Origin: Pirellulales bacterium
GTDB taxonomy: Bacteria > Planctomycetota > Planctomycetia > Pirellulales > Lacipirellulaceae
NCBI GenBank assembly: GCA_019636345.1
Contig: JAHBXQ010000004.1
Span: forward strand, 1 to 64,000
DNA: 64,000 nucleotides
Reading direction: 5' to 3'
Below the pieces are notes generated by a model, which saw nothing but the letters and a program-made list of their open reading frames with translations, did not search any database and was not told where the DNA came from. Position numbers and translations under genes: made by a program. Positions 1-64,000 of the stretch are shown here, in pieces (the stretch's first letter is position 1; each line of letters starts with the position of its first letter).

Positions 1-131
1 GAACCGACGTAAGCACCCCAAAGTGTAGCTTCTGAATTTGAGTTTTCCGGCAAGTCATAGTGTCCTGCCTCACTCGGAAGTGGAATTCTGCTTGCCGGGC
101 GTTAGCATAACGCCTTCAGGAGGAATTCCCC

Positions 132-365
132 ATGAGCATCGATTCTCCGGACTCGCCGCGGCGTGAGCGGCGTCATTTTACGGCCCAGCAGAAGGCGGCG
201 CTGGTGAAGCGGCACTTGCTCGACGGCGTTCCGGTTTCGGACCTGTGCGACGAGGCGCAGAGCACACCCACCCAGTTCTACCAGTGGCAGAAGCAGCACT
301 TCGAGGGCGCCGCGGCGGCCTTTGAGGCGAAGAAGCCGGGCAAGCCGGCCGGGACGTCGCGGGGT
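132..365 (+). pseudogene. Truncated IS transposase orfA (helix-turn-helix part only)
   Basis: The first ~75 residues look like the DNA-binding OrfA subunit of an IS3-type transposase. They contain the stretch [13 protein letters not shown], then VSDLCDE and a FYQWQK recognition-helix-like segment, which is the usual order in the HTH_Tnp_1 family. A strong ribosome binding site (AGGAGG, 119-124) precedes the ATG. After about residue 78 the similarity stops and the frame continues as low-complexity Arg/Ala sequence, so the coiled-coil end of OrfA and all of OrfB are missing. I read it as the dead 5' end of an insertion sequence. The frame stays open into the next gene, so one long 658-codon frame spans both. 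The exact break point is approximate. Confidence 0.7.
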
Positions 366-683
366 CCGAACGCCGTTCGTGCGTGCGAGCATCGAGCCGG
401 CCGCCGCCGTGCCGGCGACGATGCAACCGCGGTCACCAAGCGAATGCCCCAAGTCGAGGGGCCGCTCCCGGCGTTCCGCGTCGCCGTCGATCGTGTGCGC
501 AGCACGATTCCTTCACCAGGGTCGCGCGACCTGCTAAGCTGGGCGGAGATCGTCTCCTCCCGACGTCACAACCGCGTTCCGCGCGTCGTCCCGAACGCAG
601 CGCGAGCGGAGTCCGTGCCGGCGGCCCGCGGGGACTTGCCGGGCGTCGATCCAACCTCGTCGTCGGCCTTGAAGAGGGCGCCT

Positions 684-2108
684 GTGAACTATCTCGCCGT
701 GATTTGCGTGCTCGCGTCGGCGTGCGCGAGCGCGACTGCCGCCGAAAAGCCTCGCGTCTTCGTGCTCTCGGACATCGAGAACGAGCCGGACGACGCCATG
801 TCGATGGTTCGTTTTCTCGCGTACGCCGACCAGTTTGACGTCGAGGGGCTGGCGGCGACGACCTCGGTTCATCAGCCGAATCGAGTCGCCCCGCAGCGAA
901 TTCGCCGAATTGTCGAAGCGTACGCATTGGTGCGAGACAATCTCGAACAGCACCAGCGAGGGTTTCCGACAGCCGACGTCTTGCGGCAGCGCGTCACCGC
1001 CGGGTTGCCGGTCTCCGGCCTGACCGGAGTCGGCGAAGGCCGCGATTCCCCGGCGTCGGAGCTGCTCGTCAAGGCGGTCGACAAAGACGATCCTCGACCG
1101 CTGTGGGTGACCGTGTGGGGCGGGCCGAACGTCTTGGCTCAAGCGCTGTGGAGCGTACGGCAGACGCGCTCGGCGGACGAGCTGAGCAAGTTCGTCGCCA
1201 AGCTGCGCGTCTACGCGATCTCCGACCAGGACGACAGCGGTCCGTGGCTGCGCGAGCAGTTTCCCGATCTGTTTTACGTGGCCAGCCCGGGCGTTCATGC
1301 GGGAGGCGCCTACCACCACGCCACGTGGAGCGGAATCAGCGGCGACTATTTTCACGGTCGATTTTGCGGCGCGGACTTTTCCTTGGTAACGAACGAATGG
1401 CTCGACGTGCACGTGCGACGCAAAGGGCCGCTCGGCAAAGAGTACCCGCGGTGGGAGTACCTCATGGAGGGCGATACGCCCTCGTTCCTGAATCTCGTCG
1501 ACAACGGCCTGAGCGATCCCGAGCATCCCGACTGGGGGGGATGGGGGGGCCGCTACGAACTGTACGTGCCGCGCAAGCAGAAGTGGCACTTGCAAGCGGA
1601 GCAGCGACCGCTCTGGACCGACGCCGAGGACGAAGTTCTGGGAATCGACGGCCGGTGGCATACGAGCAACCACGCGACGATCTGGCGGTGGCGCGAAGCC
1701 TTCCAGAATGACTTCGCCGCGCGGATGGATTGGACCGTCAAGTCCTACGACGAAGCCAATCATCCCCCCGTTCCGCGGCTGGGCCACGCCGACCGTCTGA
1801 CCGCGAAACCGGGCGAAGTCGTCCGGCTCAGCGCCGAGGGTTCGAGCGACCCGGACGGCGACGCCTTGTCTTACCATTGGTTCTGCTACGGCGAGGCCGG
1901 ATCGCTGACGATCTCGAGCGGAACCACGGGGCAGCCCGTTCCGATCCGGGACTTCGACCAAGCGACCGCGTCGTTGACGGTTCCCGCGCGGGGGACGATG
2001 CCTCCTGGCGCAGGCGCCATGCACGTCATCCTCGCCGTGACCGATCACGGAACTCCGCGTTTGACCCGCTATCGCCGGTTGATCGTGGACGTCGCACGCT
2101 CACGTTAG
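684..2108 (+). CDS. DUF1593 (Sde182-like) secreted hydrolase-like protein
   Basis: Secreted protein of about 474 residues in the DUF1593 family, also called Sde182 or cellulose-binding-protein-like, which has a nucleoside-hydrolase-like fold. The mature part opens with [13 protein letters not shown], the aspartate-rich motif equivalent to the metal/ribose-binding segment of nucleoside hydrolases. The last ~110 residues form an Ig-like domain with [13 protein letters not shown], typical of the family C-terminus. I chose the GTG at 684 because it gives a signal peptide ([19 protein letters not shown]) and has GAAGAGG upstream; the frame is open back to 132 only because of the transposase remnant. 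It lies 10 bp before a pectate lyase, so the two are probably co-transcribed for plant or algal polysaccharide use. Exact substrate unknown. Confidence 0.82.
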
Positions 2109-2118
2109 GAAGCGCACT

Positions 2119-3222
2119 ATGACTTTGCGTACCGTCTTGCTCGTCTTGCTGGGGACGGCGCTCCTCGACGGCCGCGCCGCCTGGGGAGAAGTCCGGTTCA
2201 GCAGGAACCTGCTGAAGCAGGAGGATGCCTGGTTTCGAACGGACGAAGCCCGTGCCGTCGCGGACAGCGTGATTCAGTACCAGTCGCCCCACGGGGGGTG
2301 GCCCAAGAGCACGAACCTCGCCCAGCCGCCGCGTTCTCCCGAGGACGTTCCGCCGCCGGGACGGGGCCGCGCGAACAGCTTGGACAACGATGCGACGACG
2401 GTCCCGATGCAGTTTCTGGCGCGGATGACTCACGCGACCGGCGAAGCCAAGTACCGCGATTCGTTTTTGCGCGGCGTCGATTACTTGCTCGCCGCTCAGC
2501 TCCCCAACGGGGGATGGCCGCAATTCTGGCCGCTGCGAAACGGCTACTACGCACACATCACCTACAACGACGGCGCCATGATCCGAGTGCTGGAGGTGCT
2601 GCGCGACGTAGCTCACGGAAACACCCCCTACGAGTTCGTGGACGCGGTGCGGCGCGAGAACGCGGCTCGTGCGGTGGCGCGGGGCGTCGACTGTATTTTG
2701 AAGACTCAGATCAAGCAGGACGGGCGGCTCACGGCGTGGTGTGCGCAGCATGACGAGGAGACGCTCGAGCCGACTTGGGCTCGGGCGTACGAGCCGCCGT
2801 CGCTTTCGGGCGCGGAGACCGTGGGCATCGTCCGCTTCCTGATGTCGATCGATGATCCTTCGGACGACGTCGTGGCCGCCGTCGACGGAGCCGTGGCTTG
2901 GCTGCGGTCCGTGCAACTGACAGGCTGGCGCGTCGACCAGGTCGTCGCCGCCGACGGGCGCCGCGAGCGAAGGCTGGTCGCCGCCGCCGAAGCCCCGCCG
3001 CTGTGGGCCCGCTTCTACGAACTGGAAACGAACCGTCCGTTGTATCTCGACCGCGATTCCGTGTTCCGATACGACTTCGGCGAACTCAGCGACGAACGAC
3101 GCAACGGATACGCGTACCACGGCACATGGGCCGCTGCGCTGCTCGACAAGCACTATCCTCGCTGGCGTGCGAAATACGGGATTGTCCGAGAAGACGCTCC
3201 TCCCGCAGGGGGCGTGCGATAG
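2119..3222 (+). CDS. Pectate lyase, PL10 family
   Basis: Secreted pectate lyase of 367 residues that cleaves polygalacturonate by beta-elimination. The N-terminus (TLRTVLLVLLGTALLDG...) is a signal peptide. The remainder matches the (alpha/alpha)-toroid PL10/Pel-15 family: early HGGWPKSTN, DNDATTVPMQFLARM, a second repeat GGWPQFWPL, the YNDGAM motif carrying a catalytic-site Asp, and WARAYEPPSLSGAE, where the conserved Arg of the family sits. Length is normal for a single-domain PL10. The start ATG has GGAAG nine bases upstream and follows the DUF1593 stop by 10 bp. Both genes probably work on pectin-type polymers outside the cytoplasm. Confidence 0.9.
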   Translation: MTLRTVLLVLLGTALLDGRAAWGEVRFSRNLLKQEDAWFRTDEARAVADSVIQYQSPHGGWPKSTNLAQPPRSPEDVPPPGRGRANSLDNDATTVPMQFLARMTHATGEAKYRDSFLRGVDYLLAAQLPNGGWPQFWPLRNGYYAHITYNDGAMIRVLEVLRDVAHGNTPYEFVDAVRRENAARAVARGVDCILKTQIKQDGRLTAWCAQHDEETLEPTWARAYEPPSLSGAETVGIVRFLMSIDDPSDDVVAAVDGAVAWLRSVQLTGWRVDQVVAADGRRERRLVAAAEAPPLWARFYELETNRPLYLDRDSVFRYDFGELSDERRNGYAYHGTWAAALLDKHYPRWRAKYGIVREDAPPAGGVR

Positions 3223-3282
3223 CTCGCGCCTTGCGGACAGCGACGAGGGCCGGATCGTCTGGATCGTGCGGTCGTTCAGCCC

Positions 3283-3879
3283 GTGCCGGCGGTAAGCGTT
3301 TCACGATCTACACGGTCTCAATGCTCGCTACGAGTGGCCGATTTTGAGAGCGCGGGCAACGTTCCCGACACGGTCAATCTCAACGGCACGACCAAAACGT
3401 TCACCGCAACCGGCGGACCGGTGGTGATCAACGTCGCGGGCGATTTCATCCTGAATTCCGGCGCTACGTTGCGCCTTACCGGCGCCAGTCCGCTCGATTT
3501 CTTCGTCTTCAACATCGCGGCCAACGCCAAGTTCGACATTCAGGGCTCGGTCGTCGAATTGCTGGGCGACGTCACCATCAGCGACGTGCTGTTCAACGTC
3601 AAGGGAGTCGTTGGCGGAGGCGGCGAAGACGACGCCAAGATTCAAGAGAGCCTCTTCCGGGGCACGCTCCTGGCCGCCGGACGAAACGTGCTGGTCAACG
3701 ACAACGAGTTCAGCGAGGGGCACGGCATCTACGGCGCTCTGATTGCCGGCAACAAGCTGATCGTCCAGGAATCGGACATCGTCCACGACCCGTTCATGCC
3801 GGTCCCCGAGCCCGCAACCTGCGCTCTTGCCGGACTCGGCGTCGCCGCCGCAACGCTGCAGCGGCGCCGGCCGTCGTAG
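3283..3879 (+). pseudogene. 5'-truncated PEP-CTERM surface protein
   Basis: The frame encodes about 198 residues and ends in a clear PEP-CTERM sorting tail: VPEPATCALAGLG, a short hydrophobic stretch, then QRRRPS. The body from about residue 18 (VADFESAGNVPDTVNLNG) has short beta-rich repeats like those of choice-of-anchor-type secreted proteins. No signal peptide or plausible start is visible; the nominal GTG at 3283 begins a short unrelated stretch, and the gene body starts abruptly near 3334. An exosortase substrate must be exported, so I read this as a 3' fragment whose first exported part was lost. An alternative is a real short gene with an unrecognised leader. Confidence 0.5.
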
Positions 3880-4563
3880 CGACCCGAGTCGAGCGAACGG
3901 TCGAGGCTCAGGCCCTCCTCGCCGTCGCCGATTCGTCGCTGCGGGAGCGGCCCAAGTCGGACGCTCTCCGCGGCTCGCCGGACGACGCGTTCGAAAAGCG
4001 CCCCGGGCCAAGTCGACCAAGCTCCCCGACCCCTGCTTCTCGACATGCTGGGCGGCGGCCGATCTCGTCGATCCATGTGCGTCGACGAATCTCCGTCTCT
4101 AGCTCCAGTCTTGCCGCACGCTCTGGTGCGCCGCGTTTCCCGCTTCGCGATCCGCAGCAACGCGCACGCGGGATCCGCAGCCCCGGCACGACCTCTCACG
4201 ACGCCAATCCAAAAAGGGCGAACCGCACCGAGCGCGGCCCACGTTCGGGGCGCCCCCTTCGAACCGCGAGGCGGGTGCAGGTTGCGAAGGCCGCGCCTCC
4301 GTGCCGTCGGCAGCACCCCCCTGCGCGCCCCCGCCCCCGCCCGACGACTCGTCCCTCCGCCCGACCCCTCTCGCGCCCCGCCTGTCCGGAGCGACCTCAG
4401 GCGTCGCCGCAACCGCAATCACAGCAATCGGTTCCGAGAAGGCTCGGTTTTCGGCGCGTCGTTCACGAGCGCTGCGAACCGCGTGCAGCGACTAGGCGTA
4501 TAGTCCCGTGGAGACGGATTGTGCACGGTTGGCGTTTCAGATCTCCCAGGAGGAAACGCATCG

Positions 4564-4983
4564 ATGACGACGTTCCTGCGGTCGGCGCTTCCTCGCCCTC
4601 GATCGCCCCCGCGCGGACGGAGGTCTGCAAACGGGCGCTGCTGCGCCTCGTGCGCCGCCAATCGCGAGAGCGAGAAGCCTCTCCGTCGCTGCGGCCCCAA
4701 CACGAGGGCCCGGTCGCGATCGAGACGGTCCGCGGCTGGTCGACGCGCGCCGCCTCGACCCTCGCTTGGCGAGTCGCCCCCCAGGGCCGCGACACCGTTC
4801 CTGGCGAGCGGACGCGGCCTGGAGTCAAGCCCGCGCAGCGGTTCCGCCCGGGGCCGCTTCCCGGACGCGCGCCAGCCTGCCGAGCCTGCCGTCGGCGCGG
4901 TCCGAGTACGGCTCTCGAATCGCGCCCCCGTCCGGTCAAGTTCGCCGCTCCGCGGGCTCGCCCCCGTCGTCTCGCCGCATTGA
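4564..4983 (+). CDS. Doubtful small Arg-rich ORF with a good ribosome binding site
   Basis: This 139-codon frame begins with ATG ten bases after a perfect AGGAGG. The product starts TTFLRSALPRPRSPPRGR and remains rich in Arg, Ser and Pro, with four Cys within the first 45 residues (CCASC, then RRCG). No domain is recognised. It may be chance in GC-rich DNA, a decayed gene, or a real short orphan. The ribosome binding site is the only positive evidence. Confidence 0.15.
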   Translation: MTTFLRSALPRPRSPPRGRRSANGRCCASCAANRESEKPLRRCGPNTRARSRSRRSAAGRRAPPRPSLGESPPRAATPFLASGRGLESSPRSGSARGRFPDARQPAEPAVGAVRVRLSNRAPVRSSSPLRGLAPVVSPH

Positions 4984-5289
4984 CTGCGAAGACGCAACGC
5001 CTGCCGATCGAGCCCTGCCGCGTGCGGCGAGCCGCTCTCCCCCGCTCCCGTCGTGCCGCTCGCCCCCGTCCGACCCGACGGCTCGGCCCGTCGCCGGAGG
5101 ATCGGATCGGGCGTCGTGCGGCGACGTCGCGAACGGTCGGCGGCCAGGGGGATTCGCACAGGTCCCTGGGCGAACCTTCGGCGCCTCGCGAGCGGACTTG
5201 CGCGGGCTTGGGGATCGCGCAGGGCGCCGGACGCCGGCGACGCGGATCGCAATCGGATCGGAACGACCGGCAGAGCCGGGGTCGTTTCG

Positions 5290-5308
5290 TCGGGGGGGCG
5301 CCCCCCGA
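5290..5308 (+). promoter_or_regulatory. GC hairpin in the leader of the hybrid kinase gene
   Basis: Arms TCGGGGGG (5290-5297) and CCCCCCGA (5301-5308) pair perfectly with a 3-base loop, ending 41 bases before the kinase ATG. It could slow transcription or translation, or be a chance palindrome in GC-rich DNA. No U-tract follows, so it is not a classical terminator. Confidence 0.25.
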
Positions 5309-5349
5309 CCATTGTCCCACCACCGACGCTTTGCAACGAAAGGGCGGCC

Positions 5350-8300
5350 ATGGGCCTGGAGACGAACAACGCGCGGGATTCCCGTCACGAGCCGTCGACC
5401 GACCGACCTGTCGGGGCGGTCGAGCAGGCGCTCGTCGCCCGCGACGCGGAGCCGTTGTTCGTCGTCGGCCTGGGAGCGTCCGCCGGGGGGCTGGAAGCGC
5501 TCGAGACGTTCTTCGAGCGGATGCCCGCCGATGCGGGGATGGCCTTCGTCGTCGTCCAGCATCTGTCGCCGGACTTCAAGAGCCTGATGGACGAGCTCCT
5601 GTCGCGCCGCACCGAGATCCCCGTCCATCGCGTCGAGGACGGCGTGGTCGTCGAGCCGAACGCGATCTACCTGATTCCTCCGAAGAAGGAGATGATCATC
5701 GCCGGGGGCCGGCTGCTGCTGACCGACAAGGATCCGGCGGCCGGCTTGAGCCTGCCGATCGACACGTTCTTCCGATCGCTGGCGCAGGAGGCGGGAGAAC
5801 GCGCGGCGGCAATCGTCTTGTCCGGAACGGGCAGCGACGGCTCGCGGGGCGTCCGCGCCGTTCACGACGCGGGAGGACTCGTCATCGCGCAGTCCGAGGA
5901 GACGGCTCGGTTCGACGGGATGCCCCGCAGCGCGATCGAAACGCGGGCGGTCGACTTGGTGCTCCCCCCCGAGGCCATGCCGCAGGCGCTGCTCGATCAC
6001 GTTCGCCGACCGATTCTCGGAGCGCGACTCGGGGGCCTTTCCGGGGAGGTCGTTTCCGAGAGCGGGATGAACGCGATCTACGCCCTGCTTCGCGCCGAGA
6101 TCGGGATCGACTTCACGCACTACAAACCGACCACCGTCTTGAGGCGGATCGACCGCCGGCTCCGGATCGCGCACGCCGCCGACCTCGACGAATACGTCGC
6201 CGCGCTCCGGAGCCAACCGGCCGAACTCCACGCGTTGTCCAAGGATCTGCTGATCGGGGTGACGCGATTCTTTCGGGATCCCGAGTTCTTCGCCCGGCTC
6301 GCCGCGGACGTCGTTCCCGACCTCGTCGCTCTGGCGACGCGCGACGAGGGGCTGCGCGTCTGGGTCGCCGGGTGCGCGACCGGCGAGGAAGCCTATTCGC
6401 TCGCCATGCTCTTTCACGAAGCGGTGACGGCGGCGGGGCGGCCCCTGGACCTCAAGATCTTCGCGACCGACGTCCACCGGGCGAGCCTCGAATTCGCCTC
6501 CGCCGGCCTCTACGACGAGGGGGCGTTGGCCGACGTCGCGCCGGCCCGCCGGGAGCGGTACTTCCTGCCCCAGAACGGCCGCTGGCAGATCGTCCCGGAG
6601 CTGCGGAAACTGATCGTGTTCGCGCCGCACAACGTGATCAAGGACGCCCCCTTCACGAAGCTCGACCTGATCAGCTGCCGCAATCTGCTGATCTACCTGC
6701 AGGCCCCCGCCCAGAAGAAGGCGCTGTCGCTGTTTCACTTCGGGCTCAAGACCGGCGGGGTGCTGGCCCTCGGCCCCAGCGAAAGCCCGGGGGAGATCGC
6801 CGAAGAATTCGCGACGCTCGATCCCCACTGGAAGCTCTATCGGAAACGGCGCGACGTGCGGCTGTTCGCCGAGATGCGAGCGCCCCTCGCGCCGGTCGTT
6901 CCGCCCGTCCCGCCCGTCCCGGTCGCGGGGAGCGTCCTGCGCCGTCCGCGGACGGCGCTCCCCGACGCCAACCTCCTCCGTGTCTACGACGAGCTGCTCG
7001 AGGCGTACGTCCCGCCGAGTTTTCTGATCAATGCGCAGCGCGAGGTCCTCCACGCGTTCGCGGGGGCGGGACGCTGGCTGCGGGTCCCGGACGGCCGTCT
7101 CTCCGCCGATCTGCTCGACATGGTCGACCGCGATCTGCGGCTGGCGATTTCGAGAGCCTTGCAGCGGGCGGTCCAGGAGAACGCGCCGGCCGCGCTCGGC
7201 GGCGTGCGGCGGGAGGCCGGCGGCGCGGCGGAGCGGCTCCGCGTCTCCGTGCGGCCGCTCGCGGTCCGCGGAGCGGGCGAACCGTACTGCCTCGTCGCGA
7301 TTGAACCGGACGAGCGGCCCCCCGCGGTCGCAGCGCCCGCCGGGGAGCTCGACGTCGCAGCGGCCTCGGAGCAGCGGCTGTCGGAACTCGACGACGAACT
7401 CCGGTACGCCCAGGAGAACCTGCAGGCGGCCGTCGAGGAGATGGAAACGACGAACGAAGAGCTGCAGGCGACCAACGAGGAGCTCGTCGCGTCGAACGAG
7501 GAACTCCAAAGCACGAACGAGGAGCTCCACTCGGTCAACGAGGAACTGCACACCGTCAACGCGGAGCATCAGCGCAAGATCACCGAGCTGACCGAACTCA
7601 CCGACGACATGGACAATCTGCTGCGGAGCACGGACGTCGGCACGATCTTTCTCGATCGGGAGCTGTTGATCCGCAAATTCACGCCCCGGATCGCCGAGTC
7701 GTTCCGGCTCCTCCCGCAGGACGTCGGCCGGCGGATCGACAGTTTTGCGCACGACGTCCTCCACCCCGGCTTGCTCGACGACGTCCGGCGCGTCTTGGCG
7801 GACGGCGCCGCGATCGAACGGGACGTACAGGACAAGCGGGGGGAGTGGCATCTGCTGCGGATCCTCCCCTATCGCACTCAGGAGGCGATCGAAGGGGCCG
7901 TCGTGACGCTGATCCCCGTGACGCGGCTCAAGAAGACCGAGGCCGAACTGCGGCGGCTGTCGAAGGTCTTCATGGACGGCGCCGACCCGATCCTCATCGA
8001 GGATCTTACGGGCACGATCCTCGACTTGAATCGCGAGGCGGAGCGGGCCTACGGCTGGTCCCGTGCGGAGCTCGTCGGGCAGCCCGTCACGAAGCTGATC
8101 CCTCCCGCCCTCCACGCTCGGAGCGACGCGCTCCGCCAACAGTGCCTGCGCGACGACTCGGTCCGCAACGTCGAGGCGGTCCGCTGCGCGCGTCACGGCG
8201 AACCGAGGCCCGTGCTCCTGACGCTGTCGCTCTTGCACGACGAGTCGGGGCGGCGGGCGGCGATCGCCAGCATCGCCAAGGACATTTCCGCGCAGAAACA

Positions 8301-9426
8301 GGCCGAGCAGGACGCCCGCGACGCCGCTCGCCGCCGGGACCAGTTCCTGGCGATGCTCTCCCACGAGCTCCGCAATCCGCTCGGCGCCCTGCTCAACGCG
8401 ACGCGGTTCGTCGTCCGCGCGGGGAACCGCGATCCCGCTCTCGGCCGGGCGTGCGCAGTCATCGAGCGTCAGGGGAAGCAGTTGGCGCGGCTCTTGGAGG
8501 ACCTGCTCGAAGTCTCCCGCGTCACGCAGGGGAAGATCCGCGTCGCTCCCCAGATCGTCGATCTCGTCGCCAGCGCCCAGGAGGCCGTCCAGGTCTTACA
8601 ACCGCTCGTCGACCGCCGCGGGCACGCGCTCGAGACGGAGTTCCCCGAGCGACCGCTCTACGTCGAGGGAGATCCGGCGCGACTGTTGCAAGTTCAGGAG
8701 AATCTCCTGGAGAACGCGGCGAAGTACACCCCGCGGGGCGGGACGATTCGGCTGGTCGTCCGCGAGGAGGCGGGGGAGGCGGTCGTCACGGTCCGCGACA
8801 ACGGCGTCGGGGTCCCGCCCGAGATGCAGTCCCGGATCTTCGAGCTCTTCGTCCAGTCGCCGCAGGCGCTCGAGGAGGACGAAGCGGGGATGGGGATCGG
8901 CCTCACGTTGGTGCAGTCGATCGTCAGTTTGCACGGCGGGCGGGTCGCGGTTCGGAGCGACGGCCCCGGCACGGGGAGCGAATTCGAAGTCCGGCTTCCG
9001 ACGACCGCCGAGCGCCCCGCCGCGACCCCGGCCGCCGCCGTCGCGCCGTCCCCGGCGGGGATGCGCGTCGTCGTCGTCGAGGACAACGCCGACAGCCGGG
9101 AGATGCTCGCAGCGCTGCTGACGATGGACGGGTACGACGTCGCGACGGCCGCCGACGGCCGGCAAGGGGTGCGGACCGTCCTCGAGCGGGCGCCGGACGT
9201 CGCCCTCGTCGATCTCGGGTTGCCGGGGATCGACGGCTTGGAAGTCGCGCGACGGATCCGCGCGGCCGAGCTGCCGCGGCCGGTCCGGCTCGTCGCCCTC
9301 ACCGGCTACGGCCGCGCCGTCGATCGGGAAGCGGTCTTCGCCGCCGGCTTCGACGAGCATCTCGTCAAGCCGGTCGATCCCGACGAGCTGGTGCGAATCC
9401 TCCGCCCGCCCCCGGCGGGGAGCTGA
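5350..9426 (+). CDS. CheB-CheR-PAS-histidine kinase-receiver hybrid sensor
   Basis: Single polypeptide of 1358 residues. Residues ~36-220 are a CheB methylesterase with the triad visible as S44 (GASAGG), H71 ([10 protein letters not shown]) and D163 (GTGSDGS). Residues ~235-500 are a CheR methyltransferase with the SAM loop [15 protein letters not shown] and the later [14 protein letters not shown] coiled coil of repeated TNEELQ-type heptads covers ~672-750, followed by PAS-like domains (~755-960). The HisKA H-box is LSHELRNP (H1005) and the HATPase has [11 protein letters not shown] and [11 protein letters not shown]-terminal receiver has its phosphoacceptor in [11 protein letters not shown] (D1288). 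No transmembrane segment is seen, so it is probably cytosolic. The ATG at 5350 fits the start of the conserved CheB part; the frame upstream is low-complexity. No chemotaxis genes are nearby. The gene converges on a CsrA-receiver protein, a plausible partner. Confidence 0.93.
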
Positions 9427-9437
9427 GCCGGCGTGTC

Positions 9438-9466
9438 GGGAGCGGGGACGGCGCGTCTCCGCTCCC
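9438..9466. terminator. Hairpin between convergent signalling genes
   Basis: Eleven-base arms GGGAGCGGGGA (9438-9448) and TCTCCGCTCCC (9456-9466) pair with one G-U, starting 11 bases after the kinase stop. There is no clear T-run on either side, so it may be a weak or factor-assisted terminator. Its position between convergent genes favours a terminator role. Confidence 0.35.
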
Positions 9467-9577
9467 GGCCGCGCGGCCAACCGGCGGCGATCCTGGCGAG
9501 TCGTCGTTCGATTCCGGACAACCCGGCTCGGCCCTGGTCGGCGCTGCGGACCGCTTCCTCATGGGAAGCGGCGCGGC

Positions 9578-10348
9578 TCACGCCGGAACGAGTTCCGCGG
9601 CCAGGTCGCGCTCCATGGCGCGCACCAATTCCTCCGGGTCGACCGGTTTCGTGAACCAGCGGTTCACGCCGTGCGGACCGACCGGGACGTCGGCCTCCGC
9701 CGGAACCGTGCCGGTGACCGCGAAGATCTTCAGGTCGCGATGCTCGGGATGGCGGCGGATCGCGGCGACCGTCTTGGGACCGTCGAAGCGCGGCATCTTC
9801 ATGTCGAGGAGCACGACGTCGGGCGGTCCGGGCTTGGCGAGATGAACCATCGCCTGGAGGCCGTCCTGCGCGTCGTCGACCGCGAATCCGCTCAGCCGGA
9901 GATAGCCGGCGAGGAGTTCCCGTTCGTGGGGATCGTCCTCGACGACCAGCGCGCGGGGGGTGCGGGGGAGGGGCGCCGCGGCGTCGCGCGACGCGTCGTC
10001 GCCGTCGAGCTCCGCCTCGATCGCTTTGAGCTCCCGCAAGATCTCCAAGACGGTCGGCTCGGCGTCGTCGGTTCGCCCCGCGTCGAGTTTGCGCTGCAAC
10101 ACGCGGAGGCCGAGCGTCGCCCGTTGGAGCCGGTTCCGCGTCGCGTGGTCGAGCCCGCCGCTCGGCGCTGCGCGGTCGGTCGGCGATTCGCGGCGGTCCT
10201 CGGCGAGTTCCGCGCGGAGGACGGGGATCGATTTGGGGGCGTCGATTCCAAGTCGAACGTGCTTCCCCTCGACGCGCAAGATCTCTACGGAAATGCCGAG
10301 CGTGGGGAAGACGACCTTGTCGTTTCGTCCTCGAGAGAGAACAAGCAT
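9578..10348 (-). CDS. CsrA-receiver fusion (RNA-binding regulator with response-regulator domain)
   Basis: 256-residue protein. Residues 1-50 are a CsrA domain: MLVLSRGRND start, ILRVEGKHVRLGIDAP in the core and IPVLRAEL at the end, matching the LxLxR and PxxxxVxRxE features of the RNA-binding surface. A linker follows (~50-130) with a leucine-rich helix (LQRKLDAGRTDD, ILRELKAIEAEL). Residues ~132-250 form a receiver with acidic pocket VVEDD, phosphoacceptor D182 in VVLLDMKMP and conserved Lys in FTKPVDPEEL. Free-standing CsrA is ~60 residues and works as a domain-swapped dimer, so phosphorylation of the receiver could control dimerisation or mRNA binding. That is inference. The ATG at 10348 has GGAGG 7 bases upstream. 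The gene is convergent with the hybrid histidine kinase. Confidence 0.92.
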   Translation of the reverse strand: MLVLSRGRNDKVVFPTLGISVEILRVEGKHVRLGIDAPKSIPVLRAELAEDRRESPTDRAAPSGGLDHATRNRLQRATLGLRVLQRKLDAGRTDDAEPTVLEILRELKAIEAELDGDDASRDAAAPLPRTPRALVVEDDPHERELLAGYLRLSGFAVDDAQDGLQAMVHLAKPGPPDVVLLDMKMPRFDGPKTVAAIRRHPEHRDLKIFAVTGTVPAEADVPVGPHGVNRWFTKPVDPEELVRAMERDLAAELVPA

Positions 10349-10395
10349 AGCCGGGCCTCCATGCCTGCGAAGCGATCGCGCTCGGCCTCCGGCCG
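10349..10395 (-). promoter_or_regulatory. Leader of the CsrA-receiver gene with GGA-loop hairpin
   Basis: On the coding strand the leader holds a small stem-loop CGGCC-GGA-GGCCG (10383-10395), with GGA exactly in the loop, 34 bases before the start. A second GGA lies in the ribosome binding site GGAGG (10356-10360). CsrA proteins bind GGA in hairpin loops and at Shine-Dalgarno sequences, so this has the layout of an autoregulatory site. It is seen by eye only. Confidence 0.4.
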
Positions 10396-10688
10396 ACGAT
10401 CGACCCCGTGGCGTTGTCGTGTGCCTGATCGCCCGCAACGGCGCGGCGCCGCCCCCGGGGGCAACTCCCCGGGGCGGCGCGGCCGCGTCAGACGGCCCAA
10501 CGTCCCTGTCGAGCGAACTGCGGAGGTCCCTTCCGCGCGGGCTGACAACCAGCCGCGTCTCGTTCTAATCCATCGCGGCGAAATTCTTCAAGACGAATCC
10601 GCGCGCTTTGAGAGCGCGTGCGCGCAGTGCTGTCCGCGGGCCGACGCTAGCGTGCCGAGCGCGCGGCCGAGCCGTTCCGGAACGTCGT
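10396..10688. other. Intergenic region with strong hairpins
   Basis: No gene seen. It contains a long GC hairpin (arms GCGCCGCCCC 10446-10455 and GGGGCGGCGC 10471-10480, with further inner pairing), upstream of the CsrA-receiver gene. A shorter hairpin (CGCGCT 10602-10607, AGCGCG 10613-10618) lies about 70 bases after the stop of the FecR-domain gene and may help end its transcript. Confidence 0.4.
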
Positions 10689-12371
10689 TCAGCGGGAGTC
10701 AGCCCGCCGGGCCGGCAGGCGCCCTGCGAGCAGTCCCGCGATCGCCGCGGCCAGCAGCAGTCGCGTCGGCGGCTCCGGCGCGCTCCCGGCGGCCGCCGCG
10801 CCGGCCGTGCCGAACTGCGTCGTCCAGATCGCCAGATCGTCGCGATCGACCGTCCCGTTCCCGTCGCCGTCGCCGTCGAATCGGAAGGCCCCGGCGTTCG
10901 TCCCGGCTCCCCGCTGCCACCTCAGGAAATCGTCGCCGTCGACGTCGGCGTCGCGATCGAAATCGCCGGTCGAAGGCCCGGGGGGCGGCAGCGGCAGGTC
11001 GAGGCGAAGGCTTTCGCCGCCGGTCACCGCATACGACCGGCCCAGCACGTCCGTCACGTCGACGGTCCCCGCGGAGACGCTCAGGTCCAAGGTCCCGAGG
11101 CGATCCGCTTCCCCGTACTCCAATTCGTAACGGGTGCCGCGGACGGCGACGGCGGCCGTCGAGGTTACGACCCGGGGACGCGGCCCGGCGCCGAACAAGG
11201 TTTCGAACGACAGCTTCCCCGCGAGCAGCTTGACGATCGTTTCGACGACGGTCGGACTCCGCAGAGTCCCCACTTCCAACGTGCCGTTCGGTAAGAGCGC
11301 CGCTTTCGCCCCGTCCTCGAACAGGACTGTGACTTCATGGGCGGACGTGTTGAGCACGACGTCCCCTTCGACGAGCGCGTAGCCGTCCTGAGCCGGGAAG
11401 CGGGGCCGTCCGATCGGCTCGATCCACACGCCCGCGGGGTCGCACTGCAACGTGGCGACTTCGTGCCGCGGCGCCTCGCGCAACTCGACGCCGCCCGGCA
11501 GTGCGAACGCGGGGACGGTCAGGTTCGCGCTCCAGGTCGCTTGAGCGCCGGCGCGCGGATCGTCCGGATCGACGTTCTCGGCGTTCGTCCCGGCCGCGAC
11601 GCCCGCGGCGACGACCTGTCCCAGCGAAAACCGTTCGCCGATCCGGGCCGGAAACTGAAACGCGAACGTCCCGCTCATCGGCAGCGACGCCGGCGAGGTC
11701 GTCACCGGCTGCGACGCGCTGGCGCCCGCGAGACTCAACGCCGGCAGGTCGCCCGACCGGGTGAACGACGCGGTCAGGTCGCCGGGGGTCGTCGTGTGGC
11801 TGTCGAGCGGACGGGCGTGGAGTTCGTAGGGAAAGACCGGAAAGAGCGACGGCTCCGCTTCGCCGTAGCCGAGCGCGGGGCCGAGATCGAGGTCGACCCC
11901 GGCGCCCCCCGGAACGTCGACGTAGCGGAACCCGAGCGCACCGCTGACGCTGAACCGGGCCTCGAGCGTCACCTCGGCGCCCCAAGGAAGCGTCGGAGAG
12001 TACGCATAGTAGTGTCGGAAGCGAACGGCGCTGACGTTCGCGTACCCGCCGAAATGCCCGGGGTTGCGATTGTTGGTTCCGACGCCCGACCCGTCCACGC
12101 GGAAGGTCGCGGCGTCGAGGACCAGCCCGGCGGAGGCTTGACTTCCCGTCACGGCGGCGCCGAGCGTGCGGTCGAGCGGGCTCGAGCCGAACGGAAACGC
12201 GGCTTCCTGCGCGTCGGTCAGCGCCGGACTCGTCGCCTGCACGACGAGCTGACCGAAGGAGTAGGGCTCGACCGCAGCCGCGCGGGCCAGCCCGATCGTT
12301 CCCAGGACGACCGCCGCGGCGACGGTCGCTGGCGCATGGTTGTCGACGAATTGGTTTCCTGACTGCCGCAT
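10689..12371 (-). CDS. Secreted FecR-domain protein with dockerin repeats and PEP-type tail
   Basis: Exported protein of about 560 residues. The ATG at 12371 gives a signal-like segment (ATVAAAVVLGTIGLARAAA) after a basic start and has AGGGGG upstream. The middle is beta-rich. A FecR-like domain covers roughly residues 325-475 (CDPAGVWIEP, EGDVVLNTSAHEVTVLFEDG, AAVAVRGTRYELEY). A pair of calcium-dockerin-like repeats follows (DFDRDADVDGDDFLRWQRG and DGDGNGTVDRDDLAIW). The end, APEPPTRLLLAAAIAGLLAG then RLPARRADSR, is a weak PEP-CTERM signal. FecR proteins usually act with an ECF sigma factor; none is adjacent, so here the domain is more likely structural. Function unknown. Confidence 0.8.
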   Translation of the reverse strand: MRQSGNQFVDNHAPATVAAAVVLGTIGLARAAAVEPYSFGQLVVQATSPALTDAQEAAFPFGSSPLDRTLGAAVTGSQASAGLVLDAATFRVDGSGVGTNNRNPGHFGGYANVSAVRFRHYYAYSPTLPWGAEVTLEARFSVSGALGFRYVDVPGGAGVDLDLGPALGYGEAEPSLFPVFPYELHARPLDSHTTTPGDLTASFTRSGDLPALSLAGASASQPVTTSPASLPMSGTFAFQFPARIGERFSLGQVVAAGVAAGTNAENVDPDDPRAGAQATWSANLTVPAFALPGGVELREAPRHEVATLQCDPAGVWIEPIGRPRFPAQDGYALVEGDVVLNTSAHEVTVLFEDGAKAALLPNGTLEVGTLRSPTVVETIVKLLAGKLSFETLFGAGPRPRVVTSTAAVAVRGTRYELEYGEADRLGTLDLSVSAGTVDVTDVLGRSYAVTGGESLRLDLPLPPPGPSTGDFDRDADVDGDDFLRWQRGAGTNAGAFRFDGDGDGNGTVDRDDLAIWTTQFGTAGAAAAGSAPEPPTRLLLAAAIAGLLAGRLPARRADSR

Positions 12372-12905
12372 GACGACCACCCCCTGACGGTTGGGCGGCA
12401 ACGACGAAGAGATTCCCTCAGCACCCGCCGGATGACGACCGGTCGACGGCGGCGCAACCCCCGCGCGGGGAGGCCTTCGCCTGCGGGAGAGACCCGCAGC
12501 GGGCGCTCCTCGCCGCCCCTGCAAGAGGGGGCGCCAAGGCGTGCGCATCGAGAAGCCAAGCGTGCCATCGCACACCTGCCTGTGTCGCCCCGGCACGGCC
12601 GCCGAGCGAACCGCTCGGCGCCGCAGGCCTTGAGCTCGGGGGCCTGATCATGCCGGGGTCTTGTGCGGAGTGCTCGGGAGTTCAAGCGGCAAATCCGATG
12701 CCGCGGGGGCTCGTCACGGGCCTCTCGGCGGGTCGAGGCTCTCGCTTCCGAAGGCGCCGCGGCTTGGGGAACGGGCCGGCGAGGGGCCGGCTCGTGTGAG
12801 CCAAACAAAAAAGCGAGCCGAGGCGTGGGCCTCGGCTCGCTGGGAGATGCTCGTTCGATTGTCTGCCGCGCCCGACGTCCGGGGCTGCAGGGGATCGCCC
12901 GCCGG
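12372..12905. other. Intergenic region with palindromes and a terminator
   Basis: No gene seen. Upstream of the FecR gene lie two palindromes, CCCCGCGCGGGG (12459-12470) and CTGCGGG/CCCGCAG (12481-12499), which could form part of a structured leader. The other end holds the terminator listed separately. Confidence 0.5.
12803..12840 (-). terminator. Rho-independent terminator of the 12906 PEP-CTERM gene
   Basis: Perfect 12-bp arms GCGAGCCGAGGC (12813-12824) and GCCTCGGCTCGC (12829-12840) with a 4-base loop. On the minus strand they are followed by a T-rich run (complement of 12803-12812). It begins 65 bases after the stop of the minus-strand gene above it, which sets the direction. Confidence 0.88.
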
Positions 12906-13685
12906 TTAGGCGCGGCGACGACGGAGGTAAGTCGCAAACCCGCCGGAGGCGATCATGCCCAAGAGCACGAACGACGACGTCTCGGGGACGGCCGAGAAGC
13001 TGAAATTGTCGATGGCAAGACCGTGGTCGTTGCCGGCGTCGTTCAATTCAATCCAGCGGATCCAGAGGGTCTCGCCCACCTTCCATTTAATGTCGTTGAT
13101 TGTCCCGCCGCGATTGGCGACAAGTCCGGCGACGTTGCCGTCTACGGCTGCTGCGGTTGAAGTCGCCACCGGAGAGGTCCAATCGAAGGTCCCGCCAGGA
13201 GCAGTCCAAGTGGTCACGCCAGCAAACGTGCTCCCGAACCCGTATTGCAGGACCATCGGTTGAGCGGTGGTATTCCCGCCGTTTCGCCACTGTTCGCCGT
13301 CGAAACCAACAGTAAACGAAAACAAAGTTGCCGAGGTATCGTTCGTTAATCCAATAGCGATATAGCCGGAAAGCGAACCTGAGCCGACGCCGCCAAGAGC
13401 ACGATCCTGAGCACTGGCCGAGCCAAAACTGTAGAACGCGCCAGCGTTGCTGCTTCCAGTTCCAACAGTGTACTGTGTGATCGCAGCATTGCTGGAGTTA
13501 AACAAATACCATCCGTCGAGCGTGGTATCGTTGGTCCAGGCTACCGTTGTCCCCGTTGACGCCAACGTGTTGAAGTTCTGAGTGTACGTCGACAAAGTCG
13601 TATCGTACGACAACGTCGCGTCAGCGCGGGGCGTCGCGAGGACGCAGAGGGCCAGAATGGCAAGGCAGGTACGCAGCAGCTTCAC
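12906..13685 (-). CDS. PEP-CTERM secreted protein
   Basis: Exported protein of 259 residues. The GTG at 13685 is preferred because it starts a good signal peptide (KLLRTCLAILALCVLATPRADA) and follows GAGAGGGG on the coding strand. The mature part is a Thr/Ser/Gly-rich beta-sandwich-like sequence without a named domain. It ends with the sorting signal VPETSSFVLLGMIASGG and a basic tail YLRRRRA, where the second Pro of the canonical PEP is replaced by Thr. A strong terminator follows, so it is likely a single-gene unit. The protein is probably processed by the exosortase at 17-19 kb. Role unknown. Confidence 0.82.
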   Translation of the reverse strand: MKLLRTCLAILALCVLATPRADATLSYDTTLSTYTQNFNTLASTGTTVAWTNDTTLDGWYLFNSSNAAITQYTVGTGSSNAGAFYSFGSASAQDRALGGVGSGSLSGYIAIGLTNDTSATLFSFTVGFDGEQWRNGGNTTAQPMVLQYGFGSTFAGVTTWTAPGGTFDWTSPVATSTAAAVDGNVAGLVANRGGTINDIKWKVGETLWIRWIELNDAGNDHGLAIDNFSFSAVPETSSFVLLGMIASGGFATYLRRRRA

Positions 13686-14332
13686 AGGAAGTCCCCTCTC
13701 AATGCAGCTCAATTGATTTCCATCAGGAGGCCCGGCCGCATCGGCCTCAAACCGCCTGATCCACTTTTGCATCCGCCGTCTACTTCTCGTTACGATTCTT
13801 GCAGGCGTCCGAATCGGCGTCAACCATTTTCCCGCAGCCAACGGGCCCGTATTCCGAGGCAAGTGAGCGGAACAGGAAGTCGCCGCCTCGTCATTCGCCT
13901 CGACTTAAGTCCAGACCCCGGCTCTATAGCAAGGTGCATCTTCTGCGCCGAAACGGGCTCTTGTCCCGGTTCGATCCAACGGACCGCGTAACACCCTTTC
14001 CGACAACACGTTAGTGCGACACATGGATCGCCCCCCGCCGCCCGTGCGGGGGAGGGGACGGCGGGCCGTGCCGGATAATTCGGCGCCGGCCGCGTAAACG
14101 AGGCGCAACCTTGGGGCGCTCCTTGGCACGGCTCGCCCGCTCGACCCTTACCGGGCTCCGGGGGGTGTCCGCTCTTACGGCTAGGTCGCCCCGAGCGGTG
14201 CAGGTCGTTGAGGTCCCAAGCCGCCTCGCCACAAGTCAGCCCCCCGGCACAAAGGCACAGCCGTGGTCACCCTCGTGACCACGGCTGTACGGAGATCGAT
14301 CAAACAGGGGTGCGAACGGTTGCCGGGGGTCC
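13686..14332. other. Intergenic region between two PEP-CTERM genes
   Basis: About 650 bases without a supported gene. It must carry the promoter of the 13685 gene, but no convincing -35/-10 pair stands out. The 3' hairpin of the 15091 gene is listed separately. Confidence 0.5.
14257..14288 (-). terminator. Perfect 14-bp hairpin after the 14333 PEP-CTERM gene
   Basis: Arms ACAGCCGTGGTCAC (14257-14270) and GTGACCACGGCTGT (14275-14288) pair perfectly over a 4-base loop, 44 bases past the stop. The T-run on the minus strand is weak (CCTTTGTG), so termination may be partial. The unusual length and perfection of the stem make chance unlikely. Confidence 0.65.
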
Positions 14333-15091
14333 TTATCCGCCGCGCCGCCGAGTCCAGTACGCCCCGGCCGTGACGCAGCCGACGAGCCCGGCGAACAGGA
14401 AGCTGGACGCCTCGGGCACCGCGGCGATCGCCGTGCCGTTGATCGTCACGTTGTCGAACCGCCACGTGCCGCCCGAGCCGTAGTCGCCCGTGGTCGTTCC
14501 GCCGCCGGGCGTATAGCTTGCAGCGGCGTTGGCTCGCATGTACGCCGTATTGGCGGCGTAGTCGGGCAGGGAGGCATTTTGGTCAAACGCCACCGGCGAG
14601 AAGATCGAAACGATCCGCAAGCCGAACAGGGGGTTGTCGTTCGCCCCGCCGACCGAGGAGAGATCGAAGTCGAAGGTGTAGAACGCGTCGTGCGGAGAGA
14701 GCCCGCCGCCGTTGTCGGCGAACGGCGTCCAAGAACTGCCGCCGTTGGTCGTGTATTGAACTTCGGCCCAGCGCGACGCGGTGCCGCTCGCCCGATGATC
14801 GAACGAGAGGGTGATGTTTTCATACCCCGCGGTGCTGACCATGAACTGCACGCCGCGGGTCCCGCTGCCGGCGCCTTGAGCGGCGTAGCTTGTGGTGTTC
14901 CAGCCGCGTCCCGGGTTCCCCGCCGCGAAGGTGGCGGTGACGCCGACGAGGGAGGCGGTTCCGGCGCCTGTGGACGGGGTGGTCACGTCCCCCTCGAACG
15001 TCCACTGTGTGATTAGGTCGGCCTGCGCCCTTGCGGTCAGCAGCAGGACGGCGGCCAGGATCGGGACAGTGTTCTTCATTGCGCTCTTCAT
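14333..15091 (-). CDS. PEP-CTERM secreted protein
   Basis: 252-residue exported protein. It has a signal peptide (KNTVPILAAVLLLTARAQA) and a mature start at DLITQWTFEGD, the opening often seen in planctomycete and cyanobacterial PEP-CTERM proteins of jelly-roll type. It ends with VPEASSFLFAGLVGCVTAG and the basic tail WTRRRGG. The ATG at 15091 has GGAG nine bases upstream; a second in-frame ATG at 15076 is also possible. The sorting tail has Ala in place of the second Pro. Probably a surface protein handled by the local exosortase. No catalytic motif seen. Confidence 0.83.
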   Translation of the reverse strand: MKSAMKNTVPILAAVLLLTARAQADLITQWTFEGDVTTPSTGAGTASLVGVTATFAAGNPGRGWNTTSYAAQGAGSGTRGVQFMVSTAGYENITLSFDHRASGTASRWAEVQYTTNGGSSWTPFADNGGGLSPHDAFYTFDFDLSSVGGANDNPLFGLRIVSIFSPVAFDQNASLPDYAANTAYMRANAAASYTPGGGTTTGDYGSGGTWRFDNVTINGTAIAAVPEASSFLFAGLVGCVTAGAYWTRRRGG

Positions 15092-15831
15092 TGCGGGTCG
15101 CTCCTAGAAAATCGATCATCGTCGGATGGCGTTGAGCAGACTGCTCCGGCAAGTCCTTGGCGCGTGCGCGTCAGCGGCGCTCGCACAAGAGCCTGCTGGC
15201 CGACACGATCATCCAGGTTGCGGAGTGCGCCAATTCCTTGGCCCCGCAGCGAGCGACCGATTCATCGAAACTTCATCGAATCACGAAAACTTCATCGTTC
15301 GTCTTCACGGACGCTTCATCTGGTCCACACAATCGCTCACCCCCTGCGTCCGGTCGTCGAGCAACGCAGCGCCCGCGCTCGCCGACTTCGCCCGCGGCGA
15401 CGTCATGCGGAGCGGGCCGAAAAGAAAAGCGAGTAGCGCCAGTTGTCCTCAAGGGAGTGCGTGAGCAAGAAGCTTTCACCCCAAACGCGGCCCACGCCTG
15501 GAGCGCCGCTCAGATCCCTGCAGCCCCGGCCTCCGGCCGGGGGTTGCGCACCAAAGGCGCAACGCTTGCTCCAACGATAATCGACCCCCCGGCAGAGCCG
15601 GGGGCTGATGTTGCAATTGGCAACGTGGCGCGTGGCAGTGGGATGCTTCTTGCGGCTGCGCCGTGCGAGGTTGGGGACAACCTGGGCTGCCCATGGGCGC
15701 TGCGCCCGATCTTCGGGGTGAGACCATTTGCGCCCATCAATTGGGCAAGTGGGTTCACGACCTACGCCTGGGGCGCGTGCTCGGGGAAGACGACAGGCAG
15801 CCTGTCCCGCCCCGAGCGACCCGACGCCCAG
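15092..15831. other. Gene-free region with clustered palindromes, 3' of the polysaccharide operon
   Basis: No supported gene in 740 bases. The part nearest the operon (15524-15806) holds at least six inverted repeats: 15524-15542 (8-bp arms), 15544-15562 (6), 15586-15604 (8), 15610-15624 (5), 15689-15698 (perfect 10-base palindrome) and 15792-15806 (6). The last lies 26 bases past the GT4 stop and may end the operon transcript. Short ATGAAGTTT-like direct repeats occur near 15265-15320. Confidence 0.5.
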
Positions 15832-17115
15832 CTAGCGGCGCTCGGCCAGCAGCGCGCGCAGCGCCGCGTCCCACTGCTCGACCATCCGTTGCCGGCTGAA
15901 GTGCGCGTGATAGGCGGCGTGGCAGCGGCGGCGGAGGGCGGCCAGTTCGACGGGGTTGTCCGCGAGCGCGCGGAGTTGAGCGGCGACCTCGGGGACCGTC
16001 GCGGGGGTCAGCACCCAGCCGGCGTCGTGCGCGCGGACCCAGCCGGCGATCGCCGACTCGGGCGCCCCGGCGTAAACGACCCCCCGCCCCGCGGCCAGGG
16101 CGCCGAAGAATTTCGAGGGGACGACCGTGCCGGTCCACTCGGGGCGGAGGCTCACGAGGTGGAGGTCGCAGGCCGTGAGCCGTTGTTCGAGTTGGTCCTC
16201 GGGGGCGAAGCCCGCGAAGCGGACGTTCGCGTCGTCGGGCCCGACCGCCGCTCGCAGTTCGTCGGCCCGGTTCCCCCGGCCCGCGAAGCAGAACGCGACC
16301 CCGCTGCCGCGCAGGGCGCGGGCCAGCGCCAGGAACTCTTCGTACGAGTGGGCCCGGCCGAAGCTGCCCGAGTAGAGGAGCCCCAGGGTGGCGTCGCCGA
16401 ACAACTCGCGCCGGACCGCGGGGTCGGGCGCCGGCGGGGTCGCGGGCTCGACGAGCGACCAGGGGGTGATCGTCGCGGGGCGACAGCTCGGCTCGATCGC
16501 CTGCAGCCGCCGGCCCATGCAGGCCCCCAGGTCGGCCACCAAGTCGCACCGCCGATAGGCCGCCGCGGTCAGCCGAGCGAGGAGCCGCGGCAGCCAGCCG
16601 TCGGGGGCGAGCATGCCGTCGGCGACCGCCGCGTCGGGGTAGAGGTCAAAACACCAGTGGGCCGTCTTCGTGCGGCGACGCAGCAGCTTCCAGGGAATCG
16701 CGGCGAGCACCCCCAGGATTGGGTCGGTGCCCACCAGCATCACCTCGTTCGGCCGGCGCCGCGACGCGAGGGCCGACCACGCCCAGGCGGCGTGCATCCA
16801 GGCCGAGTTCAGCAGCCGGCCGCGGTTGGACGACTGGTCGAAATCGGGCCGCCAAACGCGGCGGATCTCGACGCCGGCGCGAACTTCGCGGCGCGAAAAC
16901 CGCCGACCGCGGCCGAAGCAACTGCGGTTGGCGGGCCGAACCGTGACCCGCCACCCGCGCTCGGCGAGCCCCGTCGCCAGTTCGTCGAACAGCCGTGCGC
17001 TGACGACGTCGTCGGGGCGGAAGAAGTGGTAGAGGAGGGTCAGGCGCGGCGGCTCGGACGGCGCGGGGGGGGCGGCCTCGCGGCCGCGCTCGGCTGCCCG
17101 CTCGGCGTCGATCAT
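15832..17115 (-). CDS. GT4-family glycosyltransferase (WbuB-like)
   Basis: 427-residue cytosolic or membrane-associated glycosyltransferase of the two-Rossmann GT-B fold. The N-terminal domain has TLLYHFFRPDDVVSARL, the opening typical of WbuB-type GT4 enzymes. The C-terminal domain has LLYSGSFGRAHSYEEFL and the donor-binding region with SLRPEWTGTVVPSKFFGALAAGR, where the usual E-x7-E is partly replaced. It is the last gene of the minus-strand polysaccharide operon and its ATG overlaps the exosortase stop by 4 bp, so the two are translationally coupled. It likely adds a sugar to the repeat unit or to the surface polymer. Sugar specificity cannot be read from the sequence. Confidence 0.85.
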   Translation of the reverse strand: MIDAERAAERGREAAPPAPSEPPRLTLLYHFFRPDDVVSARLFDELATGLAERGWRVTVRPANRSCFGRGRRFSRREVRAGVEIRRVWRPDFDQSSNRGRLLNSAWMHAAWAWSALASRRRPNEVMLVGTDPILGVLAAIPWKLLRRRTKTAHWCFDLYPDAAVADGMLAPDGWLPRLLARLTAAAYRRCDLVADLGACMGRRLQAIEPSCRPATITPWSLVEPATPPAPDPAVRRELFGDATLGLLYSGSFGRAHSYEEFLALARALRGSGVAFCFAGRGNRADELRAAVGPDDANVRFAGFAPEDQLEQRLTACDLHLVSLRPEWTGTVVPSKFFGALAAGRGVVYAGAPESAIAGWVRAHDAGWVLTPATVPEVAAQLRALADNPVELAALRRRCHAAYHAHFSRQRMVEQWDAALRALLAERR

Positions 17116-18902
17116 GACTGCGGCGCCGCGGTCGCCTGGGTCGGCTCGGCAGGCGAGTCCGACGCCGACTCGGCGGTCGCGGGGCTCCCCTGGATCACCT
17201 GGCGCAGCAGATGCGTGCGGGCTTCATGCAGCAGCCTCCGCGCGATCTGCTTCGTCTCGTCGGCCAGTTCGCCGGGGGCGGCGACGAGCACCTGCACTTG
17301 GAACATCTGCCGCGACGGGGCCAGCGGGTGGCGCCGCACGAGCAAGCGCCACAATTGATCGCGGATCGCGCCCATCGGGGGCGAGACCGGTTCGCCGAAC
17401 TCGTCGAACATCGACCAACTGACGAACGCCCGGGCGCCGTCCGGCTTGGCGAGATCGACCTCGACGGCGGTCCACGTCTGATCGCCGATCTCCTCGGTCG
17501 ACCAGTCGCGGCGAGCGACCTCCCACCCGGCGCCCGAGTAGCAGATGGTCAGTTCGTGCCACCCCTGGCTAAACGGAAAATCGCACGATACGACGTACCG
17601 CTCGCCCGAGGGGCCTTGGTACTGATAGGTCCGCGAGAACTCGCCGAAGATCACGTCGCCCCGTTCGCGCTTGGTCTCCTCGAACCCGACCCGCGCGGTC
17701 CCGGCGAGTTGCTCGGGGAGCGACGATTCGGCGAGCGTCGTCGCCGAGGCGACGTGCGCGTGGGCGGTCGTCGGATTGAACCACGCCCAGGCGAGGAACC
17801 CGAACTGGGCGACCGCCAAGGCGCCGAACGCGATGGTGGCGGTGCGCAGCAGCCGCAAAACGCCCGCTGGGACCGCGGAGGCCGCGGCGGCGACCGGCGC
17901 GACGTCGTCGGCAGGCGGCTTGCGGTTCGTGCGCAGCGGATCGCCCCAGCGCACGATCGCGTCCCAGACCGCGGCCGGCCAGCGGCCGAATCGCAGCGGC
18001 ACGCCGGTCTGCTGGTTCCACGCCGACAACACGGGGGCGAGCCCCGCTGCGAGCAGAAACTCGGTCGAGATCAACGCGCCGAACGCGACGACGAATACCC
18101 CCAAGCTGAGGATTTCGTGAGGCGCTCCCTTCGTCCAATCGACGTCGAAGTAGTGCAGCGCCCCGGCGATCAGCGAAATGCGGATCGAGTTCATCAGCAT
18201 CGCCCACAGGACGCCGGCCGCGGCCAGGGCGGCCAGGTGCAACGGGGGACGGTTGCGCCACACGCCGTAGATGACGGCGCAGGCGATCAGCGACTTCACC
18301 GAGACGATGCCGCTGCACGCCTCGTCGACGAACAACTCGCGCCCGGCCAGCAGCAAGGTGTTGCCGTCCATCAGGTGGGCCACGCCGACCAGATCGAGGA
18401 TAAAGCTGCTCAACCGGCTGCTGGCCAATTGCAGCTTGGCGACCAGTTGCTGTTCGAGCCCCAACGGCAGGGGCAGCACGAGCCACAGCAGCAGCCAAAT
18501 TCCCCACAGGTACGTCACGCGGCGATAGCGGCCCACAAGCGCCAACCCCGCGGCGGCCAGCACGATCAGCGACGCCATCGACGCCCAGGGGTTGTACAAC
18601 AAACCCGCTCCCGCCAGCGACGCCCAGGCGAGCGCCGTCAGGGCGCGGCTGGCCCGCACGGGCCGATCGGCCCCGGGCGCCGGCGCAGGATCGGCCTCCT
18701 GCCAGCGGACGTACAACAGTCCGCCGAAGGCCGCGAACACGAACGGAAAATACTGAGACTGCGGCGACGACCACAGTTGCTGAAAAAACGCCGCAAGCAT
18801 CGGGGCGTACGCCGCGGCCACAGCGACGGCCGCCGCGATCAACACGGTCCGTGGGACGATGCGTCCTTCGGCGGGGTCGGCGTTCCACGAAAGGGTCGTC
18901 AT
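17112..18902 (-). CDS. xrtU: Exosortase, XrtU type
   Basis: Multi-pass membrane transpeptidase of 596 residues that cleaves PEP-CTERM sorting signals. The exosortase domain (~20-290) carries the catalytic set: C196 in VDEACSGIVS, R241 in MLMNSIRISL and H262 in KGAPHEILSLGVF, each in or beside predicted membrane segments. After it come one more membrane segment (~365-385) and a ~200-residue soluble domain, which matches the planctomycete exosortase U architecture rather than the short XrtA/B forms. It sits inside the polysaccharide operon between a GT2 and a GT4, the usual setting in which exosortases are tied to exopolysaccharide synthesis. Ten PEP-type substrates lie in this window. The ATG at 18902 starts the conserved protein, and its end overlaps the next gene by 4 bp. 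Confidence 0.93.
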   Translation of the reverse strand: MTTLSWNADPAEGRIVPRTVLIAAAVAVAAAYAPMLAAFFQQLWSSPQSQYFPFVFAAFGGLLYVRWQEADPAPAPGADRPVRASRALTALAWASLAGAGLLYNPWASMASLIVLAAAGLALVGRYRRVTYLWGIWLLLWLVLPLPLGLEQQLVAKLQLASSRLSSFILDLVGVAHLMDGNTLLLAGRELFVDEACSGIVSVKSLIACAVIYGVWRNRPPLHLAALAAAGVLWAMLMNSIRISLIAGALHYFDVDWTKGAPHEILSLGVFVVAFGALISTEFLLAAGLAPVLSAWNQQTGVPLRFGRWPAAVWDAIVRWGDPLRTNRKPPADDVAPVAAAASAVPAGVLRLLRTATIAFGALAVAQFGFLAWAWFNPTTAHAHVASATTLAESSLPEQLAGTARVGFEETKRERGDVIFGEFSRTYQYQGPSGERYVVSCDFPFSQGWHELTICYSGAGWEVARRDWSTEEIGDQTWTAVEVDLAKPDGARAFVSWSMFDEFGEPVSPPMGAIRDQLWRLLVRRHPLAPSRQMFQVQVLVAAPGELADETKQIARRLLHEARTHLLRQVIQGSPATAESASDSPAEPTQATAAPQS

Positions 18903-19037
18903 GCAACCAGATATTCAGCAGCGAGGAGAGGCCAGCCGACGAAAGTGGCTTGGGAGCAGCGCCCGTCGGCGCAATTGGAAGACTTCATCATACACTGCCG
19001 CAGGAAAAACGATCCCCCGCGACGGACTCTTCGCGGC

Positions 19038-20009
19038 CTAAGTCGGGACGTCGGAATCTGCGGGTTGTGCGCCCTGGGCGACCTCGGCGGCGGGTGGTCC
19101 GACTTCCGGTCGGCCTACCGCCGGAGGGGCGACCGGGGCGCCGAGTCGGCCCGCCGCGAGGAACACCCCGACGGTCGTTTCATAGGCGGCCTTCATCCGC
19201 GCGTAGAGGACGCCTCCCCGTCCGTCGAAGATCGCCCGTTTAACCAACAGGAGATGCATCATCCGCAGCCAGCCGCGAGCCGGCATGCGGTAACTTAGGC
19301 GCTTGATCGCTCGTCGCCGTTCAATCCCGCTCCCCAGCGCGATCGCCCGCAGATCGCCGCCCGTCGAGCCGTCGCCGGCGAGAAACTCCTCGGCCTCCTG
19401 CCGTGCGTAGCGCGCGTGTTTGACGAACCAATCTTCCAGCCCCTTGGAAAACGGATCGTGCAAGTACGGCGAGCGCAATCGGCCAAGTTCGCCGGCGGTC
19501 GATTCGCGCTGGCCGTGGCCGGAATCGCAAAATCGAAGTCGGCGCTTGTGAAACAGTCGCACTTGGTAAGCCGGATACTCGCCGGAGTAGCGCAGCCAGC
19601 GGTTCCCCCACATTAGTTTGCTGGGGACGTAGTACCCGGCCTTCTCGTTCTGCGGAGTCGCCAGCGAGCGAATCTCCTCGACCAACTCGGGCGTGAATCG
19701 TTCGTCGGCGTCGAGGTGAAACACCCAGTCGTGCCGCAAGTCGAGGGAGTCGATCGTCCAATTTCGCTGCTGCCCGAACGAGCGAAATTCATTGTGACTG
19801 ACGATCGCCCCGCAGCTGCGAGCGATGGCGACGGTGTCGTCGGTCGAGCCCGAATCGACGACATGCACGTCTTCCACGACTCCCGCCAACGAATCAAGAC
19901 ACCCCGGCAAGTTGCCGGCCTCGTTCTTGCAGAGGATGACGACGCTCAGCGGCAGCGGTTCGCACGAGGCTGGTTTGGCAGAATGTTCGTTCAAGGATGC
20001 AACGATCAA
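19038..20009 (-). CDS. GT2-family glycosyltransferase (WaaE/KdtX-like)
   Basis: Inverting glycosyltransferase with a single GT-A domain. Motifs: LSVVILCKNEAGN (nucleotide-binding beta strand), VDSGSTDDT and the metal-binding HLDADERFTPEL. GHGQRES and the Lys/Arg-rich region follow, as in the WaaE/KdtX group. The last ~40 residues are low-complexity Ala/Pro. No ATG precedes the core; TTG codons at 20009 and 19994, or at 20078 inside the previous gene, are the candidates and none has a good ribosome binding site, so the start is uncertain. It lies between the beta-helix PEP-CTERM gene and the exosortase. It probably adds a sugar to the lipid-linked repeat unit. Confidence 0.85.
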   Translation of the reverse strand: MIVASLNEHSAKPASCEPLPLSVVILCKNEAGNLPGCLDSLAGVVEDVHVVDSGSTDDTVAIARSCGAIVSHNEFRSFGQQRNWTIDSLDLRHDWVFHLDADERFTPELVEEIRSLATPQNEKAGYYVPSKLMWGNRWLRYSGEYPAYQVRLFHKRRLRFCDSGHGQRESTAGELGRLRSPYLHDPFSKGLEDWFVKHARYARQEAEEFLAGDGSTGGDLRAIALGSGIERRRAIKRLSYRMPARGWLRMMHLLLVKRAIFDGRGGVLYARMKAAYETTVGVFLAAGRLGAPVAPPAVGRPEVGPPAAEVAQGAQPADSDVPT

Positions 20010-20040
20010 ATGGGAATAGCAACCTATCTGGCAGCGGAGA

Positions 20041-22134
20041 TCAGTGGTGAAGCGCACAAGTGCGGAACTTGGCAGCAATGCACTGAGTCCTGAAGAATCT
20101 CCGACGGCGGACCAATTTCGTCGCGCAGCCGCTGGCGAGCGTCAGCAAGATGTGCGTCCGTGGTTCAGGGACGCCTGCGGCGCCCGGAAGTGCGTCGAAC
20201 GCCTCTGGCCCATACTGGCGTTGCCATACGAGGAAATCGCTGCCGGAGACGACTTGATCAAAATTCGCATCGCCATCCGCAAGGGCGGCAGGCATTCCTG
20301 TGCCGAAGCGATTTTGCCACGTCGCCAGATCGACGGCGTCGACCACCCCGTCGTCGTTGAAGTCAGCCAAGTCGCCCCCGTCCCAAGATCCCTCGGCGGT
20401 CAAGATCCGCGGCATTGTGATATCAGCCCAACTCGCCGCGAGACCAGCCGTGATCTGTGCGCCGGCGGAAGTCAACGGGGTGACGCCGTCGGCAAAGGTG
20501 CCATAGTAAACAGTTCCGTCGCTTCCTGTGACCTGGGCAAGCGGATTGATGCGAAAGTCGCCGGCCAGCGGATCGCCGAGCCAAAACTGCGAAAGCTGAG
20601 CCGGAGTGAGGTAGACGCTATTAGCGTCTTCGCCAGTCGCCGATTGCCAAGCGGCCAGCGTGTTGTATATCGTCGCTCCAAAGCGGCAGCGGAGGTCGGC
20701 GCCCGTGCCAGTCGAGGCTCGAGCGCAGAAGATGTTGAAATCGCCCGAGTACGATCCTCCCAGAGCGTCGATCTGATACGTGTTCGGAGATCGCCCGACG
20801 AAGACGGAACGGTGGACCGAAAGAACGCCGCCGGCCGGATTGTTAAGCATGACCGGGCGACCAAAGCCGCCGCTGCTGTCGATCACCGCAAATGTGCAGT
20901 TGCTCAACTCCAGGGAACCGGAGTATCTCAGCAGTTCCACGTTGTTGTTGACTGTTGCGTCGACGGCGAAGAAGCAGTTGTCGACAGTAGAGCTTCCAGT
21001 CGCCTGCAGACGCGACGCGCCTCCGCTTGCTGCGAACTCGACTTGAAGATCTCGCGCCGAGAAGGTCGTCGTATCGCTTCCCACGCTGAATACGGTGTGA
21101 GCCTTGCGATGGGTCCCGCCTTCAACGGTCGTGACAATGCCGCCCCCGTATCCGACGCTGAACTGGCCGGAGGTTCGTGTGCGTTGAAACGCAATGGTCT
21201 CAAACGAAGGCCCGCTGGCATCATGCACCGCAAATGCCGAGAAATTGGGGCCGAGTGCGTCGCCGTTTTGTTGCACGAACGTGCAGTCGGCAAACGTGCC
21301 GTGATAGCCGGCCGCCTCATTGCGGAAGTTGACCAAACCGCCGGAGAAGCCTGCCGAGTAAACGCTCAGTGCGTCGCCGACGACGACTCCGGAAAAGTGC
21401 TGGGCGAAACCATGATGCTTGCCGCCGCCGTAGGCTTCGCTGTCGGTGATCGTCCCTCCGTCGGTTCCGTTCCAGGCTTCCAGGCCGCCGTTGTTGAGCA
21501 TAGCTCCGCGAACGTAGATTCCGTCAATGGACGCGGCGTTTCTTACCGCTGCCTGTCGCACGGAGATGCGCAGACTCCGCGAATTTTCGTTTGGATCGCC
21601 GCCGTCGTTCAGATGGACCACAACGTCGACTGGGCTCGCAAGAGCGTTAGGCGGTGCGAAGTAAGTCCCCGGCGTGGCCTCGCATTCCTCTGCTGTCTGA
21701 ACCCTGCGCAGGAGCACGCCGTCGTCGAAAGCCATAACGCCGTAGGATTGGGAGGTCGTCTGAATTGGGACGGAGGCGGCAAACACGCCTCCTCCCAGGC
21801 CTTGCCACGATTCGACTCGCTCAGTTGCATCAATTGCCGGGCGGGGACCTTCGCCGTACGCAGTGAAATTCAGCCCCACGACTGCAGAGCCGATCGACTC
21901 ACGCCAGATTCCCCCGCGGCGCAAAGCAATTGTGTCGCCCGGCGATGCCAGCGCTTCGGCGGCCGCCAGAGTCCGCAAAGCCGAAATGCGTGCCAAGCCA
22001 TCGTTGGCGTCGCTGCCAAAGGGTGAGACGTAAAACGTTGCGGCGTGCAGAGAGTTGAGCTGCACGAGGAACGCGATGAGAACGAAAAGAGCACGACGAA
22101 ACCGGGCCAGGTGACACTCCGAGTCGAACCGCAT
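20041..22134 (-). CDS. Right-handed beta-helix PEP-CTERM protein inside the polysaccharide operon
   Basis: Secreted protein of about 697 residues. Signal segment FRRALFVLIAFLVQLNSLHA is followed by TFYVSPFGSDANDGL, the classic start of Pel/right-handed beta-helix proteins. Irregular beta-helix coils continue to ~residue 580. Two dockerin-like repeats follow (DFNDDGVVDAVDLATWQ and DANFDQVVSGSDFLVWQRQ), then VPEPRTHILLTLASG and RRRR. The tail continues for ~14 residues past the arginines (FFRTQCIAAKFRTC...), longer than usual for a PEP-CTERM end. The ATG at 22134 gives the best leader. Being encoded among glycosyltransferases, two genes before the exosortase, it could modify or bind the exported polymer. 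Lyase activity is possible, but no catalytic residues can be assigned. Confidence 0.82.
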   Translation of the reverse strand: MRFDSECHLARFRRALFVLIAFLVQLNSLHAATFYVSPFGSDANDGLARISALRTLAAAEALASPGDTIALRRGGIWRESIGSAVVGLNFTAYGEGPRPAIDATERVESWQGLGGGVFAASVPIQTTSQSYGVMAFDDGVLLRRVQTAEECEATPGTYFAPPNALASPVDVVVHLNDGGDPNENSRSLRISVRQAAVRNAASIDGIYVRGAMLNNGGLEAWNGTDGGTITDSEAYGGGKHHGFAQHFSGVVVGDALSVYSAGFSGGLVNFRNEAAGYHGTFADCTFVQQNGDALGPNFSAFAVHDASGPSFETIAFQRTRTSGQFSVGYGGGIVTTVEGGTHRKAHTVFSVGSDTTTFSARDLQVEFAASGGASRLQATGSSTVDNCFFAVDATVNNNVELLRYSGSLELSNCTFAVIDSSGGFGRPVMLNNPAGGVLSVHRSVFVGRSPNTYQIDALGGSYSGDFNIFCARASTGTGADLRCRFGATIYNTLAAWQSATGEDANSVYLTPAQLSQFWLGDPLAGDFRINPLAQVTGSDGTVYYGTFADGVTPLTSAGAQITAGLAASWADITMPRILTAEGSWDGGDLADFNDDGVVDAVDLATWQNRFGTGMPAALADGDANFDQVVSGSDFLVWQRQYGPEAFDALPGAAGVPEPRTHILLTLASGCATKLVRRRRFFRTQCIAAKFRTCALHH

Positions 22135-22250
22135 TCTGACTGCTATCGCCGTTGTTCGCTGGGAGCAGTTGTCACGATGCCAGTATTGCAGGTGCAACAT
22201 ATGCAGAAATGCTAAGTTGTCCGGATGCAGATCGCGGGGCCCAAACGCCA

Positions 22251-22889
22251 TTATGACCCTGCTCTCTCCGCTACGGCAATCATCGACTTGGCCAACGGGG
22301 CGAAGCGGCCGACGCGGAGGAATCGTACGCGGGCGAACCCGGCTTCCTGCAGCAATTGCGTCAGCGTCGCGATCGACCAGAACTTGATGTGCCCGTGATC
22401 CCACAACGCGGTGAAGTGACGGTCCATGGCGCCGGTCGCCGCGAGGGCCAAGTTCTTCAAGTAACCGTGATACGGCGTCGAGACGATCGCGATTCCCCCC
22501 GGCTCGACGAGGGAGAACAGCGTCGCCGCGTAGTCGCGCGGAGCGTAGACGTGCTCGACGACCTCCAGGCTGATCGCCGCCGGAAACGTTCCGTACCGCG
22601 CGGCCAGGTCGTCGTAGGCCGAGCCTTCCTCAAGTCGCAGTTCGGGGTAGCTGGCCGCGGCTTGCCGGATTCCCTCGGCCGACGGATCGACCCCGGTCAC
22701 GTCGTATCCCAGCGAGGTCAAGTAGGCGGCCACCGAGCCGTTGCCGCAGCCCAGGTCGAAGACCCGCCCCGGCGCGGCGCCGAAGCGGGCCGACAGTTCG
22801 CTTGTCAGCGCCGGCAGCAGGTATCCGTGGGAATGGTTGCTATTGGCGTCCGCATAGCGATAGCCGCCGATGGCGCTGGTTTGTTTCAT
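22251..22889 (-). CDS. SAM-dependent class I methyltransferase
   Basis: 212-residue Rossmann methyltransferase of the UbiG/Methyltransf_11 group. Motif I is VFDLGCGNGSVAAYL, motif II GVDPSAEGI, and motif IV region ISLEVVEHVYAPRDY with EHV. The segment WDHGHIKFWS is typical of sugar or lipid methyltransferases in polysaccharide clusters. The ATG at 22889 overlaps the stop of the upstream acyltransferase gene by 4 bp, so both are co-translated. Most likely it methylates a sugar of the repeat unit. Substrate inferred from neighbours only. Confidence 0.87.
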   Translation of the reverse strand: MKQTSAIGGYRYADANSNHSHGYLLPALTSELSARFGAAPGRVFDLGCGNGSVAAYLTSLGYDVTGVDPSAEGIRQAAASYPELRLEEGSAYDDLAARYGTFPAAISLEVVEHVYAPRDYAATLFSLVEPGGIAIVSTPYHGYLKNLALAATGAMDRHFTALWDHGHIKFWSIATLTQLLQEAGFARVRFLRVGRFAPLAKSMIAVAERAGS

Positions 22890-23479
22890 GGCGACGGGGC
22901 GTCCTCGGGTTGAGCGGGGCGCATCAGGCGGGGTTTGATCGGTCGGGCCGGGTTGCCGCCGACCACGGTCCAGGCGGGGACGTCCTTCAGCGCCACGGCG
23001 CGGGCGCCGACGACCGCGCCGGCGCCGACCGAGACGTTGGGCCCGACGAAGGCGTCGGCGCAGATCCAGGCGTCGGACCCCACGACGATCGGGGGCTTCC
23101 GCAGCGGCAGCAGCGGGTCTTCGTAATCGTGCGTCCCGGCGCACAGGTGGGCGCGGTGCGACACGGTGGCTCGGGCCCCGATGGTCACGAAGCCCAGGTT
23201 GTAAACGAGCGCGTCCTCGCCGATCGCCGCGTCGTCGTCAATCGCCAACTGCCACGGGTAGTAAACTCGCGCCGACGGATAAATGTGCACGTTGCGACCG
23301 ACCCGGGCGCCCAGTCTCCGCAACAACCACCGCCGCCAGCCGAAACAAGGCCGCGGGCTGAACCGAAACAGCGGCCAGCAGGCCATCCACAGCACCCGGC
23401 GCAGTTGCTCGGTGCGCGTGTACTTGCGGGCCGAGCGATTGCCGCCGACGTCAAGTTGTTGCGATTTCGGTGCGGTCAT
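22886..23479 (-). CDS. Hexapeptide-repeat acyltransferase (WcaF-like)
   Basis: 197-residue left-handed beta-helix acetyltransferase. The N-terminus RRVLWMACWPLFRFSP followed by RLGARVGRNVHIYPSARVYYPW matches the WcaF family of colanic-acid-type O-acetyltransferases. Isoleucine/valine-led hexapeptide turns run from ~residue 60 to 165, with a catalytic His candidate in SHRAHLCAGTHDYED. The end VVGGNPARPIKPR is the standard family terminus. It probably O-acetylates a sugar of the polymer. The start ATG follows a 128-bp gap from the previous gene, and the stop overlaps the methyltransferase start. Confidence 0.88.
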   Translation of the reverse strand: MTAPKSQQLDVGGNRSARKYTRTEQLRRVLWMACWPLFRFSPRPCFGWRRWLLRRLGARVGRNVHIYPSARVYYPWQLAIDDDAAIGEDALVYNLGFVTIGARATVSHRAHLCAGTHDYEDPLLPLRKPPIVVGSDAWICADAFVGPNVSVGAGAVVGARAVALKDVPAWTVVGGNPARPIKPRLMRPAQPEDAPSP

Positions 23480-23607
23480 GCCGTGGGGGGATGGACTTGC
23501 GAAAATCAGGCGACGGGCTTTGCGGAAGGGCGCCCGGCTCGGTCGGCCTCCGTCGCGACCGCGCGCGGGGGACGGAGGCCGACGTTCGCTCGAGCGATCG
23601 ACATCGG

Positions 23608-24138
23608 TCAGATGTGATTGCGAGTCATGTGGTACGACGCCGGATTGCCGCGGACAATGCGGCTGTTCGCTACGCTGCCCGCCACGACGCTGCCGGCGAG
23701 GACGATCGCCGCGGCGCCGACCTGGACCCCGGGGAGCAGGATCGCTCCGGGGCCGATCCACGCGTCGGCGTCGACGTCGATCTGGGCGCTCAAGGGGGGC
23801 GCTGCCGACACCGGGCGTCCGCGGCGCGGAATCGACGGGGTCGAGGAGAGGACTTGCGCCCCCGGGCTGATGATCGCCCGGTCGCCGATGGTCACCCCGC
23901 CGGCGGTCATCAGGCGGACCCCCGCGCCGATCTCGACGTCGTCGCCGATTTCGAGCCGTTCGGGACAGTCGACGGTCACGTCCGGGGCGATTCGCGCCCG
24001 GCGGCCGACCAAGGCCCCGGCCGCCCGCAACGACTCGACGTCGTAGGGCCGGCACAGGGCGCCGGCAGCCGGGGGGACGGCACGGCTCGGCTCGGAGGCG
24101 GAATCCACGTTCGTCATCGCAACGGCTGGTTCAGTCAC
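23608..24138 (-). CDS. Second hexapeptide-repeat acyltransferase
   Basis: 176-residue left-handed beta-helix protein with hexapeptide repeats (VTVDCPERLEIGDDVEIGAG, GVTIGDRAIISPGAQVLSS, IDVDADAWIGPGAILLPGVQ) and the C-terminus VRGNPASYHM. I use the GTG at 24138 because AAGGAGA lies seven bases upstream; longer starts have no ribosome binding site. The usual catalytic His of acetyltransferases is not obvious in the shortened central loop. It may act on a different position than its neighbour or be structural. It is separated from both neighbours by ~130 bp, more than the tightly overlapping genes upstream. Confidence 0.82.
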   Translation of the reverse strand: MTEPAVAMTNVDSASEPSRAVPPAAGALCRPYDVESLRAAGALVGRRARIAPDVTVDCPERLEIGDDVEIGAGVRLMTAGGVTIGDRAIISPGAQVLSSTPSIPRRGRPVSAAPPLSAQIDVDADAWIGPGAILLPGVQVGAAAIVLAGSVVAGSVANSRIVRGNPASYHMTRNHI

Positions 24139-24272
24139 GTAGGTCTCCTTGCGAAGTGCGAGAGTTGCCGGCGGGTCGACGCTGCTCGACCACCGCCGGC
24201 CATTATCCCGAACGCCGCAGGAAGATTCGACAACGATTTTTGGGCCACTTTCCGGCGACGACTGTATGCGGT

Positions 24273-25418
24273 TCACTTGGTGCAAACCCATTCAGGGGCA
24301 GGACCCCCGCCGAGGACCCACTGGTACGTGGCGACGAATTGCCCGGCGATCCTGGGCCAGGCGAATCGCTCCTCGACGAGCCGCCGACCGCGGGCGCCCG
24401 TCGACCGCAGATCGGCGGGCGACAGGCTCGCCAGCGTTCGCAGCCCCGCGGCGATCGACTCGGGACGCGGTTCGATCCGCAGCGCGGCCTCGGCCGCGAA
24501 CATCTCGGGGAGGTTGCAATGGTCGGTGATCAGCAGGGGAAGGCCGTACGAGCTCGCTTCGAGCGCTGCCACGGGGAGCCCCTCGCTGTGCGACGGGAGG
24601 ATGAACGCGCTCGACGCGCAGATCAGCTCGTGCTTGTCCCGGCCGTACTTCGGGCCGACCAGATCGACGCTGTCGGCGATCCCGGCGTCGGCCGCCTGCC
24701 GACGAAGTCCGGAGAGCATGTCGGCGTCGTCGGCGCCGGCGACGACCAGCCGCCATTCGCGGCGTTCCGTCGCGCTGAGGGACGCCCAGCCGGCCAGCAG
24801 TTCGTGCAGCCCCTTCTTCGGGTGAAGCCGACCCAAGAACAGCAATTGTCGCGGCCCGTCGGCGAGCGGCGCCGGTTCTTCGGGCAGGTTCACCCCGTTG
24901 GGGATCACCGCGACCGGGTTGCAGAGCCCCATCGCTCGGGCGCTGTCGCGCTCGGCGTCGCACAGCGCATGCAAGCAAGCCGCCCGGCGCAGATGCCGAT
25001 TCTCGTAGAGCGCCAGAGCCAGTCGCTTCTTCCACCGCGACAGGCGGAGGGCCCAAGGGTCGATCATGCCGTGGGGCGAGACGAGGTAGGGCTTTCGCGT
25101 CGCCCGCTCCCATGCCGACACCGAGGCCGACAGAAGTTGCCACAAGCCGTGCGTGTGAACGAGGTCGGGGGCCAGTTCGACAAGCGTCTCCCGCAGTCGG
25201 GGCGCGTAGCCGAGTCGGGCCGGTCCGACGACGGGACTCAGCCGGGGTCGGACCGCCGACCACGCGGCCAAGTCGGCCGACGCATGGTCGTCCTCGAGCG
25301 AGGCGACCCCCAGCTCGACGTTGCCTGTGGCGGCGAGCGCCTCGGTCAGATCGCGCACGGCCGCCGCGACGCCGGCGCCGCTGCGGGAGATCGACCCGGT
25401 GACCAACGCGACCTTCAT
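24273..25418 (-). CDS. GT4-family glycosyltransferase
   Basis: 381-residue retaining glycosyltransferase of GT-B fold. The first domain starts KVALVTGSISRSGAGVAAAVRD and contains LVHTHGLWQ and YLVSPHGMIDPWAL. The second has VAVIPNGVNLP, LLFLGRLHPKKGLHELL and the donor-site motif SHSEGLPVAALEASSYGLP, with the E-x7-E-type acidic pair. Its ATG overlaps the stop of the upstream GT4 gene by 4 bp. This arrangement suggests two consecutive sugar additions to the same lipid-linked precursor. The sugar cannot be predicted. Confidence 0.9.
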   Translation of the reverse strand: MKVALVTGSISRSGAGVAAAVRDLTEALAATGNVELGVASLEDDHASADLAAWSAVRPRLSPVVGPARLGYAPRLRETLVELAPDLVHTHGLWQLLSASVSAWERATRKPYLVSPHGMIDPWALRLSRWKKRLALALYENRHLRRAACLHALCDAERDSARAMGLCNPVAVIPNGVNLPEEPAPLADGPRQLLFLGRLHPKKGLHELLAGWASLSATERREWRLVVAGADDADMLSGLRRQAADAGIADSVDLVGPKYGRDKHELICASSAFILPSHSEGLPVAALEASSYGLPLLITDHCNLPEMFAAEAALRIEPRPESIAAGLRTLASLSPADLRSTGARGRRLVEERFAWPRIAGQFVATYQWVLGGGPAPEWVCTK

Positions 25419-26635
25419 CGGGGGGCGACTCGCAACGCCAAGCGGGTCAGGGCGCGATCGAGCAGCCGCGACCCTCGCGCTCGGGCCGTCAGCGACGCCT
25501 CGGCGGCGCGCAGCAAACCGCGGGCGAATCGGTCGGGCCCCCACTGGTCGACGATCCGCCGGCTGGCGACGGCCATGTCTTGGAGCCGGGCGTCGGGAAG
25601 CCCGCTGATCCGCAGCAGCACCGTGGTCATTCCGGCGACGTCGTACGGGTCGAAGGTCCAGCCGTTCACTCCTTCGTGGACGAGATCGGGCGCGCAGCCG
25701 CAGCGGTCCGAAACGAGCACCGGCAGCCCCGAGGCCATGGCCTCGTTGACGACCAATCCCCATTGTTCCGAAGTGCTCGCCTGCACGTACGCGCCGGCAA
25801 GTCCGTAGTACGCCGGCATCTGGTCGTAGCCGGCGAACCCGGGAAACAGGGCGGCCTCGCCAAGGTCGAGCCGCTCGGCCTCGGCTTCGAGCGCGGGACG
25901 CAACTCGCCGTCGCCTGCGATCACAAGCTTCCATGCCGCCGAGCCCGCTTGCCGCCGGTACTCGGCGTAGGCCTGCAGAAGCCGGCTGAGGTTCTTCTTG
26001 GCGATGAAGCGGGCCGCGGTCAAGAAGTATCGCTCGGGGAGACCCAATTCACGGCGAATCCGGGGGGCGTCGGTGCGAGTCTTCTCCAACTCGGCGGCGA
26101 AGTAGTCGTTGTCGACGACGTCGTACCCCGGTTCGATGCGGTCGGCCGAGACGCCGAGCTTGGCCACGTACTGCCTATGGCGCGTGCCTCCGACCAGGGC
26201 CGCGTCGAACTGCGAGACGATCCGCCGCTTGACCCACTCGCGAACGGTCTTGCGACGGAAGTCGATTTCGGTCGTCGCGGACAGAAGCACGCGCCCCGCG
26301 CCGCGGGTCGTCGCCCATTGCAGGGCGCCGAGCGCCTCGGGGACGGTCCAGCCGGGGATGGCGACGACGTCGGGCGCCGCGGCGTCGAGGGCCGCCTGCA
26401 CCGCCGCGACGACCTCGCCGCCCGGCACGGAGAGAATGTTACGCCCCTTGAACAAGGTCGTGATTCCCAAATCCTCCTGCCGCTCGGCCCGCCAGCCGGC
26501 CACGTTCGTCGCGCCGAGTCCGTCGACGATTTCGATTCCGACCAGTTCGCCGCAGCCGGCGATCGCGCGCCGCGCGGCGACGTATCGCGCCAAGTGGTAC
26601 CGCCCGAACACGCCGTAGACGAGGGCGACGTTCAT
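25415..26635 (-). CDS. GT4-family glycosyltransferase
   Basis: 406-residue GT-B glycosyltransferase. Visible motifs are VALVYGVFGRYHLARYVAAR at the start, VVAIPGWTVPEALG, YFLTAARFIAKKNLSRLLQAY in the second domain and the donor-binding STSEQWGLVVNEAMASGLPVL with the conserved E-x7-E. The last ~40 residues are basic and amphipathic, which could help it sit on the membrane. It overlaps by 4 bp both the pyruvyltransferase upstream and the GT4 downstream, which marks the core of the operon. Confidence 0.9.
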   Translation of the reverse strand: MNVALVYGVFGRYHLARYVAARRAIAGCGELVGIEIVDGLGATNVAGWRAERQEDLGITTLFKGRNILSVPGGEVVAAVQAALDAAAPDVVAIPGWTVPEALGALQWATTRGAGRVLLSATTEIDFRRKTVREWVKRRIVSQFDAALVGGTRHRQYVAKLGVSADRIEPGYDVVDNDYFAAELEKTRTDAPRIRRELGLPERYFLTAARFIAKKNLSRLLQAYAEYRRQAGSAAWKLVIAGDGELRPALEAEAERLDLGEAALFPGFAGYDQMPAYYGLAGAYVQASTSEQWGLVVNEAMASGLPVLVSDRCGCAPDLVHEGVNGWTFDPYDVAGMTTVLLRISGLPDARLQDMAVASRRIVDQWGPDRFARGLLRAAEASLTARARGSRLLDRALTRLALRVAPR

Positions 26636-27891
26636 CGGTTTCGCCGCGTCGCCGTCTCGGCGACGGCGTCGAGCAGGATGCGGCGGAACTCGCGCCGCCC
26701 CTCGGCGCCGAGCGCGTCGACGCGGCGCTTCGCCTCGGCGAATCGCTCCCGGTTTTGCGGGTCGAGTGCGAAGTCGATCTTGGCGCGAAGCTCCTCGGCC
26801 GTGAAGTCGGCGATGTCGACCACTTGGTCGCCGAGCCCCGCCATCTCCATCATGCCGCGGGTCTTGGGCAAATAGGCGATCGCCGCCAGCGGGGCGCCGG
26901 TCTGCAATGCAAATACGTTCGAGTGCATGCGCGAACCGAGGAACGCCAGCGAGCGGCCGATGATGCCGCGCATGATCGGGGGAGGATAGTTCGTCTCGTC
27001 GACCGCCACGGCCTCCGGGGCCAGCCGGTGCAATTCGTGCATGGCCGATTCGTCGCCCGGGGTGCCGAACCCGGCCTCGACTTGCTTGAGGACGAGCGTC
27101 GATACGCCGTGCCGGGCGCGCAGTTCACGGGCGACCTGGGCGACGTTGGCCAAGTACGCGGCCCGGGCCTGTGCGGGGGCGTTCGAACCCGGAAAGTACC
27201 AATCGAGCACCGTCGCCGCCAAGAATCGTCGAGGCTCCACGCCGAGCTTGGCGAGCGCCGCTTCGGCTCCCGCTTCGTCGACTCGATTGTCGTAGAACGC
27301 CATGTCCGGCAATTGCTGCACCAACTCGTCGGGCAGCTGCAACTCGTCGCGCACGATCCGCTCGGAGGCCGACTCGCGGACGATCACCCGCTGCGTCCGG
27401 CGCAGCAACTTCGCCGCTCGGCGCCGCCAAAAGGGGGAGTGAAACGGCCCGATGCTTTGCGGCGCCAGGATCACCGGGGCGCCGCTGGCGACTGCCATCT
27501 GCAGGTGAGCCAGATTGCTGACGATGCTGGGATTGGAGTCCTCCAAGTAGCCCCCCGGACAGGCGACGACCAGATCGAGATCGGCGAAGCAGGAAGCCCG
27601 CCCCCCGGCGCCCCGCGGAAGGAAACTCGGCCTCACGACGTTTCGCCACACGCCGACGAGCAAGCCAGCGACGTTGTCCGCCCGGCGGCGGAGTCCGCCG
27701 CGCGAAGACGTGCCGTACTGCGTGCTCCAGCGGACCTGCGGGAAGTAGCGCGCTTGGCTCGCCGGATCGCGGCAGATCCCCAGCAGCTCGGCCCCGGGAA
27801 AGGCGTCAGCCAGGGACTGCAGCAGCGCGTCCAGCAGCATCCAGTCGCCCTTGTTCACGTAGCCGAAGACGTGCGTCACGAGAATCCGCAT
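26632..27891 (-). CDS. Polysaccharide pyruvyltransferase (CsaB/WcaK family)
   Basis: About 419 residues with the polysaccharide pyruvyltransferase domain that moves pyruvate from PEP to a sugar as a ketal. Motifs: HVFGYVNKGDWMLLDALLQ near the start (the GDxxl signature), APQSIGPFHSPF, VIVRESASERIV, and a conserved late ESGRMHSN-equivalent, here FLGSRMHSNVFAL. The ATG at 27891 begins the conserved part; a longer GTG start at 27987 would overlap the upstream gene. Neither has a good ribosome binding site. A pyruvylated polymer would be more acidic, like one sulfated by the neighbouring sulfotransferases. Confidence 0.88.
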   Translation of the reverse strand: MRILVTHVFGYVNKGDWMLLDALLQSLADAFPGAELLGICRDPASQARYFPQVRWSTQYGTSSRGGLRRRADNVAGLLVGVWRNVVRPSFLPRGAGGRASCFADLDLVVACPGGYLEDSNPSIVSNLAHLQMAVASGAPVILAPQSIGPFHSPFWRRRAAKLLRRTQRVIVRESASERIVRDELQLPDELVQQLPDMAFYDNRVDEAGAEAALAKLGVEPRRFLAATVLDWYFPGSNAPAQARAAYLANVAQVARELRARHGVSTLVLKQVEAGFGTPGDESAMHELHRLAPEAVAVDETNYPPPIMRGIIGRSLAFLGSRMHSNVFALQTGAPLAAIAYLPKTRGMMEMAGLGDQVVDIADFTAEELRAKIDFALDPQNRERFAEAKRRVDALGAEGRREFRRILLDAVAETATRRNR

Positions 27892-27961
27892 CCGGCGTTC
27901 CGCAGTGCGCTCTCGGTCCTCCGGGGGAGCGCCTCCCGCCGTCGTGCGGGTGTCGTCGAGT

Positions 27962-29266
27962 TCAGGAATAGCTGTAGACGACGGCACGCGCCGGTTCCTG
28001 TCTTTGTCGGGCCCAATAGAGCAACGGGACGACGAGAATCGAAATCATGACAATCCGATTGACGAACATGTGCGTACTGTGAGCGATGCACCAGAGCGAG
28101 GGGATCAGCAGCGAGATGTAGAGAATCTGCGCCGAAGGCCACCTAAGCATGGCCGAGTTGTAAAGCCCGCGCATGAAGTAGGCGACCAAGAAGAACTTGA
28201 ACGCCCCGAAGTACCAGAAGGATTCGTACGCATCGGCCACGCCCGTCTTCGAGGCGCCGTTGTAGAAGGCGTACATTTGGTACGCTGCGCTGTCCTGACG
28301 AAAATGCCCCGGGTTGATCATCAACGACTGCTTGAACTCGTGGCCGAGCAACTGCCCTGGAACGAACCCGAACACCAAGGCGTTCCAGTGCGAGATCCCG
28401 AAATCGAAAGAGCCGCTTTCATCGACCATTTGGATCGCCAGGCAGCAGCGGATTCCCTCGCTCGGCTGCTCGGCAATCGAATGCTGGACGCCTTTGAAAA
28501 TCTCGTCGACGGTGAGCTTTTCGAGATTGAAACTCGTACTGCCCAAGAGGCTCGACTTCAGTCCCTCGCCGTGCGAGAGACTGCGGCGGTAGACCGAGAT
28601 CGACAGCAGCAAGACGATGCCCAACGCAAAGCCGCCGACGATCATCGGCCGGGGGAGCGTCTTGCGCCGCACGAGCCAGTACGAGCAGAGCAACGTCACG
28701 CCAATAAATGCAAACTGACTGCGTCGCCCGCCGAAGATCGCTTTGTCGGCGAGGAGCAGCAGTCCGATCAACACTGGCGGCAGGAACTTGCGATCGCGCG
28801 ATTGCAGGTAACCGATCAGCGAAGTGATCAAGCCGTAGTGAAGCAACTGCGAGAAGAATTGGAGAATGGTCGATGAACCCGTCCACTGGCCGCGACGGAG
28901 TTCCGCCTGCTCAAGATTGCTCAAAGCGAACATCATGACGACCCCGACGATCGTCAAGAACCAACTGACGGCGACTAACTTCTGCGGCTCGAAGCGCCAT
29001 TCCGCTGCGCGGATTCCCTTATTGTTCAATCCGTAACCGAGAAAAATTGCGCCCAGACAAAGAACCGCCGTCGTCGCCGCTTCCTGGATGGCAGCAGGCG
29101 AAATCCCCTGGACCTGCGACGCTCCGTACAACTGCGGCAAGATAAAGCCGCCGAACAGCAGACTGCAAAGCGTGGGGAGTTCGATCAGACCCTCCGGCCG
29201 GCGCAGGCCCCCGAGCAGCCCTGCGACGCAGCAGACGCCTAGCACCGCGAGCATAATCTCGGTCAT
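27962..29266 (-). CDS. Wzy-like polysaccharide polymerase (multi-pass membrane protein)
   Basis: 434-residue membrane protein with about ten hydrophobic segments (for example LAVLGVCCVAGLLGGL, LVAVSWFLTIVGVVMMFAL, ILYISLLIPSLWCIA). A long loop lies between late segments (~residues 235-340), the usual plan of O-antigen and exopolysaccharide polymerases. It contains FDFGISHWNALVFGFVPGQ and WYFGAFKFFLVAYFMRGLY. Sequence families of Wzy are poorly conserved, so the call rests on topology and position: it lies between two glycosyltransferases in an operon that also has a Wzx flippase and no other polymerase. Its ATG overlaps the upstream GT4 stop by 4 bp. Confidence 0.78.
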   Translation of the reverse strand: MTEIMLAVLGVCCVAGLLGGLRRPEGLIELPTLCSLLFGGFILPQLYGASQVQGISPAAIQEAATTAVLCLGAIFLGYGLNNKGIRAAEWRFEPQKLVAVSWFLTIVGVVMMFALSNLEQAELRRGQWTGSSTILQFFSQLLHYGLITSLIGYLQSRDRKFLPPVLIGLLLLADKAIFGGRRSQFAFIGVTLLCSYWLVRRKTLPRPMIVGGFALGIVLLLSISVYRRSLSHGEGLKSSLLGSTSFNLEKLTVDEIFKGVQHSIAEQPSEGIRCCLAIQMVDESGSFDFGISHWNALVFGFVPGQLLGHEFKQSLMINPGHFRQDSAAYQMYAFYNGASKTGVADAYESFWYFGAFKFFLVAYFMRGLYNSAMLRWPSAQILYISLLIPSLWCIAHSTHMFVNRIVMISILVVPLLYWARQRQEPARAVVYSYS

Positions 29267-30522
29267 GGCCGGGTCGCCCCCGCGAAGCGCGACTGGAAAC
29301 AGTCCAGCAAGGCCTTGCCGTAGGCCTGCAGATCGTACTCCTGCCCGCGAATCGCCGCCGAGCGTGACATGCGCGCCAGCAAGTCGCGATCGCCGGCCAA
29401 GCGCCGGATTGCGCTGGCGATCGCCTCGGCGTCGCGAATCGGGACGATGAAACCGTCCTGACCGTCTCGCACGACGCTGCCGGTGTTGGGCGTGCACACG
29501 ACCGGAAGCCCGGCCGTCAAGGCCTCGTACGTGACGGTCGCCGATCCCTCGCAGAGCGACGGGAGAAGAAAGACGTCGGCCCAGGCCAAGTGCTCGATGA
29601 CTTCGCAGCGCGGGACGGGACCCCGCAAGTCGGTCGTCGCGGCGATCTCTCGTCCCGCTTCGGGCGACGCGGCCAACGGGCCGACGACCCGAAACTCGGC
29701 GACGTCGGCCGCTTGGCGCGCCGCTTCCATCACGTATTGGGTCCCTTTTCTCAGGCCCACGGCGCCCAGCGTCAAAACTCGCAGCTTGCCGCGGCTGAAA
29801 TCGGTCCGTTCGCAGCGGAATGCGCCGTCGACCCCGTAGGGGACGGCTTGGTACCGCTCGACTGGCCCGCCGCAAGCGCGGAGCGCGTCGCCCACGAACT
29901 CCGAACCGCCGACGATCAAGTCGGCGAGTTCCCACTCTCGCTCGAGGCGATCGTAGCTCCGATGCACGGCAGGAGACTCGACGACAGGCCGTTCCCAGTG
30001 GGGATAGCGGCGCTGCTCTTCGGCGAGAATTCGCAAGAGAAATCGTCGCGGCGCGTTGGTTTGCTCGAGGACGGTGAACAGGCCTTGCGCGCGGGCCGCG
30101 CAAAGAATCTCGAGCCCGCCGTAGTTGAAGCAGTATGCCGCCGAAGCGTCGCGGAACCCGCCGTCGACGACCCGTCGACAAAACTCCGTGGCGAATTTCA
30201 TGCCGCCGACGAGCGTTTCGTCGAGGTCGCCGAGTCTCCGGTCGCGCGCGTGACGGTACCCCAGGTTCGTAAACGCGGTGACTTTGTCCGCGGGGATTCC
30301 GCTTGGGTCGCGGCTCAAGAGCCGACGCAACGAGGCGGGACGCCACGACGCGGGCAGGGCGTGGAGGAGGCGGGGCCAGCCTTTCGTCGCACAAATGTCC
30401 GTATACAAATGCGCCAGCATGCCGGACTTCTGCAAGATTCGAGGCACCGCATAGTGCATCCGGGCGCCAATCTGCGCGACGACGACGGTCAGAGGTTCGA
30501 GAATTTCGGCCGCGACTGTCAC
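29263..30522 (-). CDS. GT4-family glycosyltransferase
   Basis: 419-residue GT-B enzyme. N-terminal domain motifs include VVVAQIGARMHYAVPRIL; the second domain has YQAVPYGVDGAF, KLRVLTLGAVGLRKGTQYV and LPSLCEGSATVTYEALTAG as donor site. The GTG at 30522 is preferred: GGGAGG lies upstream and the codon overlaps the sulfotransferase stop as GTGA, continuing the 4-bp overlap pattern of the operon. The N-terminal PRILQKSGMLAHLYTD region resembles GT4 enzymes of sulfated or capsular polysaccharide clusters. Sugar unknown. Confidence 0.87.
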   Translation of the reverse strand: MTVAAEILEPLTVVVAQIGARMHYAVPRILQKSGMLAHLYTDICATKGWPRLLHALPASWRPASLRRLLSRDPSGIPADKVTAFTNLGYRHARDRRLGDLDETLVGGMKFATEFCRRVVDGGFRDASAAYCFNYGGLEILCAARAQGLFTVLEQTNAPRRFLLRILAEEQRRYPHWERPVVESPAVHRSYDRLEREWELADLIVGGSEFVGDALRACGGPVERYQAVPYGVDGAFRCERTDFSRGKLRVLTLGAVGLRKGTQYVMEAARQAADVAEFRVVGPLAASPEAGREIAATTDLRGPVPRCEVIEHLAWADVFLLPSLCEGSATVTYEALTAGLPVVCTPNTGSVVRDGQDGFIVPIRDAEAIASAIRRLAGDRDLLARMSRSAAIRGQEYDLQAYGKALLDCFQSRFAGATRP

Positions 30523-31247
30523 TGCTCGCCTCCCGCCCGACCGACCAGAGCTCGCTCGTTGAAGACGTAGCCGAACAGGTCGACGTCTTCCTCGAAGATT
30601 CCCCCGATGAACGCTTTCAAGTCCCCGTCGTAGTATTCCCGGTAATCCTCGCGTCCCGTCGCGCTTCCGATCCGCGGCAAATCGACCGATTGCACGCCGA
30701 GGCGGGATAACTTGTGCAGTTCGTCGCCGAGCGCCTCGAACCGCAACAGCTCGTCCATGGCGATGCGCCCCGTCGAATCCCGCAAGAATGCAACTTGAGT
30801 TCGCTGGTGGGCGCGAACGTTGTGGTCCCGCGGGGGGCGATCGAGCCAGCCCCTCCAGAAGGCGTCGAAATCGGCTCGCGACGGCTCGCGGCTCCGATCG
30901 CGCCAATGGTGATACGTCGAGACCGCGCGGTCCCACGGATTGCGGCACACGGCGAACTTGAACGCTTCGGCCAACGTGCGCGGCGGCACGAGACCCAACA
31001 ACTCGATCTCCTGCAGCGTGCAATGCTGGGCGCACAGACTGACGTCGACCGTGCCGAACAGCCGCTGCGAGGCCTTGCGATCGGCGAACTTGCGTTGGAG
31101 ATACGTGCCGGCGCGCGCCGGAAAGCTGCGGAAGCGGTACGACGCCAACTCGGCTTTGTCGACCATGCCGAGCAGCGCCTCGATCGACTTCCCAGCATTC
31201 TTGGGGACGTGGATGAAGAGCAGGTTGCGATTAGGATCGTAAGTCAT
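30519..31247 (-). CDS. Sulfotransferase, family 2 type
   Basis: 242-residue PAPS-dependent sulfotransferase. The 5'-phosphosulfate loop is IHVPKNAGKSIEALLG and the 3'-phosphate loop is CRNPWDRAVSTYHHW, both at the spacing usual for the Sulfotransfer_2 family of carbohydrate sulfotransferases. It has no signal peptide or membrane segment, so it would act on cytosolic lipid-linked sugars before flipping. It overlaps the downstream GT4 gene by 4 bp. The donor PAPS could come from the CysD/CysNC enzymes encoded at 60-63 kb. Confidence 0.9.
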   Translation of the reverse strand: MTYDPNRNLLFIHVPKNAGKSIEALLGMVDKAELASYRFRSFPARAGTYLQRKFADRKASQRLFGTVDVSLCAQHCTLQEIELLGLVPPRTLAEAFKFAVCRNPWDRAVSTYHHWRDRSREPSRADFDAFWRGWLDRPPRDHNVRAHQRTQVAFLRDSTGRIAMDELLRFEALGDELHKLSRLGVQSVDLPRIGSATGREDYREYYDGDLKAFIGGIFEEDVDLFGYVFNERALVGRAGGEQ

Positions 31248-31292
31248 TTCGTCTTATCAACGACAAGTGCCGGCGCGTGCGGCCCGGCGGCT

Positions 31293-32192
31293 TCACGAGT
31301 TCCATTGTTGCCAGTAGCCGGCAGGCTTGTGCTGGTCTGCCAGCAACTCGCGGACGTCGTCGCCAAGTTTCGCTTTGACGAAGGCGAGAGTCTCGTCGTC
31401 CCAACGAGGTCGTTCCTCAATAGGTCGCTTCATATGACGCCTGACGAGACCGCGCCATGAGTTCGGAAGTCGGCTGCGAATGGCGCCGACGAGCGGCAAT
31501 CGCCTAGCCAGGGACAGGACTCGTCCGTCGATCAGCTTTCCCGAAGAGACGTTCTCGGGACGATCAAGCCCCTGGAATTCAAAACCGGGGTCCAGCCCCA
31601 AAAATCGAAGTACGTCGGCAAGAGTCGGAGCGGGGGCCGCGATCATGTCCTCAAAAAACACGATCCGGATTCTGTCCGCCGGAAAGTGCTCGCGGTAACG
31701 ACTCAATTGTTCATAGTATCGGGTGGAATCGATGAGAATCGACGATTCGTGGACAGCGCGATTAAAATCCGAAACAACCTCGTTCGAGCCGTTCGTCCGC
31801 AGTTCGATCCACAGCGACTCGATCCGTTTGACGGGCTCTCGGACGGCGTAAATGATTTTCGCATCGGGCAGGCAATCCGCAATTCTTGACGCCGCCTCGG
31901 GGTGCTGACGCAACGCCGAGCATCGCCAGCCGCCTGCGATAAAGACCTGCTGTCCCTCGTATCGAGGAAACAAAGTTGCGTAGTACTCGAGCCCCCGCCG
32001 GTACATCTGGTCGTTCGTGAAAAAAGCGATATCGTTGCCCGAGTAGACGTCGGGATGTTGATTGAGCTTCCGTTTCAAGAAGCTCGTGCCCGCTTTTGCC
32101 GCTCCGATGACGAACGTATTGGGAAGCATGTCAGTCCGAATCCAATGTGAAGGGTCGATTGCGTCGCGGCGCTGTGCGGGTTGCGAGTCCAT
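31293..32192 (-). CDS. Sulfotransferase, family 1 type
   Basis: About 299 residues. The PAPS-binding loop FVIGAAKAGTSFLKRKLNQHP and the 3'-phosphate motif IIYAVREPVKRIESLW identify a heparan/keratan-type sulfotransferase domain. The C-terminal KPAGYWQQWNS is basic and aromatic. Start choice is uncertain: TTG 32201 directly abuts the flippase stop, ATG 32192 follows it, and ATG 32129 immediately precedes the conserved core. I used 32192. Two different sulfotransferases side by side suggest sulfation at two positions of the repeat unit. Confidence 0.88.
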   Translation of the reverse strand: MDSQPAQRRDAIDPSHWIRTDMLPNTFVIGAAKAGTSFLKRKLNQHPDVYSGNDIAFFTNDQMYRRGLEYYATLFPRYEGQQVFIAGGWRCSALRQHPEAASRIADCLPDAKIIYAVREPVKRIESLWIELRTNGSNEVVSDFNRAVHESSILIDSTRYYEQLSRYREHFPADRIRIVFFEDMIAAPAPTLADVLRFLGLDPGFEFQGLDRPENVSSGKLIDGRVLSLARRLPLVGAIRSRLPNSWRGLVRRHMKRPIEERPRWDDETLAFVKAKLGDDVRELLADQHKPAGYWQQWNS

Positions 32193-32201
32193 CGTTTTCA
32201 A

Positions 32202-33590
32202 TTAGCTGCGTCGCCCCGGAACAGGGGGGAGCATCACGTCGTGCAGGAACGTTCGCCACGTATCGCCGACAAGACTTAGCGAACCGCGAAGCACGACTCC
32301 GGCCAAGATCATTTCGGCTCCCAGCAGCGCGACCGCCGGACCGATCAATCCCAGGGCCCTTGTCAGCGGGACGGCGACAAGGCAGCTCGCGCCCATCCCG
32401 AACACGAAAAGCATCGCCAGCCGTTGATGAAGATTGATCGAGGTTGCGACGACGGAACTGGTGAACCACGTCGTTCGCATGAACACGGCCAGCAACAACG
32501 ACGCCAACAGGGCAAGATCGCAAGTCACCTTGCCTCGGGTCCAGAATTGCAGCAGCCAGGGACCTGTGAGGCAAGCGAACGCCAGCGCCAGAGCTGAAAC
32601 CCAAATTGCGTATCGACACGCTTGGCGATGGAGTCGCCGTTGGAGCGGTATGTCCGATTCGCCGTAGGCTCGAGCGAACTCAGGGCTGACGACGCGGTTG
32701 ATGATCGACGTCAGTTGCGTAGCGATATTGGCGATCGTTCGGTGGGCGGAGAAAGCGACGGTCGCCGCAGGACCTGCAACTGCGGCGACCACTTGGATCA
32801 TCCCTTGATTGTTCAGGGCATGTCCCAACGGCATGGCGGCCGAGGCGAAGGCGGGACTTACGAGTCTGCGAAGGACTTGCCCGTCGGCATGTCGAACGCC
32901 GGCGTGCAGCCAGGGGCTGTAACGCTTCAGCACGAGCATCGTCACGGCGTGCGCCGCCAGCCGAAAAACGGTTCCTAGCACCGCGGCTGCAATCATCGAA
33001 CGGAACGTCAGGGCCCCGATCGCTTGGCCGATGAATTCGCTCGTCCGTTGCAAAGTGAAGCACAACGATCCGACGGCGAAGTTCCCGTCACAGCGGAACC
33101 CGGCGATCGCCAATTGAGACAGTACGCTCGACAACACGCCCACGATCAGGGCCGTGCCGATGACTCGAATTTCCGCGAGCGAGACCTCGACCGGCAACAG
33201 TGCAGGAAACGGCGTAAGCCAGAGAACCCCCAAGCCGACGATCAACGCGATTCCTGAAATCGCGGAAAGCAGCGCCCACATGCTTTGGTAGACGACGACG
33301 ACTCGTTTTCGGTCGCCCCGTCCGGCGTCCATTGCCATCTCGTTGGCGGCAGCCGTCGCGAATCCCATTTCGCTGAGCGTCAGAAACGATGCCAACGAGG
33401 TCAGTGCCAGCCAGTGGCCGAACCCTTTCATTCCCCAGGCAGCGACAAAGGCCGGAAACGCGGCCAATTGAATGCTCGCCGATACGACTTGGCCGAAAAG
33501 CGCCGCTGAAAATCCGCTGACGATCCGCGCTCGGACGGAGTTCTGCGGGCTCGCAGGATCGGGATCAAGTTTGGAGGCTCCGGATTCCAT
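32202..33590 (-). CDS. Wzx-like polysaccharide flippase (MOP superfamily)
   Basis: 462-residue membrane protein with about twelve hydrophobic segments. The opening is typical of polysaccharide flippases: FSAALFGQVVSASIQLAAFPAF, then a long amphipathic first half and RIVSGF before helix 1. The segment FSAHRTIANIATQLTSIINRVV corresponds to the lipid-facing helix 7 region of MOP exporters. It would move the lipid-linked repeat unit across the inner membrane for the polymerase at 28-29 kb. The start codon overlaps the stop of the FkbM fragment as TGATG, so it is translationally coupled to it. Confidence 0.88.
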   Translation of the reverse strand: MESGASKLDPDPASPQNSVRARIVSGFSAALFGQVVSASIQLAAFPAFVAAWGMKGFGHWLALTSLASFLTLSEMGFATAAANEMAMDAGRGDRKRVVVVYQSMWALLSAISGIALIVGLGVLWLTPFPALLPVEVSLAEIRVIGTALIVGVLSSVLSQLAIAGFRCDGNFAVGSLCFTLQRTSEFIGQAIGALTFRSMIAAAVLGTVFRLAAHAVTMLVLKRYSPWLHAGVRHADGQVLRRLVSPAFASAAMPLGHALNNQGMIQVVAAVAGPAATVAFSAHRTIANIATQLTSIINRVVSPEFARAYGESDIPLQRRLHRQACRYAIWVSALALAFACLTGPWLLQFWTRGKVTCDLALLASLLLAVFMRTTWFTSSVVATSINLHQRLAMLFVFGMGASCLVAVPLTRALGLIGPAVALLGAEMILAGVVLRGSLSLVGDTWRTFLHDVMLPPVPGRRS

Positions 33591-34042
33591 CAGCGGTCGA
33601 TTGTGAATCGCAGTAGGGACTCCTCGCTGTCGACGGCGTTGGCCCGGATGTTGCGAACCAATCGCTGGTAGGTCGTCGGCGCCGGCTCGCAGGCGAGCGA
33701 CCGGGCGCCGCAGACGGCGCTTGCCAAGATCGTGTAGACGCCGACGTTGGCGCCCAGGTCAAGCAACAGGTCGCCCGGCCGCAGCAGATGGAGGACGAAC
33801 GACATCTCGACGAACTCGTGCAGTCCGACGTAGATATTCCCCGTCGCGCCCTGCATGCTGCGTTCGACGACGAGCCGCGAATCGTTGACGAAGGGGTACT
33901 CGACCGGGTGTTTCAGCAGCCGGCTTCCCAACTGCCACCGCGCCCAGCGCGAGATGCTTGCCCGCCGGTGAAGCCGGCCGAGCGGGTGGTTCGCAATGAA
34001 CTTCCAGGTGTTTAGCAACGACACGGCGGCGTCAACAATCAC
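33590..34042 (-). CDS. Short FkbM-type methyltransferase, C-terminally truncated
   Basis: 150-residue protein. Its second half holds the start of a SAM methyltransferase of FkbM/Methyltransf_21 type: LLRPGDLLLDLGANVGVYTIL (motif I) and SLACEPAPTTYQRLVRNIRAN (motif II). The protein stops ~20 residues later, although family members continue for another 80-120 residues with the rest of the catalytic fold. It may be a decayed gene kept for translational coupling to the flippase, or a minimal SAM-binding protein. The GTG at 34042 overlaps the upstream antiterminator stop by 11 bases; longer starts are possible. Confidence 0.7.
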   Translation of the reverse strand: MIVDAAVSLLNTWKFIANHPLGRLHRRASISRWARWQLGSRLLKHPVEYPFVNDSRLVVERSMQGATGNIYVGLHEFVEMSFVLHLLRPGDLLLDLGANVGVYTILASAVCGARSLACEPAPTTYQRLVRNIRANAVDSEESLLRFTIDR

Positions 34043-34682
34043 GAACGTTCGCGGGGGGCGCGGTCGCCACGAAATGCCCCTCGGCCACCTGATACTCAAT
34101 CGTCCCCGGGCGCCAGTCGGCGGCGCCGGCGACCGGTTCGACCAAGTCGGGATGAATCTCGACGGTCGCCCCCGAGCCGAGCGCGGTGACGCCCAGGAAC
34201 AGTTTCGACCGGTGGTCGGCGTTGACGACGGTTCCCTCGAGGCCCTTCATCGGTCCGCCGACGACCCGGACCCGGGCGCCGGGGACCAGCCGGGGGTGGA
34301 GTTCGAATCGGTCGGGGGCGGCTCGCAGCCCGAGTTCCAACGCGGCGATCTCGCGGCGGAAGCGGTCCTGCTCGCCGGGGGCGATGTCGACGTGCGTGAC
34401 GATCCGCTCGGTCTTGAGCGCCGCGAGCCGCGTCGCCTCGTCGCCGGCGTAGAAGAGATAGGACGCGAACAGCGGGTAGAGATTCCGCCGCCGCCGGCCC
34501 CCGGAGGAGGTCTCGCGGAGCACCAGCGGCAGAAAATACGGGATCCCCCTGCGGCCGAGGTCCCAGGCGAGCGCCTTTTCCTGCCGCGGCTTGGCGTACG
34601 CGACGCGCCACGGGGCCGGTTCGTCGGCCAACGGGCCGGCGCCGGGGAGGGTCATCGGCGGGTTGTCGCGGAGTTTGAGCAT
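34032..34682 (-). CDS. NusG/RfaH-family transcription antiterminator
   Basis: 216-residue specialised NusG paralog. The NGN domain spans ~20-125 (WRVAYAKPRQEKALAWDL at its start, LYPLFASYLFYA in the RNA-polymerase-binding face). A KOW domain at ~145-200 begins VPGARVRVVGGPMKGLEGTVV. Such proteins (RfaH, UpxY, LoaP) load on RNA polymerase early and stop premature termination in very long surface-polysaccharide operons. This one is the first gene of a ~19-kb minus-strand locus, which fits. The ATG at 34682 begins MLKLRDNPP; a longer Arg-rich extension is open but unlike the family. It may bind a leader element between 34683 and 35336. Confidence 0.88.
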   Translation of the reverse strand: MLKLRDNPPMTLPGAGPLADEPAPWRVAYAKPRQEKALAWDLGRRGIPYFLPLVLRETSSGGRRRRNLYPLFASYLFYAGDEATRLAALKTERIVTHVDIAPGEQDRFRREIAALELGLRAAPDRFELHPRLVPGARVRVVGGPMKGLEGTVVNADHRSKLFLGVTALGSGATVEIHPDLVEPVAGAADWRPGTIEYQVAEGHFVATAPPANVRDC

Positions 34683-35336
34683 GCGGGAAGCGGCGCGGCG
34701 GGCGGACGTTCGCGGGACAGGGGTCGGTCGGCGCGGACTCCGTCCACGTCGGTGCACGGCGCCGAGGTCGCGGGAAGGCCGGAGGTTGCTGCGGGCGGGA
34801 CCTCGCGGAGGCCGTCCCAATACCGGGCCGGACAACGGTTCGCGAGCTGGAGGCGGGGTCCTGTCGACGGGGCGGGACTCGGGGAGAGTCGACGCCCCGA
34901 CAGGCGTCTCCTGCTCGGCGACTGCGAGTTCGCAACCACGGGATTCCTGTCGCAGGAGTCCCGAGGGAGGCGGCCACTCAGTCGCCGGGCAAGAAGCTTC
35001 AGGTTAACCGCGCTCGTGCGAGGGCGCCAATCATTCGCTGGCGAAAACCTGGGCGCCGGAGGACGCTCAAGCGGGTCGACTGCCTAGATCCGGTGCAAGT
35101 CGCGCAATCGGACCGCGACAGCGAGGCGGATTGGCCTTGCGCGACGCGTTGCAGGCGATGCGCAATAACGAGATCGCACCTGCGGTTTTTGCAGGATTTT
35201 TCTGGACGCAACCTTTGCCGCGGTTAGATTAGGCGCATGCCGGTTCGCCGCGCTTGTCAGCGGCGGCGATCCGCCGCTTGTCTGTGAGTCGTCGCCCGAA
35301 CTTCTAAGATCCTTCATCGTTGAAGCGAGTTGAGCC
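34683..35336. other. Divergent promoter region between the polysaccharide operon and a PEP-CTERM gene
   Basis: About 650 bases without a supported gene. It must hold the promoter and leader of the minus-strand operon and the promoter of the plus-strand gene at 35337. The A/T-richest part is 35160-35235 (GGTTTTTGCAGG, then TTTTTCTGGA). I could not identify a specific antiterminator-loading site. Confidence 0.5.
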
Positions 35337-37703
35337 ATGAATTGCCGGCGTGCGTTTCTCAGCGTCGCTGTGGTGCTCGGGTGTGCGGGGCAAGCCGCGG
35401 CGGCGGTTTGGTATTACGACACGAGCGCGACGCCAGGACTCGGCGGCTCGCCGGCGCCCGGCAATTGGGCCAGCGGCGCGGGGGGCGCGATGTGGTCGAC
35501 CGATCCCACCGGCAGTACGGCGCCGGTCGTGACGGCCTGGAACTTGGCCGCCAACAACGACGCGATCTTCGACGGCACGCCGGCCACCGTCAATATTTCC
35601 AGCGGCGGCGTGACCGTCGGCGGCATCGATTTTCGCGCGACCGGATACACCCTGGGAGTTGCCGCAGCGCCGGCGGCGATCACTTTTGTTTCGTCGACCC
35701 GCAACGCGATCAACGTCGTCTCGGGCACGGCGACCGTCAACAATCCCTTCGTCGGTTCGACCGGTTACCAGAAAACGGGCGCCGGCACGCTCATTCTGAC
35801 GGCGACGACCGGCCACACGATCACCGGCCCGGTGTCGATCACCGGCGGGACGCTGCAGCTTGCCGGTTCGGGCTCGATCGGCGGCACGGGGGTCGGTTCC
35901 GGTGACGTGACGATCGACGGCGGCACGTTCCGCAATAACGCGGGGGGTGTCTCGGCGACGTTCCTGACCGGCAATCGCGGCATCGTGATCGGATCCAACG
36001 GCGGGACGATCGACGTTCCCGGCACGGTCATCCAGATTTACACGAGCGGCAGCATTACGGGCCCCGGCAACACCCTGACGAAGTCCGGTACCGGCACGCT
36101 GCGCGTGACGACGCCGACCTCGATCACGTTTTCGAAGCTCGTCGTCACCGGCGGGCTCTACCAAGCGGCGGCAGACACCATCTTCGGCGCGGTTCCGGGA
36201 GCGGCGACGGCCGACGCGATCACGCTCGACGGCGGCGGCATCAGTTCCAACGGCGGATTCAGCTTTCACGCCAACCGCGGCATCACGTTGGGTGCAGCGG
36301 GCGGGACGATCAACACCTCATCCAGTTCCACAGTTCTGGGCAAGATCACAGGCGTAGGATCGCTGACCAAGACCGGCTCCAACATTCTGACCTTGTCGGG
36401 CGACAACGATTACTCAGGCGACACCAATCTGAACGTCGGCCGAATCAACTTCAACCATAACAACGCAGCGGGGACCGGAACGATCAACGTGGCGAACGCA
36501 GCCGGCATCGAATTCACGTCGACGGCTGTAGGCGTCAGTCTGGGGAACGAGATTTCGCTGGCGGGCGGCGCGAACACGGCCAAGTTCTACGCGACGAGCG
36601 GCAACTCGCTCACCCTCACCGGCAAGATCACCGGCGCCGGCGGCATTCTGCGCGACGACAACGGCGCCGGGACGCTCACCCTCGCCGGCGACAGCGATTT
36701 CACCGGCGGCGTCAAGGTCGTCAGTCGCGGGATTGTCGTCGGGCACAAGAACGGACTGGGGGCGGGCGTCCTGGCGCTTGGCGACGCAACGACCGCTCCG
36801 GCCAATCCGATTGCGATCTCCGCGTCGACGCCGCTGACCGGCGCGAGCGCCGTGGCCAATTCGGTGAGCGTGGCGCGCGATTTCACCGTCGCGGGTTCCA
36901 ACGGGATCGAGTTCTCCGGACCTGTCGATCTCGGCTCGGCCACGCGGATCGTCACCGTCTCGAACACCGGCGACACGATCGTCTCCGGCGTCGTCAGCGG
37001 CGGCGTCGGGGCCGGACTGACCAAGAGCGGCGCCGGCGACTTGACGCTGACGGGCGCGAACGACTACTCCGGGCCCACCGTGATCACCAGCGGTACGCTC
37101 TACGCCAACAACAGCACGGGCAGCGCCACCGGAGAAGGGTCGGTCACGGTCGACGCCGCCGGGACGCTCGCCGGATCGGGCGCCGTGAGCGGGACGGTGC
37201 TCGTCAACGGAACCCTCTCGCCGGGCAACAGCATCGAGTCGCTTTCCGTCGGGGCTCTCACGTTGGCGGGGACCTCGAATTCCATTCTCGAACTCGACTC
37301 GAGCGGCGTCCCGCTCGCCGCGGCCGCCGACCTGATGAACGTCTCGGGCTCGCTGACGATCGACGCGGGGGCCAAGCTGACGCTGCTCGACGTCGCCCTC
37401 GTCAGCGCACCGTTCGCGCCCGGCACGAAGTTCACCCTGTTTCGCTACGACGCGAACGGCTGGAACGGCGAGACGTTCGACGGCCTGCCCGACGACTCGG
37501 TGGTGACCGTCGGCGCCACGATGTTCACGCTGAACTACAACGATCTTGCGGCCGGCGTCAATTTCGGCGGCGGCGCCGGCGGCGGCCATTACGTCACCCT
37601 GACGGCCGTTCCGGAAGCGTCGGCAATCTTGTTCGGCAGCGCGGTCGCACTCGTCGGCGGGACGACGATGCTCGTCCGCCGCCGCCGGCCGCGAGCGGGG
37701 TGA
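35337..37703 (+). CDS. Large PEP-CTERM protein with autotransporter-like beta-helix repeats
   Basis: 788-residue exported protein. Signal peptide RRAFLSVAVVLGCAGQAAA is followed by WYYDTSATPGLGG. The body consists of repeated short beta-helix units of the passenger-associated transport repeat type, seen as TKSGTGTLRVT, LTKTGSNILTLSGDNDYSG, LTKSGAGDLTLTGANDYSG and GSGAVSGTVLVNGTLSPGNS. This is normal for Verrucomicrobia/Planctomycetes surface proteins. The end is VPEASAILFGSAVALVGG plus VRRRRPRAG, an exosortase signal with Ala replacing the second Pro. There is no autotransporter barrel, so surface display would rely on the exosortase. Probably an adhesin or matrix protein. Confidence 0.88.
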   Translation: MNCRRAFLSVAVVLGCAGQAAAAVWYYDTSATPGLGGSPAPGNWASGAGGAMWSTDPTGSTAPVVTAWNLAANNDAIFDGTPATVNISSGGVTVGGIDFRATGYTLGVAAAPAAITFVSSTRNAINVVSGTATVNNPFVGSTGYQKTGAGTLILTATTGHTITGPVSITGGTLQLAGSGSIGGTGVGSGDVTIDGGTFRNNAGGVSATFLTGNRGIVIGSNGGTIDVPGTVIQIYTSGSITGPGNTLTKSGTGTLRVTTPTSITFSKLVVTGGLYQAAADTIFGAVPGAATADAITLDGGGISSNGGFSFHANRGITLGAAGGTINTSSSSTVLGKITGVGSLTKTGSNILTLSGDNDYSGDTNLNVGRINFNHNNAAGTGTINVANAAGIEFTSTAVGVSLGNEISLAGGANTAKFYATSGNSLTLTGKITGAGGILRDDNGAGTLTLAGDSDFTGGVKVVSRGIVVGHKNGLGAGVLALGDATTAPANPIAISASTPLTGASAVANSVSVARDFTVAGSNGIEFSGPVDLGSATRIVTVSNTGDTIVSGVVSGGVGAGLTKSGAGDLTLTGANDYSGPTVITSGTLYANNSTGSATGEGSVTVDAAGTLAGSGAVSGTVLVNGTLSPGNSIESLSVGALTLAGTSNSILELDSSGVPLAAAADLMNVSGSLTIDAGAKLTLLDVALVSAPFAPGTKFTLFRYDANGWNGETFDGLPDDSVVTVGATMFTLNYNDLAAGVNFGGGAGGGHYVTLTAVPEASAILFGSAVALVGGTTMLVRRRRPRAG

Positions 37704-38467
37704 ACCGCGGCCGGCTCGAGCGACTGACGTTTGCGGACGTCCGCCGTCGCTGAGTCTCGCGCCGCGAGAGTGATGCGTTCGCCCTTGTCTGCGGCGCGAG
37801 CGGAACGGGCCGAGCGTCAGACCGGACCTCGTCGACGCGCCGTCACGAGTCGGCGAGGAGTCGTCCCCGCACCTCTCTCCTGACGCTCGCGGGCTGAGGA
37901 GTCGACGCCGACGTCGTTCCGACGCAAATTGCCGTGGCGACGCAATCTCGAATCGCATTCGCCTTGGGGCTTCGCGCGACTCCGCCCCAGTGAAACCCAG
38001 CGGCCGCGAAGCGACGCTTCGGCAAGTGCGAGCCGCCGGCGACGGTCGTGATCAAGCCGGTTCGCCTGCGAACAGGGCCGGCAATTGCGTCGCAGTCGCC
38101 GACGTCGGTCGCCGGTTGAAACACTCCAAGGCGACCTGACGTCCGCTCCCAGGCGTGCGGAATTTCGAACGGTGTTTGCAAATCGCAAGCTCGGTCGCTC
38201 GGCCTCGGGAGATTAGGATGATCGTGGCCCGCCGGCGCGGGTCCCTTGTCCGCTTCCCTTTTCTGACAACCTCGACGACCTCTCGGTCAGGACGTGCGCG
38301 GGTCGCTCGCTGCGGCCTCGCATGCGAATCGTCGGCGAATCGTCGCCCTGGCCGCCGTTGTCGCCGAGGCAGACTCCGTCCGAACTTGCTCGCGGCGCTG
38401 CCGCGGCGACTGCGTGAATCAGAACGACGAAACCTGCCTCCTCTGGTCTCCTCAAGGGGTCCGCCTG
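37704..38467. other. Intergenic region between two PEP-CTERM genes
   Basis: About 760 bases with no recognised protein or RNA gene. Frames on both strands are Arg-rich shadows. It should contain the promoter of the gene at 38468. Confidence 0.5.
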
Positions 38468-39571
38468 ATGTTCGCCACAGAATCCTCGGTGCGTTGGTTG
38501 CGTACGGCAGTCTGTCTCGCGGTATTCGCCTGGAGCGTCGACGTCGCTCGGGCGCAGACCAAGCGGACTGACTACGGGGGCGACGGCGTCACTTGGGAAG
38601 ACGGAGCGAATTGGAGCCCCGACGGCGTGCCGATTTCGACCGACGACGCGTTCGTCAACCGCACGGCGAACGGCGGTTCGCTAAGCGTCTCGACCAACCA
38701 GACAGTCGATGATCTCGCCGTCAGCAACAAGAGCAACTCCGGGACGTTCGTCAGCGGAACCTCGACGCTGAACGTGCTGCCGGGCGCGACGCTGACGGTC
38801 GGGAGCACAAGCGGTTTTCGCATCGGTCATGAGCGACCTCTCGCCGACGGGGTCGGTTCGTCCGCCGGGGAGGTGATTCAGTCCGGCGGGACGGTTTTGA
38901 TTCCCAACGGAACGAACGGTTTGCGAATGTCGCAGTCCCATGCCAACGCGGCCGAGTCCCTGTACCGAATCAGCGGCGGGTCGCTTCAAGCGGGCGCCGT
39001 CGGCGGAACCCAAACCCCGCTCAATCTGGGCGGAAGGTCGAACAACTTCGGCGTCGCCGAATTCCATGTCGTGGGGAGCGGAGCGACGTCGATCGTCTTC
39101 GGCGGCGACGCGGTCCTCGCGGGCAGCGAGACCGCCAGCGGCGGAATCGCCCGACTCCACTTCACCCTCGACGCGGCCGGAGTGACGCCGCTGGTGCTCG
39201 GCGACGAACTGCGGTTCGACGGGACGGGAACCAAACAGTTGGTCGTCGACATGATCGCCCTTCCTCCGCAGACCGACATCACGCTGATTAGGTCCAACCG
39301 CATTACGACCGCCAACTCGTCGCTGGCGCAGTTCACCGGCTTGCCCGACTTGTCGCCGATCTCGGCCACCTTCGGCCCTACGACGTACCATTGGCTGTTG
39401 GACTACACGGCGGGGGCGAACAACGGCGTGTTGGACTCGAGCGTCGTCCTGCGGTTCCAGTCCGCCGTCACGGCGGCGGTGCCCGAGCTCTCGTCGTTTT
39501 GCTTGGTCGGGCTGATCGCCTGCGGCGGCGCGTGGGCCCGTCGACGGCGGACGACTGCCGGTCGCCCGTAG
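38468..39571 (+). CDS. PEP-CTERM secreted protein
   Basis: 367-residue exported protein. The ATG at 38468 gives the signal peptide VRWLRTAVCLAVFAWSVDVARA and has AAGGGG upstream. The mature part opens WEDGANWSPDGVPISTDDAFVN, a motif common in planctomycete proteins predicted to form beta-helices (GNWSxxxxPxxxDxAxI). Further beta-strand repeats follow. It ends with VPELSSFCLVGLIACGG and WARRRRTTAGRP, a sorting tail with Leu in place of the second Pro. It is convergent with the regulator of the next cluster. Function unknown. Confidence 0.83.
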   Translation: MFATESSVRWLRTAVCLAVFAWSVDVARAQTKRTDYGGDGVTWEDGANWSPDGVPISTDDAFVNRTANGGSLSVSTNQTVDDLAVSNKSNSGTFVSGTSTLNVLPGATLTVGSTSGFRIGHERPLADGVGSSAGEVIQSGGTVLIPNGTNGLRMSQSHANAAESLYRISGGSLQAGAVGGTQTPLNLGGRSNNFGVAEFHVVGSGATSIVFGGDAVLAGSETASGGIARLHFTLDAAGVTPLVLGDELRFDGTGTKQLVVDMIALPPQTDITLIRSNRITTANSSLAQFTGLPDLSPISATFGPTTYHWLLDYTAGANNGVLDSSVVLRFQSAVTAAVPELSSFCLVGLIACGGAWARRRRTTAGRP

Positions 39572-39724
39572 CCGACGCCCGGCCGCGACTCGCTCGGGCA
39601 GATCTGGTTCCCGGTCTCGGCCAAGAGCCGCCGGCGGATCGGCCGGCCGCCGCCGGTCCAGGAGCGTTCCGCCCGCCGCAGGACGACGCCGAGCCCAGCC
39701 TCGGGGAGCTTCCCCGTCGCGAGG

Positions 39725-40903
39725 TCATCCGCGAGGGACGGCCTGGGCCTTGCGAAACGCCCCCGGCGTCGAGTTCGCGCACCGCTTGAAGGCCGCGGCG
39801 AACTGCGACGCGGATTGATAGCCCGTGAGCCGCGCAATCCGATCGAGGCCGTAGTCGGTGTCGCACAACAGCGCCTTGGCGCGGCTCATCCGGACCCGTT
39901 CAATCTCGGCGGCCGGCGAACGTCCGACCGCGACGCGAAATCGTCGCTCCAGCGTCGAGCGGCTGAGGGGAATGCGATTGAGCAGGTCCTGAACGCTCAG
40001 CCCGCCGCCGGCGTGATCGCGAATGAACGCGAGGGTCGCGGCGACGTCCTGATCCTCCACGGCGGCGACGTCGGAGGACTGGCGCTGGGCCAGCCCCTGC
40101 GGCGCGACGAGCACGACCTCCGCCGGGGGCGACGCTCCGTTCATGAGGCGGTCGAGCATCGCGGCCCCTTCGAAACCGATCCGGCGGGCGGCGGGGCGAA
40201 TGCTGCTCAGCGGCGGGGCGGACAGTTCGCAGATGACCTGGTCGTCGTCCACGCCCAGCACGGCCGCTTCCTCGGGGACCGGAACGCCGCCCTGCGAACA
40301 GGCCTCGAGCACCTGCCGCCCCCGCACGTCGTTGCAGGCGAGCACGGCCACGGGCTTCGGCAAGCGGCGCAGCCACGCGCCGAGTTGCGCGCTTTCGAAT
40401 TCGCCGCTGGCTTCGGACCGCAGCACCGTGACTTGGCCGCTTACCCGGCGAGGCGGTTCGTACGCCTGCCGCGACGCGGCGCGATGCTCCAGGTGCGCCA
40501 GGAAGGCGCGCCCGCGCTTGTCGGAGAAGTCGACGCCGGAGAAGCCGCAGTACGCGAAATGTCGGAAGCCGCGGTGCAGAAAATGCTCCGCCGCCAGGCG
40601 CGCAATCGCCTCGTGGTCGGCGTCGAACATCGCTCCGCGGGGGGGATGGAACGCGCCGCGCAAGTCGACCGTCGGCAGTCCCAGCCGCGCGATCTGTTCG
40701 GCGATCGGCTCCGACTCGATCCGCGCAATGACGCCGTCGCCTTGCCAGTCGGCCAGTCCGGCGGGCAAGCGTTCGCCCAGGCCCCGCTCGACCTGGAGCA
40801 CCCGCCACCCCCCGTGCGCCCGCACGTAGTCGGCGACCCCCAGCAGGCAGTCGCGGCCGTAGGCGCGCGAACTCTCAATCAGCAGGATGACGCGCTTCGG
40901 CAA
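39725..40903 (-). CDS. XylR-type AraC-family sugar-responsive regulator
   Basis: About 392 residues. The N-terminal two thirds are a LacI/periplasmic-binding-protein-like sensor (KRVILLIESSRAYGRDCLLGV, GVIARIESEPIAEQIARLG, VLACNDVRGRQVLEAC, AAVLGVDDDQVICEL). The C-terminus is an AraC DNA-binding domain with two helix-turn-helix motifs (SVQDLLNRIPLSRSTLERRF, and YGLDRIARLTGYQSASQFAAAF). This is the architecture of E. coli XylR. The first conserved residues follow a TTG at 40903; upstream in-frame TTG/GTG codons to 40975 are also possible and no ribosome binding site decides. It is divergent from the DUF5107, GH2 and sugar-porter genes, which it probably controls in response to a sugar. Confidence 0.87.
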   Translation of the reverse strand: MPKRVILLIESSRAYGRDCLLGVADYVRAHGGWRVLQVERGLGERLPAGLADWQGDGVIARIESEPIAEQIARLGLPTVDLRGAFHPPRGAMFDADHEAIARLAAEHFLHRGFRHFAYCGFSGVDFSDKRGRAFLAHLEHRAASRQAYEPPRRVSGQVTVLRSEASGEFESAQLGAWLRRLPKPVAVLACNDVRGRQVLEACSQGGVPVPEEAAVLGVDDDQVICELSAPPLSSIRPAARRIGFEGAAMLDRLMNGASPPAEVVLVAPQGLAQRQSSDVAAVEDQDVAATLAFIRDHAGGGLSVQDLLNRIPLSRSTLERRFRVAVGRSPAAEIERVRMSRAKALLCDTDYGLDRIARLTGYQSASQFAAAFKRCANSTPGAFRKAQAVPRG

Positions 40904-41077
40904 GGCCCTGGTCCCCGGACGGCGCGAAGAAACCGACGACAAGACGACAACCCGACGGCGGCCGGGCGGGGCCAAGCCGGCGTCAGCGTCAATTATGCCT
41001 CAGATCGCCGCGTGTGGTGAGGCGCCGGGGGGCGGGGCTCGTGACAAAATTTGCACATGGATTGACGGACAACCGGC
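40904..41077. promoter_or_regulatory. Divergent control region of the sugar cluster
   Basis: Lies between the regulator and the catabolic genes. It contains the inverted repeat GCCTCA (40997-41002) and TGAGGC (41018-41023), arms 15 bases apart, a spacing compatible with a dimeric regulator. No clear promoter hexamers. The operator role is inference. Confidence 0.3.
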
Positions 41078-44000
41078 ATGACGGCCGAGCCGCCGCCGAG
41101 TCCAATGACGGGTGGTCGACCCGCTCTCCTCCCCCGTCCGGCCGCACTTCGCATGACGAACCAAGGCCCCGTCTCGTCCGTCGACGTTCGCTTCGAGCGG
41201 GTCGAAATCCCGACGTATCCCGTGGGGCCCGCGTGCCCGCACCCGATGTTCCTCGACAAGCGGGTCTATCAGGGGAGCAGCGGGGCCGTCTATCCGTTTC
41301 CGGTCGTCGAGAGCGTGGGCGACGCGTGCCGGCCGCAGACGTACGAGGCGGCGCTGCTGGAGAACGAGTACCTCCGGCTCATGATCCTGCCGGAACTCGG
41401 CGGCCGGCTGCAGATGGCGCTCGACAAGACGAACGACTATCGCTTCGTCTATTGGAATCGGGTGATCAAACCCGCGCTGGTCGGCTTGACCGGTCCGTGG
41501 ATCAGCGGCGGCATCGAGTTCAATTGGCCGCAGCATCATCGCCCCAGCACGTTCCTCCCGGTCGACTGCGATCTGGAGCGGCACGCCGACGGATCGGCGA
41601 CGGTCTGGTGCCACGAAATCGATCGCATGGTCGGCACGCGCGGGATGCACGGGTTTCGGCTCCGACCGGGCCGGGCGTATCTGGAGCTCGTGGTGCGGCT
41701 CTCCAACCGCACGAACCAGCCGGAAACGTTTTTGTGGTGGGCCAACCCGGCCGTTCACGTCGACGAGCATCACCAGTCGATCTTCCCCCCCGACGTCCGG
41801 GCGGTGATGGACCACGGCAAGCGGGCCGTCAGCACGTTTCCGATCGCCACGGGAGAGTACTCCAAAGTCGACTACTCCGCCGGCGTCGACATCAGCCGCT
41901 ACAAGAACGTCCCGGCGCCGACGTCGTACATGGCCTGCGCGTCGAACTTCGACTTCGTCGGGTCGTACGACCACGGCCGGCAGGCCGGCCTGCTCCATGT
42001 GGCGAGCCATTACGTCGCGCCCGGCAAGAAGCAGTGGACCTGGGGGTGCGGCGAGTTCGGCCGAGCCTGGGACCGGCGCCTGACGGACGAAGACGGGCCC
42101 TACGTCGAGTTGATGTGCGGGGTCTACACCGACAATCAGCCCGATTTCAGCTGGCTGGCGCCGGGCGAGGAGAAGTCGTTTTCTCAGTATTTCATGCCCT
42201 ACAAAGGGGTGGGCGTCGTCAAGAACGCCACCCGCGACGCGGCCCTCGGCCTGGAAATCCGAGGGACGCAAGCCGTGGTGCGGGCCTACGCGACCGCGCG
42301 CCAGCCGGGCGCCAGCTTGTCCGTGCGTCTCGGAGATCGGGAGCTGCTGCGGTGCGTCGTCGACTGCGACCCCCGCGCCTCGATCGAGGTCACGGCGGAC
42401 GTTCCCCCCGGCGTCGACGAAGACGCGCTGGTCGTCGTCCTCGAAGACGGCCGCGGGCGGGAGCTCGTCAGCTATCGCGGCGTTCCCGAAGAGTTTCCGA
42501 TGCCCGAGCCGGCGCGGCCCGTCCCCGAGCCGGCGGAGCTGGACTCGGCGGAGTCGCTCTACTTGGCCGCGATCCACCTGGTACAGTACCGTCACGCCAC
42601 GAGACGCCCCGCGGACTACCTGCGCGAAGCGCTGCGGCGCGACGCCGGCGACGTGCGGTGCAATACGGCGATGAGCCGACTCCGCTACCGGCGGGGGGAA
42701 TACGCGGCGGCGAAGCGTCACGCCGCGGCCGCCGTCGCCCGGGCGACGCGTCACAATCCCAATCCGCTCGACGGCGAGCCGTTCGTGCTCTTGGGTTTGG
42801 CCGAGGCCGCGCTCGACAACGAGCGGGCGGCGATCCAAGCGTGGCACAAAGCGGCCTGGAGCGCGGCGTCCCAGCCGCAAGCGTACTTCGAGCTCGCCAA
42901 AGCGGCGCTCCGGCAAGGCGATCCGGCCGAGGCGCAGCGGATGCTGGCGCGGTGCCTCGAGCGCAACGCCAACCACAGTCAGGCGCGGCACCTCGAGGTC
43001 TGCCTGCTCGCGGAGCGCGGCGAGCGGGTCGCGGCCAAGCGGCTGGCGGAGCGGGAGCTGGCGCGCGATCCGTTTTGCCTGGGGATCGTCTACGCCTACG
43101 TCACGGACCTGGGGGGAGACCCGCAGTTGCTCGAGCGGCGCCTGCGTCACGACAGTCACAGCTATCGACAGCTGGCGCACGACCTGGCCGACGCCGGGCT
43201 CATGCGGCAGGCCGAGGACGTCCTGCAGCGGTACCTCGATCGCTGCGGCGACCGCCGGCCGGATCCGCAGTTGGTCTACTGCCTGGCCTGGCTGCGCGGT
43301 CGGCGCGGCGACGCCGACGCGGTCCGCGAACTGCTGCGCCTGGCCGCCTCGTTGCCGCGGCACGAGTTCTTTCCCAATTCGTTGCACGATCTCCGGGCCC
43401 TCGAGTTCGCGGTCGCCGTCGAACCCGGCGACGCCCGCGCGTGGTGCGATCTCGGCAACCTGCTGTTCAGCAAGCAGCGCGACGACGAGGCGATCGACTG
43501 CTGGGAGCGCGCCGCCCGGCTCGCGCCCGAATTCCCGCAGCCGCGACGCAACCTCGGCCTGGCCTACTACAACAAGCGGCGCGACGCCCCGGCGGCGTGG
43601 GCGGCGATGGACGCCGCGCTTCGGCTTGATCCCGCCGACGGGCGGGTCCTGTTTGAACTCGATCTGCTGGCCAAGCGCCTCAACCATCCCGCCGCCGACC
43701 GCTTGCGGCGACTCGAGGCGCACCGCGCCTGCGTCGACGCCCGCGACGACCTGACCCTCGAATTCGTGACGCTGCTCAATCAGCTGGGCGAACACCAGCG
43801 GGCGTTGCGCACGCTGCTGTCGCGAACGTTCCAGCCCTGGGAGGGGGGGGAGGGAAAACCCTCGTCGCAGTACGTGCTGGCGCTGGTCCAACTCGCCCGT
43901 CGCGCCCTGGGCGCGGGCGAGTTCGCGCTGGCCGACGAGTTGCTCCAGCGGGCGTTCGTCTGGCCCGCGTCGTTAGGGGACGGCAAACTCCCCGGCATTC

Positions 44001-44551
44001 AGGAGAATCACCTCCACTTTTGGCGCGGCGTGGCGCTCCGCGGCCTGCAGCGGCACGACGACGCCCGGCAGTGCTTTGATGCGGCGAGCGCCGGGCCCGC
44101 CAGCCTGGCGCCGGCGCAGTTTTACAACGATCCCCCTCCGGAGACGAGCTTCTATCAGGGCCTGGCGAACCTGGCGCAGGGGCGTCGCGCCGCCGCCGTC
44201 GAGCGATTTCAAGCGCTGGTCAGCTACGGCGAGCGCCACTTCGATGAGCCCGCGTCGATCGACTTTTTCGCCGTCTCGCTTCCCGACTTCCTCGTGTTCG
44301 AGGCCGATCTCGCGGCCAGCCAGCAGGTGCATTGCCGGTTCCTGCGGGCGTTGGGGCTGATCGGCTTGGACCGGTTGCCGGAGGCCGAGGCCGAGTTCCA
44401 ACAGATTCTGGCGGTCGACGCGAACCACCTCGGCGCGCTGCTCCACCGGCCGCTCTGCCAGGCGCGGGAGCGGGAGGCGCTGCTCGTCGGCGGCCCGCAC
44501 GACGAGGCCGGCGCGCCGCCCCCCCGCTCCGCGGCCGGCGACCGCGCCTGA
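41078..44551 (+). CDS. DUF5107 domain protein with TPR repeats
   Basis: Up to 1157 residues, likely cytosolic (no signal peptide). After a low-complexity start, the conserved part begins near residue 35 (VRFERVEIPTYPVG). Residues ~60-400 are the DUF5107 domain, with a galactose-mutarotase-like beta-sandwich look: LENEYLRLMILPELGGRL, WISGGIEFNWPQHHRPST and CGEFGRAWDRRLTDEDGPY. From ~500 on the protein is helical with tetratricopeptide-like repeats (for example LLGLAEAALDNERAAIQAW, YFELAKAALRQGDPAEAQRML). DUF5107-TPR proteins accompany glycan-use genes in Bacteroidetes and planctomycetes. The activity is not certain to me; the Asp/Glu-rich pocket suggests sugar binding or hydrolysis. An in-frame ATG at 41153 is an equally good start. 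Confidence 0.88.
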   Translation: MTAEPPPSPMTGGRPALLPRPAALRMTNQGPVSSVDVRFERVEIPTYPVGPACPHPMFLDKRVYQGSSGAVYPFPVVESVGDACRPQTYEAALLENEYLRLMILPELGGRLQMALDKTNDYRFVYWNRVIKPALVGLTGPWISGGIEFNWPQHHRPSTFLPVDCDLERHADGSATVWCHEIDRMVGTRGMHGFRLRPGRAYLELVVRLSNRTNQPETFLWWANPAVHVDEHHQSIFPPDVRAVMDHGKRAVSTFPIATGEYSKVDYSAGVDISRYKNVPAPTSYMACASNFDFVGSYDHGRQAGLLHVASHYVAPGKKQWTWGCGEFGRAWDRRLTDEDGPYVELMCGVYTDNQPDFSWLAPGEEKSFSQYFMPYKGVGVVKNATRDAALGLEIRGTQAVVRAYATARQPGASLSVRLGDRELLRCVVDCDPRASIEVTADVPPGVDEDALVVVLEDGRGRELVSYRGVPEEFPMPEPARPVPEPAELDSAESLYLAAIHLVQYRHATRRPADYLREALRRDAGDVRCNTAMSRLRYRRGEYAAAKRHAAAAVARATRHNPNPLDGEPFVLLGLAEAALDNERAAIQAWHKAAWSAASQPQAYFELAKAALRQGDPAEAQRMLARCLERNANHSQARHLEVCLLAERGERVAAKRLAERELARDPFCLGIVYAYVTDLGGDPQLLERRLRHDSHSYRQLAHDLADAGLMRQAEDVLQRYLDRCGDRRPDPQLVYCLAWLRGRRGDADAVRELLRLAASLPRHEFFPNSLHDLRALEFAVAVEPGDARAWCDLGNLLFSKQRDDEAIDCWERAARLAPEFPQPRRNLGLAYYNKRRDAPAAWAAMDAALRLDPADGRVLFELDLLAKRLNHPAADRLRRLEAHRACVDARDDLTLEFVTLLNQLGEHQRALRTLLSRTFQPWEGGEGKPSSQYVLALVQLARRALGAGEFALADELLQRAFVWPASLGDGKLPGIQENHLHFWRGVALRGLQRHDDARQCFDAASAGPASLAPAQFYNDPPPETSFYQGLANLAQGRRAAAVERFQALVSYGERHFDEPASIDFFAVSLPDFLVFEADLAASQQVHCRFLRALGLIGLDRLPEAEAEFQQILAVDANHLGALLHRPLCQAREREALLVGGPHDEAGAPPPRSAAGDRA

Positions 44552-44609
44552 CCGCCGCCATCGCGGCGGCTTTCGATTCGATCCCACCCTCACCCCCCGA
44601 ATCCAACCG

Positions 44610-47498
44610 ATGCCTGCTCTCCCGACGATTCTTGCGGCGGTTGCGGTCATGACGTCCGTGCTCGGCCTCGGCGGCGGCGCAGCCCATGCGGAGCCCGCGG
44701 CCGAACTCAATCTCTCCGGCTCGTGGCGACTGGCGCTCGACCGAAACGCCGCGGGGGACGCGGCGCAATGGCAGCGGTCCGATCAAGGCGAACGCTTCGA
44801 TCGTCAGGCACGACTGCCGGGCTCGCTCGACGAACAGCGGATCGGCGATCCGCTCACGCTCGCCACGCGCTGGGTGGGAGATTGGGAGCGGAGCGCGTAC
44901 CGCACCGACCCGCGGTACGCCCCTTATCGGCCCCCGCACGAGGTGAAACTGCCGTTCTGGCTCACTCCCGCCACGCATTACGTGGGACCGGCGTGGTACC
45001 GCCGCACGTTCCGCGTTCCGGCCGCCTGGAGCGACCGGCGCGTGACGCTGCTGCTGGAGCGATGCCACTGGACGACCGCCGTGTGGATCGACGGCCAGGA
45101 AGTCGGCCGGCGCGATTCGCTCTCCGCACCGCATGAGTACGACGTCACCGCGTGGGCCCGACCGGGGGAGCACGAGGTCGTCCTCCGCGTCGACAACCGC
45201 GTGCACGTCAATCTCGGCCCCAATTCGCACAGCATCTCCGACCATACGCAGGGCAACTGGAACGGCGTGGTCGGTCAGGTGCGGCTCGCGGCGACTCCGC
45301 AGGTCTGGATCGACCGCGTTGGCGTCGTCGGCAGCGCACGGAACAAGACGTTTGCGGTGGAGGTCGCGCTGGGGAACCGCACAGGTCGCGCGGCGCGCGG
45401 CACGCTGACGGCGTCGGTCCGTCCCCGCGAGGTCCCCCAAGCCGAGCCGTGGCAGACGTCCGTCGCCGTGACTGCCGCGAGCGCGGAGCGGAAGGTTCGC
45501 CTCGAGGTCCGGCTCCCCGAGGAGAGCCCGCTGTGGGACGAGTTCGCCCCCGCCCTGTACGACGTCGAAGTCTCCTGGCGGCCGACCGAAGGAGCGGGGC
45601 GCGAGACGCACGTGGTCCGCAAACCGAGCGGCCTGCGGGACGTGACCGTCGAGGGATCGCAAATCGCCGTCAACGGGCGACCCGTCTTTCTGCGGGGAAC
45701 CTTGGACTGCTGCGTGTTCCCCCAGACCGGTTATCCGCCGACCGACGTCGCCTCGTGGCGGCGAATTCTGCAGACCTGCCGCGAGTACGGACTGAATCAC
45801 GTGCGATTCCACTCGTACTGTCCCCCGGAGGCCGCCTTCATGGCGGCCGACGAGCTGGGCGTCTACCTGCAACCCGAGTGCGCCAACTGGGCCAACCAGG
45901 GCGCCTCCTTGGGGGACGGCGGGCCCGTCGACCAGTACGTCTACGACGAGACGCAGCGGATCCTGGACGCGTACGGGCATCACCCGTCGTTCCTCCTCTT
46001 CGCCTGCGGCAACGAGCCGAGCGGCAGACGGCACGTGGACTTCCTCAGCCAGTGGATCGGACATTGTTCCGCGCGCGATCCGCAGCGGCTGTACACCGGC
46101 GGGTCGGGCTGGCCCGTCATGCCCGCCAACCAGTTCCACGTGTCGCCCGCCCCGAGAATCCAGGCTTGGGGCGCGGGCCTCCGGTCGCGGATCAACGCGC
46201 GACCTCCCGAAACCGTCTCCGACTATTCCGAGTTCGTTCAAGCGCAGAGCGCACCGGTCATCGCCCACGAGATCGGCCAGTGGTGCGCGTTTCCCAATCT
46301 CGACGAGCGACGAAAATACGCCGGCCATCTCCAGGCCAAGAACTTCGACATCTTCGCCGACTGGCTCGAGGCGGTCGGGCTGGGCCGCCTCGCTCACGAC
46401 TTCTTCTTGGCGTCCGGAAAGCTGCAGACCCTCTGCTACAAAGAAGAGATCGAAGCGGCGCTGCGGACGCCCGGCTTCGGGGGATTCCAACTGCTGGGGC
46501 TCAGCGACTTTTCGGGGCAAGGCACCGCGCTGGTGGGCGTTCTCGACGCGTTTTGGGAGCCCAAGCCGTACGTCACGGCGGAACAGTACCGTCGCTTCTG
46601 CGACTCGGCGGTCCCGCTGGCGAGACTCCCCCGGCGGACTTACCGCAACGACGACGTGCTGGCGTTTGAGGCGGAACTGGCGAATTACGGACCGCGACCG
46701 CTGACCGGGACCGCCGTTACGTGGAGCCTCGTCGCCAAAGCCGATGCCGCGGTGCTCGCGAGCGGCGTGTTGCAGGCCGATGCGGAGACGGGCGCCGTCA
46801 CGTCGGTCGGCTCGGTCGAGACGTCGCTGGCGGGCGTCCGCAGTCCCGCCGCCCTGAGGCTGGAACTGGCGTGCGCGGAGACCGGCTCGAAAAACGACTG
46901 GGACCTGTGGGTCTATCCTGCCGAGTCGTCCGAACCGTCCGGGCCGTCGGACGGCCTGCTGATCGCCACGGAAGCGGACGACGCGGTGCTGGCGGCCCTC
47001 GACGCGGGAGGCGTCGTGTTGCTGACGCTGCCCGCCGAGCGGGTGAACGCGTCGGCCGTGCTCGGCTTCTCGTCCATCTTTTGGAACACGCTGTGGACGG
47101 AGAACCAGCCTCCCCACACGCTGGGCGTTCTCTGCGACCCGCAGCACCCGCTGTTTGCCGCGTTTCCTACGGAGTTCCACTCGAACTGGCAATGGTGGGA
47201 ACTGATTCACGGCGCGGCGGCGATGGACGTTACCGACATTGCGGACCAGGTGACGCCCCTCGTGCGCGTGACGCCCGACTGGTTCAACCCCCGCGCGCTG
47301 GCGCTCGTCTGCGAGGCTCGGCTGGGCCGCGGCAAGCTGCTGATCACCTCGGCGAATCTCGCTCCCGACCGGCCCGACTGCCCCGCGGCCGACCAATTTC
47401 GCCAGTCCCTGATCGACTACGCGACCAGCGACGCGTTTCAGCCGACGACGACGCTCACGCCGGAAGCGTTGCAGTCGCTGACCAAGCCGCCGCGCTAG
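44610..47498 (+). CDS. Glycoside hydrolase family 2 enzyme (beta-galactosidase-like)
   Basis: 962 residues with an N-terminal signal peptide (LPTILAAVAVMTSVLGLGGG...AHA). Domain order is the GH2 one: sugar-binding jelly roll (~35-230, with WYRRTFRVPAAWSDRRVTLLLE), Ig-like domain (~235-340), then a TIM barrel (~345-620). In the barrel the acid/base residue is E469 in FACGNEPSGR and the likely nucleophile is E554 in VIAHEIGQWC. The last ~330 residues form extra beta domains. It would act outside the cytoplasm on beta-linked oligosaccharides. It follows the DUF5107 gene by 58 bp and precedes the sugar porter, so one operon is likely. Confidence 0.92.
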   Translation: MPALPTILAAVAVMTSVLGLGGGAAHAEPAAELNLSGSWRLALDRNAAGDAAQWQRSDQGERFDRQARLPGSLDEQRIGDPLTLATRWVGDWERSAYRTDPRYAPYRPPHEVKLPFWLTPATHYVGPAWYRRTFRVPAAWSDRRVTLLLERCHWTTAVWIDGQEVGRRDSLSAPHEYDVTAWARPGEHEVVLRVDNRVHVNLGPNSHSISDHTQGNWNGVVGQVRLAATPQVWIDRVGVVGSARNKTFAVEVALGNRTGRAARGTLTASVRPREVPQAEPWQTSVAVTAASAERKVRLEVRLPEESPLWDEFAPALYDVEVSWRPTEGAGRETHVVRKPSGLRDVTVEGSQIAVNGRPVFLRGTLDCCVFPQTGYPPTDVASWRRILQTCREYGLNHVRFHSYCPPEAAFMAADELGVYLQPECANWANQGASLGDGGPVDQYVYDETQRILDAYGHHPSFLLFACGNEPSGRRHVDFLSQWIGHCSARDPQRLYTGGSGWPVMPANQFHVSPAPRIQAWGAGLRSRINARPPETVSDYSEFVQAQSAPVIAHEIGQWCAFPNLDERRKYAGHLQAKNFDIFADWLEAVGLGRLAHDFFLASGKLQTLCYKEEIEAALRTPGFGGFQLLGLSDFSGQGTALVGVLDAFWEPKPYVTAEQYRRFCDSAVPLARLPRRTYRNDDVLAFEAELANYGPRPLTGTAVTWSLVAKADAAVLASGVLQADAETGAVTSVGSVETSLAGVRSPAALRLELACAETGSKNDWDLWVYPAESSEPSGPSDGLLIATEADDAVLAALDAGGVVLLTLPAERVNASAVLGFSSIFWNTLWTENQPPHTLGVLCDPQHPLFAAFPTEFHSNWQWWELIHGAAAMDVTDIADQVTPLVRVTPDWFNPRALALVCEARLGRGKLLITSANLAPDRPDCPAADQFRQSLIDYATSDAFQPTTTLTPEALQSLTKPPR

Positions 47499-47575
47499 AC
47501 CGTCCCCCCCGTCAGCGGCGTGCGCCAGGGGGCCCCCCCGCGCCGCCAGCCCCGCTTCCTCTCGTGCGTGATCTC

Positions 47576-48958
47576 ATGCATCTCGGATTCGTGTGGAGAG
47601 TCTGCACAGTCGCCGCGCTGGGCGGCCTGCTGTTCGGCTACGACTGGGTCGTCATTGGCGGGGCGAAGCCGTTTTACGAGCAGCGATTTCAGATCGCTGC
47701 GAACCCGCTGGCCCAAGGCGTCGCTATGAGCACCGCCTTGTGGGGATGCTTGGCGGGGGCCGCGTTGTCCGGCCGGCTTGCCGACCAGATCGGACGCAAG
47801 CGGCCGCTTACGCTGGCCGGGGCGCTCTTCACCGTCAGCGCCGTGGCGACGGCGCTGGCAGGCGATTTGACGACCTTCAACGTCGCACGGTTCGTCGGCG
47901 GGATCGGGATTGGATTGGCCTCGAACCTGTCGCCGCTGTACATCGCCGAGGTGAGCCCGGCCGGCATGCGCGGGCGACTCGTCTCGCTCAATCAGCTGCT
48001 GCTGGTGACCGGGATTCTGGCGGCGCAACTCGTCAATTGGCGGATCGCATCCGACGTGCCCGCCACGGCGGAAGGGGCGGCGCTGGCGGCGACCTGGTGC
48101 GGTCGCATCGGGTGGCGATGGATGTTCGCCGCGGAGGCGATTCCCGCCGTCGGGTTCTTGGCCCTTTCGTTGCTCGTGCCGGAAAGTCCCCGGTGGCTGG
48201 TCAAGGCGGGGCGGCCCGACGACGCTCGCCGCGTGCTGGCGCGGATCGGCGACGACGCCTACGCCGCGACCGAACTCTCGGCCATCCAAGCCTCGACGGC
48301 CGCTCACGCCAAGCGGCCGTTCCGCCTGGGGCAACTGCTGGAACCGAGCCTGCGGCGACCGTTGCAAGTGGGCGTGGGCTTGGCCGTGCTCCAACAGTGG
48401 TGCGGCATCAACGTCATTTTCAACTACGCCGAAGAGGTGTTTCGCGCCGCCGGTTACCAGGTCCGCGACATCATGTTCGTGATCGTGGTCACCGGGCTGG
48501 TGAACCTGCTGTTCACGCTGGTCGGCATGGCCGCCGTCGATCGCTTCGGGCGGCGGAAGTTGATGCTGTCCGGCGCGGGGGGGCTGACGGTTCTGTTCGG
48601 TTTGCTCGGAGCGTTCTACTTCGTCGGCAGCCAAGGCCCCCACATGGTGGCGCTCGTGTTGGCGTCGATCGCCTGCTACGCCATGTCGCTCGCTCCGGTG
48701 ACCTGGGTCGTCATCTCCGAAATCTTCCCCACCCGCGTGCGCGGCACGGCGATGTCGGCGGCCGTGTTCGCCTTGTGGCTGGCGTGCTCGCTGCTGACGT
48801 TCACGTTCCCGTGGCTGAACTCCCGCCTGGGGGCGGCGGGGACCTTTTGGCTGTACGCCGCCATTTGCGCCGTCGGCTTGGCGTTCATGGCGCTCCGCCT
48901 GCCGGAGACGCGCCATCGCAGTCTGGAAGAGATCGAGCGCGACTTCGCCAGTCAGTGA
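47576..48958 (+). CDS. MFS sugar porter (XylE/GLUT-like)
   Basis: 460-residue transporter with twelve membrane segments and the sugar-porter signatures: GGLLFGYDWVVIGG in helix 1, GRLADQIGRKRPL after helix 2, PESPRWLVKAGR at the end of the first half, QQWCGINVIFNYAEEVF in helix 7, VDRFGRRKLML and PETRHRSLEEIE at the C-terminus. This is the XylE/GLUT subgroup of proton-sugar symporters. The helix 1 and 7 residues that bind hexose or xylose are kept. The start ATG at 47576 is chosen; a GTG at 47564 is possible. It would import the sugar freed by the upstream GH2 enzyme. Confidence 0.93.
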   Translation: MHLGFVWRVCTVAALGGLLFGYDWVVIGGAKPFYEQRFQIAANPLAQGVAMSTALWGCLAGAALSGRLADQIGRKRPLTLAGALFTVSAVATALAGDLTTFNVARFVGGIGIGLASNLSPLYIAEVSPAGMRGRLVSLNQLLLVTGILAAQLVNWRIASDVPATAEGAALAATWCGRIGWRWMFAAEAIPAVGFLALSLLVPESPRWLVKAGRPDDARRVLARIGDDAYAATELSAIQASTAAHAKRPFRLGQLLEPSLRRPLQVGVGLAVLQQWCGINVIFNYAEEVFRAAGYQVRDIMFVIVVTGLVNLLFTLVGMAAVDRFGRRKLMLSGAGGLTVLFGLLGAFYFVGSQGPHMVALVLASIACYAMSLAPVTWVVISEIFPTRVRGTAMSAAVFALWLACSLLTFTFPWLNSRLGAAGTFWLYAAICAVGLAFMALRLPETRHRSLEEIERDFASQ

Positions 48959-49622
48959 TCCTGCCAGCAGCGCCGCAGACGGCGAGGGGAAGCTGACTGA
49001 GGTCGTTCAGGCGGCGGGGGCGGGCTTCCCGAACTCTTGTCGAGACTACTCCGCACAAGCGGACGTTGCCTCCCCTCTCGGGTCGGGGCTCGGCCTGCTC
49101 CAAGCTCGCTTCGTGTTCGCTCCGCTTCCGCTGGCTGCGCTGACAGCGGCGGCCGCCCATCCCAAGCGCGGTGCGGCATGGTCCGTCGTCGCGCCGGAGA
49201 ATGCGAGCCGAATCGGCGCTAGCCGCGGAACGCGAGCGGATCGCGGTTGCGATCGTCGGCGGGTCGGTCGACGACGCGGACGACGCGGGCTCGGAGTCGA
49301 ATCCCGCCCTCCTGGCGCTGCCTCTTTGGGAAGGGCCGTTCCCGGATCGTCGCCCAGGCCCGAATTGCGGAGGGTTGGGACGAGCTTCCGCCGCATGTTC
49401 GTGAGGCGCCGCTTGCGCTCGTGGACGCGGACGTCCGGTCATGGCGCCGTCGAGAAATGGGCAACCGGCGGTTGCCTATTTGACAATCGTGCCGCAGGCG
49501 GCGGCGTCTTGGCCCCGGTCCGTTTTGCCGCATGTGGCGACGCTATTCGGGGGATCAGCAATGATGCAGCGGCCTGCTGCACATCTGGCGCGGGTCTGAA
49601 TTCGCCGTGAGGATGAGGCGCT
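48959..49622. other. Intergenic region with one copy of a 73-bp repeat
   Basis: No supported gene in 660 bases. It contains the left copy of the repeat that flanks the hip module (49236-49308) and a 6-bp-arm hairpin at 49565-49581 (TGCAGC/GCTGCA), 42 bases past the hipT stop. Confidence 0.5.
49236..49308 (+). repeat. 73-bp direct repeat, left copy (flanks hip module)
   Basis: Aligns without gaps to 51354-51426 with eight differences by eye (65 of 73 identical). The core GGTCGGTCGACGACGCGG differs by nothing but flanking changes. Both copies lie in noncoding DNA, on either side of hipB-hipS-hipT. Confidence 0.75.
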
Positions 49623-50546
49623 TCAGCTGATCGCGTCGCTGCGTTCGGCAACGAGCCGCTTGTAGGCTTCTTTCTGATCATCGGGCAAAAAACTCCGGTC
49701 AATCTGCGCATGCGCATCGCCCAAGACGGACGCCTGTCTCTCGAGCAGGCGCAGCGCGACCTTATCCGGCAAATTGCAGTATGCGGCGAATCGCCGCCAC
49801 ACGCCCCGGCTCAGATTGTCCGTCTGGCCCTGCAGCGGCAGCGCGAGCTGGTCGTCAGGGATCGCCAGGCGCGTGCAAACCAAGTCGTAAGCGGGCGTCA
49901 GGCGCGTGATTCCGTCATCGCCGGTCAGCAGCGAAAAGTTCTTCAGGTGCATGTCGCCGTTGCCGGTCCACCAGGCGAACAGGAGCAGTCGGTACAGCTT
50001 GAGCAATTCGACCGGCGGCTCGTCCGCGTACTTGCGAATCAGCTTGACGCACAGCTCCGCCGACCCGTCGTCGTATTTGTCCTTGGGGGGCAACTCGGCG
50101 AGCTGGCAAAAATCCTCCTGGGGGAGCTTGCGGCCGTCGAGCGTGCGGTCGAAGCGTCGGACGATGTAGGCGAGCGCGCCGTCCTTGAGCGAGACAAGCC
50201 CGTTGGGCGCGACCTCGATGTCCACGAGCCTGGCCAGTCGCGTGGTGACGTGCTCGTTCTCTGGCAAGGCCGGGTAGGTTCCGGTCTGCGGCTTGAGCAC
50301 GTAGCGTCCGCCGACGGCCGCGACCTGGAGCGTGGCCCGATCGGCCGAGAGATTGACCGAGATTTTCTTTTGAATGCCGGAAAGCGACGTGTGGCCGACC
50401 ATTGCCAGAGCCGCCGTATGCAGCTTACTGGTCTCTAGGTCGAGTATCGGAACCTTCGTCGTTCCAAACAGCGCGCGCAGGCAGCGCGGATGGTAGTCGC
50501 TTTCGTCGGTGACCTCGCCCAGGCAAATGCGGCAGGCTTGGCTCAT
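49623..50546 (-). CDS. hipT: HipT-type Ser/Thr kinase toxin (short HipA)
   Basis: 307-residue kinase, shorter than classical HipA because the N-terminal subdomain is a separate gene. It begins with a Cys/His cluster (C5, C8, H19, C22 in CRICLG ... YHPRCLRALFG) that looks like a small zinc site. The Gly-rich loop has S54-L-S56-G (HTSLSGIQKK), matching the two phosphorylatable serines described for E. coli HipT. The catalytic loop is GNGDMHLKNFSLL and the metal Asp is in LTPAYDLVCT. HipT kinases of this type are known to phosphorylate tryptophanyl-tRNA synthetase; that target is not shown here. It overlaps hipS by 4 bp. Confidence 0.9.
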   Translation of the reverse strand: MSQACRICLGEVTDESDYHPRCLRALFGTTKVPILDLETSKLHTAALAMVGHTSLSGIQKKISVNLSADRATLQVAAVGGRYVLKPQTGTYPALPENEHVTTRLARLVDIEVAPNGLVSLKDGALAYIVRRFDRTLDGRKLPQEDFCQLAELPPKDKYDDGSAELCVKLIRKYADEPPVELLKLYRLLLFAWWTGNGDMHLKNFSLLTGDDGITRLTPAYDLVCTRLAIPDDQLALPLQGQTDNLSRGVWRRFAAYCNLPDKVALRLLERQASVLGDAHAQIDRSFLPDDQKEAYKRLVAERSDAIS

Positions 50547-50875
50547 GTCGCCTCCTCAGCCGGCAGGATCTCGACTGCGCCGACGCAATCGGCGCAGGTG
50601 GCGATCAAGAGGCCGAACACATCGTCCTTGGAAATCTTGAGCTTCTTGGTTGCCAGCTCCAACAGCCAGCCTTCGGGGAGCAGATTCTCAAAGAACGGGT
50701 GCAGGCCGTCGGTGACGTACGGCTTGTCCGTGACCGGCAGCGTCATCGAGACGGCGACCGAGGCGGGATTGGCAACCCATTCCGGGTCGTAGCGGAAAGC
50801 GACCTGTCGGCCTTCCTCGGACAGCGTCCCGACGCGCTGCCCGTCAATCCGCACGATGGCTTGGCGCGCGCTCAT
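50543..50875 (-). CDS. hipS: HipS, HipA N-terminal subdomain-like antitoxin
   Basis: 110-residue protein equal to the N-terminal subdomain of HipA (Couple_hipA family): VRIDGQRVGTLSEEGRQVAFRYD, then PVTDKPYVTDGLHPFFENLLPEGW, a signature of the family, and SKDDVFGLLIATCADCVGAVEILP. In tripartite HipBST systems this small protein, not HipB, neutralises the kinase. The ATG at 50875 overlaps the hipB stop and the hipS stop overlaps the hipT start, so all three are coupled in the order B-S-T. Confidence 0.9.
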   Translation of the reverse strand: MSARQAIVRIDGQRVGTLSEEGRQVAFRYDPEWVANPASVAVSMTLPVTDKPYVTDGLHPFFENLLPEGWLLELATKKLKISKDDVFGLLIATCADCVGAVEILPAEEAT

Positions 50876-51099
50876 GATTCGCCATCCCTCGGCGCATCGA
50901 CGACGCCGAGCGTCTTGCCAAACACGGCCAGCACCTTGTTCACCGCGTCCATGCGTACGGTCGGCTTGGCCCGTTCCAGCTCGGAAACGAAGCGCCGCCC
51001 GACGCCGGCCAGGTCCCCAAGCTCGCCCTGAGTGAAGCCCCCGGCCTTCCTTCGTGCGCGAACAAATTCGCCGATGTCCTTGCCAAAGTTTCGGGCCAT
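50872..51099 (-). CDS. hipB: HipB-type helix-turn-helix repressor
   Basis: 75-residue XRE-family DNA-binding protein. The helix-turn-helix is FTQGELGDLAGVGRRFVSELE, with the following ERAKPTVRMDAVNKVLAVFGKTLGV typical of HipB. The ATG at 51099 is preferred: GAGGCGACC precedes it and the product (ARNFGKDIGEFVRARR...) has normal HipB length. It probably represses the operon by binding the palindrome at 51193-51210. In tripartite systems HipB enhances regulation rather than acting as the direct antitoxin. Confidence 0.9.
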   Translation of the reverse strand: MARNFGKDIGEFVRARRKAGGFTQGELGDLAGVGRRFVSELERAKPTVRMDAVNKVLAVFGKTLGVVDAPRDGES

Positions 51100-51157
51100 G
51101 GTCGCCTCGATGGGATCGCAATGCGCCCGATCGGGAGCATTTCTCGTGTTCGAGGCA

Positions 51158-51186
51158 ATCATACCCCTGGAGTTGGCTAAAGGCAA
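51158..51186 (-). promoter_or_regulatory. Sigma-70-like promoter of hipBST
   Basis: On the minus strand TTGCCT (51186-51181) is separated by exactly 17 bases from TATGAT (51163-51158). The -10 lies about 58 bases before the hipB start. Good match to a housekeeping promoter. Confidence 0.6.
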
Positions 51187-51192
51187 TCAACT

Positions 51193-51210
51193 TGCACCCG
51201 TTCGGGTGCA
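51193..51210. promoter_or_regulatory. Palindromic operator candidate for HipB
   Basis: Perfect palindrome TGCACCCG-TT-CGGGTGCA just upstream of the -35. A second palindrome, CCCGATCGGG, lies at 51126-51135 in the 5' untranslated region. HipB dimers bind such inverted repeats. Which one is used is not shown. Confidence 0.5.
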
Positions 51211-51353
51211 TTATTCCATTTTCTTGGCCCACGAGGCCAGTAATCCTTGCAGTTCCCGTCCTGTGCCCCCGAACGGGAGCAGTTTCAAGAAGCTCGGGAC
51301 ACCGACCAAGTCAATTGCCATTAGGCTCATATCGCTCGACGCCGTCGCCTCGG

Positions 51354-51426
51354 GCGGATCGCGTTTGCATTCGTCGGCAGGTCGGTCGACGACGCGGGCG
51401 ACGCGGGCTCGGACTTGAATCCCGCG
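51354..51426 (+). repeat. 73-bp direct repeat, right copy (flanks hip module)
   Basis: Same-strand partner of 49236-49308 at 65 of 73 positions by eye. The two copies are 2.1 kb apart with the hip genes between them. Confidence 0.75.
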
Positions 51427-52180
51427 GGAGTTCGACAAGATGGAGATCGGTGGACAGCGGCGGAGAACCGACGAGTGGCGCAGCCCAGGTCGGCTCCGGC
51501 GCGGGTGAGTTCGTTCGCCAACCGCGGCTTCAGCCACGAGCGGCCCGGTGGCACTGCCTCCGCGCGCTTGCCCCGTTCTCCCCGCTAGGAACCCCGTGTG
51601 GAGGTCAAGGAGCAGGGGTCTGGAGGCGGTTCCCTGAGGCCGCCGGATCCGCCCCAAGGAGCTGCCGAACGCCGACCCGTCACCTCGAGATTCCCGCGAG
51701 AACATCTTGAACCAAAGCGTGCGGAGCGCCCTTCCTCGACCAACGCCTCGATGCGGATAAGGATCCGCCAAATGCGACAAATTGGATTGTGATCGGCAGC
51801 CCGCCGGAACAGACTCAAGTCGAGAGGACGAACGCGCTCGCGGCCTGTTCGCGCCGTTCGGCCTGGCGGCCGCGGGTCGCGCCGGTTTCGGCCGTGTGCT
51901 GTCGCTCCTCCGCTCGACGGGCAGCGCCGCGTCACGGTCGCCCGCCGGTCAGGCGACACGAGCTCGTCAGTCACGCTTGTCTTGGGTTTCCGTGCATTCC
52001 TGGCGGTACGAGCCTCCGCTCCTGAACCTGTGCGCATGATCGGGCTGCACGGGGCGCACAGCTCCCTGGTCTTGAAACCGTCTGCCGCCGCTGGAGTCGG
52101 CGGTCGGGCGACGAACCAGGGCCGAGGCGACTCGTGTTCGCGAACCGTCGGGCGGCTTCCTCGAACCTCGGAGGGTTTCC

Positions 52181-53284
52181 GTGATGTCCTCGCAACGCCT
52201 GGGGCTGCAGCGGTTGATCGTGAGCACGAATTCAAGGCGGCTGCTCGCGCAAGCAGCGTGTCTGTGGTGCGTCGTCGTCGGAGCGACCCCCGCGGCGACG
52301 GGGCAGTTGATCAATCTCAACTTCACGAACGCGCCGTACTCGGGGAGCGGCGAGACCAGTCCCGCCACGCCCGCCGGACCGGCGGGCGTTTGGAACAATC
52401 TCACGACCGGCGTCTTGAACGACCCGGGAAGTTTCGAAACGGACGGCGTCCAGGTGCTCTTGGCCGACGGGAGCCCCGGTCCGACGCTGACGCTCGACGC
52501 CTCGAGCGGCACGTCGAGCGGGAACTCCTGGAACGGCACGTCGTTCGTCTCGCCGATCTCGTCGGTCGACTACACGACCGGCGGCGGCGTCTACGACGTC
52601 CCGAACCTCTACGAGTCGGGCGTGGTCAACGGCGGGAACAACACGACCGGCTTTCGCCTGCGCGGGCTCGCGGCCGGAACGTACGACGTCTTCGTCGTGC
52701 CGATGTTCCGCAACGCGCAGGCGGCCGGCGAGAAGGCCGATCCGGCCGTGAGTTTCCGGATCGGTCTCGGGAACGACGTCGACGCGCGCAACGCCGGCGA
52801 TTACGCGCTCCTGGCGATGGCCTCCAGCACGCCCCAGTTCGTCGCGACGAATCTCACGACGTGGGTCGCCGCGACGGACGGAACGACGCCCTACAACTAT
52901 TTCAGCGCAACCGTCGCAATCGACGGCCCGAATCGCTGGCTGACGATCTTGCTGGGAGATTCCGCGACGACCGGCCCCGACCGAGCCGGGTTGAGCGTCG
53001 TCCAAGTCCGCGCGAGCGGCTCCGCGCCGATCGTCGCCGGCGATTTCGACGAGGACGGAGACGTCGACGGGCGCGATTTCCTCATCTGGCAACGCTCCCC
53101 CGCCGTGGGCGACCTCGCCGCTTGGCGGCAGCACTTCGGCACGAGCGGGCCGCCGGCGGCCGTGACGGCGACGCCGGAACCGGCGAGTTGGAGCTTGGCC
53201 TTGCTCGCCGGCCTGGCCGGCGGATGCTGGCGGCGCAAACGCTCCCTCCGCACTCCGCGGGACCGCGCCCCGCTTGCCGGCTGA
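52181..53284 (+). CDS. PEP-CTERM protein with dockerin repeat
   Basis: 367-residue exported protein with a signal segment (SRRLLAQAACLWCVVVGATPAA) after a ~20-residue basic start. The mature part opens QLINLNFTNAPYSGSGETSPA, a pattern of beta-sandwich PEP-CTERM proteins. One dockerin-like motif is present (DFDEDGDVDGRDFLIWQRS) and the end is TPEPASWSLALLAGLAGG followed by a long basic tail (WRRKRSLRTPRDR). ATGs at 52181 and 52184 are equivalent. Likely an exosortase substrate that also docks through its calcium repeat. No catalytic motif. Confidence 0.84.
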   Translation: MMSSQRLGLQRLIVSTNSRRLLAQAACLWCVVVGATPAATGQLINLNFTNAPYSGSGETSPATPAGPAGVWNNLTTGVLNDPGSFETDGVQVLLADGSPGPTLTLDASSGTSSGNSWNGTSFVSPISSVDYTTGGGVYDVPNLYESGVVNGGNNTTGFRLRGLAAGTYDVFVVPMFRNAQAAGEKADPAVSFRIGLGNDVDARNAGDYALLAMASSTPQFVATNLTTWVAATDGTTPYNYFSATVAIDGPNRWLTILLGDSATTGPDRAGLSVVQVRASGSAPIVAGDFDEDGDVDGRDFLIWQRSPAVGDLAAWRQHFGTSGPPAAVTATPEPASWSLALLAGLAGGCWRRKRSLRTPRDRAPLAG

Positions 53285-53443
53285 CGAAGCGCGTTCCGTC
53301 GACGCTGGCGCGAATCGTCGCTGGGCTCCCAACGCCTCAAGAATCCGGTCTGCTCGCGCGACCGTGTCGGGTCGCAGCGTCCAACAAGACGCTCGGCGCT
53401 AGGACCTCGCCGCTGAGTCGGACTCCGCATTGTCCTGGCAGCC

Positions 53444-53986
53444 TTACGGCCGACGGACCATGGCGGCGGCCAGCACGACGGCCACGGCGACCGTTGCGAT
53501 CACGACGGCGCCGGACGACGGCATGGCGATCCACTTGAGCGACTCCTTCGCGGCGGCCGTGCTTCCCAGCCCCGGGGCGCGAAATCCGGCCGCCAGCCAA
53601 TAGACGGAATAACCGAGCCCCCCCAATCCGAGGCCGAGGCTGATCGCCCGCGTCCAACCGGGCGACGTCCCGAGCAAGACCGCCGCCAGCGTCAAGCCAA
53701 TTGCGGCGGCGCCGAGCCCCCCGGCATGCAAATGCGCTCGCTGCATGTACGCCCACGACTTGTCCAGCACCGATTTGATCGCCGCGTCGTCGCCCCGATA
53801 GACGGTCTCGCGCACGTCGGCAGCGGAAGAACTCAACTGCGATTTGATCGCCTCCTCGTTGAGCCCGAACGCAATGCCCAGCCCAAAGCCGAAGAGCAGC
53901 GTGAGCACGGCGAACAACAAGCCGGGAAGCGCCGGCCGCAAGGAGCGCAGGTTGTCGCTCGCGACATTGGTGGTCGACGTGTTCAT
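53444..53986 (-). CDS. Small four-helix membrane protein of unknown function
   Basis: 180-residue integral membrane protein. Hydrophobic segments are ~20-42 (LPGLLFAVLTLLFGFGLGIAF), 88-105, 112-134 and 157-176. A soluble loop of ~45 residues follows the first helix and contains EEAIKSQLSSS and KSVLDKSWAYMQRAHLHAGG. The HLHAGG motif at the end of the loop could bind metal or heme, by analogy only. I do not recognise the family with certainty. It is flanked by PEP-CTERM genes but has its own leader (CAGGACACTGGAAA before the ATG). Confidence 0.8.
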   Translation of the reverse strand: MNTSTTNVASDNLRSLRPALPGLLFAVLTLLFGFGLGIAFGLNEEAIKSQLSSSAADVRETVYRGDDAAIKSVLDKSWAYMQRAHLHAGGLGAAAIGLTLAAVLLGTSPGWTRAISLGLGLGGLGYSVYWLAAGFRAPGLGSTAAAKESLKWIAMPSSGAVVIATVAVAVVLAAAMVRRP

Positions 53987-54400
53987 TTTCCAGTGTCCTG
54001 ATTCCGGGGAGGAGCGAGTCGTGTCGTAAGCGACCGCCTGACAGTCGCTTGCCCGACCGACCCTCAGGATACACTGGCGGGCCTCGTCAGCGGGAGCCGT
54101 TGCAATCGGTCGGAAGCGGCGGCGTCCGTCGTTTGTGCGCGACGCGTCAGGCGGGCGCGGCCAGTGCTTTCCGGCGACCAGCGCGACGAAATTCAGCACC
54201 TCAAGCCGACCGGCTGCCGGCGGTGCGGCGCGACGCTCCGCCGGCGCGACCCGACGCCGCTGCCGCGGCAGGTCGGGGAGCACCCGAGCTCCGACCGCAC
54301 GTCGCGGACTGCCGTCGGGCTGCGGCTCATTGCGCTGCTGGCGCCAGAGCAAACGCTGCCTCGAGCGCGGCGAAGCGGCCGCGCTCGAGGCGTGCCGTCG
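53987..54400. other. Intergenic region
   Basis: About 410 bases without a supported gene. It contains the promoter region of the membrane-protein gene. No repeat or convincing hairpin was found. Confidence 0.5.
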
Positions 54401-55168
54401 CTACCTGCGCCGCCGAGCTTGCGCAATCGCACCGCACACGGCGCCCAAGAGCGCCAGCCCCCCCGTCGCCGGCTCGGGAACGCCGGTGATCACGAACGCC
54501 ATGTCGAGCGGCCTCGGGGCCCCGTACTGGGGATCGAGCGGCGCCCAGGGCAGCCCCGGGAGGAGCGGGCGAAACACGGCCGTATCGGCGAACGGATTGA
54601 GAGTCGTCTTCCACCCGACGGGCGACTGCGGGCTCACGTCCCAAGCGACGCTGAGTCCCAGCCAGTAGATCGTGTCGAGTTCCTGTCGGAACGGGTCGAC
54701 GATGTTCTCGATGTTGATCTGGTGAAAGGTCGCGTGGTCGGCGGGCGTCCAAATCGGCTGCTGCGGATCGGCGAAGCCTTGCAAGCCCGTCCCGTAGTCC
54801 CGCACGACCTTGAACTCGCCGGCCGCCAAGTCGAAATTCCTGCTCCACAGGACGTGGCCGGGCTTGCTGAACGGCCCGGTGCGGTCGTCGGCGTAAATCG
54901 TCGCCAGCACGTGATCGATCCGGGTCTCCAATCCCTGGGCGACTGAATACCAGAAATGGATGTCCGACACCGGGCCCGTCTGGCTGCACCTCCAGTCGTC
55001 GGCAATCTCATGCTGGGGGGTCACGATCTCCACGTCCCAGCCGAAGGGGTCCGGCAGTTGCGGAAAGTGCATCTTGTGCGAGTCGCCGGGACGCCAATCG
55101 GCCCCGACCGGCGCCGCGCACAGGAGGACGACGCCGCCGAAAGTCGCAATGATCTGTCTCGCGTTCAT
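54401..55168 (-). CDS. PEP-CTERM secreted protein (DUF7901-like)
   Basis: 255-residue exported protein. Signal peptide ARQIIATFGGVVLLCAAPVGA; the mature part starts DWRPGDSHKMHFPQLPDPFGW, continues with ADDWRCSQTGPVSDIHFWYS and TIYWLGLSVAW, a pattern shared by a family of planctomycete PEP-CTERM proteins. The end is the canonical VPEPATGGLALLGAV and AQARRRR. The ATG at 55168 follows GGGAGG. The gene lies directly after another PEP-CTERM gene on the same strand with a 6-bp gap, so they are likely co-transcribed. Function unknown. Confidence 0.85.
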   Translation of the reverse strand: MNARQIIATFGGVVLLCAAPVGADWRPGDSHKMHFPQLPDPFGWDVEIVTPQHEIADDWRCSQTGPVSDIHFWYSVAQGLETRIDHVLATIYADDRTGPFSKPGHVLWSRNFDLAAGEFKVVRDYGTGLQGFADPQQPIWTPADHATFHQINIENIVDPFRQELDTIYWLGLSVAWDVSPQSPVGWKTTLNPFADTAVFRPLLPGLPWAPLDPQYGAPRPLDMAFVITGVPEPATGGLALLGAVCGAIAQARRRR

Positions 55169-55174
55169 GAGTTC

Positions 55175-56632
55175 TTACCTCCCGCCAAGTTCCGCCGCAC
55201 GCAGCCCGCGAGACGACCCGCGGGCCGGCGAGCGGCGATTCGATACGGACCGTCGGACGGCCGACGCTCCGAGGACGCCCCCCAGGCCGAGGAGCTCGGC
55301 GGACGGCTCGGGAACGGCGGCGTCGTTCGCCAGGACCGGAACGCCGCCGTACTGTCGCTGCCACGCCAAGAAGTCGGAACCGTTGACGAAGCCGTCGCCC
55401 GTGGCGTCGCCCTGCATGTGCGCCGCCCCGACCAAACCGTAATGGACCTGCCAGAGGGCCAAGTCGGCCGCGTCGACGTCCCCGTCTTCGTCAAAGTCCG
55501 CCTCCGCCCACGGTTCGACGATTTCATCCCAGATCTCGATCGAGCCCGGATTGAGGAACGGCTCGACGTCCAACCCGTCGATGTTGTCGGTCGGCAGAAC
55601 GCCGAGCGCGGTCGCGGGAAGATAGAGGTAGGGCACGCCCGCGAATCCTGTCGCCAGCACGTCGGCCGGCGACCAGCCGCGCTGCGTCAGGGTCGGCGAT
55701 CCGGGGGCCAGCGAGAAGACGGCGAAGTCGAGTTGCGACGTCGCCTGCAAGTTCCCGTCGACGTCCCACACGGCCAACGCGTCGATCTCGTCGCCGCCCG
55801 TCAAACCGATCAACGGCGCCGCCGCAAACATGGCCAGCGGACCGCCCCCGGGAGGCGACGCCAGAATGTCCGCTCCCCCGGCGCCGAGCGGCGTCAAATC
55901 GGGGCTCGCCGCATCGAGCGACAGGTAGACGGGCCGCTCCGAGACGAAGTCGCCGTTGAGATCGAAGGGCGTCAGTTCCAGGGCGTCCATGTCGTCCATG
56001 TCGGTGACGCCGGGCAGTCCCGACGTGTAGGGATTGAACAGCGTCGGCGGGATCGTCGGGATTTCGTTGTAGCGCGTCTGATTGGCGCTCAGCAGATTGA
56101 TCGGCCCCGGGAAGACCGGTCCCGCAATCGCCGCCGGCCCCGCCATGCCGAAGACGGTGGCCGTGACCGGAAGCGTGGTGAAGCCGTTGACGACGAACCG
56201 ATCGCCCGCCGCTTGGCGCCGCGTCGCCTGATGCGCGACATGCGTTCCCGGCATGCCGATCGAGAGATCATCGACCGAGAAATAAACGACCAACTGTTCG
56301 GCGAAGAGCAGTTCGCCGTTGGAGATGCCGTCGACGTTGCTGAGGCTGCCGAGGGCCGCGACCCCGAACGACGGCCCCGTCAAATGGAGGACGGGGCCGG
56401 GTCCCCCCGCGTCGAACCCGCCCGCCCCGGCGCCCAGCACCTCGCCGTAGACGTCGCTCGTCGACGCCGGGTTGTGCGGCATCGCTGACGGCGAAGCGCG
56501 ATCGATCGAGATCGGATCGGGCTGCAGCGGCGGCGCGGGATCGGCGTACGCCGAGAGGCCGCCGCCTTGACCGACGCAACACGCGCACGCCAGAAACGCT
56601 TCCAGGACCGGTTTGAACTTGACGCGCCACAT
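55175..56632 (-). CDS. PEP-CTERM protein with dockerin repeats
   Basis: About 485 residues. The ATG at 56632 follows a strong GGAGGAGGT and gives a leader with Cys residues (FKPVLEAFLACACCVGQGGG). The mature region has YFSVDDLSIGMPGT and a long beta-rich body resembling other planctomycete proteins with VDALEL-type repeats. Two dockerin-like motifs are present (DFDEDGDVDAADLALWQ and DATGDGFVNGSDFLAWQRQ). VPEPSAELLGLGGVLGAS precedes an unusually long basic tail of ~30 residues. It is the first gene of a two-gene unit with the next PEP-CTERM gene. Confidence 0.84.
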   Translation of the reverse strand: MWRVKFKPVLEAFLACACCVGQGGGLSAYADPAPPLQPDPISIDRASPSAMPHNPASTSDVYGEVLGAGAGGFDAGGPGPVLHLTGPSFGVAALGSLSNVDGISNGELLFAEQLVVYFSVDDLSIGMPGTHVAHQATRRQAAGDRFVVNGFTTLPVTATVFGMAGPAAIAGPVFPGPINLLSANQTRYNEIPTIPPTLFNPYTSGLPGVTDMDDMDALELTPFDLNGDFVSERPVYLSLDAASPDLTPLGAGGADILASPPGGGPLAMFAAAPLIGLTGGDEIDALAVWDVDGNLQATSQLDFAVFSLAPGSPTLTQRGWSPADVLATGFAGVPYLYLPATALGVLPTDNIDGLDVEPFLNPGSIEIWDEIVEPWAEADFDEDGDVDAADLALWQVHYGLVGAAHMQGDATGDGFVNGSDFLAWQRQYGGVPVLANDAAVPEPSAELLGLGGVLGASAVRRSVSNRRSPARGSSRGLRAAELGGR

Positions 56633-57353
56633 CGTGCACCTCCTCCCAAGGACTGCAGGGCATTGCCGCCCCGCGTGCGTCGGCCGCTTGCCGAACGTCA
56701 TGCTCACGTCGACGCCTGGCTCAGGGTCCCTCGCTGCGGGGACGACTTGTCTTCGCAACGGGCGTTCGCTCCAAGCCGCTGCAGCGGTTTGGAGCCGAGC
56801 GAGGGACAACCAAGGCGCCGCCTTGGCAGCTGTCGTTGACGCCGCCCCAGAGTGGATGACGGCGGCAAGCAGAACCCGTGTGTCGCACTCAATGGGCGAA
56901 AACGCCCTGCGATGGCGATCGCTGGCGACGAGCGCGATGATCGAGAGCCTTGCGTTGAAACGAGTAACGACGATTCCGCCCGCATCGCGCAGCGGTCAGA
57001 CGGATCTTGCTGCAAATCACGGACCTCGGTCCCGCTCAGCGCCGCGCTCGACTGCGCGGACGGGCGAGACCAATCACGGTCCGCCGTACGGCGAAGCGAA
57101 CCGACTGCCGCGAGCGCCGCGGAACGTCCCTGACGGCGATTGCGACGCGAGGGAGCGTCGCCGTCAGGTCAGGTCGCTCGACCGGCGCAAGTCCTCCATC
57201 CCGTCGCGGCCGCTGAGGGTTAACCGCAAACGACGATGAGGCGGGCTGCGAGGCCTCCGTCAGGGCTGCGAGCGCCATAGGCTTGTCATAGCCTAGTCTC
57301 GACATGGCATTACCAGGGAGGTCCGCAAGCAACTCGCGCCCGGGGATCGAGCA
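56633..57353. other. Intergenic region before the PilZ gene
   Basis: About 720 bases without a supported gene. A short hairpin TAGGCT/AGCCTA lies at 57278-57295, about 60 bases before the PilZ start. It may be an operator or part of the leader. Confidence 0.5.
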
Positions 57354-58214
57354 ATGTCGGCAAACTTGGTTCCGATCGAAGAATTGAGGATCGGCGATCG
57401 GCTGTACGAGTCGGTTTACGATCGAATCGGTCGCCTGCTGGTTGCGGGCGGGACGGTCGTCGGCGAGACGATCCAGACCCGGCTGGCGGAAGAAGGGGTC
57501 GTGCGGGTTTTGCTGGAGGATCGCAGCGCGCGGCCGACGAGCGATTCGATCGGCGGCTGTTCTCGGTGCGGACTGGGGCTCGCCTTGAAGGTCCCCTCCG
57601 CCGGCTCGCCCGCCCTGGTCACGGCGTGCAGCGGCTGCGGCGCGATTTACGTCGCGGCCTTCGACGGCGCCTGTCCCGGACTCTGTTGCGGTCCCGAGCG
57701 GGTCTACTGCGATCGCAGCCGCTGTGCGCATCTCGCGCCGGTCTTCCTCCATACCCTGTCGCCCGCCGAACTCGCCTCCGTCCGCGCCCTGGGGACTCCC
57801 GGAGCGGTCATCCCGGACATTCTCCACTCCGGCGAAGAACGTCGCCGCAGCAAGCGGCATCGGCTCCACGCCTCCGTCTCGGTCCTCCCGCTCGACGGGT
57901 CGTTTCGCGTGCTGGGCCCCCCGCTTCCGGCGACGCTCCGCAATCTCTCCTTCTCGGGTGTCTGCGTCGCCTTCGGCGCGGATCGCGAGACGGGTGCGGC
58001 GGTGGTCGACTTCACCCCGTCCGGGGTTCCGCAGCTTCGCTTGATCGTGCGGGTCGTCTGGACGGCGATCACCGAGGCCGAGCGGCTCATGAGCGGGGTG
58101 ATTTGCGGGCGAATGCACGAGTCGGCCGGCGACCTCCGTTCGCTCCAGGATCTGCTCCAGCGCGGCCAGCGCACGGCCGCGACGCTGGCCGGCGCGACCT
58201 CGTCGCGCGGCTGA
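57354..58214 (+). CDS. PilZ-domain protein with HD-GYP-like N-terminus and Cys-rich middle
   Basis: 286-residue probable cyclic-di-GMP receptor. Residues 1-55 (LVPIEELRIGDRLYESVYD, RIGRLLVAGG, LAEEGVVRVLL) resemble the N-terminal domain that precedes HD-GYP phosphodiesterases. A Cys-rich zinc-ribbon-like middle follows (C69, C72, C92, C95, then C107-C124). The PilZ domain starts at ~162: ERRRSKRHRL carries the RxxxR motif and NLSFSGVCVAF the (D/N)xSxxG motif needed for c-di-GMP binding. No HD-GYP or GGDEF domain is in the protein. The 3' third of this gene is duplicated at 59132-59418. Confidence 0.88.
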   Translation: MSANLVPIEELRIGDRLYESVYDRIGRLLVAGGTVVGETIQTRLAEEGVVRVLLEDRSARPTSDSIGGCSRCGLGLALKVPSAGSPALVTACSGCGAIYVAAFDGACPGLCCGPERVYCDRSRCAHLAPVFLHTLSPAELASVRALGTPGAVIPDILHSGEERRRSKRHRLHASVSVLPLDGSFRVLGPPLPATLRNLSFSGVCVAFGADRETGAAVVDFTPSGVPQLRLIVRVVWTAITEAERLMSGVICGRMHESAGDLRSLQDLLQRGQRTAATLAGATSSRG

Positions 58215-58378
58215 CGGCGCCGCTCGGCGCTGGCGACCGACGGCCAGCCGCGTCCCCCGTCGCGCGGTCGCGTTCCTCGCAAGTTCGGCTCGAACGAGGC
58301 GGCCTTCGCGCGTCCGCGCCCGGGAATTCGTCGACGTCGAGATGGTCGAGGCTGGTTGCGGGCGCGGAATGCCGGAAC
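57928..58378 (+). repeat. 451-bp direct duplication, copy 1 (3' end of the PilZ gene and downstream DNA)
   Basis: Matches 59132-59582 at a constant offset of 1204. I found only two differences by eye (58327 T/C and 58369 A/T). It begins at about codon 192 of the PilZ gene and runs 164 bases past the stop. Confidence 0.93.
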
Positions 58379-58449
58379 GCCTTCACGGCGCGATTGTTCG
58401 CGACTCGCGGCGTTTTCTCCTTGGATCGGCGTTGCCTGGATTTGATTTG

Positions 58450-58472
58450 AGGTATACACTATGTGTATACCT
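58450..58472. promoter_or_regulatory. Palindromic operator of the AbrB-Doc module
   Basis: Perfect 10-base arms AGGTATACAC and GTGTATACCT separated by TAT, about 31 bases before the antitoxin ATG. AbrB/MazE-type antitoxins repress their own promoters at A/T-rich inverted repeats of this kind. It is the most A/T-rich spot in the surrounding kilobase. Confidence 0.7.
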
Positions 58473-58503
58473 TCCTCGGGCCGTTCGGGAGCAGGAGCAC
58501 GCC

Positions 58504-58731
58504 ATGACCAAAACGCTGATCAAGCACGGCAACAGCCTGGCCCTGGTGATCGACAAGCCGATCCTCGAATTGCTTCAAATCTCGGCGGACACGCCGTTGG
58601 AGTTGTCGACCAACGGCGACCTTATCGTCATCACGCCCGTGCGGAACGCGAAGCGACAACAACAACTCCGCGCTTCGCTGAAGAAGATCAACGGGAAGTT
58701 CGGCGACGACCTTCGGCGATTGGCGGAGTAA
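58504..58731 (+). CDS. AbrB/MazE-family antitoxin
   Basis: 75-residue swapped-hairpin AbrB-type DNA-binding protein: TKTLIKHGNSLALVIDKPILE at the N-terminus (the family core G-N-S-L-A-L-x-I), then LELSTNGDLIVITPV. A basic C-terminus (RQQQLRASLKKINGKF) would wrap the toxin. GCAGGAG precedes the ATG. It lies 6 bp before the Doc toxin gene and just after a palindromic operator. The pairing with Doc rather than Phd is known in other bacteria. Confidence 0.9.
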   Translation: MTKTLIKHGNSLALVIDKPILELLQISADTPLELSTNGDLIVITPVRNAKRQQQLRASLKKINGKFGDDLRRLAE

Positions 58732-58737
58732 TCGGCC

Positions 58738-59118
58738 GTGGTCGATTTCCTGAGCGTATCGGACGTCTTGCTGCTGCACCTCGATCAGATCGAACTCTAT
58801 GGAGGCGATCCCGGCGTGCGCGACCTGGGGCTGTTGGATTCGGCGGTTGCGCAGCCGCGGGCGACGTTCGGAGGCGAGTTGCTGCACCAGTTCCCGTTTG
58901 AGACGGCGGCGGCGTACTTGTTTCATCTCGTTCAGAATCACCCGTTCGTGGACGGCAACAAACGCACGGGAGCCGTTGCGGCGCTCGTCTTTCTCGACCT
59001 CAACGGGATTGAGATCGAAGCGCCTCCCGGCGGTCTCTCCGAGTTGACGCTTGCCGTCGCGACCGGTCAGGCCGACAAAGCGCGCATCGCCGCATTCCTT
59101 CAACGGCATGCGAACTAG
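58738..59118 (+). CDS. doc: Doc-family toxin (Fic fold)
   Basis: 126-residue death-on-curing toxin. The Fic core motif is HPFVDGNKRTG (H68 to T77). The Lys at the place where AMP-transferring Fic proteins have Gly is the mark of Doc, which phosphorylates elongation factor Tu. Upstream it has LLDSAVAQPRATFGG, typical of the family. The GTG start at 58738 is the only good candidate. The stop is 13 bases before the second copy of the 451-bp duplication. It is predicted to be neutralised by the AbrB-type protein just upstream. Confidence 0.92.
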   Translation: MVDFLSVSDVLLLHLDQIELYGGDPGVRDLGLLDSAVAQPRATFGGELLHQFPFETAAAYLFHLVQNHPFVDGNKRTGAVAALVFLDLNGIEIEAPPGGLSELTLAVATGQADKARIAAFLQRHAN

Positions 59119-59131
59119 GCGGTCGCCTCCG

Positions 59132-59418
59132 CGGCGACGCTCCGCAATCTCTCCTTCTCGGGTGTCTGCGTCGCCTTCGGCGCGGATCGCGAGACGGGTG
59201 CGGCGGTGGTCGACTTCACCCCGTCCGGGGTTCCGCAGCTTCGCTTGATCGTGCGGGTCGTCTGGACGGCGATCACCGAGGCCGAGCGGCTCATGAGCGG
59301 GGTGATTTGCGGGCGAATGCACGAGTCGGCCGGCGACCTCCGTTCGCTCCAGGATCTGCTCCAGCGCGGCCAGCGCACGGCCGCGACGCTGGCCGGCGCG
59401 ACCTCGTCGCGCGGCTGA
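59132..59418 (+). pseudogene. 5'-truncated copy of the PilZ gene
   Basis: Encodes only the last ~94 residues of the PilZ protein, from ATLRNLSF on. It lacks the RxxxR half of the c-di-GMP site and any start with a ribosome binding site. It cannot make a working receptor. Its near-perfect identity to copy 1 shows the duplication is recent or is being homogenised. Confidence 0.88.
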
Positions 59419-59582
59419 CGGCGCCGCTCGGCGCTGGCGACCGACGGCCAGCCGCGTCCCCCGTCGCGCGGTCGCGTTCCTCGCAAGTTCGGCTCGAACG
59501 AGGCGGCCTTCGCGCGTCCGCGCCCGGGAACTCGTCGACGTCGAGATGGTCGAGGCTGGTTGCGGGCGCGGATTGCCGGAAA
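59132..59582 (+). repeat. 451-bp direct duplication, copy 2
   Basis: Second copy of 57928-58378. Its left edge cuts into the middle of the PilZ coding sequence and its right edge lies in noncoding DNA, so the break points do not follow gene limits. Confidence 0.93.
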
Positions 59583-59768
59583 TGGGCAGCGCCGCTCTCG
59601 GCGCCGATCAGCCCAACACAACCGCCTGGGGCCCGAGGACGTTCCAGGCGAACGCGGGCGAAGCAGCCGGGACGAACGGGCTATCGCAACCTCTGCGATT
59701 CTTCCGAGGAGCGTCCAGGTTCGATGGGGACGCTGCCCTCTTCTACGGCGATTGGGACGGTCCTTGCG

Positions 59769-61769
59769 TCACGTGTCGGCGTTGTTTCCTGCGAGGATCT
59801 CGGGCCCCAACCAACCTCGCGATTCCAGGAGTGAGACCACTTCGTCGGCAATGTCTCGCGCAGTACGCGCTTCCGTCGAGGCGATGACGTCGGCGTCGGT
59901 CGGGGCTTCGTAGGGGAAGGTCACGCCCGGAAAATTCTCGATCTCGCCAGCCTCCGCCGCTTGGTAGCGACCGAGCGCGTCCCGCCGGCGACAAACGGCG
60001 AGCGGCGTCGCCAAGTGGACGTGGACGAGCCGCTCGGGGCCGATCAGCGCCTTGGCGCGGCGGCGCACGGCGTCTTCGGGAGCGGCGAACGCGGCGACGC
60101 AGATTTGTCCGACGTCGTTGACAAGCCGAGCGATTTCGGCCGCGCGGCGGAGATTCTCCGAGCGCTCTTCGGCGGAGAATCCCAGGTCGCGACTGATCCC
60201 GAATCGCAAGGACTGCCCGTCGAGGAGCGCGACGACGCACCCCAGCTCGAACAGGCGGTGCTCCAACTCGCGGGCGAGCGTCGTCTTGCCCGCTGAGCTC
60301 GGTCCGGTCACGAGCACGGTCCCGGGCCGGTGCCCGAATCGTGTCGCGCGGCGCTCGGGCGAGACGAGACTCGTCGCACGCTCGAGTCGCCATCCCGTCG
60401 GGGCGTCTTGCCAGTGATCGCGGCTTCGCGGAGCGAGCGCTTGACGCACGACGCCCGCGGCGACGGTCTCGTGCGTGATTCGATCGACGAGGATCAGCGC
60501 TCCGGTGGTCTTGTTGCGGGCGTACTCGTCGAGGACGAGCGGGTCGTGGAAGCCCACAAAGCACTGGCCAAGCTCGTTCATGCGCAACGTGGCGGCGGGC
60601 GTTTCGCACTGCGTGTCGACGTCGATGGCGCAGCGGATGTTGCGCACTTCGCAGACGGTCTTCTGCGACGCGAGTTTGCACCAATACTGCTTTCCGAGGG
60701 CGAGCGGCTGCTCGGACATCCAGATCAGGCTCGCTTCGGCCTCGCGCGCGACGAGGGGGGCCGCCGCGGGCTTGGCGAGGACGTCGCCGCGCGTCACGTC
60801 GATTTCGTCGGCGAGCGTGAGCGTCGCCGCCGCCGGGGCGACGGCGACCGGAACGTCGCCGTCGCACGTCACAATCGAGCGAATCCGCGACGTCCGGCGG
60901 GACGGCAGAATCACGACCTCGTCGCCGACGCGAACTTCGCCGGACGCGAGCGTGCCGCACAAGCCGCGAAACTCCGCATGCGGGCGGTTGACCCATTGGA
61001 CCGGAAACCGCAGGGGACCGGCTCGCTGCGCGGGGACGACGTGCACCGTTTCCAAGAGATGGAGCAGCGATCCGTCGGCGTACCACGGCGTCTGCGCGCT
61101 CGGCTCGGCGACGTTGTCGCCCCGCAACGCCGAGAGGGGAATGAATCTCAGGTCCGGAATCGAGAGCTTTTCGGCGACGCGGCAGAAATCGTCGCGGATC
61201 CGTGCGAAGACCGTTTGGCTGTAGTCGACCCGATCCATCTTGTTGACGGCGAGAAACACATGCTGAATTCCCAGCAACGACGCGATGAAGGCGTGGCGTC
61301 GCGTCTGAACGAGGATCCCTTTGGTCGCGTCGACGACGATTACGGCCAACTCGGAGTTCGAGGCTCCGGTCGCCATGTTGCGGGTGAACTGCTCGTGACC
61401 GGGCGTATCCGCGATAATGAACGTCCGTTTCGTCGTCGAGAAGTAGCGATAGGCGACGTCGATCGTGATCCCCTGTTGACGCTCGTCCTCCAGCCCGTCG
61501 AGCAACAGGGCCGCGTCGAGTTCCGCGCCGGTCGTGCCGTGACGCGCCGAGTCGGCTCGCAGTCGATCAAGCTGATCGTCGTGAACGGCCCCGGCGTCGA
61601 TGAGGAGTCGACCGATGAGCGTGCTCTTGCCGTCATCGACGCTGCCGCACGTGAAGAAGCGGAGCAATTCCCGCGGGGGGCGTCGCGCGACCGACTCGGC
61701 GAGCGACGTTTGGCAAGGGGCGGCGGAGCGTTCCGCGTCGGAGAGGGGGGAGAGCGTCTCGGCGGTCAT
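59769..61769 (-). CDS. cysNC: Sulfate adenylyltransferase subunit 1 / APS kinase fusion (CysN-CysC)
   Basis: 666-residue bifunctional enzyme. Residues ~35-250 are the CysN GTPase (P-loop FFTCGSVDDGKSTLIGRLL, switch II ADTPGHEQFTRNMATGASN, NKMD), followed by two beta-barrel domains. From ~485 on is the APS kinase: P-loop VTGPSSAGKTTLARELEHRL, VALLDGQSLRFGISRDLGF, and FPGVTFPYEAP. Two usual APS-kinase residues differ: LDGD is LDGQ and the FISP motif is FAAP. With CysD next door it would turn sulfate and ATP into APS and then PAPS. The ATG at 61769 starts the conserved protein. The gap to cysD is 86 bp. No cysH or sulfite reductase is nearby. Confidence 0.93.
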   Translation of the reverse strand: MTAETLSPLSDAERSAAPCQTSLAESVARRPPRELLRFFTCGSVDDGKSTLIGRLLIDAGAVHDDQLDRLRADSARHGTTGAELDAALLLDGLEDERQQGITIDVAYRYFSTTKRTFIIADTPGHEQFTRNMATGASNSELAVIVVDATKGILVQTRRHAFIASLLGIQHVFLAVNKMDRVDYSQTVFARIRDDFCRVAEKLSIPDLRFIPLSALRGDNVAEPSAQTPWYADGSLLHLLETVHVVPAQRAGPLRFPVQWVNRPHAEFRGLCGTLASGEVRVGDEVVILPSRRTSRIRSIVTCDGDVPVAVAPAAATLTLADEIDVTRGDVLAKPAAAPLVAREAEASLIWMSEQPLALGKQYWCKLASQKTVCEVRNIRCAIDVDTQCETPAATLRMNELGQCFVGFHDPLVLDEYARNKTTGALILVDRITHETVAAGVVRQALAPRSRDHWQDAPTGWRLERATSLVSPERRATRFGHRPGTVLVTGPSSAGKTTLARELEHRLFELGCVVALLDGQSLRFGISRDLGFSAEERSENLRRAAEIARLVNDVGQICVAAFAAPEDAVRRRAKALIGPERLVHVHLATPLAVCRRRDALGRYQAAEAGEIENFPGVTFPYEAPTDADVIASTEARTARDIADEVVSLLESRGWLGPEILAGNNADT

Positions 61770-61855
61770 GGGGCGATCCTGGCAAGTGCGAAAATATGCG
61801 GACGAACGTCGCGGCAGGGCTTCTGCGCCGCGGGCGGACCGTCTCCGAAGCGGGG

Positions 61856-62815
61856 CTAAAAATAGCCCTCGCGCTTCTTGCGTTCCATCGCCGCCGCTTC
61901 GTCGCGATCGACGGCTCGGCCGTACCGCTCCGAACGGCGGGCGGTCAGCGTTTCGTCGACCACGGCTGCGAGCGTCGTCGCCGTCGATTCGACGGCGCCC
62001 GTCAACGGGTAGCAGCCGAGCGTGCGAAACCGAACCATCCGGACGCTCGGCGTCTCGCCGGGAAGGAGTCGCATCCGCTCGTCGTCGACGACGAGCAACT
62101 CGCCGTCGCGATCGACGACGGGCCGCGGTTTGGCGAGGTAGAGAGGCACGATCGGAATTTGCTCTTGGAGGATGTACAGCCAGACGTCCGCCTCCGTCCA
62201 ATTCGACAACGGAAAAACGCGGAAGCATTCGCCGCGGCGATGCCACGTGTTGTAGACGTTCCACAGTTCGGGACGTTGATTGCGGGGGTCCCAGCGGTGG
62301 CGCCGATCGCGAAAGGAGAACACGCGTTCCTTGGCACGCGATCGCTCCTCGTCACGTCGCCCGCCGCCGATCGCAGCGTCGAACCGATGATCGTCCAGAG
62401 CCTGCTTGAGCGGCTGCGTTCGCATGACGTCGGTGTAGGCCCCGCCGGCGTGATCGAACGGATTCACTCCCGCCCGGACCCCGTCCTCGTTGACGGCGAC
62501 GATCACCTCGAGCCCCAGAGCGCGACGGACGTATTCCTCGCGAAACTCGATCATTTCGCGAAACTCCCACGTCGAGTCGACGTGGAGCAACGGAAATGGG
62601 AGCGGAGCCGGGAAGAACGCCTTCCGCGCCAAGTGGAGAATGACCGAGGAGTCTTTGCCGATCGAGTACAGCAGCACGGGCTTCTCGAATTCGGCGACGA
62701 CCTCGCGGAGGATATGAACGCTCTCCGCTTCCAAATGGCGCAGGTGATCGTCCCGGTGCGCGGGAGGCGTTCGTTCCGCAGCGGCGACGGAGGGAGCGGC
62801 AAGCGGCGCTGTCAT
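61856..62815 (-). CDS. cysD: Sulfate adenylyltransferase subunit 2 (CysD)
   Basis: 319-residue ATP-pyrophosphatase of the PAPS-reductase fold. The PP-loop is [20 protein letters not shown]; other family motifs are [37 protein letters not shown] and [12 protein letters not shown]. The C-terminus KKREGYF is the family end. It forms the ATP sulfurylase with CysN encoded directly downstream. PAPS produced here can serve both sulfate assimilation and the sulfotransferases of the polysaccharide operon. The N-terminal ~15 residues are Ala-rich and nonconserved; the ATG at 62815 is accepted. Confidence 0.95.
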
Positions 62816-62908
62816 GGAGAATCGACCTTGAGCGGCGAGGGGAAGGAGCGGACGGCCGGCGAGCGGCCTGGGAGTCCGACGCGTCGGGACGCGGCGCGGC
62901 GGAGCCGG

Positions 62909-64000
62909 TCACGAGCGGCCGGCGTCCGCGGGGGCGAGAGGTTCGTTCCGAAGTTCCATGGCGTGAGCGACTCGAATCGGCAGCCACGATCCCCGACGCG
63001 TGAAGCGGAAGAACCGACCCTCGTCGAGGGCGACCAGATGCAGCCAGCCGTTTGCGATTTGGGCTCGCAACGAGGCGTGCGCGGCAAGGATGCGCTCGAT
63101 CGCTTGCCGCGGCGCGGCGACGACGGCCTGGAGGCGCAACGGTTCGTGACGCCACCGCGTCCCGTCGTGGAGCGATTCCACGGGAAGTCCAGTGAGCAGG
63201 TCGCCGCCGCCCCCGGCGACGAGCCCGAAACGGCCGACGACGTTATGGGTCGTCTTGGTCCCGCACCCGTACTGAGCGTTGTCGACCGTCGAGGCGTAGT
63301 ACTGCAGGTTGATCCATTGGGCGACGACCAGCGGGGCGGTCATGATCAGCTCGAGCGTCGATCCGTCGAGGTCGGAGCGATGGTCGTAGTCATGAAGGAA
63401 GACCCGCCCGTCCAGGCGGGCTCCCCGGGTGAGTTCGCGGGGACCGATCACGAAGGCGGCGTTGCCGACGAGCCCCCATTCAGGCCGGACCTCCGACCAG
63501 TCCCGCCCCCGGCGGACCAGTTCGGCGTCATCGCGGCAGGCGAGCGTCGGCAAGCGTTCCTGCCGCGCTTTTCCGGCGGCGACATGGGCGACCGTCTGGA
63601 GCAATTGGACGTCCGCGGCGTGCGAATCGGGGACGTCGGCGAGGAAGAACGTGATCGCGTCGGTCGTCGTCTCATGGAGCGCAGCCAGGAAATGCGTGTC
63701 CGCAGGGACGTCGACGCCGCGCTCGGCCAGTCCTCGGCGAACGTCCGCGTCGTTGAGCAGCGCGGCTGCGAACTGCGCGTTCGCCTCCCCGCTGTGGCCG
63801 CCGCAGGCGCCGCATTCCAAGCCGGCTTGGAGCGGGTTGTTCGCGACGGCGGTACCGTGCCCGCAGAAGACGACGAGTCGCGGAAACTCGGTTGCGATCC
63901 CGGCGTTTCGCAGGATCGCGTGGGCCAAGTCGAGCCGGCGGGAAGGAGCAAGCCCCGGCGCATCGAGCCGGAAGCGACTCGGCCCCGAGGCGCCGCGCTC
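62909..64000 (-). CDS. dabA: DabA (DUF2309/UPF0753), C-terminal part, cut by window end
   Basis: The last ~363 residues of a DabA-type protein; the frame continues past base 64000. DabA is a zinc, carbonic-anhydrase-like subunit of the DAB inorganic-carbon uptake complex. The visible zinc ligands are His in VVFCGHGTAV and Cys in GLECGACGG, exactly 15 residues apart as in characterised DabA (H524-C539). Further family segments are QWINLQYYASTVDN, YGCGTKTTHN and GLPVESLHDG. The usual partner DabB, an NuoL-like membrane subunit, would be expected beyond the window. Location upstream of cysD on the same strand with a 93-bp gap suggests co-transcription. Confidence 0.93.
   Translation of the reverse strand, partial: ERGASGPSRFRLDAPGLAPSRRLDLAHAILRNAGIATEFPRLVVFCGHGTAVANNPLQAGLECGACGGHSGEANAQFAAALLNDADVRRGLAERGVDVPADTHFLAALHETTTDAITFFLADVPDSHAADVQLLQTVAHVAAGKARQERLPTLACRDDAELVRRGRDWSEVRPEWGLVGNAAFVIGPRELTRGARLDGRVFLHDYDHRSDLDGSTLELIMTAPLVVAQWINLQYYASTVDNAQYGCGTKTTHNVVGRFGLVAGGGGDLLTGLPVESLHDGTRWRHEPLRLQAVVAAPRQAIERILAAHASLRAQIANGWLHLVALDEGRFFRFTRRGSWLPIRVAHAMELRNEPLAPADAGRS

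Follow-up and report, generated by a model that had tools for sequence, protein, structure and literature searches.

A planctomycete protein family joining CsrA to a receiver through a predicted HisKA-like hairpin, and its possible place in a phosphorelay

The locus and the fusion protein

The window, that is, the whole stretch of 64,000 nucleotides analysed here, comes from a Pirellulales bacterium (contig JAHBXQ010000004.1) and carries two convergent genes whose ends lie 151 bp apart. The gene on the plus strand (5350..9426; the start codon is uncertain and the longest open reading frame begins at 5053) encodes a hybrid sensor kinase with the domain order CheB-CheR_N-CheR-PAS_10-PAS-HisKA-HATPase-REC, in which HisKA corresponds to 8335..8532, HATPase_c to 8668..9006 and the C-terminal receiver to 9067..9402. 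The gene on the minus strand (9578..10348) is identified by its Pfam domains and its homologues. Its frame is unbroken and stop-free over 256 residues, starts with MLVLSRGRNDKVVFPTLGISVEIL and is closed by a stop codon; a GGAGG ribosome-binding site can be read at 10356..10360 on the same strand, 7 nt before the ATG. Pfam assigns residues 1-51 to CsrA (PF02599, 52.6 bits, cut-off 27) and residues 134-245 to Response_reg (PF00072, 70.6 bits, cut-off 30.2), and it finds no HATPase_c match in the protein. The fusion of CsrA to a receiver in one protein of 256 residues, as proposed in the initial annotation, is therefore confirmed, since a single frame carries both domains above their cut-offs; neither a stop nor a frameshift, which that annotation had named as counter-evidence, lies between them. 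Because residues 62-116 form a predicted helical hairpin with an H-box of the HisKA type, the architecture reads as CsrA-DHp-REC without an ATPase domain. The minus strand at 10689-15091, upstream of the fusion gene, encodes in succession three proteins that are predicted to be secreted and have PEP-CTERM-like ends, the first of which also resembles a FecR/dockerin-type protein (both by eye).

CsrA usually occurs as a free chain of about 60 residues and forms an intertwined dimer; the E. coli protein is not known to contain a receiver. According to Pfam and the alignment, the CsrA domain of the fusion (10196..10348, minus strand) keeps the RNA-contact residues L4, R6, V43 and R45. R6 and R45 are present in all 73 aligned members of the family, and in a set of 96 members R6 is found in 96, R45 in 95 and L4 in 83; a conserved loss of these contacts, which the initial annotation had raised as a possibility, is the opposite of what the homologues display. 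R45 presumably corresponds to R44 of E. coli CsrA. In the E. coli protein, R44 and L4 are critical RNA contacts (PMC7652899), and we infer that the CsrA part of the fusion would bind RNA. The family also carries a mark of its own, F14-P15, with F14 in 90 and P15 in 94 of the 96 members; none of the six further CsrA sequences encoded in the window's genome has it. Against the NCBIfam csrA equivalog, a model of the free protein of about 60 residues, the 256-aa fusion scores 42.5 bits, below the cut-off of 70.1. As for the six other CsrA genes of this genome, fliW directly precedes a free csrA at G000:C2:267674-268343 (L002, L194), and five further csrA-like genes are present in addition to the fusion.

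The receiver (residues 132-250; 9599..9955, minus strand) is supported by Pfam and by Foldseek matches in the PDB. It holds the full set of expected residues, namely the acidic pair E137-D138, the phospho-accepting D182 (codon 9803..9805, minus strand), T212 and K234. Among the 73 aligned members D182 and K234 occur in every one, D138 in 72, T or S at position 212 in 73, and W231 is invariant; the earlier description of the receiver as intact, with D182, an acidic pocket and a lysine, stands. The best 60 of 210 matches in a PDB sequence search all fall on the receiver and none on CsrA or the hairpin, and the same is true of the best 50 of 1269 Foldseek matches obtained with the full model, a query that was monomeric and poor over CsrA. 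At three loci (L176, L179, L180) an N replaces D182 in the receiver, H68 is missing and the stretch examined contains no kinase, while R6 and R45 are kept; these fusions are perhaps constitutive RNA binders.

Three full-length homologues, with 56-58% identity over the best segment, were found on contigs of Planctomycetota MAGs (L008-L010), one of them named Bythopirellula sp. When the single protein was searched against 396 genomes of the same order, 63 genomes matched at E <= 1e-20. Among the 84 matches listed, 77 span both domains and 7 are partial, and 82 are stop-free and 2 contain an internal stop (hand counts). With an alignment of 37 of the 73 members as the query, 75 of the 396 genomes matched at E <= 1e-30, some of these matches being partial or damaged in the receiver. 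A sample of the phylum gave matches in 16 of 392 genomes, all 16 in the class of the window's genome, the share of the 392 outside that class not being given. As homologues recur across the order and in the phylum sample, the CsrA-receiver fusion is well established as a protein family in at least one planctomycete class, which answers the call of the initial annotation for a search across Planctomycetes for receiver proteins with an N-terminal CsrA domain.

The 73 aligned members are a subset of the matches, taken from regions around those of the single-protein search. The gene call behind the 96-gene counts missed four of them (L059:12857, L077, L103, L107), and a count of 102 genes results from a kinase survey that was redone by reading the loci in six frames. 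Six CsrA genes with no detected receiver were left out of the 73-, 96- and 102-gene counts. The loci L182 and L184-L188 encode CsrA proteins of about 260-295 aa without a detected receiver; in the two that were inspected, L182 and L184, the C-terminal portion resembles a receiver that has decayed.

The segment between CsrA and the receiver

Conservation, profile comparison and a structure model all point to a HisKA-like (DHp-like) helical hairpin at residues 62-116 (10001..10165, minus strand), with helices predicted at 68-89 and 96-115. The first helix opens with the H-box H68-x-x-R71-N72-x-L74, whose histidine (codon 10145..10147, minus strand) is the proposed phospho-acceptor. H68 is present in 60 of the 73 aligned members and in 75 of the 96; R71, N72 and L74 are found in 60, 57 and 63 of the 73, and hydrophobic positions and then a further helix come after the H-box (a pattern seen by eye). 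In the AlphaFold2 model, which was computed from four sequences and is monomeric, blocks of 10 residues within these helices have a pLDDT of 51-78, the receiver reaches 75-86, the part ahead of residue 66, CsrA included, is poor, and the mean is 66.7. Conservation and the predicted helices rule out that the segment is a disordered spacer.

Single linkers were scanned against Pfam at E <= 1. HisKA was the commonest family, with weak matches in 16 of 49 linkers (best E 2.4e-4), followed by SPOB_a and a TPR family with 5 of 49 each, likewise weak. The window's own linker had no match to HisKA (PF00512) at this threshold. SPOB_a was considered as a better family and rejected, since its matches were only weak and rose above its cut-off in 0 of 29 related genomes. 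The set of 49 linkers was picked by hand from 70 and was meant to omit rows without the histidine and near-duplicates. It is not entirely pure, as it includes the H-less L049:15757 and L055:13944 and leaves out the H-bearing L062 and L065 (which have insertions), L096 and the H-bearing copies of L049 and L055. Three members that have no linker (L058, L059, L060) are excluded from all linker sets.

In a comparison of profiles with hhalign, the linker profile matched 15 HisKA domains of the same genome with a probability of 96.7 and a score of 44.6, histidine being aligned to histidine, against a maximum of 17.4 over 200 column permutations and 13.9 for the reversed profile; all 70 linkers together scored 41.7. 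Masking the histidine lowered the score to 27.3, masking H, R and N to 18.5, and masking eight H-box columns to 13.5, which is noise. Ten H-less linkers alone scored 12.7 against HisKA versus 54.8 against the 49-linker set. Since the masked scores fall to noise, the resemblance to HisKA is a resemblance of the H-box, placed on a helical hairpin.

In HisKA domains of CrdS and its relatives, an acid at H+1 goes with kinase activity and an N or T at H+4 with phosphatase activity (PMC3510030). Among the 75 rows of the 96 that bear H68, N occupies H+4 in 70, and an acid occupies H+1 in only 26; in the window this residue is A69, which is not acidic. The retention of the H+4 asparagine together with the frequent absence of the H+1 acid fits a phosphate-handling domain without an ATPase domain.

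Some proteins lack one of the parts. Three members of 186-190 aa (L058:6252-6809, L059:12857-13414 and L060:13351-13920) join CsrA straight to the receiver with no hairpin. At L165:9341-9982, a protein of 213 residues reads as a hairpin and receiver with the same H-box and no CsrA, which suggests that DHp-REC may exist as a free module. On the evidence of this protein and of the three members without a hairpin, the hairpin, the receiver and CsrA seem to shuffle as units.

Neighbouring kinases and the H-box histidine

By six-frame reading, 69 of the 102 family genes have a HATPase gene no more than 1 kb away (63 of 96 by the earlier gene call), compared with 10 of 240 control genes (at least 150 aa long and at least 6 kb away on the same loci). 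For the other 33 of the 102 no HATPase gene was found within 1 kb, a number to be read with the facts that some contigs end nearby and that a locally built profile may miss divergent kinases. HATPase, HisKA, REC, CheB and CheR were called with profiles built from the kinase of the window. In the 96-gene set the nearest kinases are CheB-CheR hybrids in 35 cases, shorter hybrids in 14, two-receiver hybrids in 3 and kinases without a terminal receiver in 11. Their orientation and their side relative to the fusion gene vary among loci, which would argue for a functional, and not merely inherited, gene order. We infer that the neighbouring hybrid kinase is the partner of the fusion. Two matches to standalone HPt were found in the window's genome, an observation that is compatible with, though no proof of, a requirement for a further phosphotransferase.

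The presence of H68 follows the type of the nearest kinase. For the nearest kinase within 1 kb, the 102-gene set has the histidine in 56 of the 57 fusions next to a hybrid kinase and in 0 of the 12 next to a kinase without a terminal receiver. At 500 bp the counts are 53 of 53 and 0 of 5, and at 2 kb 57 of 58 and 3 of 15 (L065, L100, L163). At 1 kb the 96-gene set gives 51 of 52 and 0 of 11, and the 73-member set 37 of 37 and 0 of 11 (Fisher p 4e-11, uncorrected for kinship); three of these last 11 have lost the whole hairpin. The exception at 1 kb is L174, which is H-less near hybrid kinases and whose receiver is also damaged. At L171 the gene of the receiver-less kinase overlaps one whose product looks like a regulator of the OmpR type, probably the true partner of this kinase.

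At 2 kb the pattern is weaker, and the evolutionary changes behind it are few. Most of the H-less rows beside a receiver-less kinase belong to one paralogous clade. Trees were built without the hairpin. In a first tree of 48 rows each trait changes twice and one independent pair is supported; a larger tree of 63 rows shows four changes of the histidine versus three of kinase type, with three supported pairs, two of which go the same way and one of which shows no difference. With only three supported pairs a sign test cannot reach significance, and the tree-aware result is consistent with the pattern. The histidine was also compared with the state of the fusion's own receiver: H68 is missing in 8 of 10 members with a damaged receiver (four-residue criterion) versus 13 of 86 with an intact one, and of five supported pairs about three go the same way, none goes the opposite way and about two show no difference.

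Both kinase types can occur at a single locus. At L049-L054 and L057, two CsrA-REC genes, of which only one has H68, stand about 9-11 kb apart. The CheB-CheR proteins between them are a receiver-less kinase, sometimes a CheB-CheR-PAS protein devoid of a kinase, and then a hybrid kinase. In several genomes with such paired copies, which flank two or three CheB-CheR proteins, H68 is kept beside the hybrid kinase and absent beside the receiver-less one.

A possible phosphorelay and its alternatives

The initial annotation had suggested that the fusion links post-transcriptional control directly to two-component phosphorylation. The suggested link is supported by the conservation of the fusion, by the retention of both active sites and by the kinases found within 1 kb of most copies. 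The suggestion is incomplete, because it missed the conserved HisKA-like H-box in the segment between CsrA and the receiver; the histidine kinase that usually lies close to the gene had gone unnoticed as well. Given this H-box, a relay through an internal histidine is likelier than a plain receiver-output protein. We propose, with a probability of roughly 0.57, a four-step phosphorelay running from the kinase histidine to the kinase receiver, then to H68 and finally to D182, which would control RNA binding by CsrA.

The fusion would then be a response regulator with a CsrA output and a built-in DHp-like histidine phosphotransfer domain between the two. The neighbouring hybrid kinase would autophosphorylate on the histidine of its HisKA domain and transfer the phosphoryl group onto the receiver at its own C-terminus, which in turn would pass it to H68 of the hairpin. 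The hairpin is expected to dimerise and to work like ChpT or Spo0B, and H68 would pass the group on to D182 of the fusion's receiver. Phosphorylation may shift the arrangement of DHp and REC on the C-terminal side of the CsrA dimer and in this way change RNA binding; the CsrA and DHp dimers could share one two-fold axis. There is a precedent for allosteric control from this side, as the hairpin and the receiver would hang on the side of CsrA that FliW uses: in B. subtilis it is the C-terminal extension of CsrA through which FliW acts (PMC7366521). A four-step relay also calls for just such a histidine, one required only when the kinase bears a receiver of its own.

A different role for the hairpin, which we regard as rather unlikely, is that of a dimerisation and phosphatase module only. 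The kinase would then phosphorylate D182 directly, N72 would dephosphorylate the receiver in cis or in trans, and H68 would not carry phosphate. This agrees with the asparagine at H+4, the phosphatase residue of HisKA (PMC3510030), in 70 of the 75 H-bearing rows, and direct signalling from kinase to receiver is possible and presumably takes place in the linkerless L058, L059 and L060. It does not explain why H68 itself is conserved in 75 of 96 members, as the histidine matters little for the phosphatase activity of CrdS: with CrdS H371A the half-life is 2.6 min versus 53.5 without CrdS (PMC3510030). Nor would a plain phosphatase predict that, within 1 kb, H68 is found beside hybrid kinases and not beside receiver-less ones.

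The output could also be something other than RNA regulation. CsrA would in that case serve as a unit for dimerisation or for binding proteins (e.g. FliW or other CsrA chains), and the receiver would act through protein-protein contacts. With six other CsrA genes in the genome, one of them beside fliW, the global Csr work could be done elsewhere, and the near-invariant F14-P15 is missing from those six sequences. Against this stand the almost invariant RNA-contact residues, including the counterparts of the contacts that are critical in E. coli (PMC7652899), and the persistence of R6 and R45 even where the receiver has lost D182 (L176, L179, L180), and we find this explanation improbable. An artefact in which an assembly or frameshift error joined two genes, a thought prompted by the usual small size of CsrA, is ruled out for practical purposes by full-length homologues that keep the same domain order across dozens of genomes, some of them single-contig.

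The relay proposed here has several known relatives. ChpT of the CckA-ChpT-CtrA pathway in Caulobacter and Spo0B of Bacillus are histidine phosphotransferases in which the hairpins of two subunits form a four-helix bundle (PMC3433190, PMC9981736). The fusion would resemble them as a dimeric helical-hairpin phosphotransferase, its own dimerisation being presumed by analogy, and ChpT, which resembles a kinase DHp, likewise connects a hybrid kinase with a response regulator (PMC3433190, PMC9981736). ChpT differs in being a separate protein with a degenerate ATPase-like domain, whereas the hairpin of the fusion has no such domain and sits between a receiver and an RNA-binding output. In E. coli, BarA is a hybrid kinase. 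The BarA/UvrY-CsrA system is similar to our proposal in that a two-component kinase ultimately governs the activity of CsrA (PMC10277598). There, however, the regulator activates transcription of the CsrB/C RNAs, which sequester CsrA, and the fusion is proposed to work without this sRNA step.

With the CsrA/RsmA family (PF02599) the fusion shares an N-terminus that scores above the Pfam cut-off and contains L4, R6 and R45. Members of that family are small free proteins controlled by sRNAs, FliW or CesT (PMC7366521), whereas the CsrA of the fusion is one end of 256 residues and carries F14-P15 in an early turn. The ANTAR regulators EutV and PdtaR are also response regulators with an RNA-binding output (PMC7602753, PMC12471899), but they act by transcription antitermination and the output is C-terminal in PdtaR (PMC12471899), whereas the fusion has an N-terminal CsrA and an internal phosphotransfer-like domain. 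PMC12471899 classes E. coli CsrA as an 'orphan RR', which is something other than a receiver fusion. A search of titles and the beginnings of abstracts, which mostly did not extend to subscription papers, gave no description of a CsrA-receiver protein, and InterPro or UniProt may already list the architecture. What we rate as new in this response regulator is its output domain, together with the phosphotransfer-like domain inside the chain.

The paired copies, one with the histidine and the other H-less beside a receiver-less kinase, allow a further reading, which is possible but doubtful. Two kinases might be integrated on homodimers and heterodimers of CsrA whose RNA faces are switched separately. 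CsrA-DHp-REC, as phosphotransferase and final receiver in one chain, might represent a new class of relay end point that acts directly on mRNAs.

As a global post-transcriptional regulator, CsrA is, in the cases described, controlled mostly indirectly, through sRNAs or antagonists such as FliW. If the proposed relay is correct, a sensor in these bacteria would act on existing mRNAs directly and with no transcription step. The fusion would also provide a testable system for how signals from the C-terminal side, to which FliW binds in B. subtilis CsrA (PMC7366521), reach the RNA pockets of CsrA. Within one planctomycete order the family is common, with matches in 75 of 396 genomes, and its pairing with hybrid kinases makes the prediction of phosphotransfer specific.
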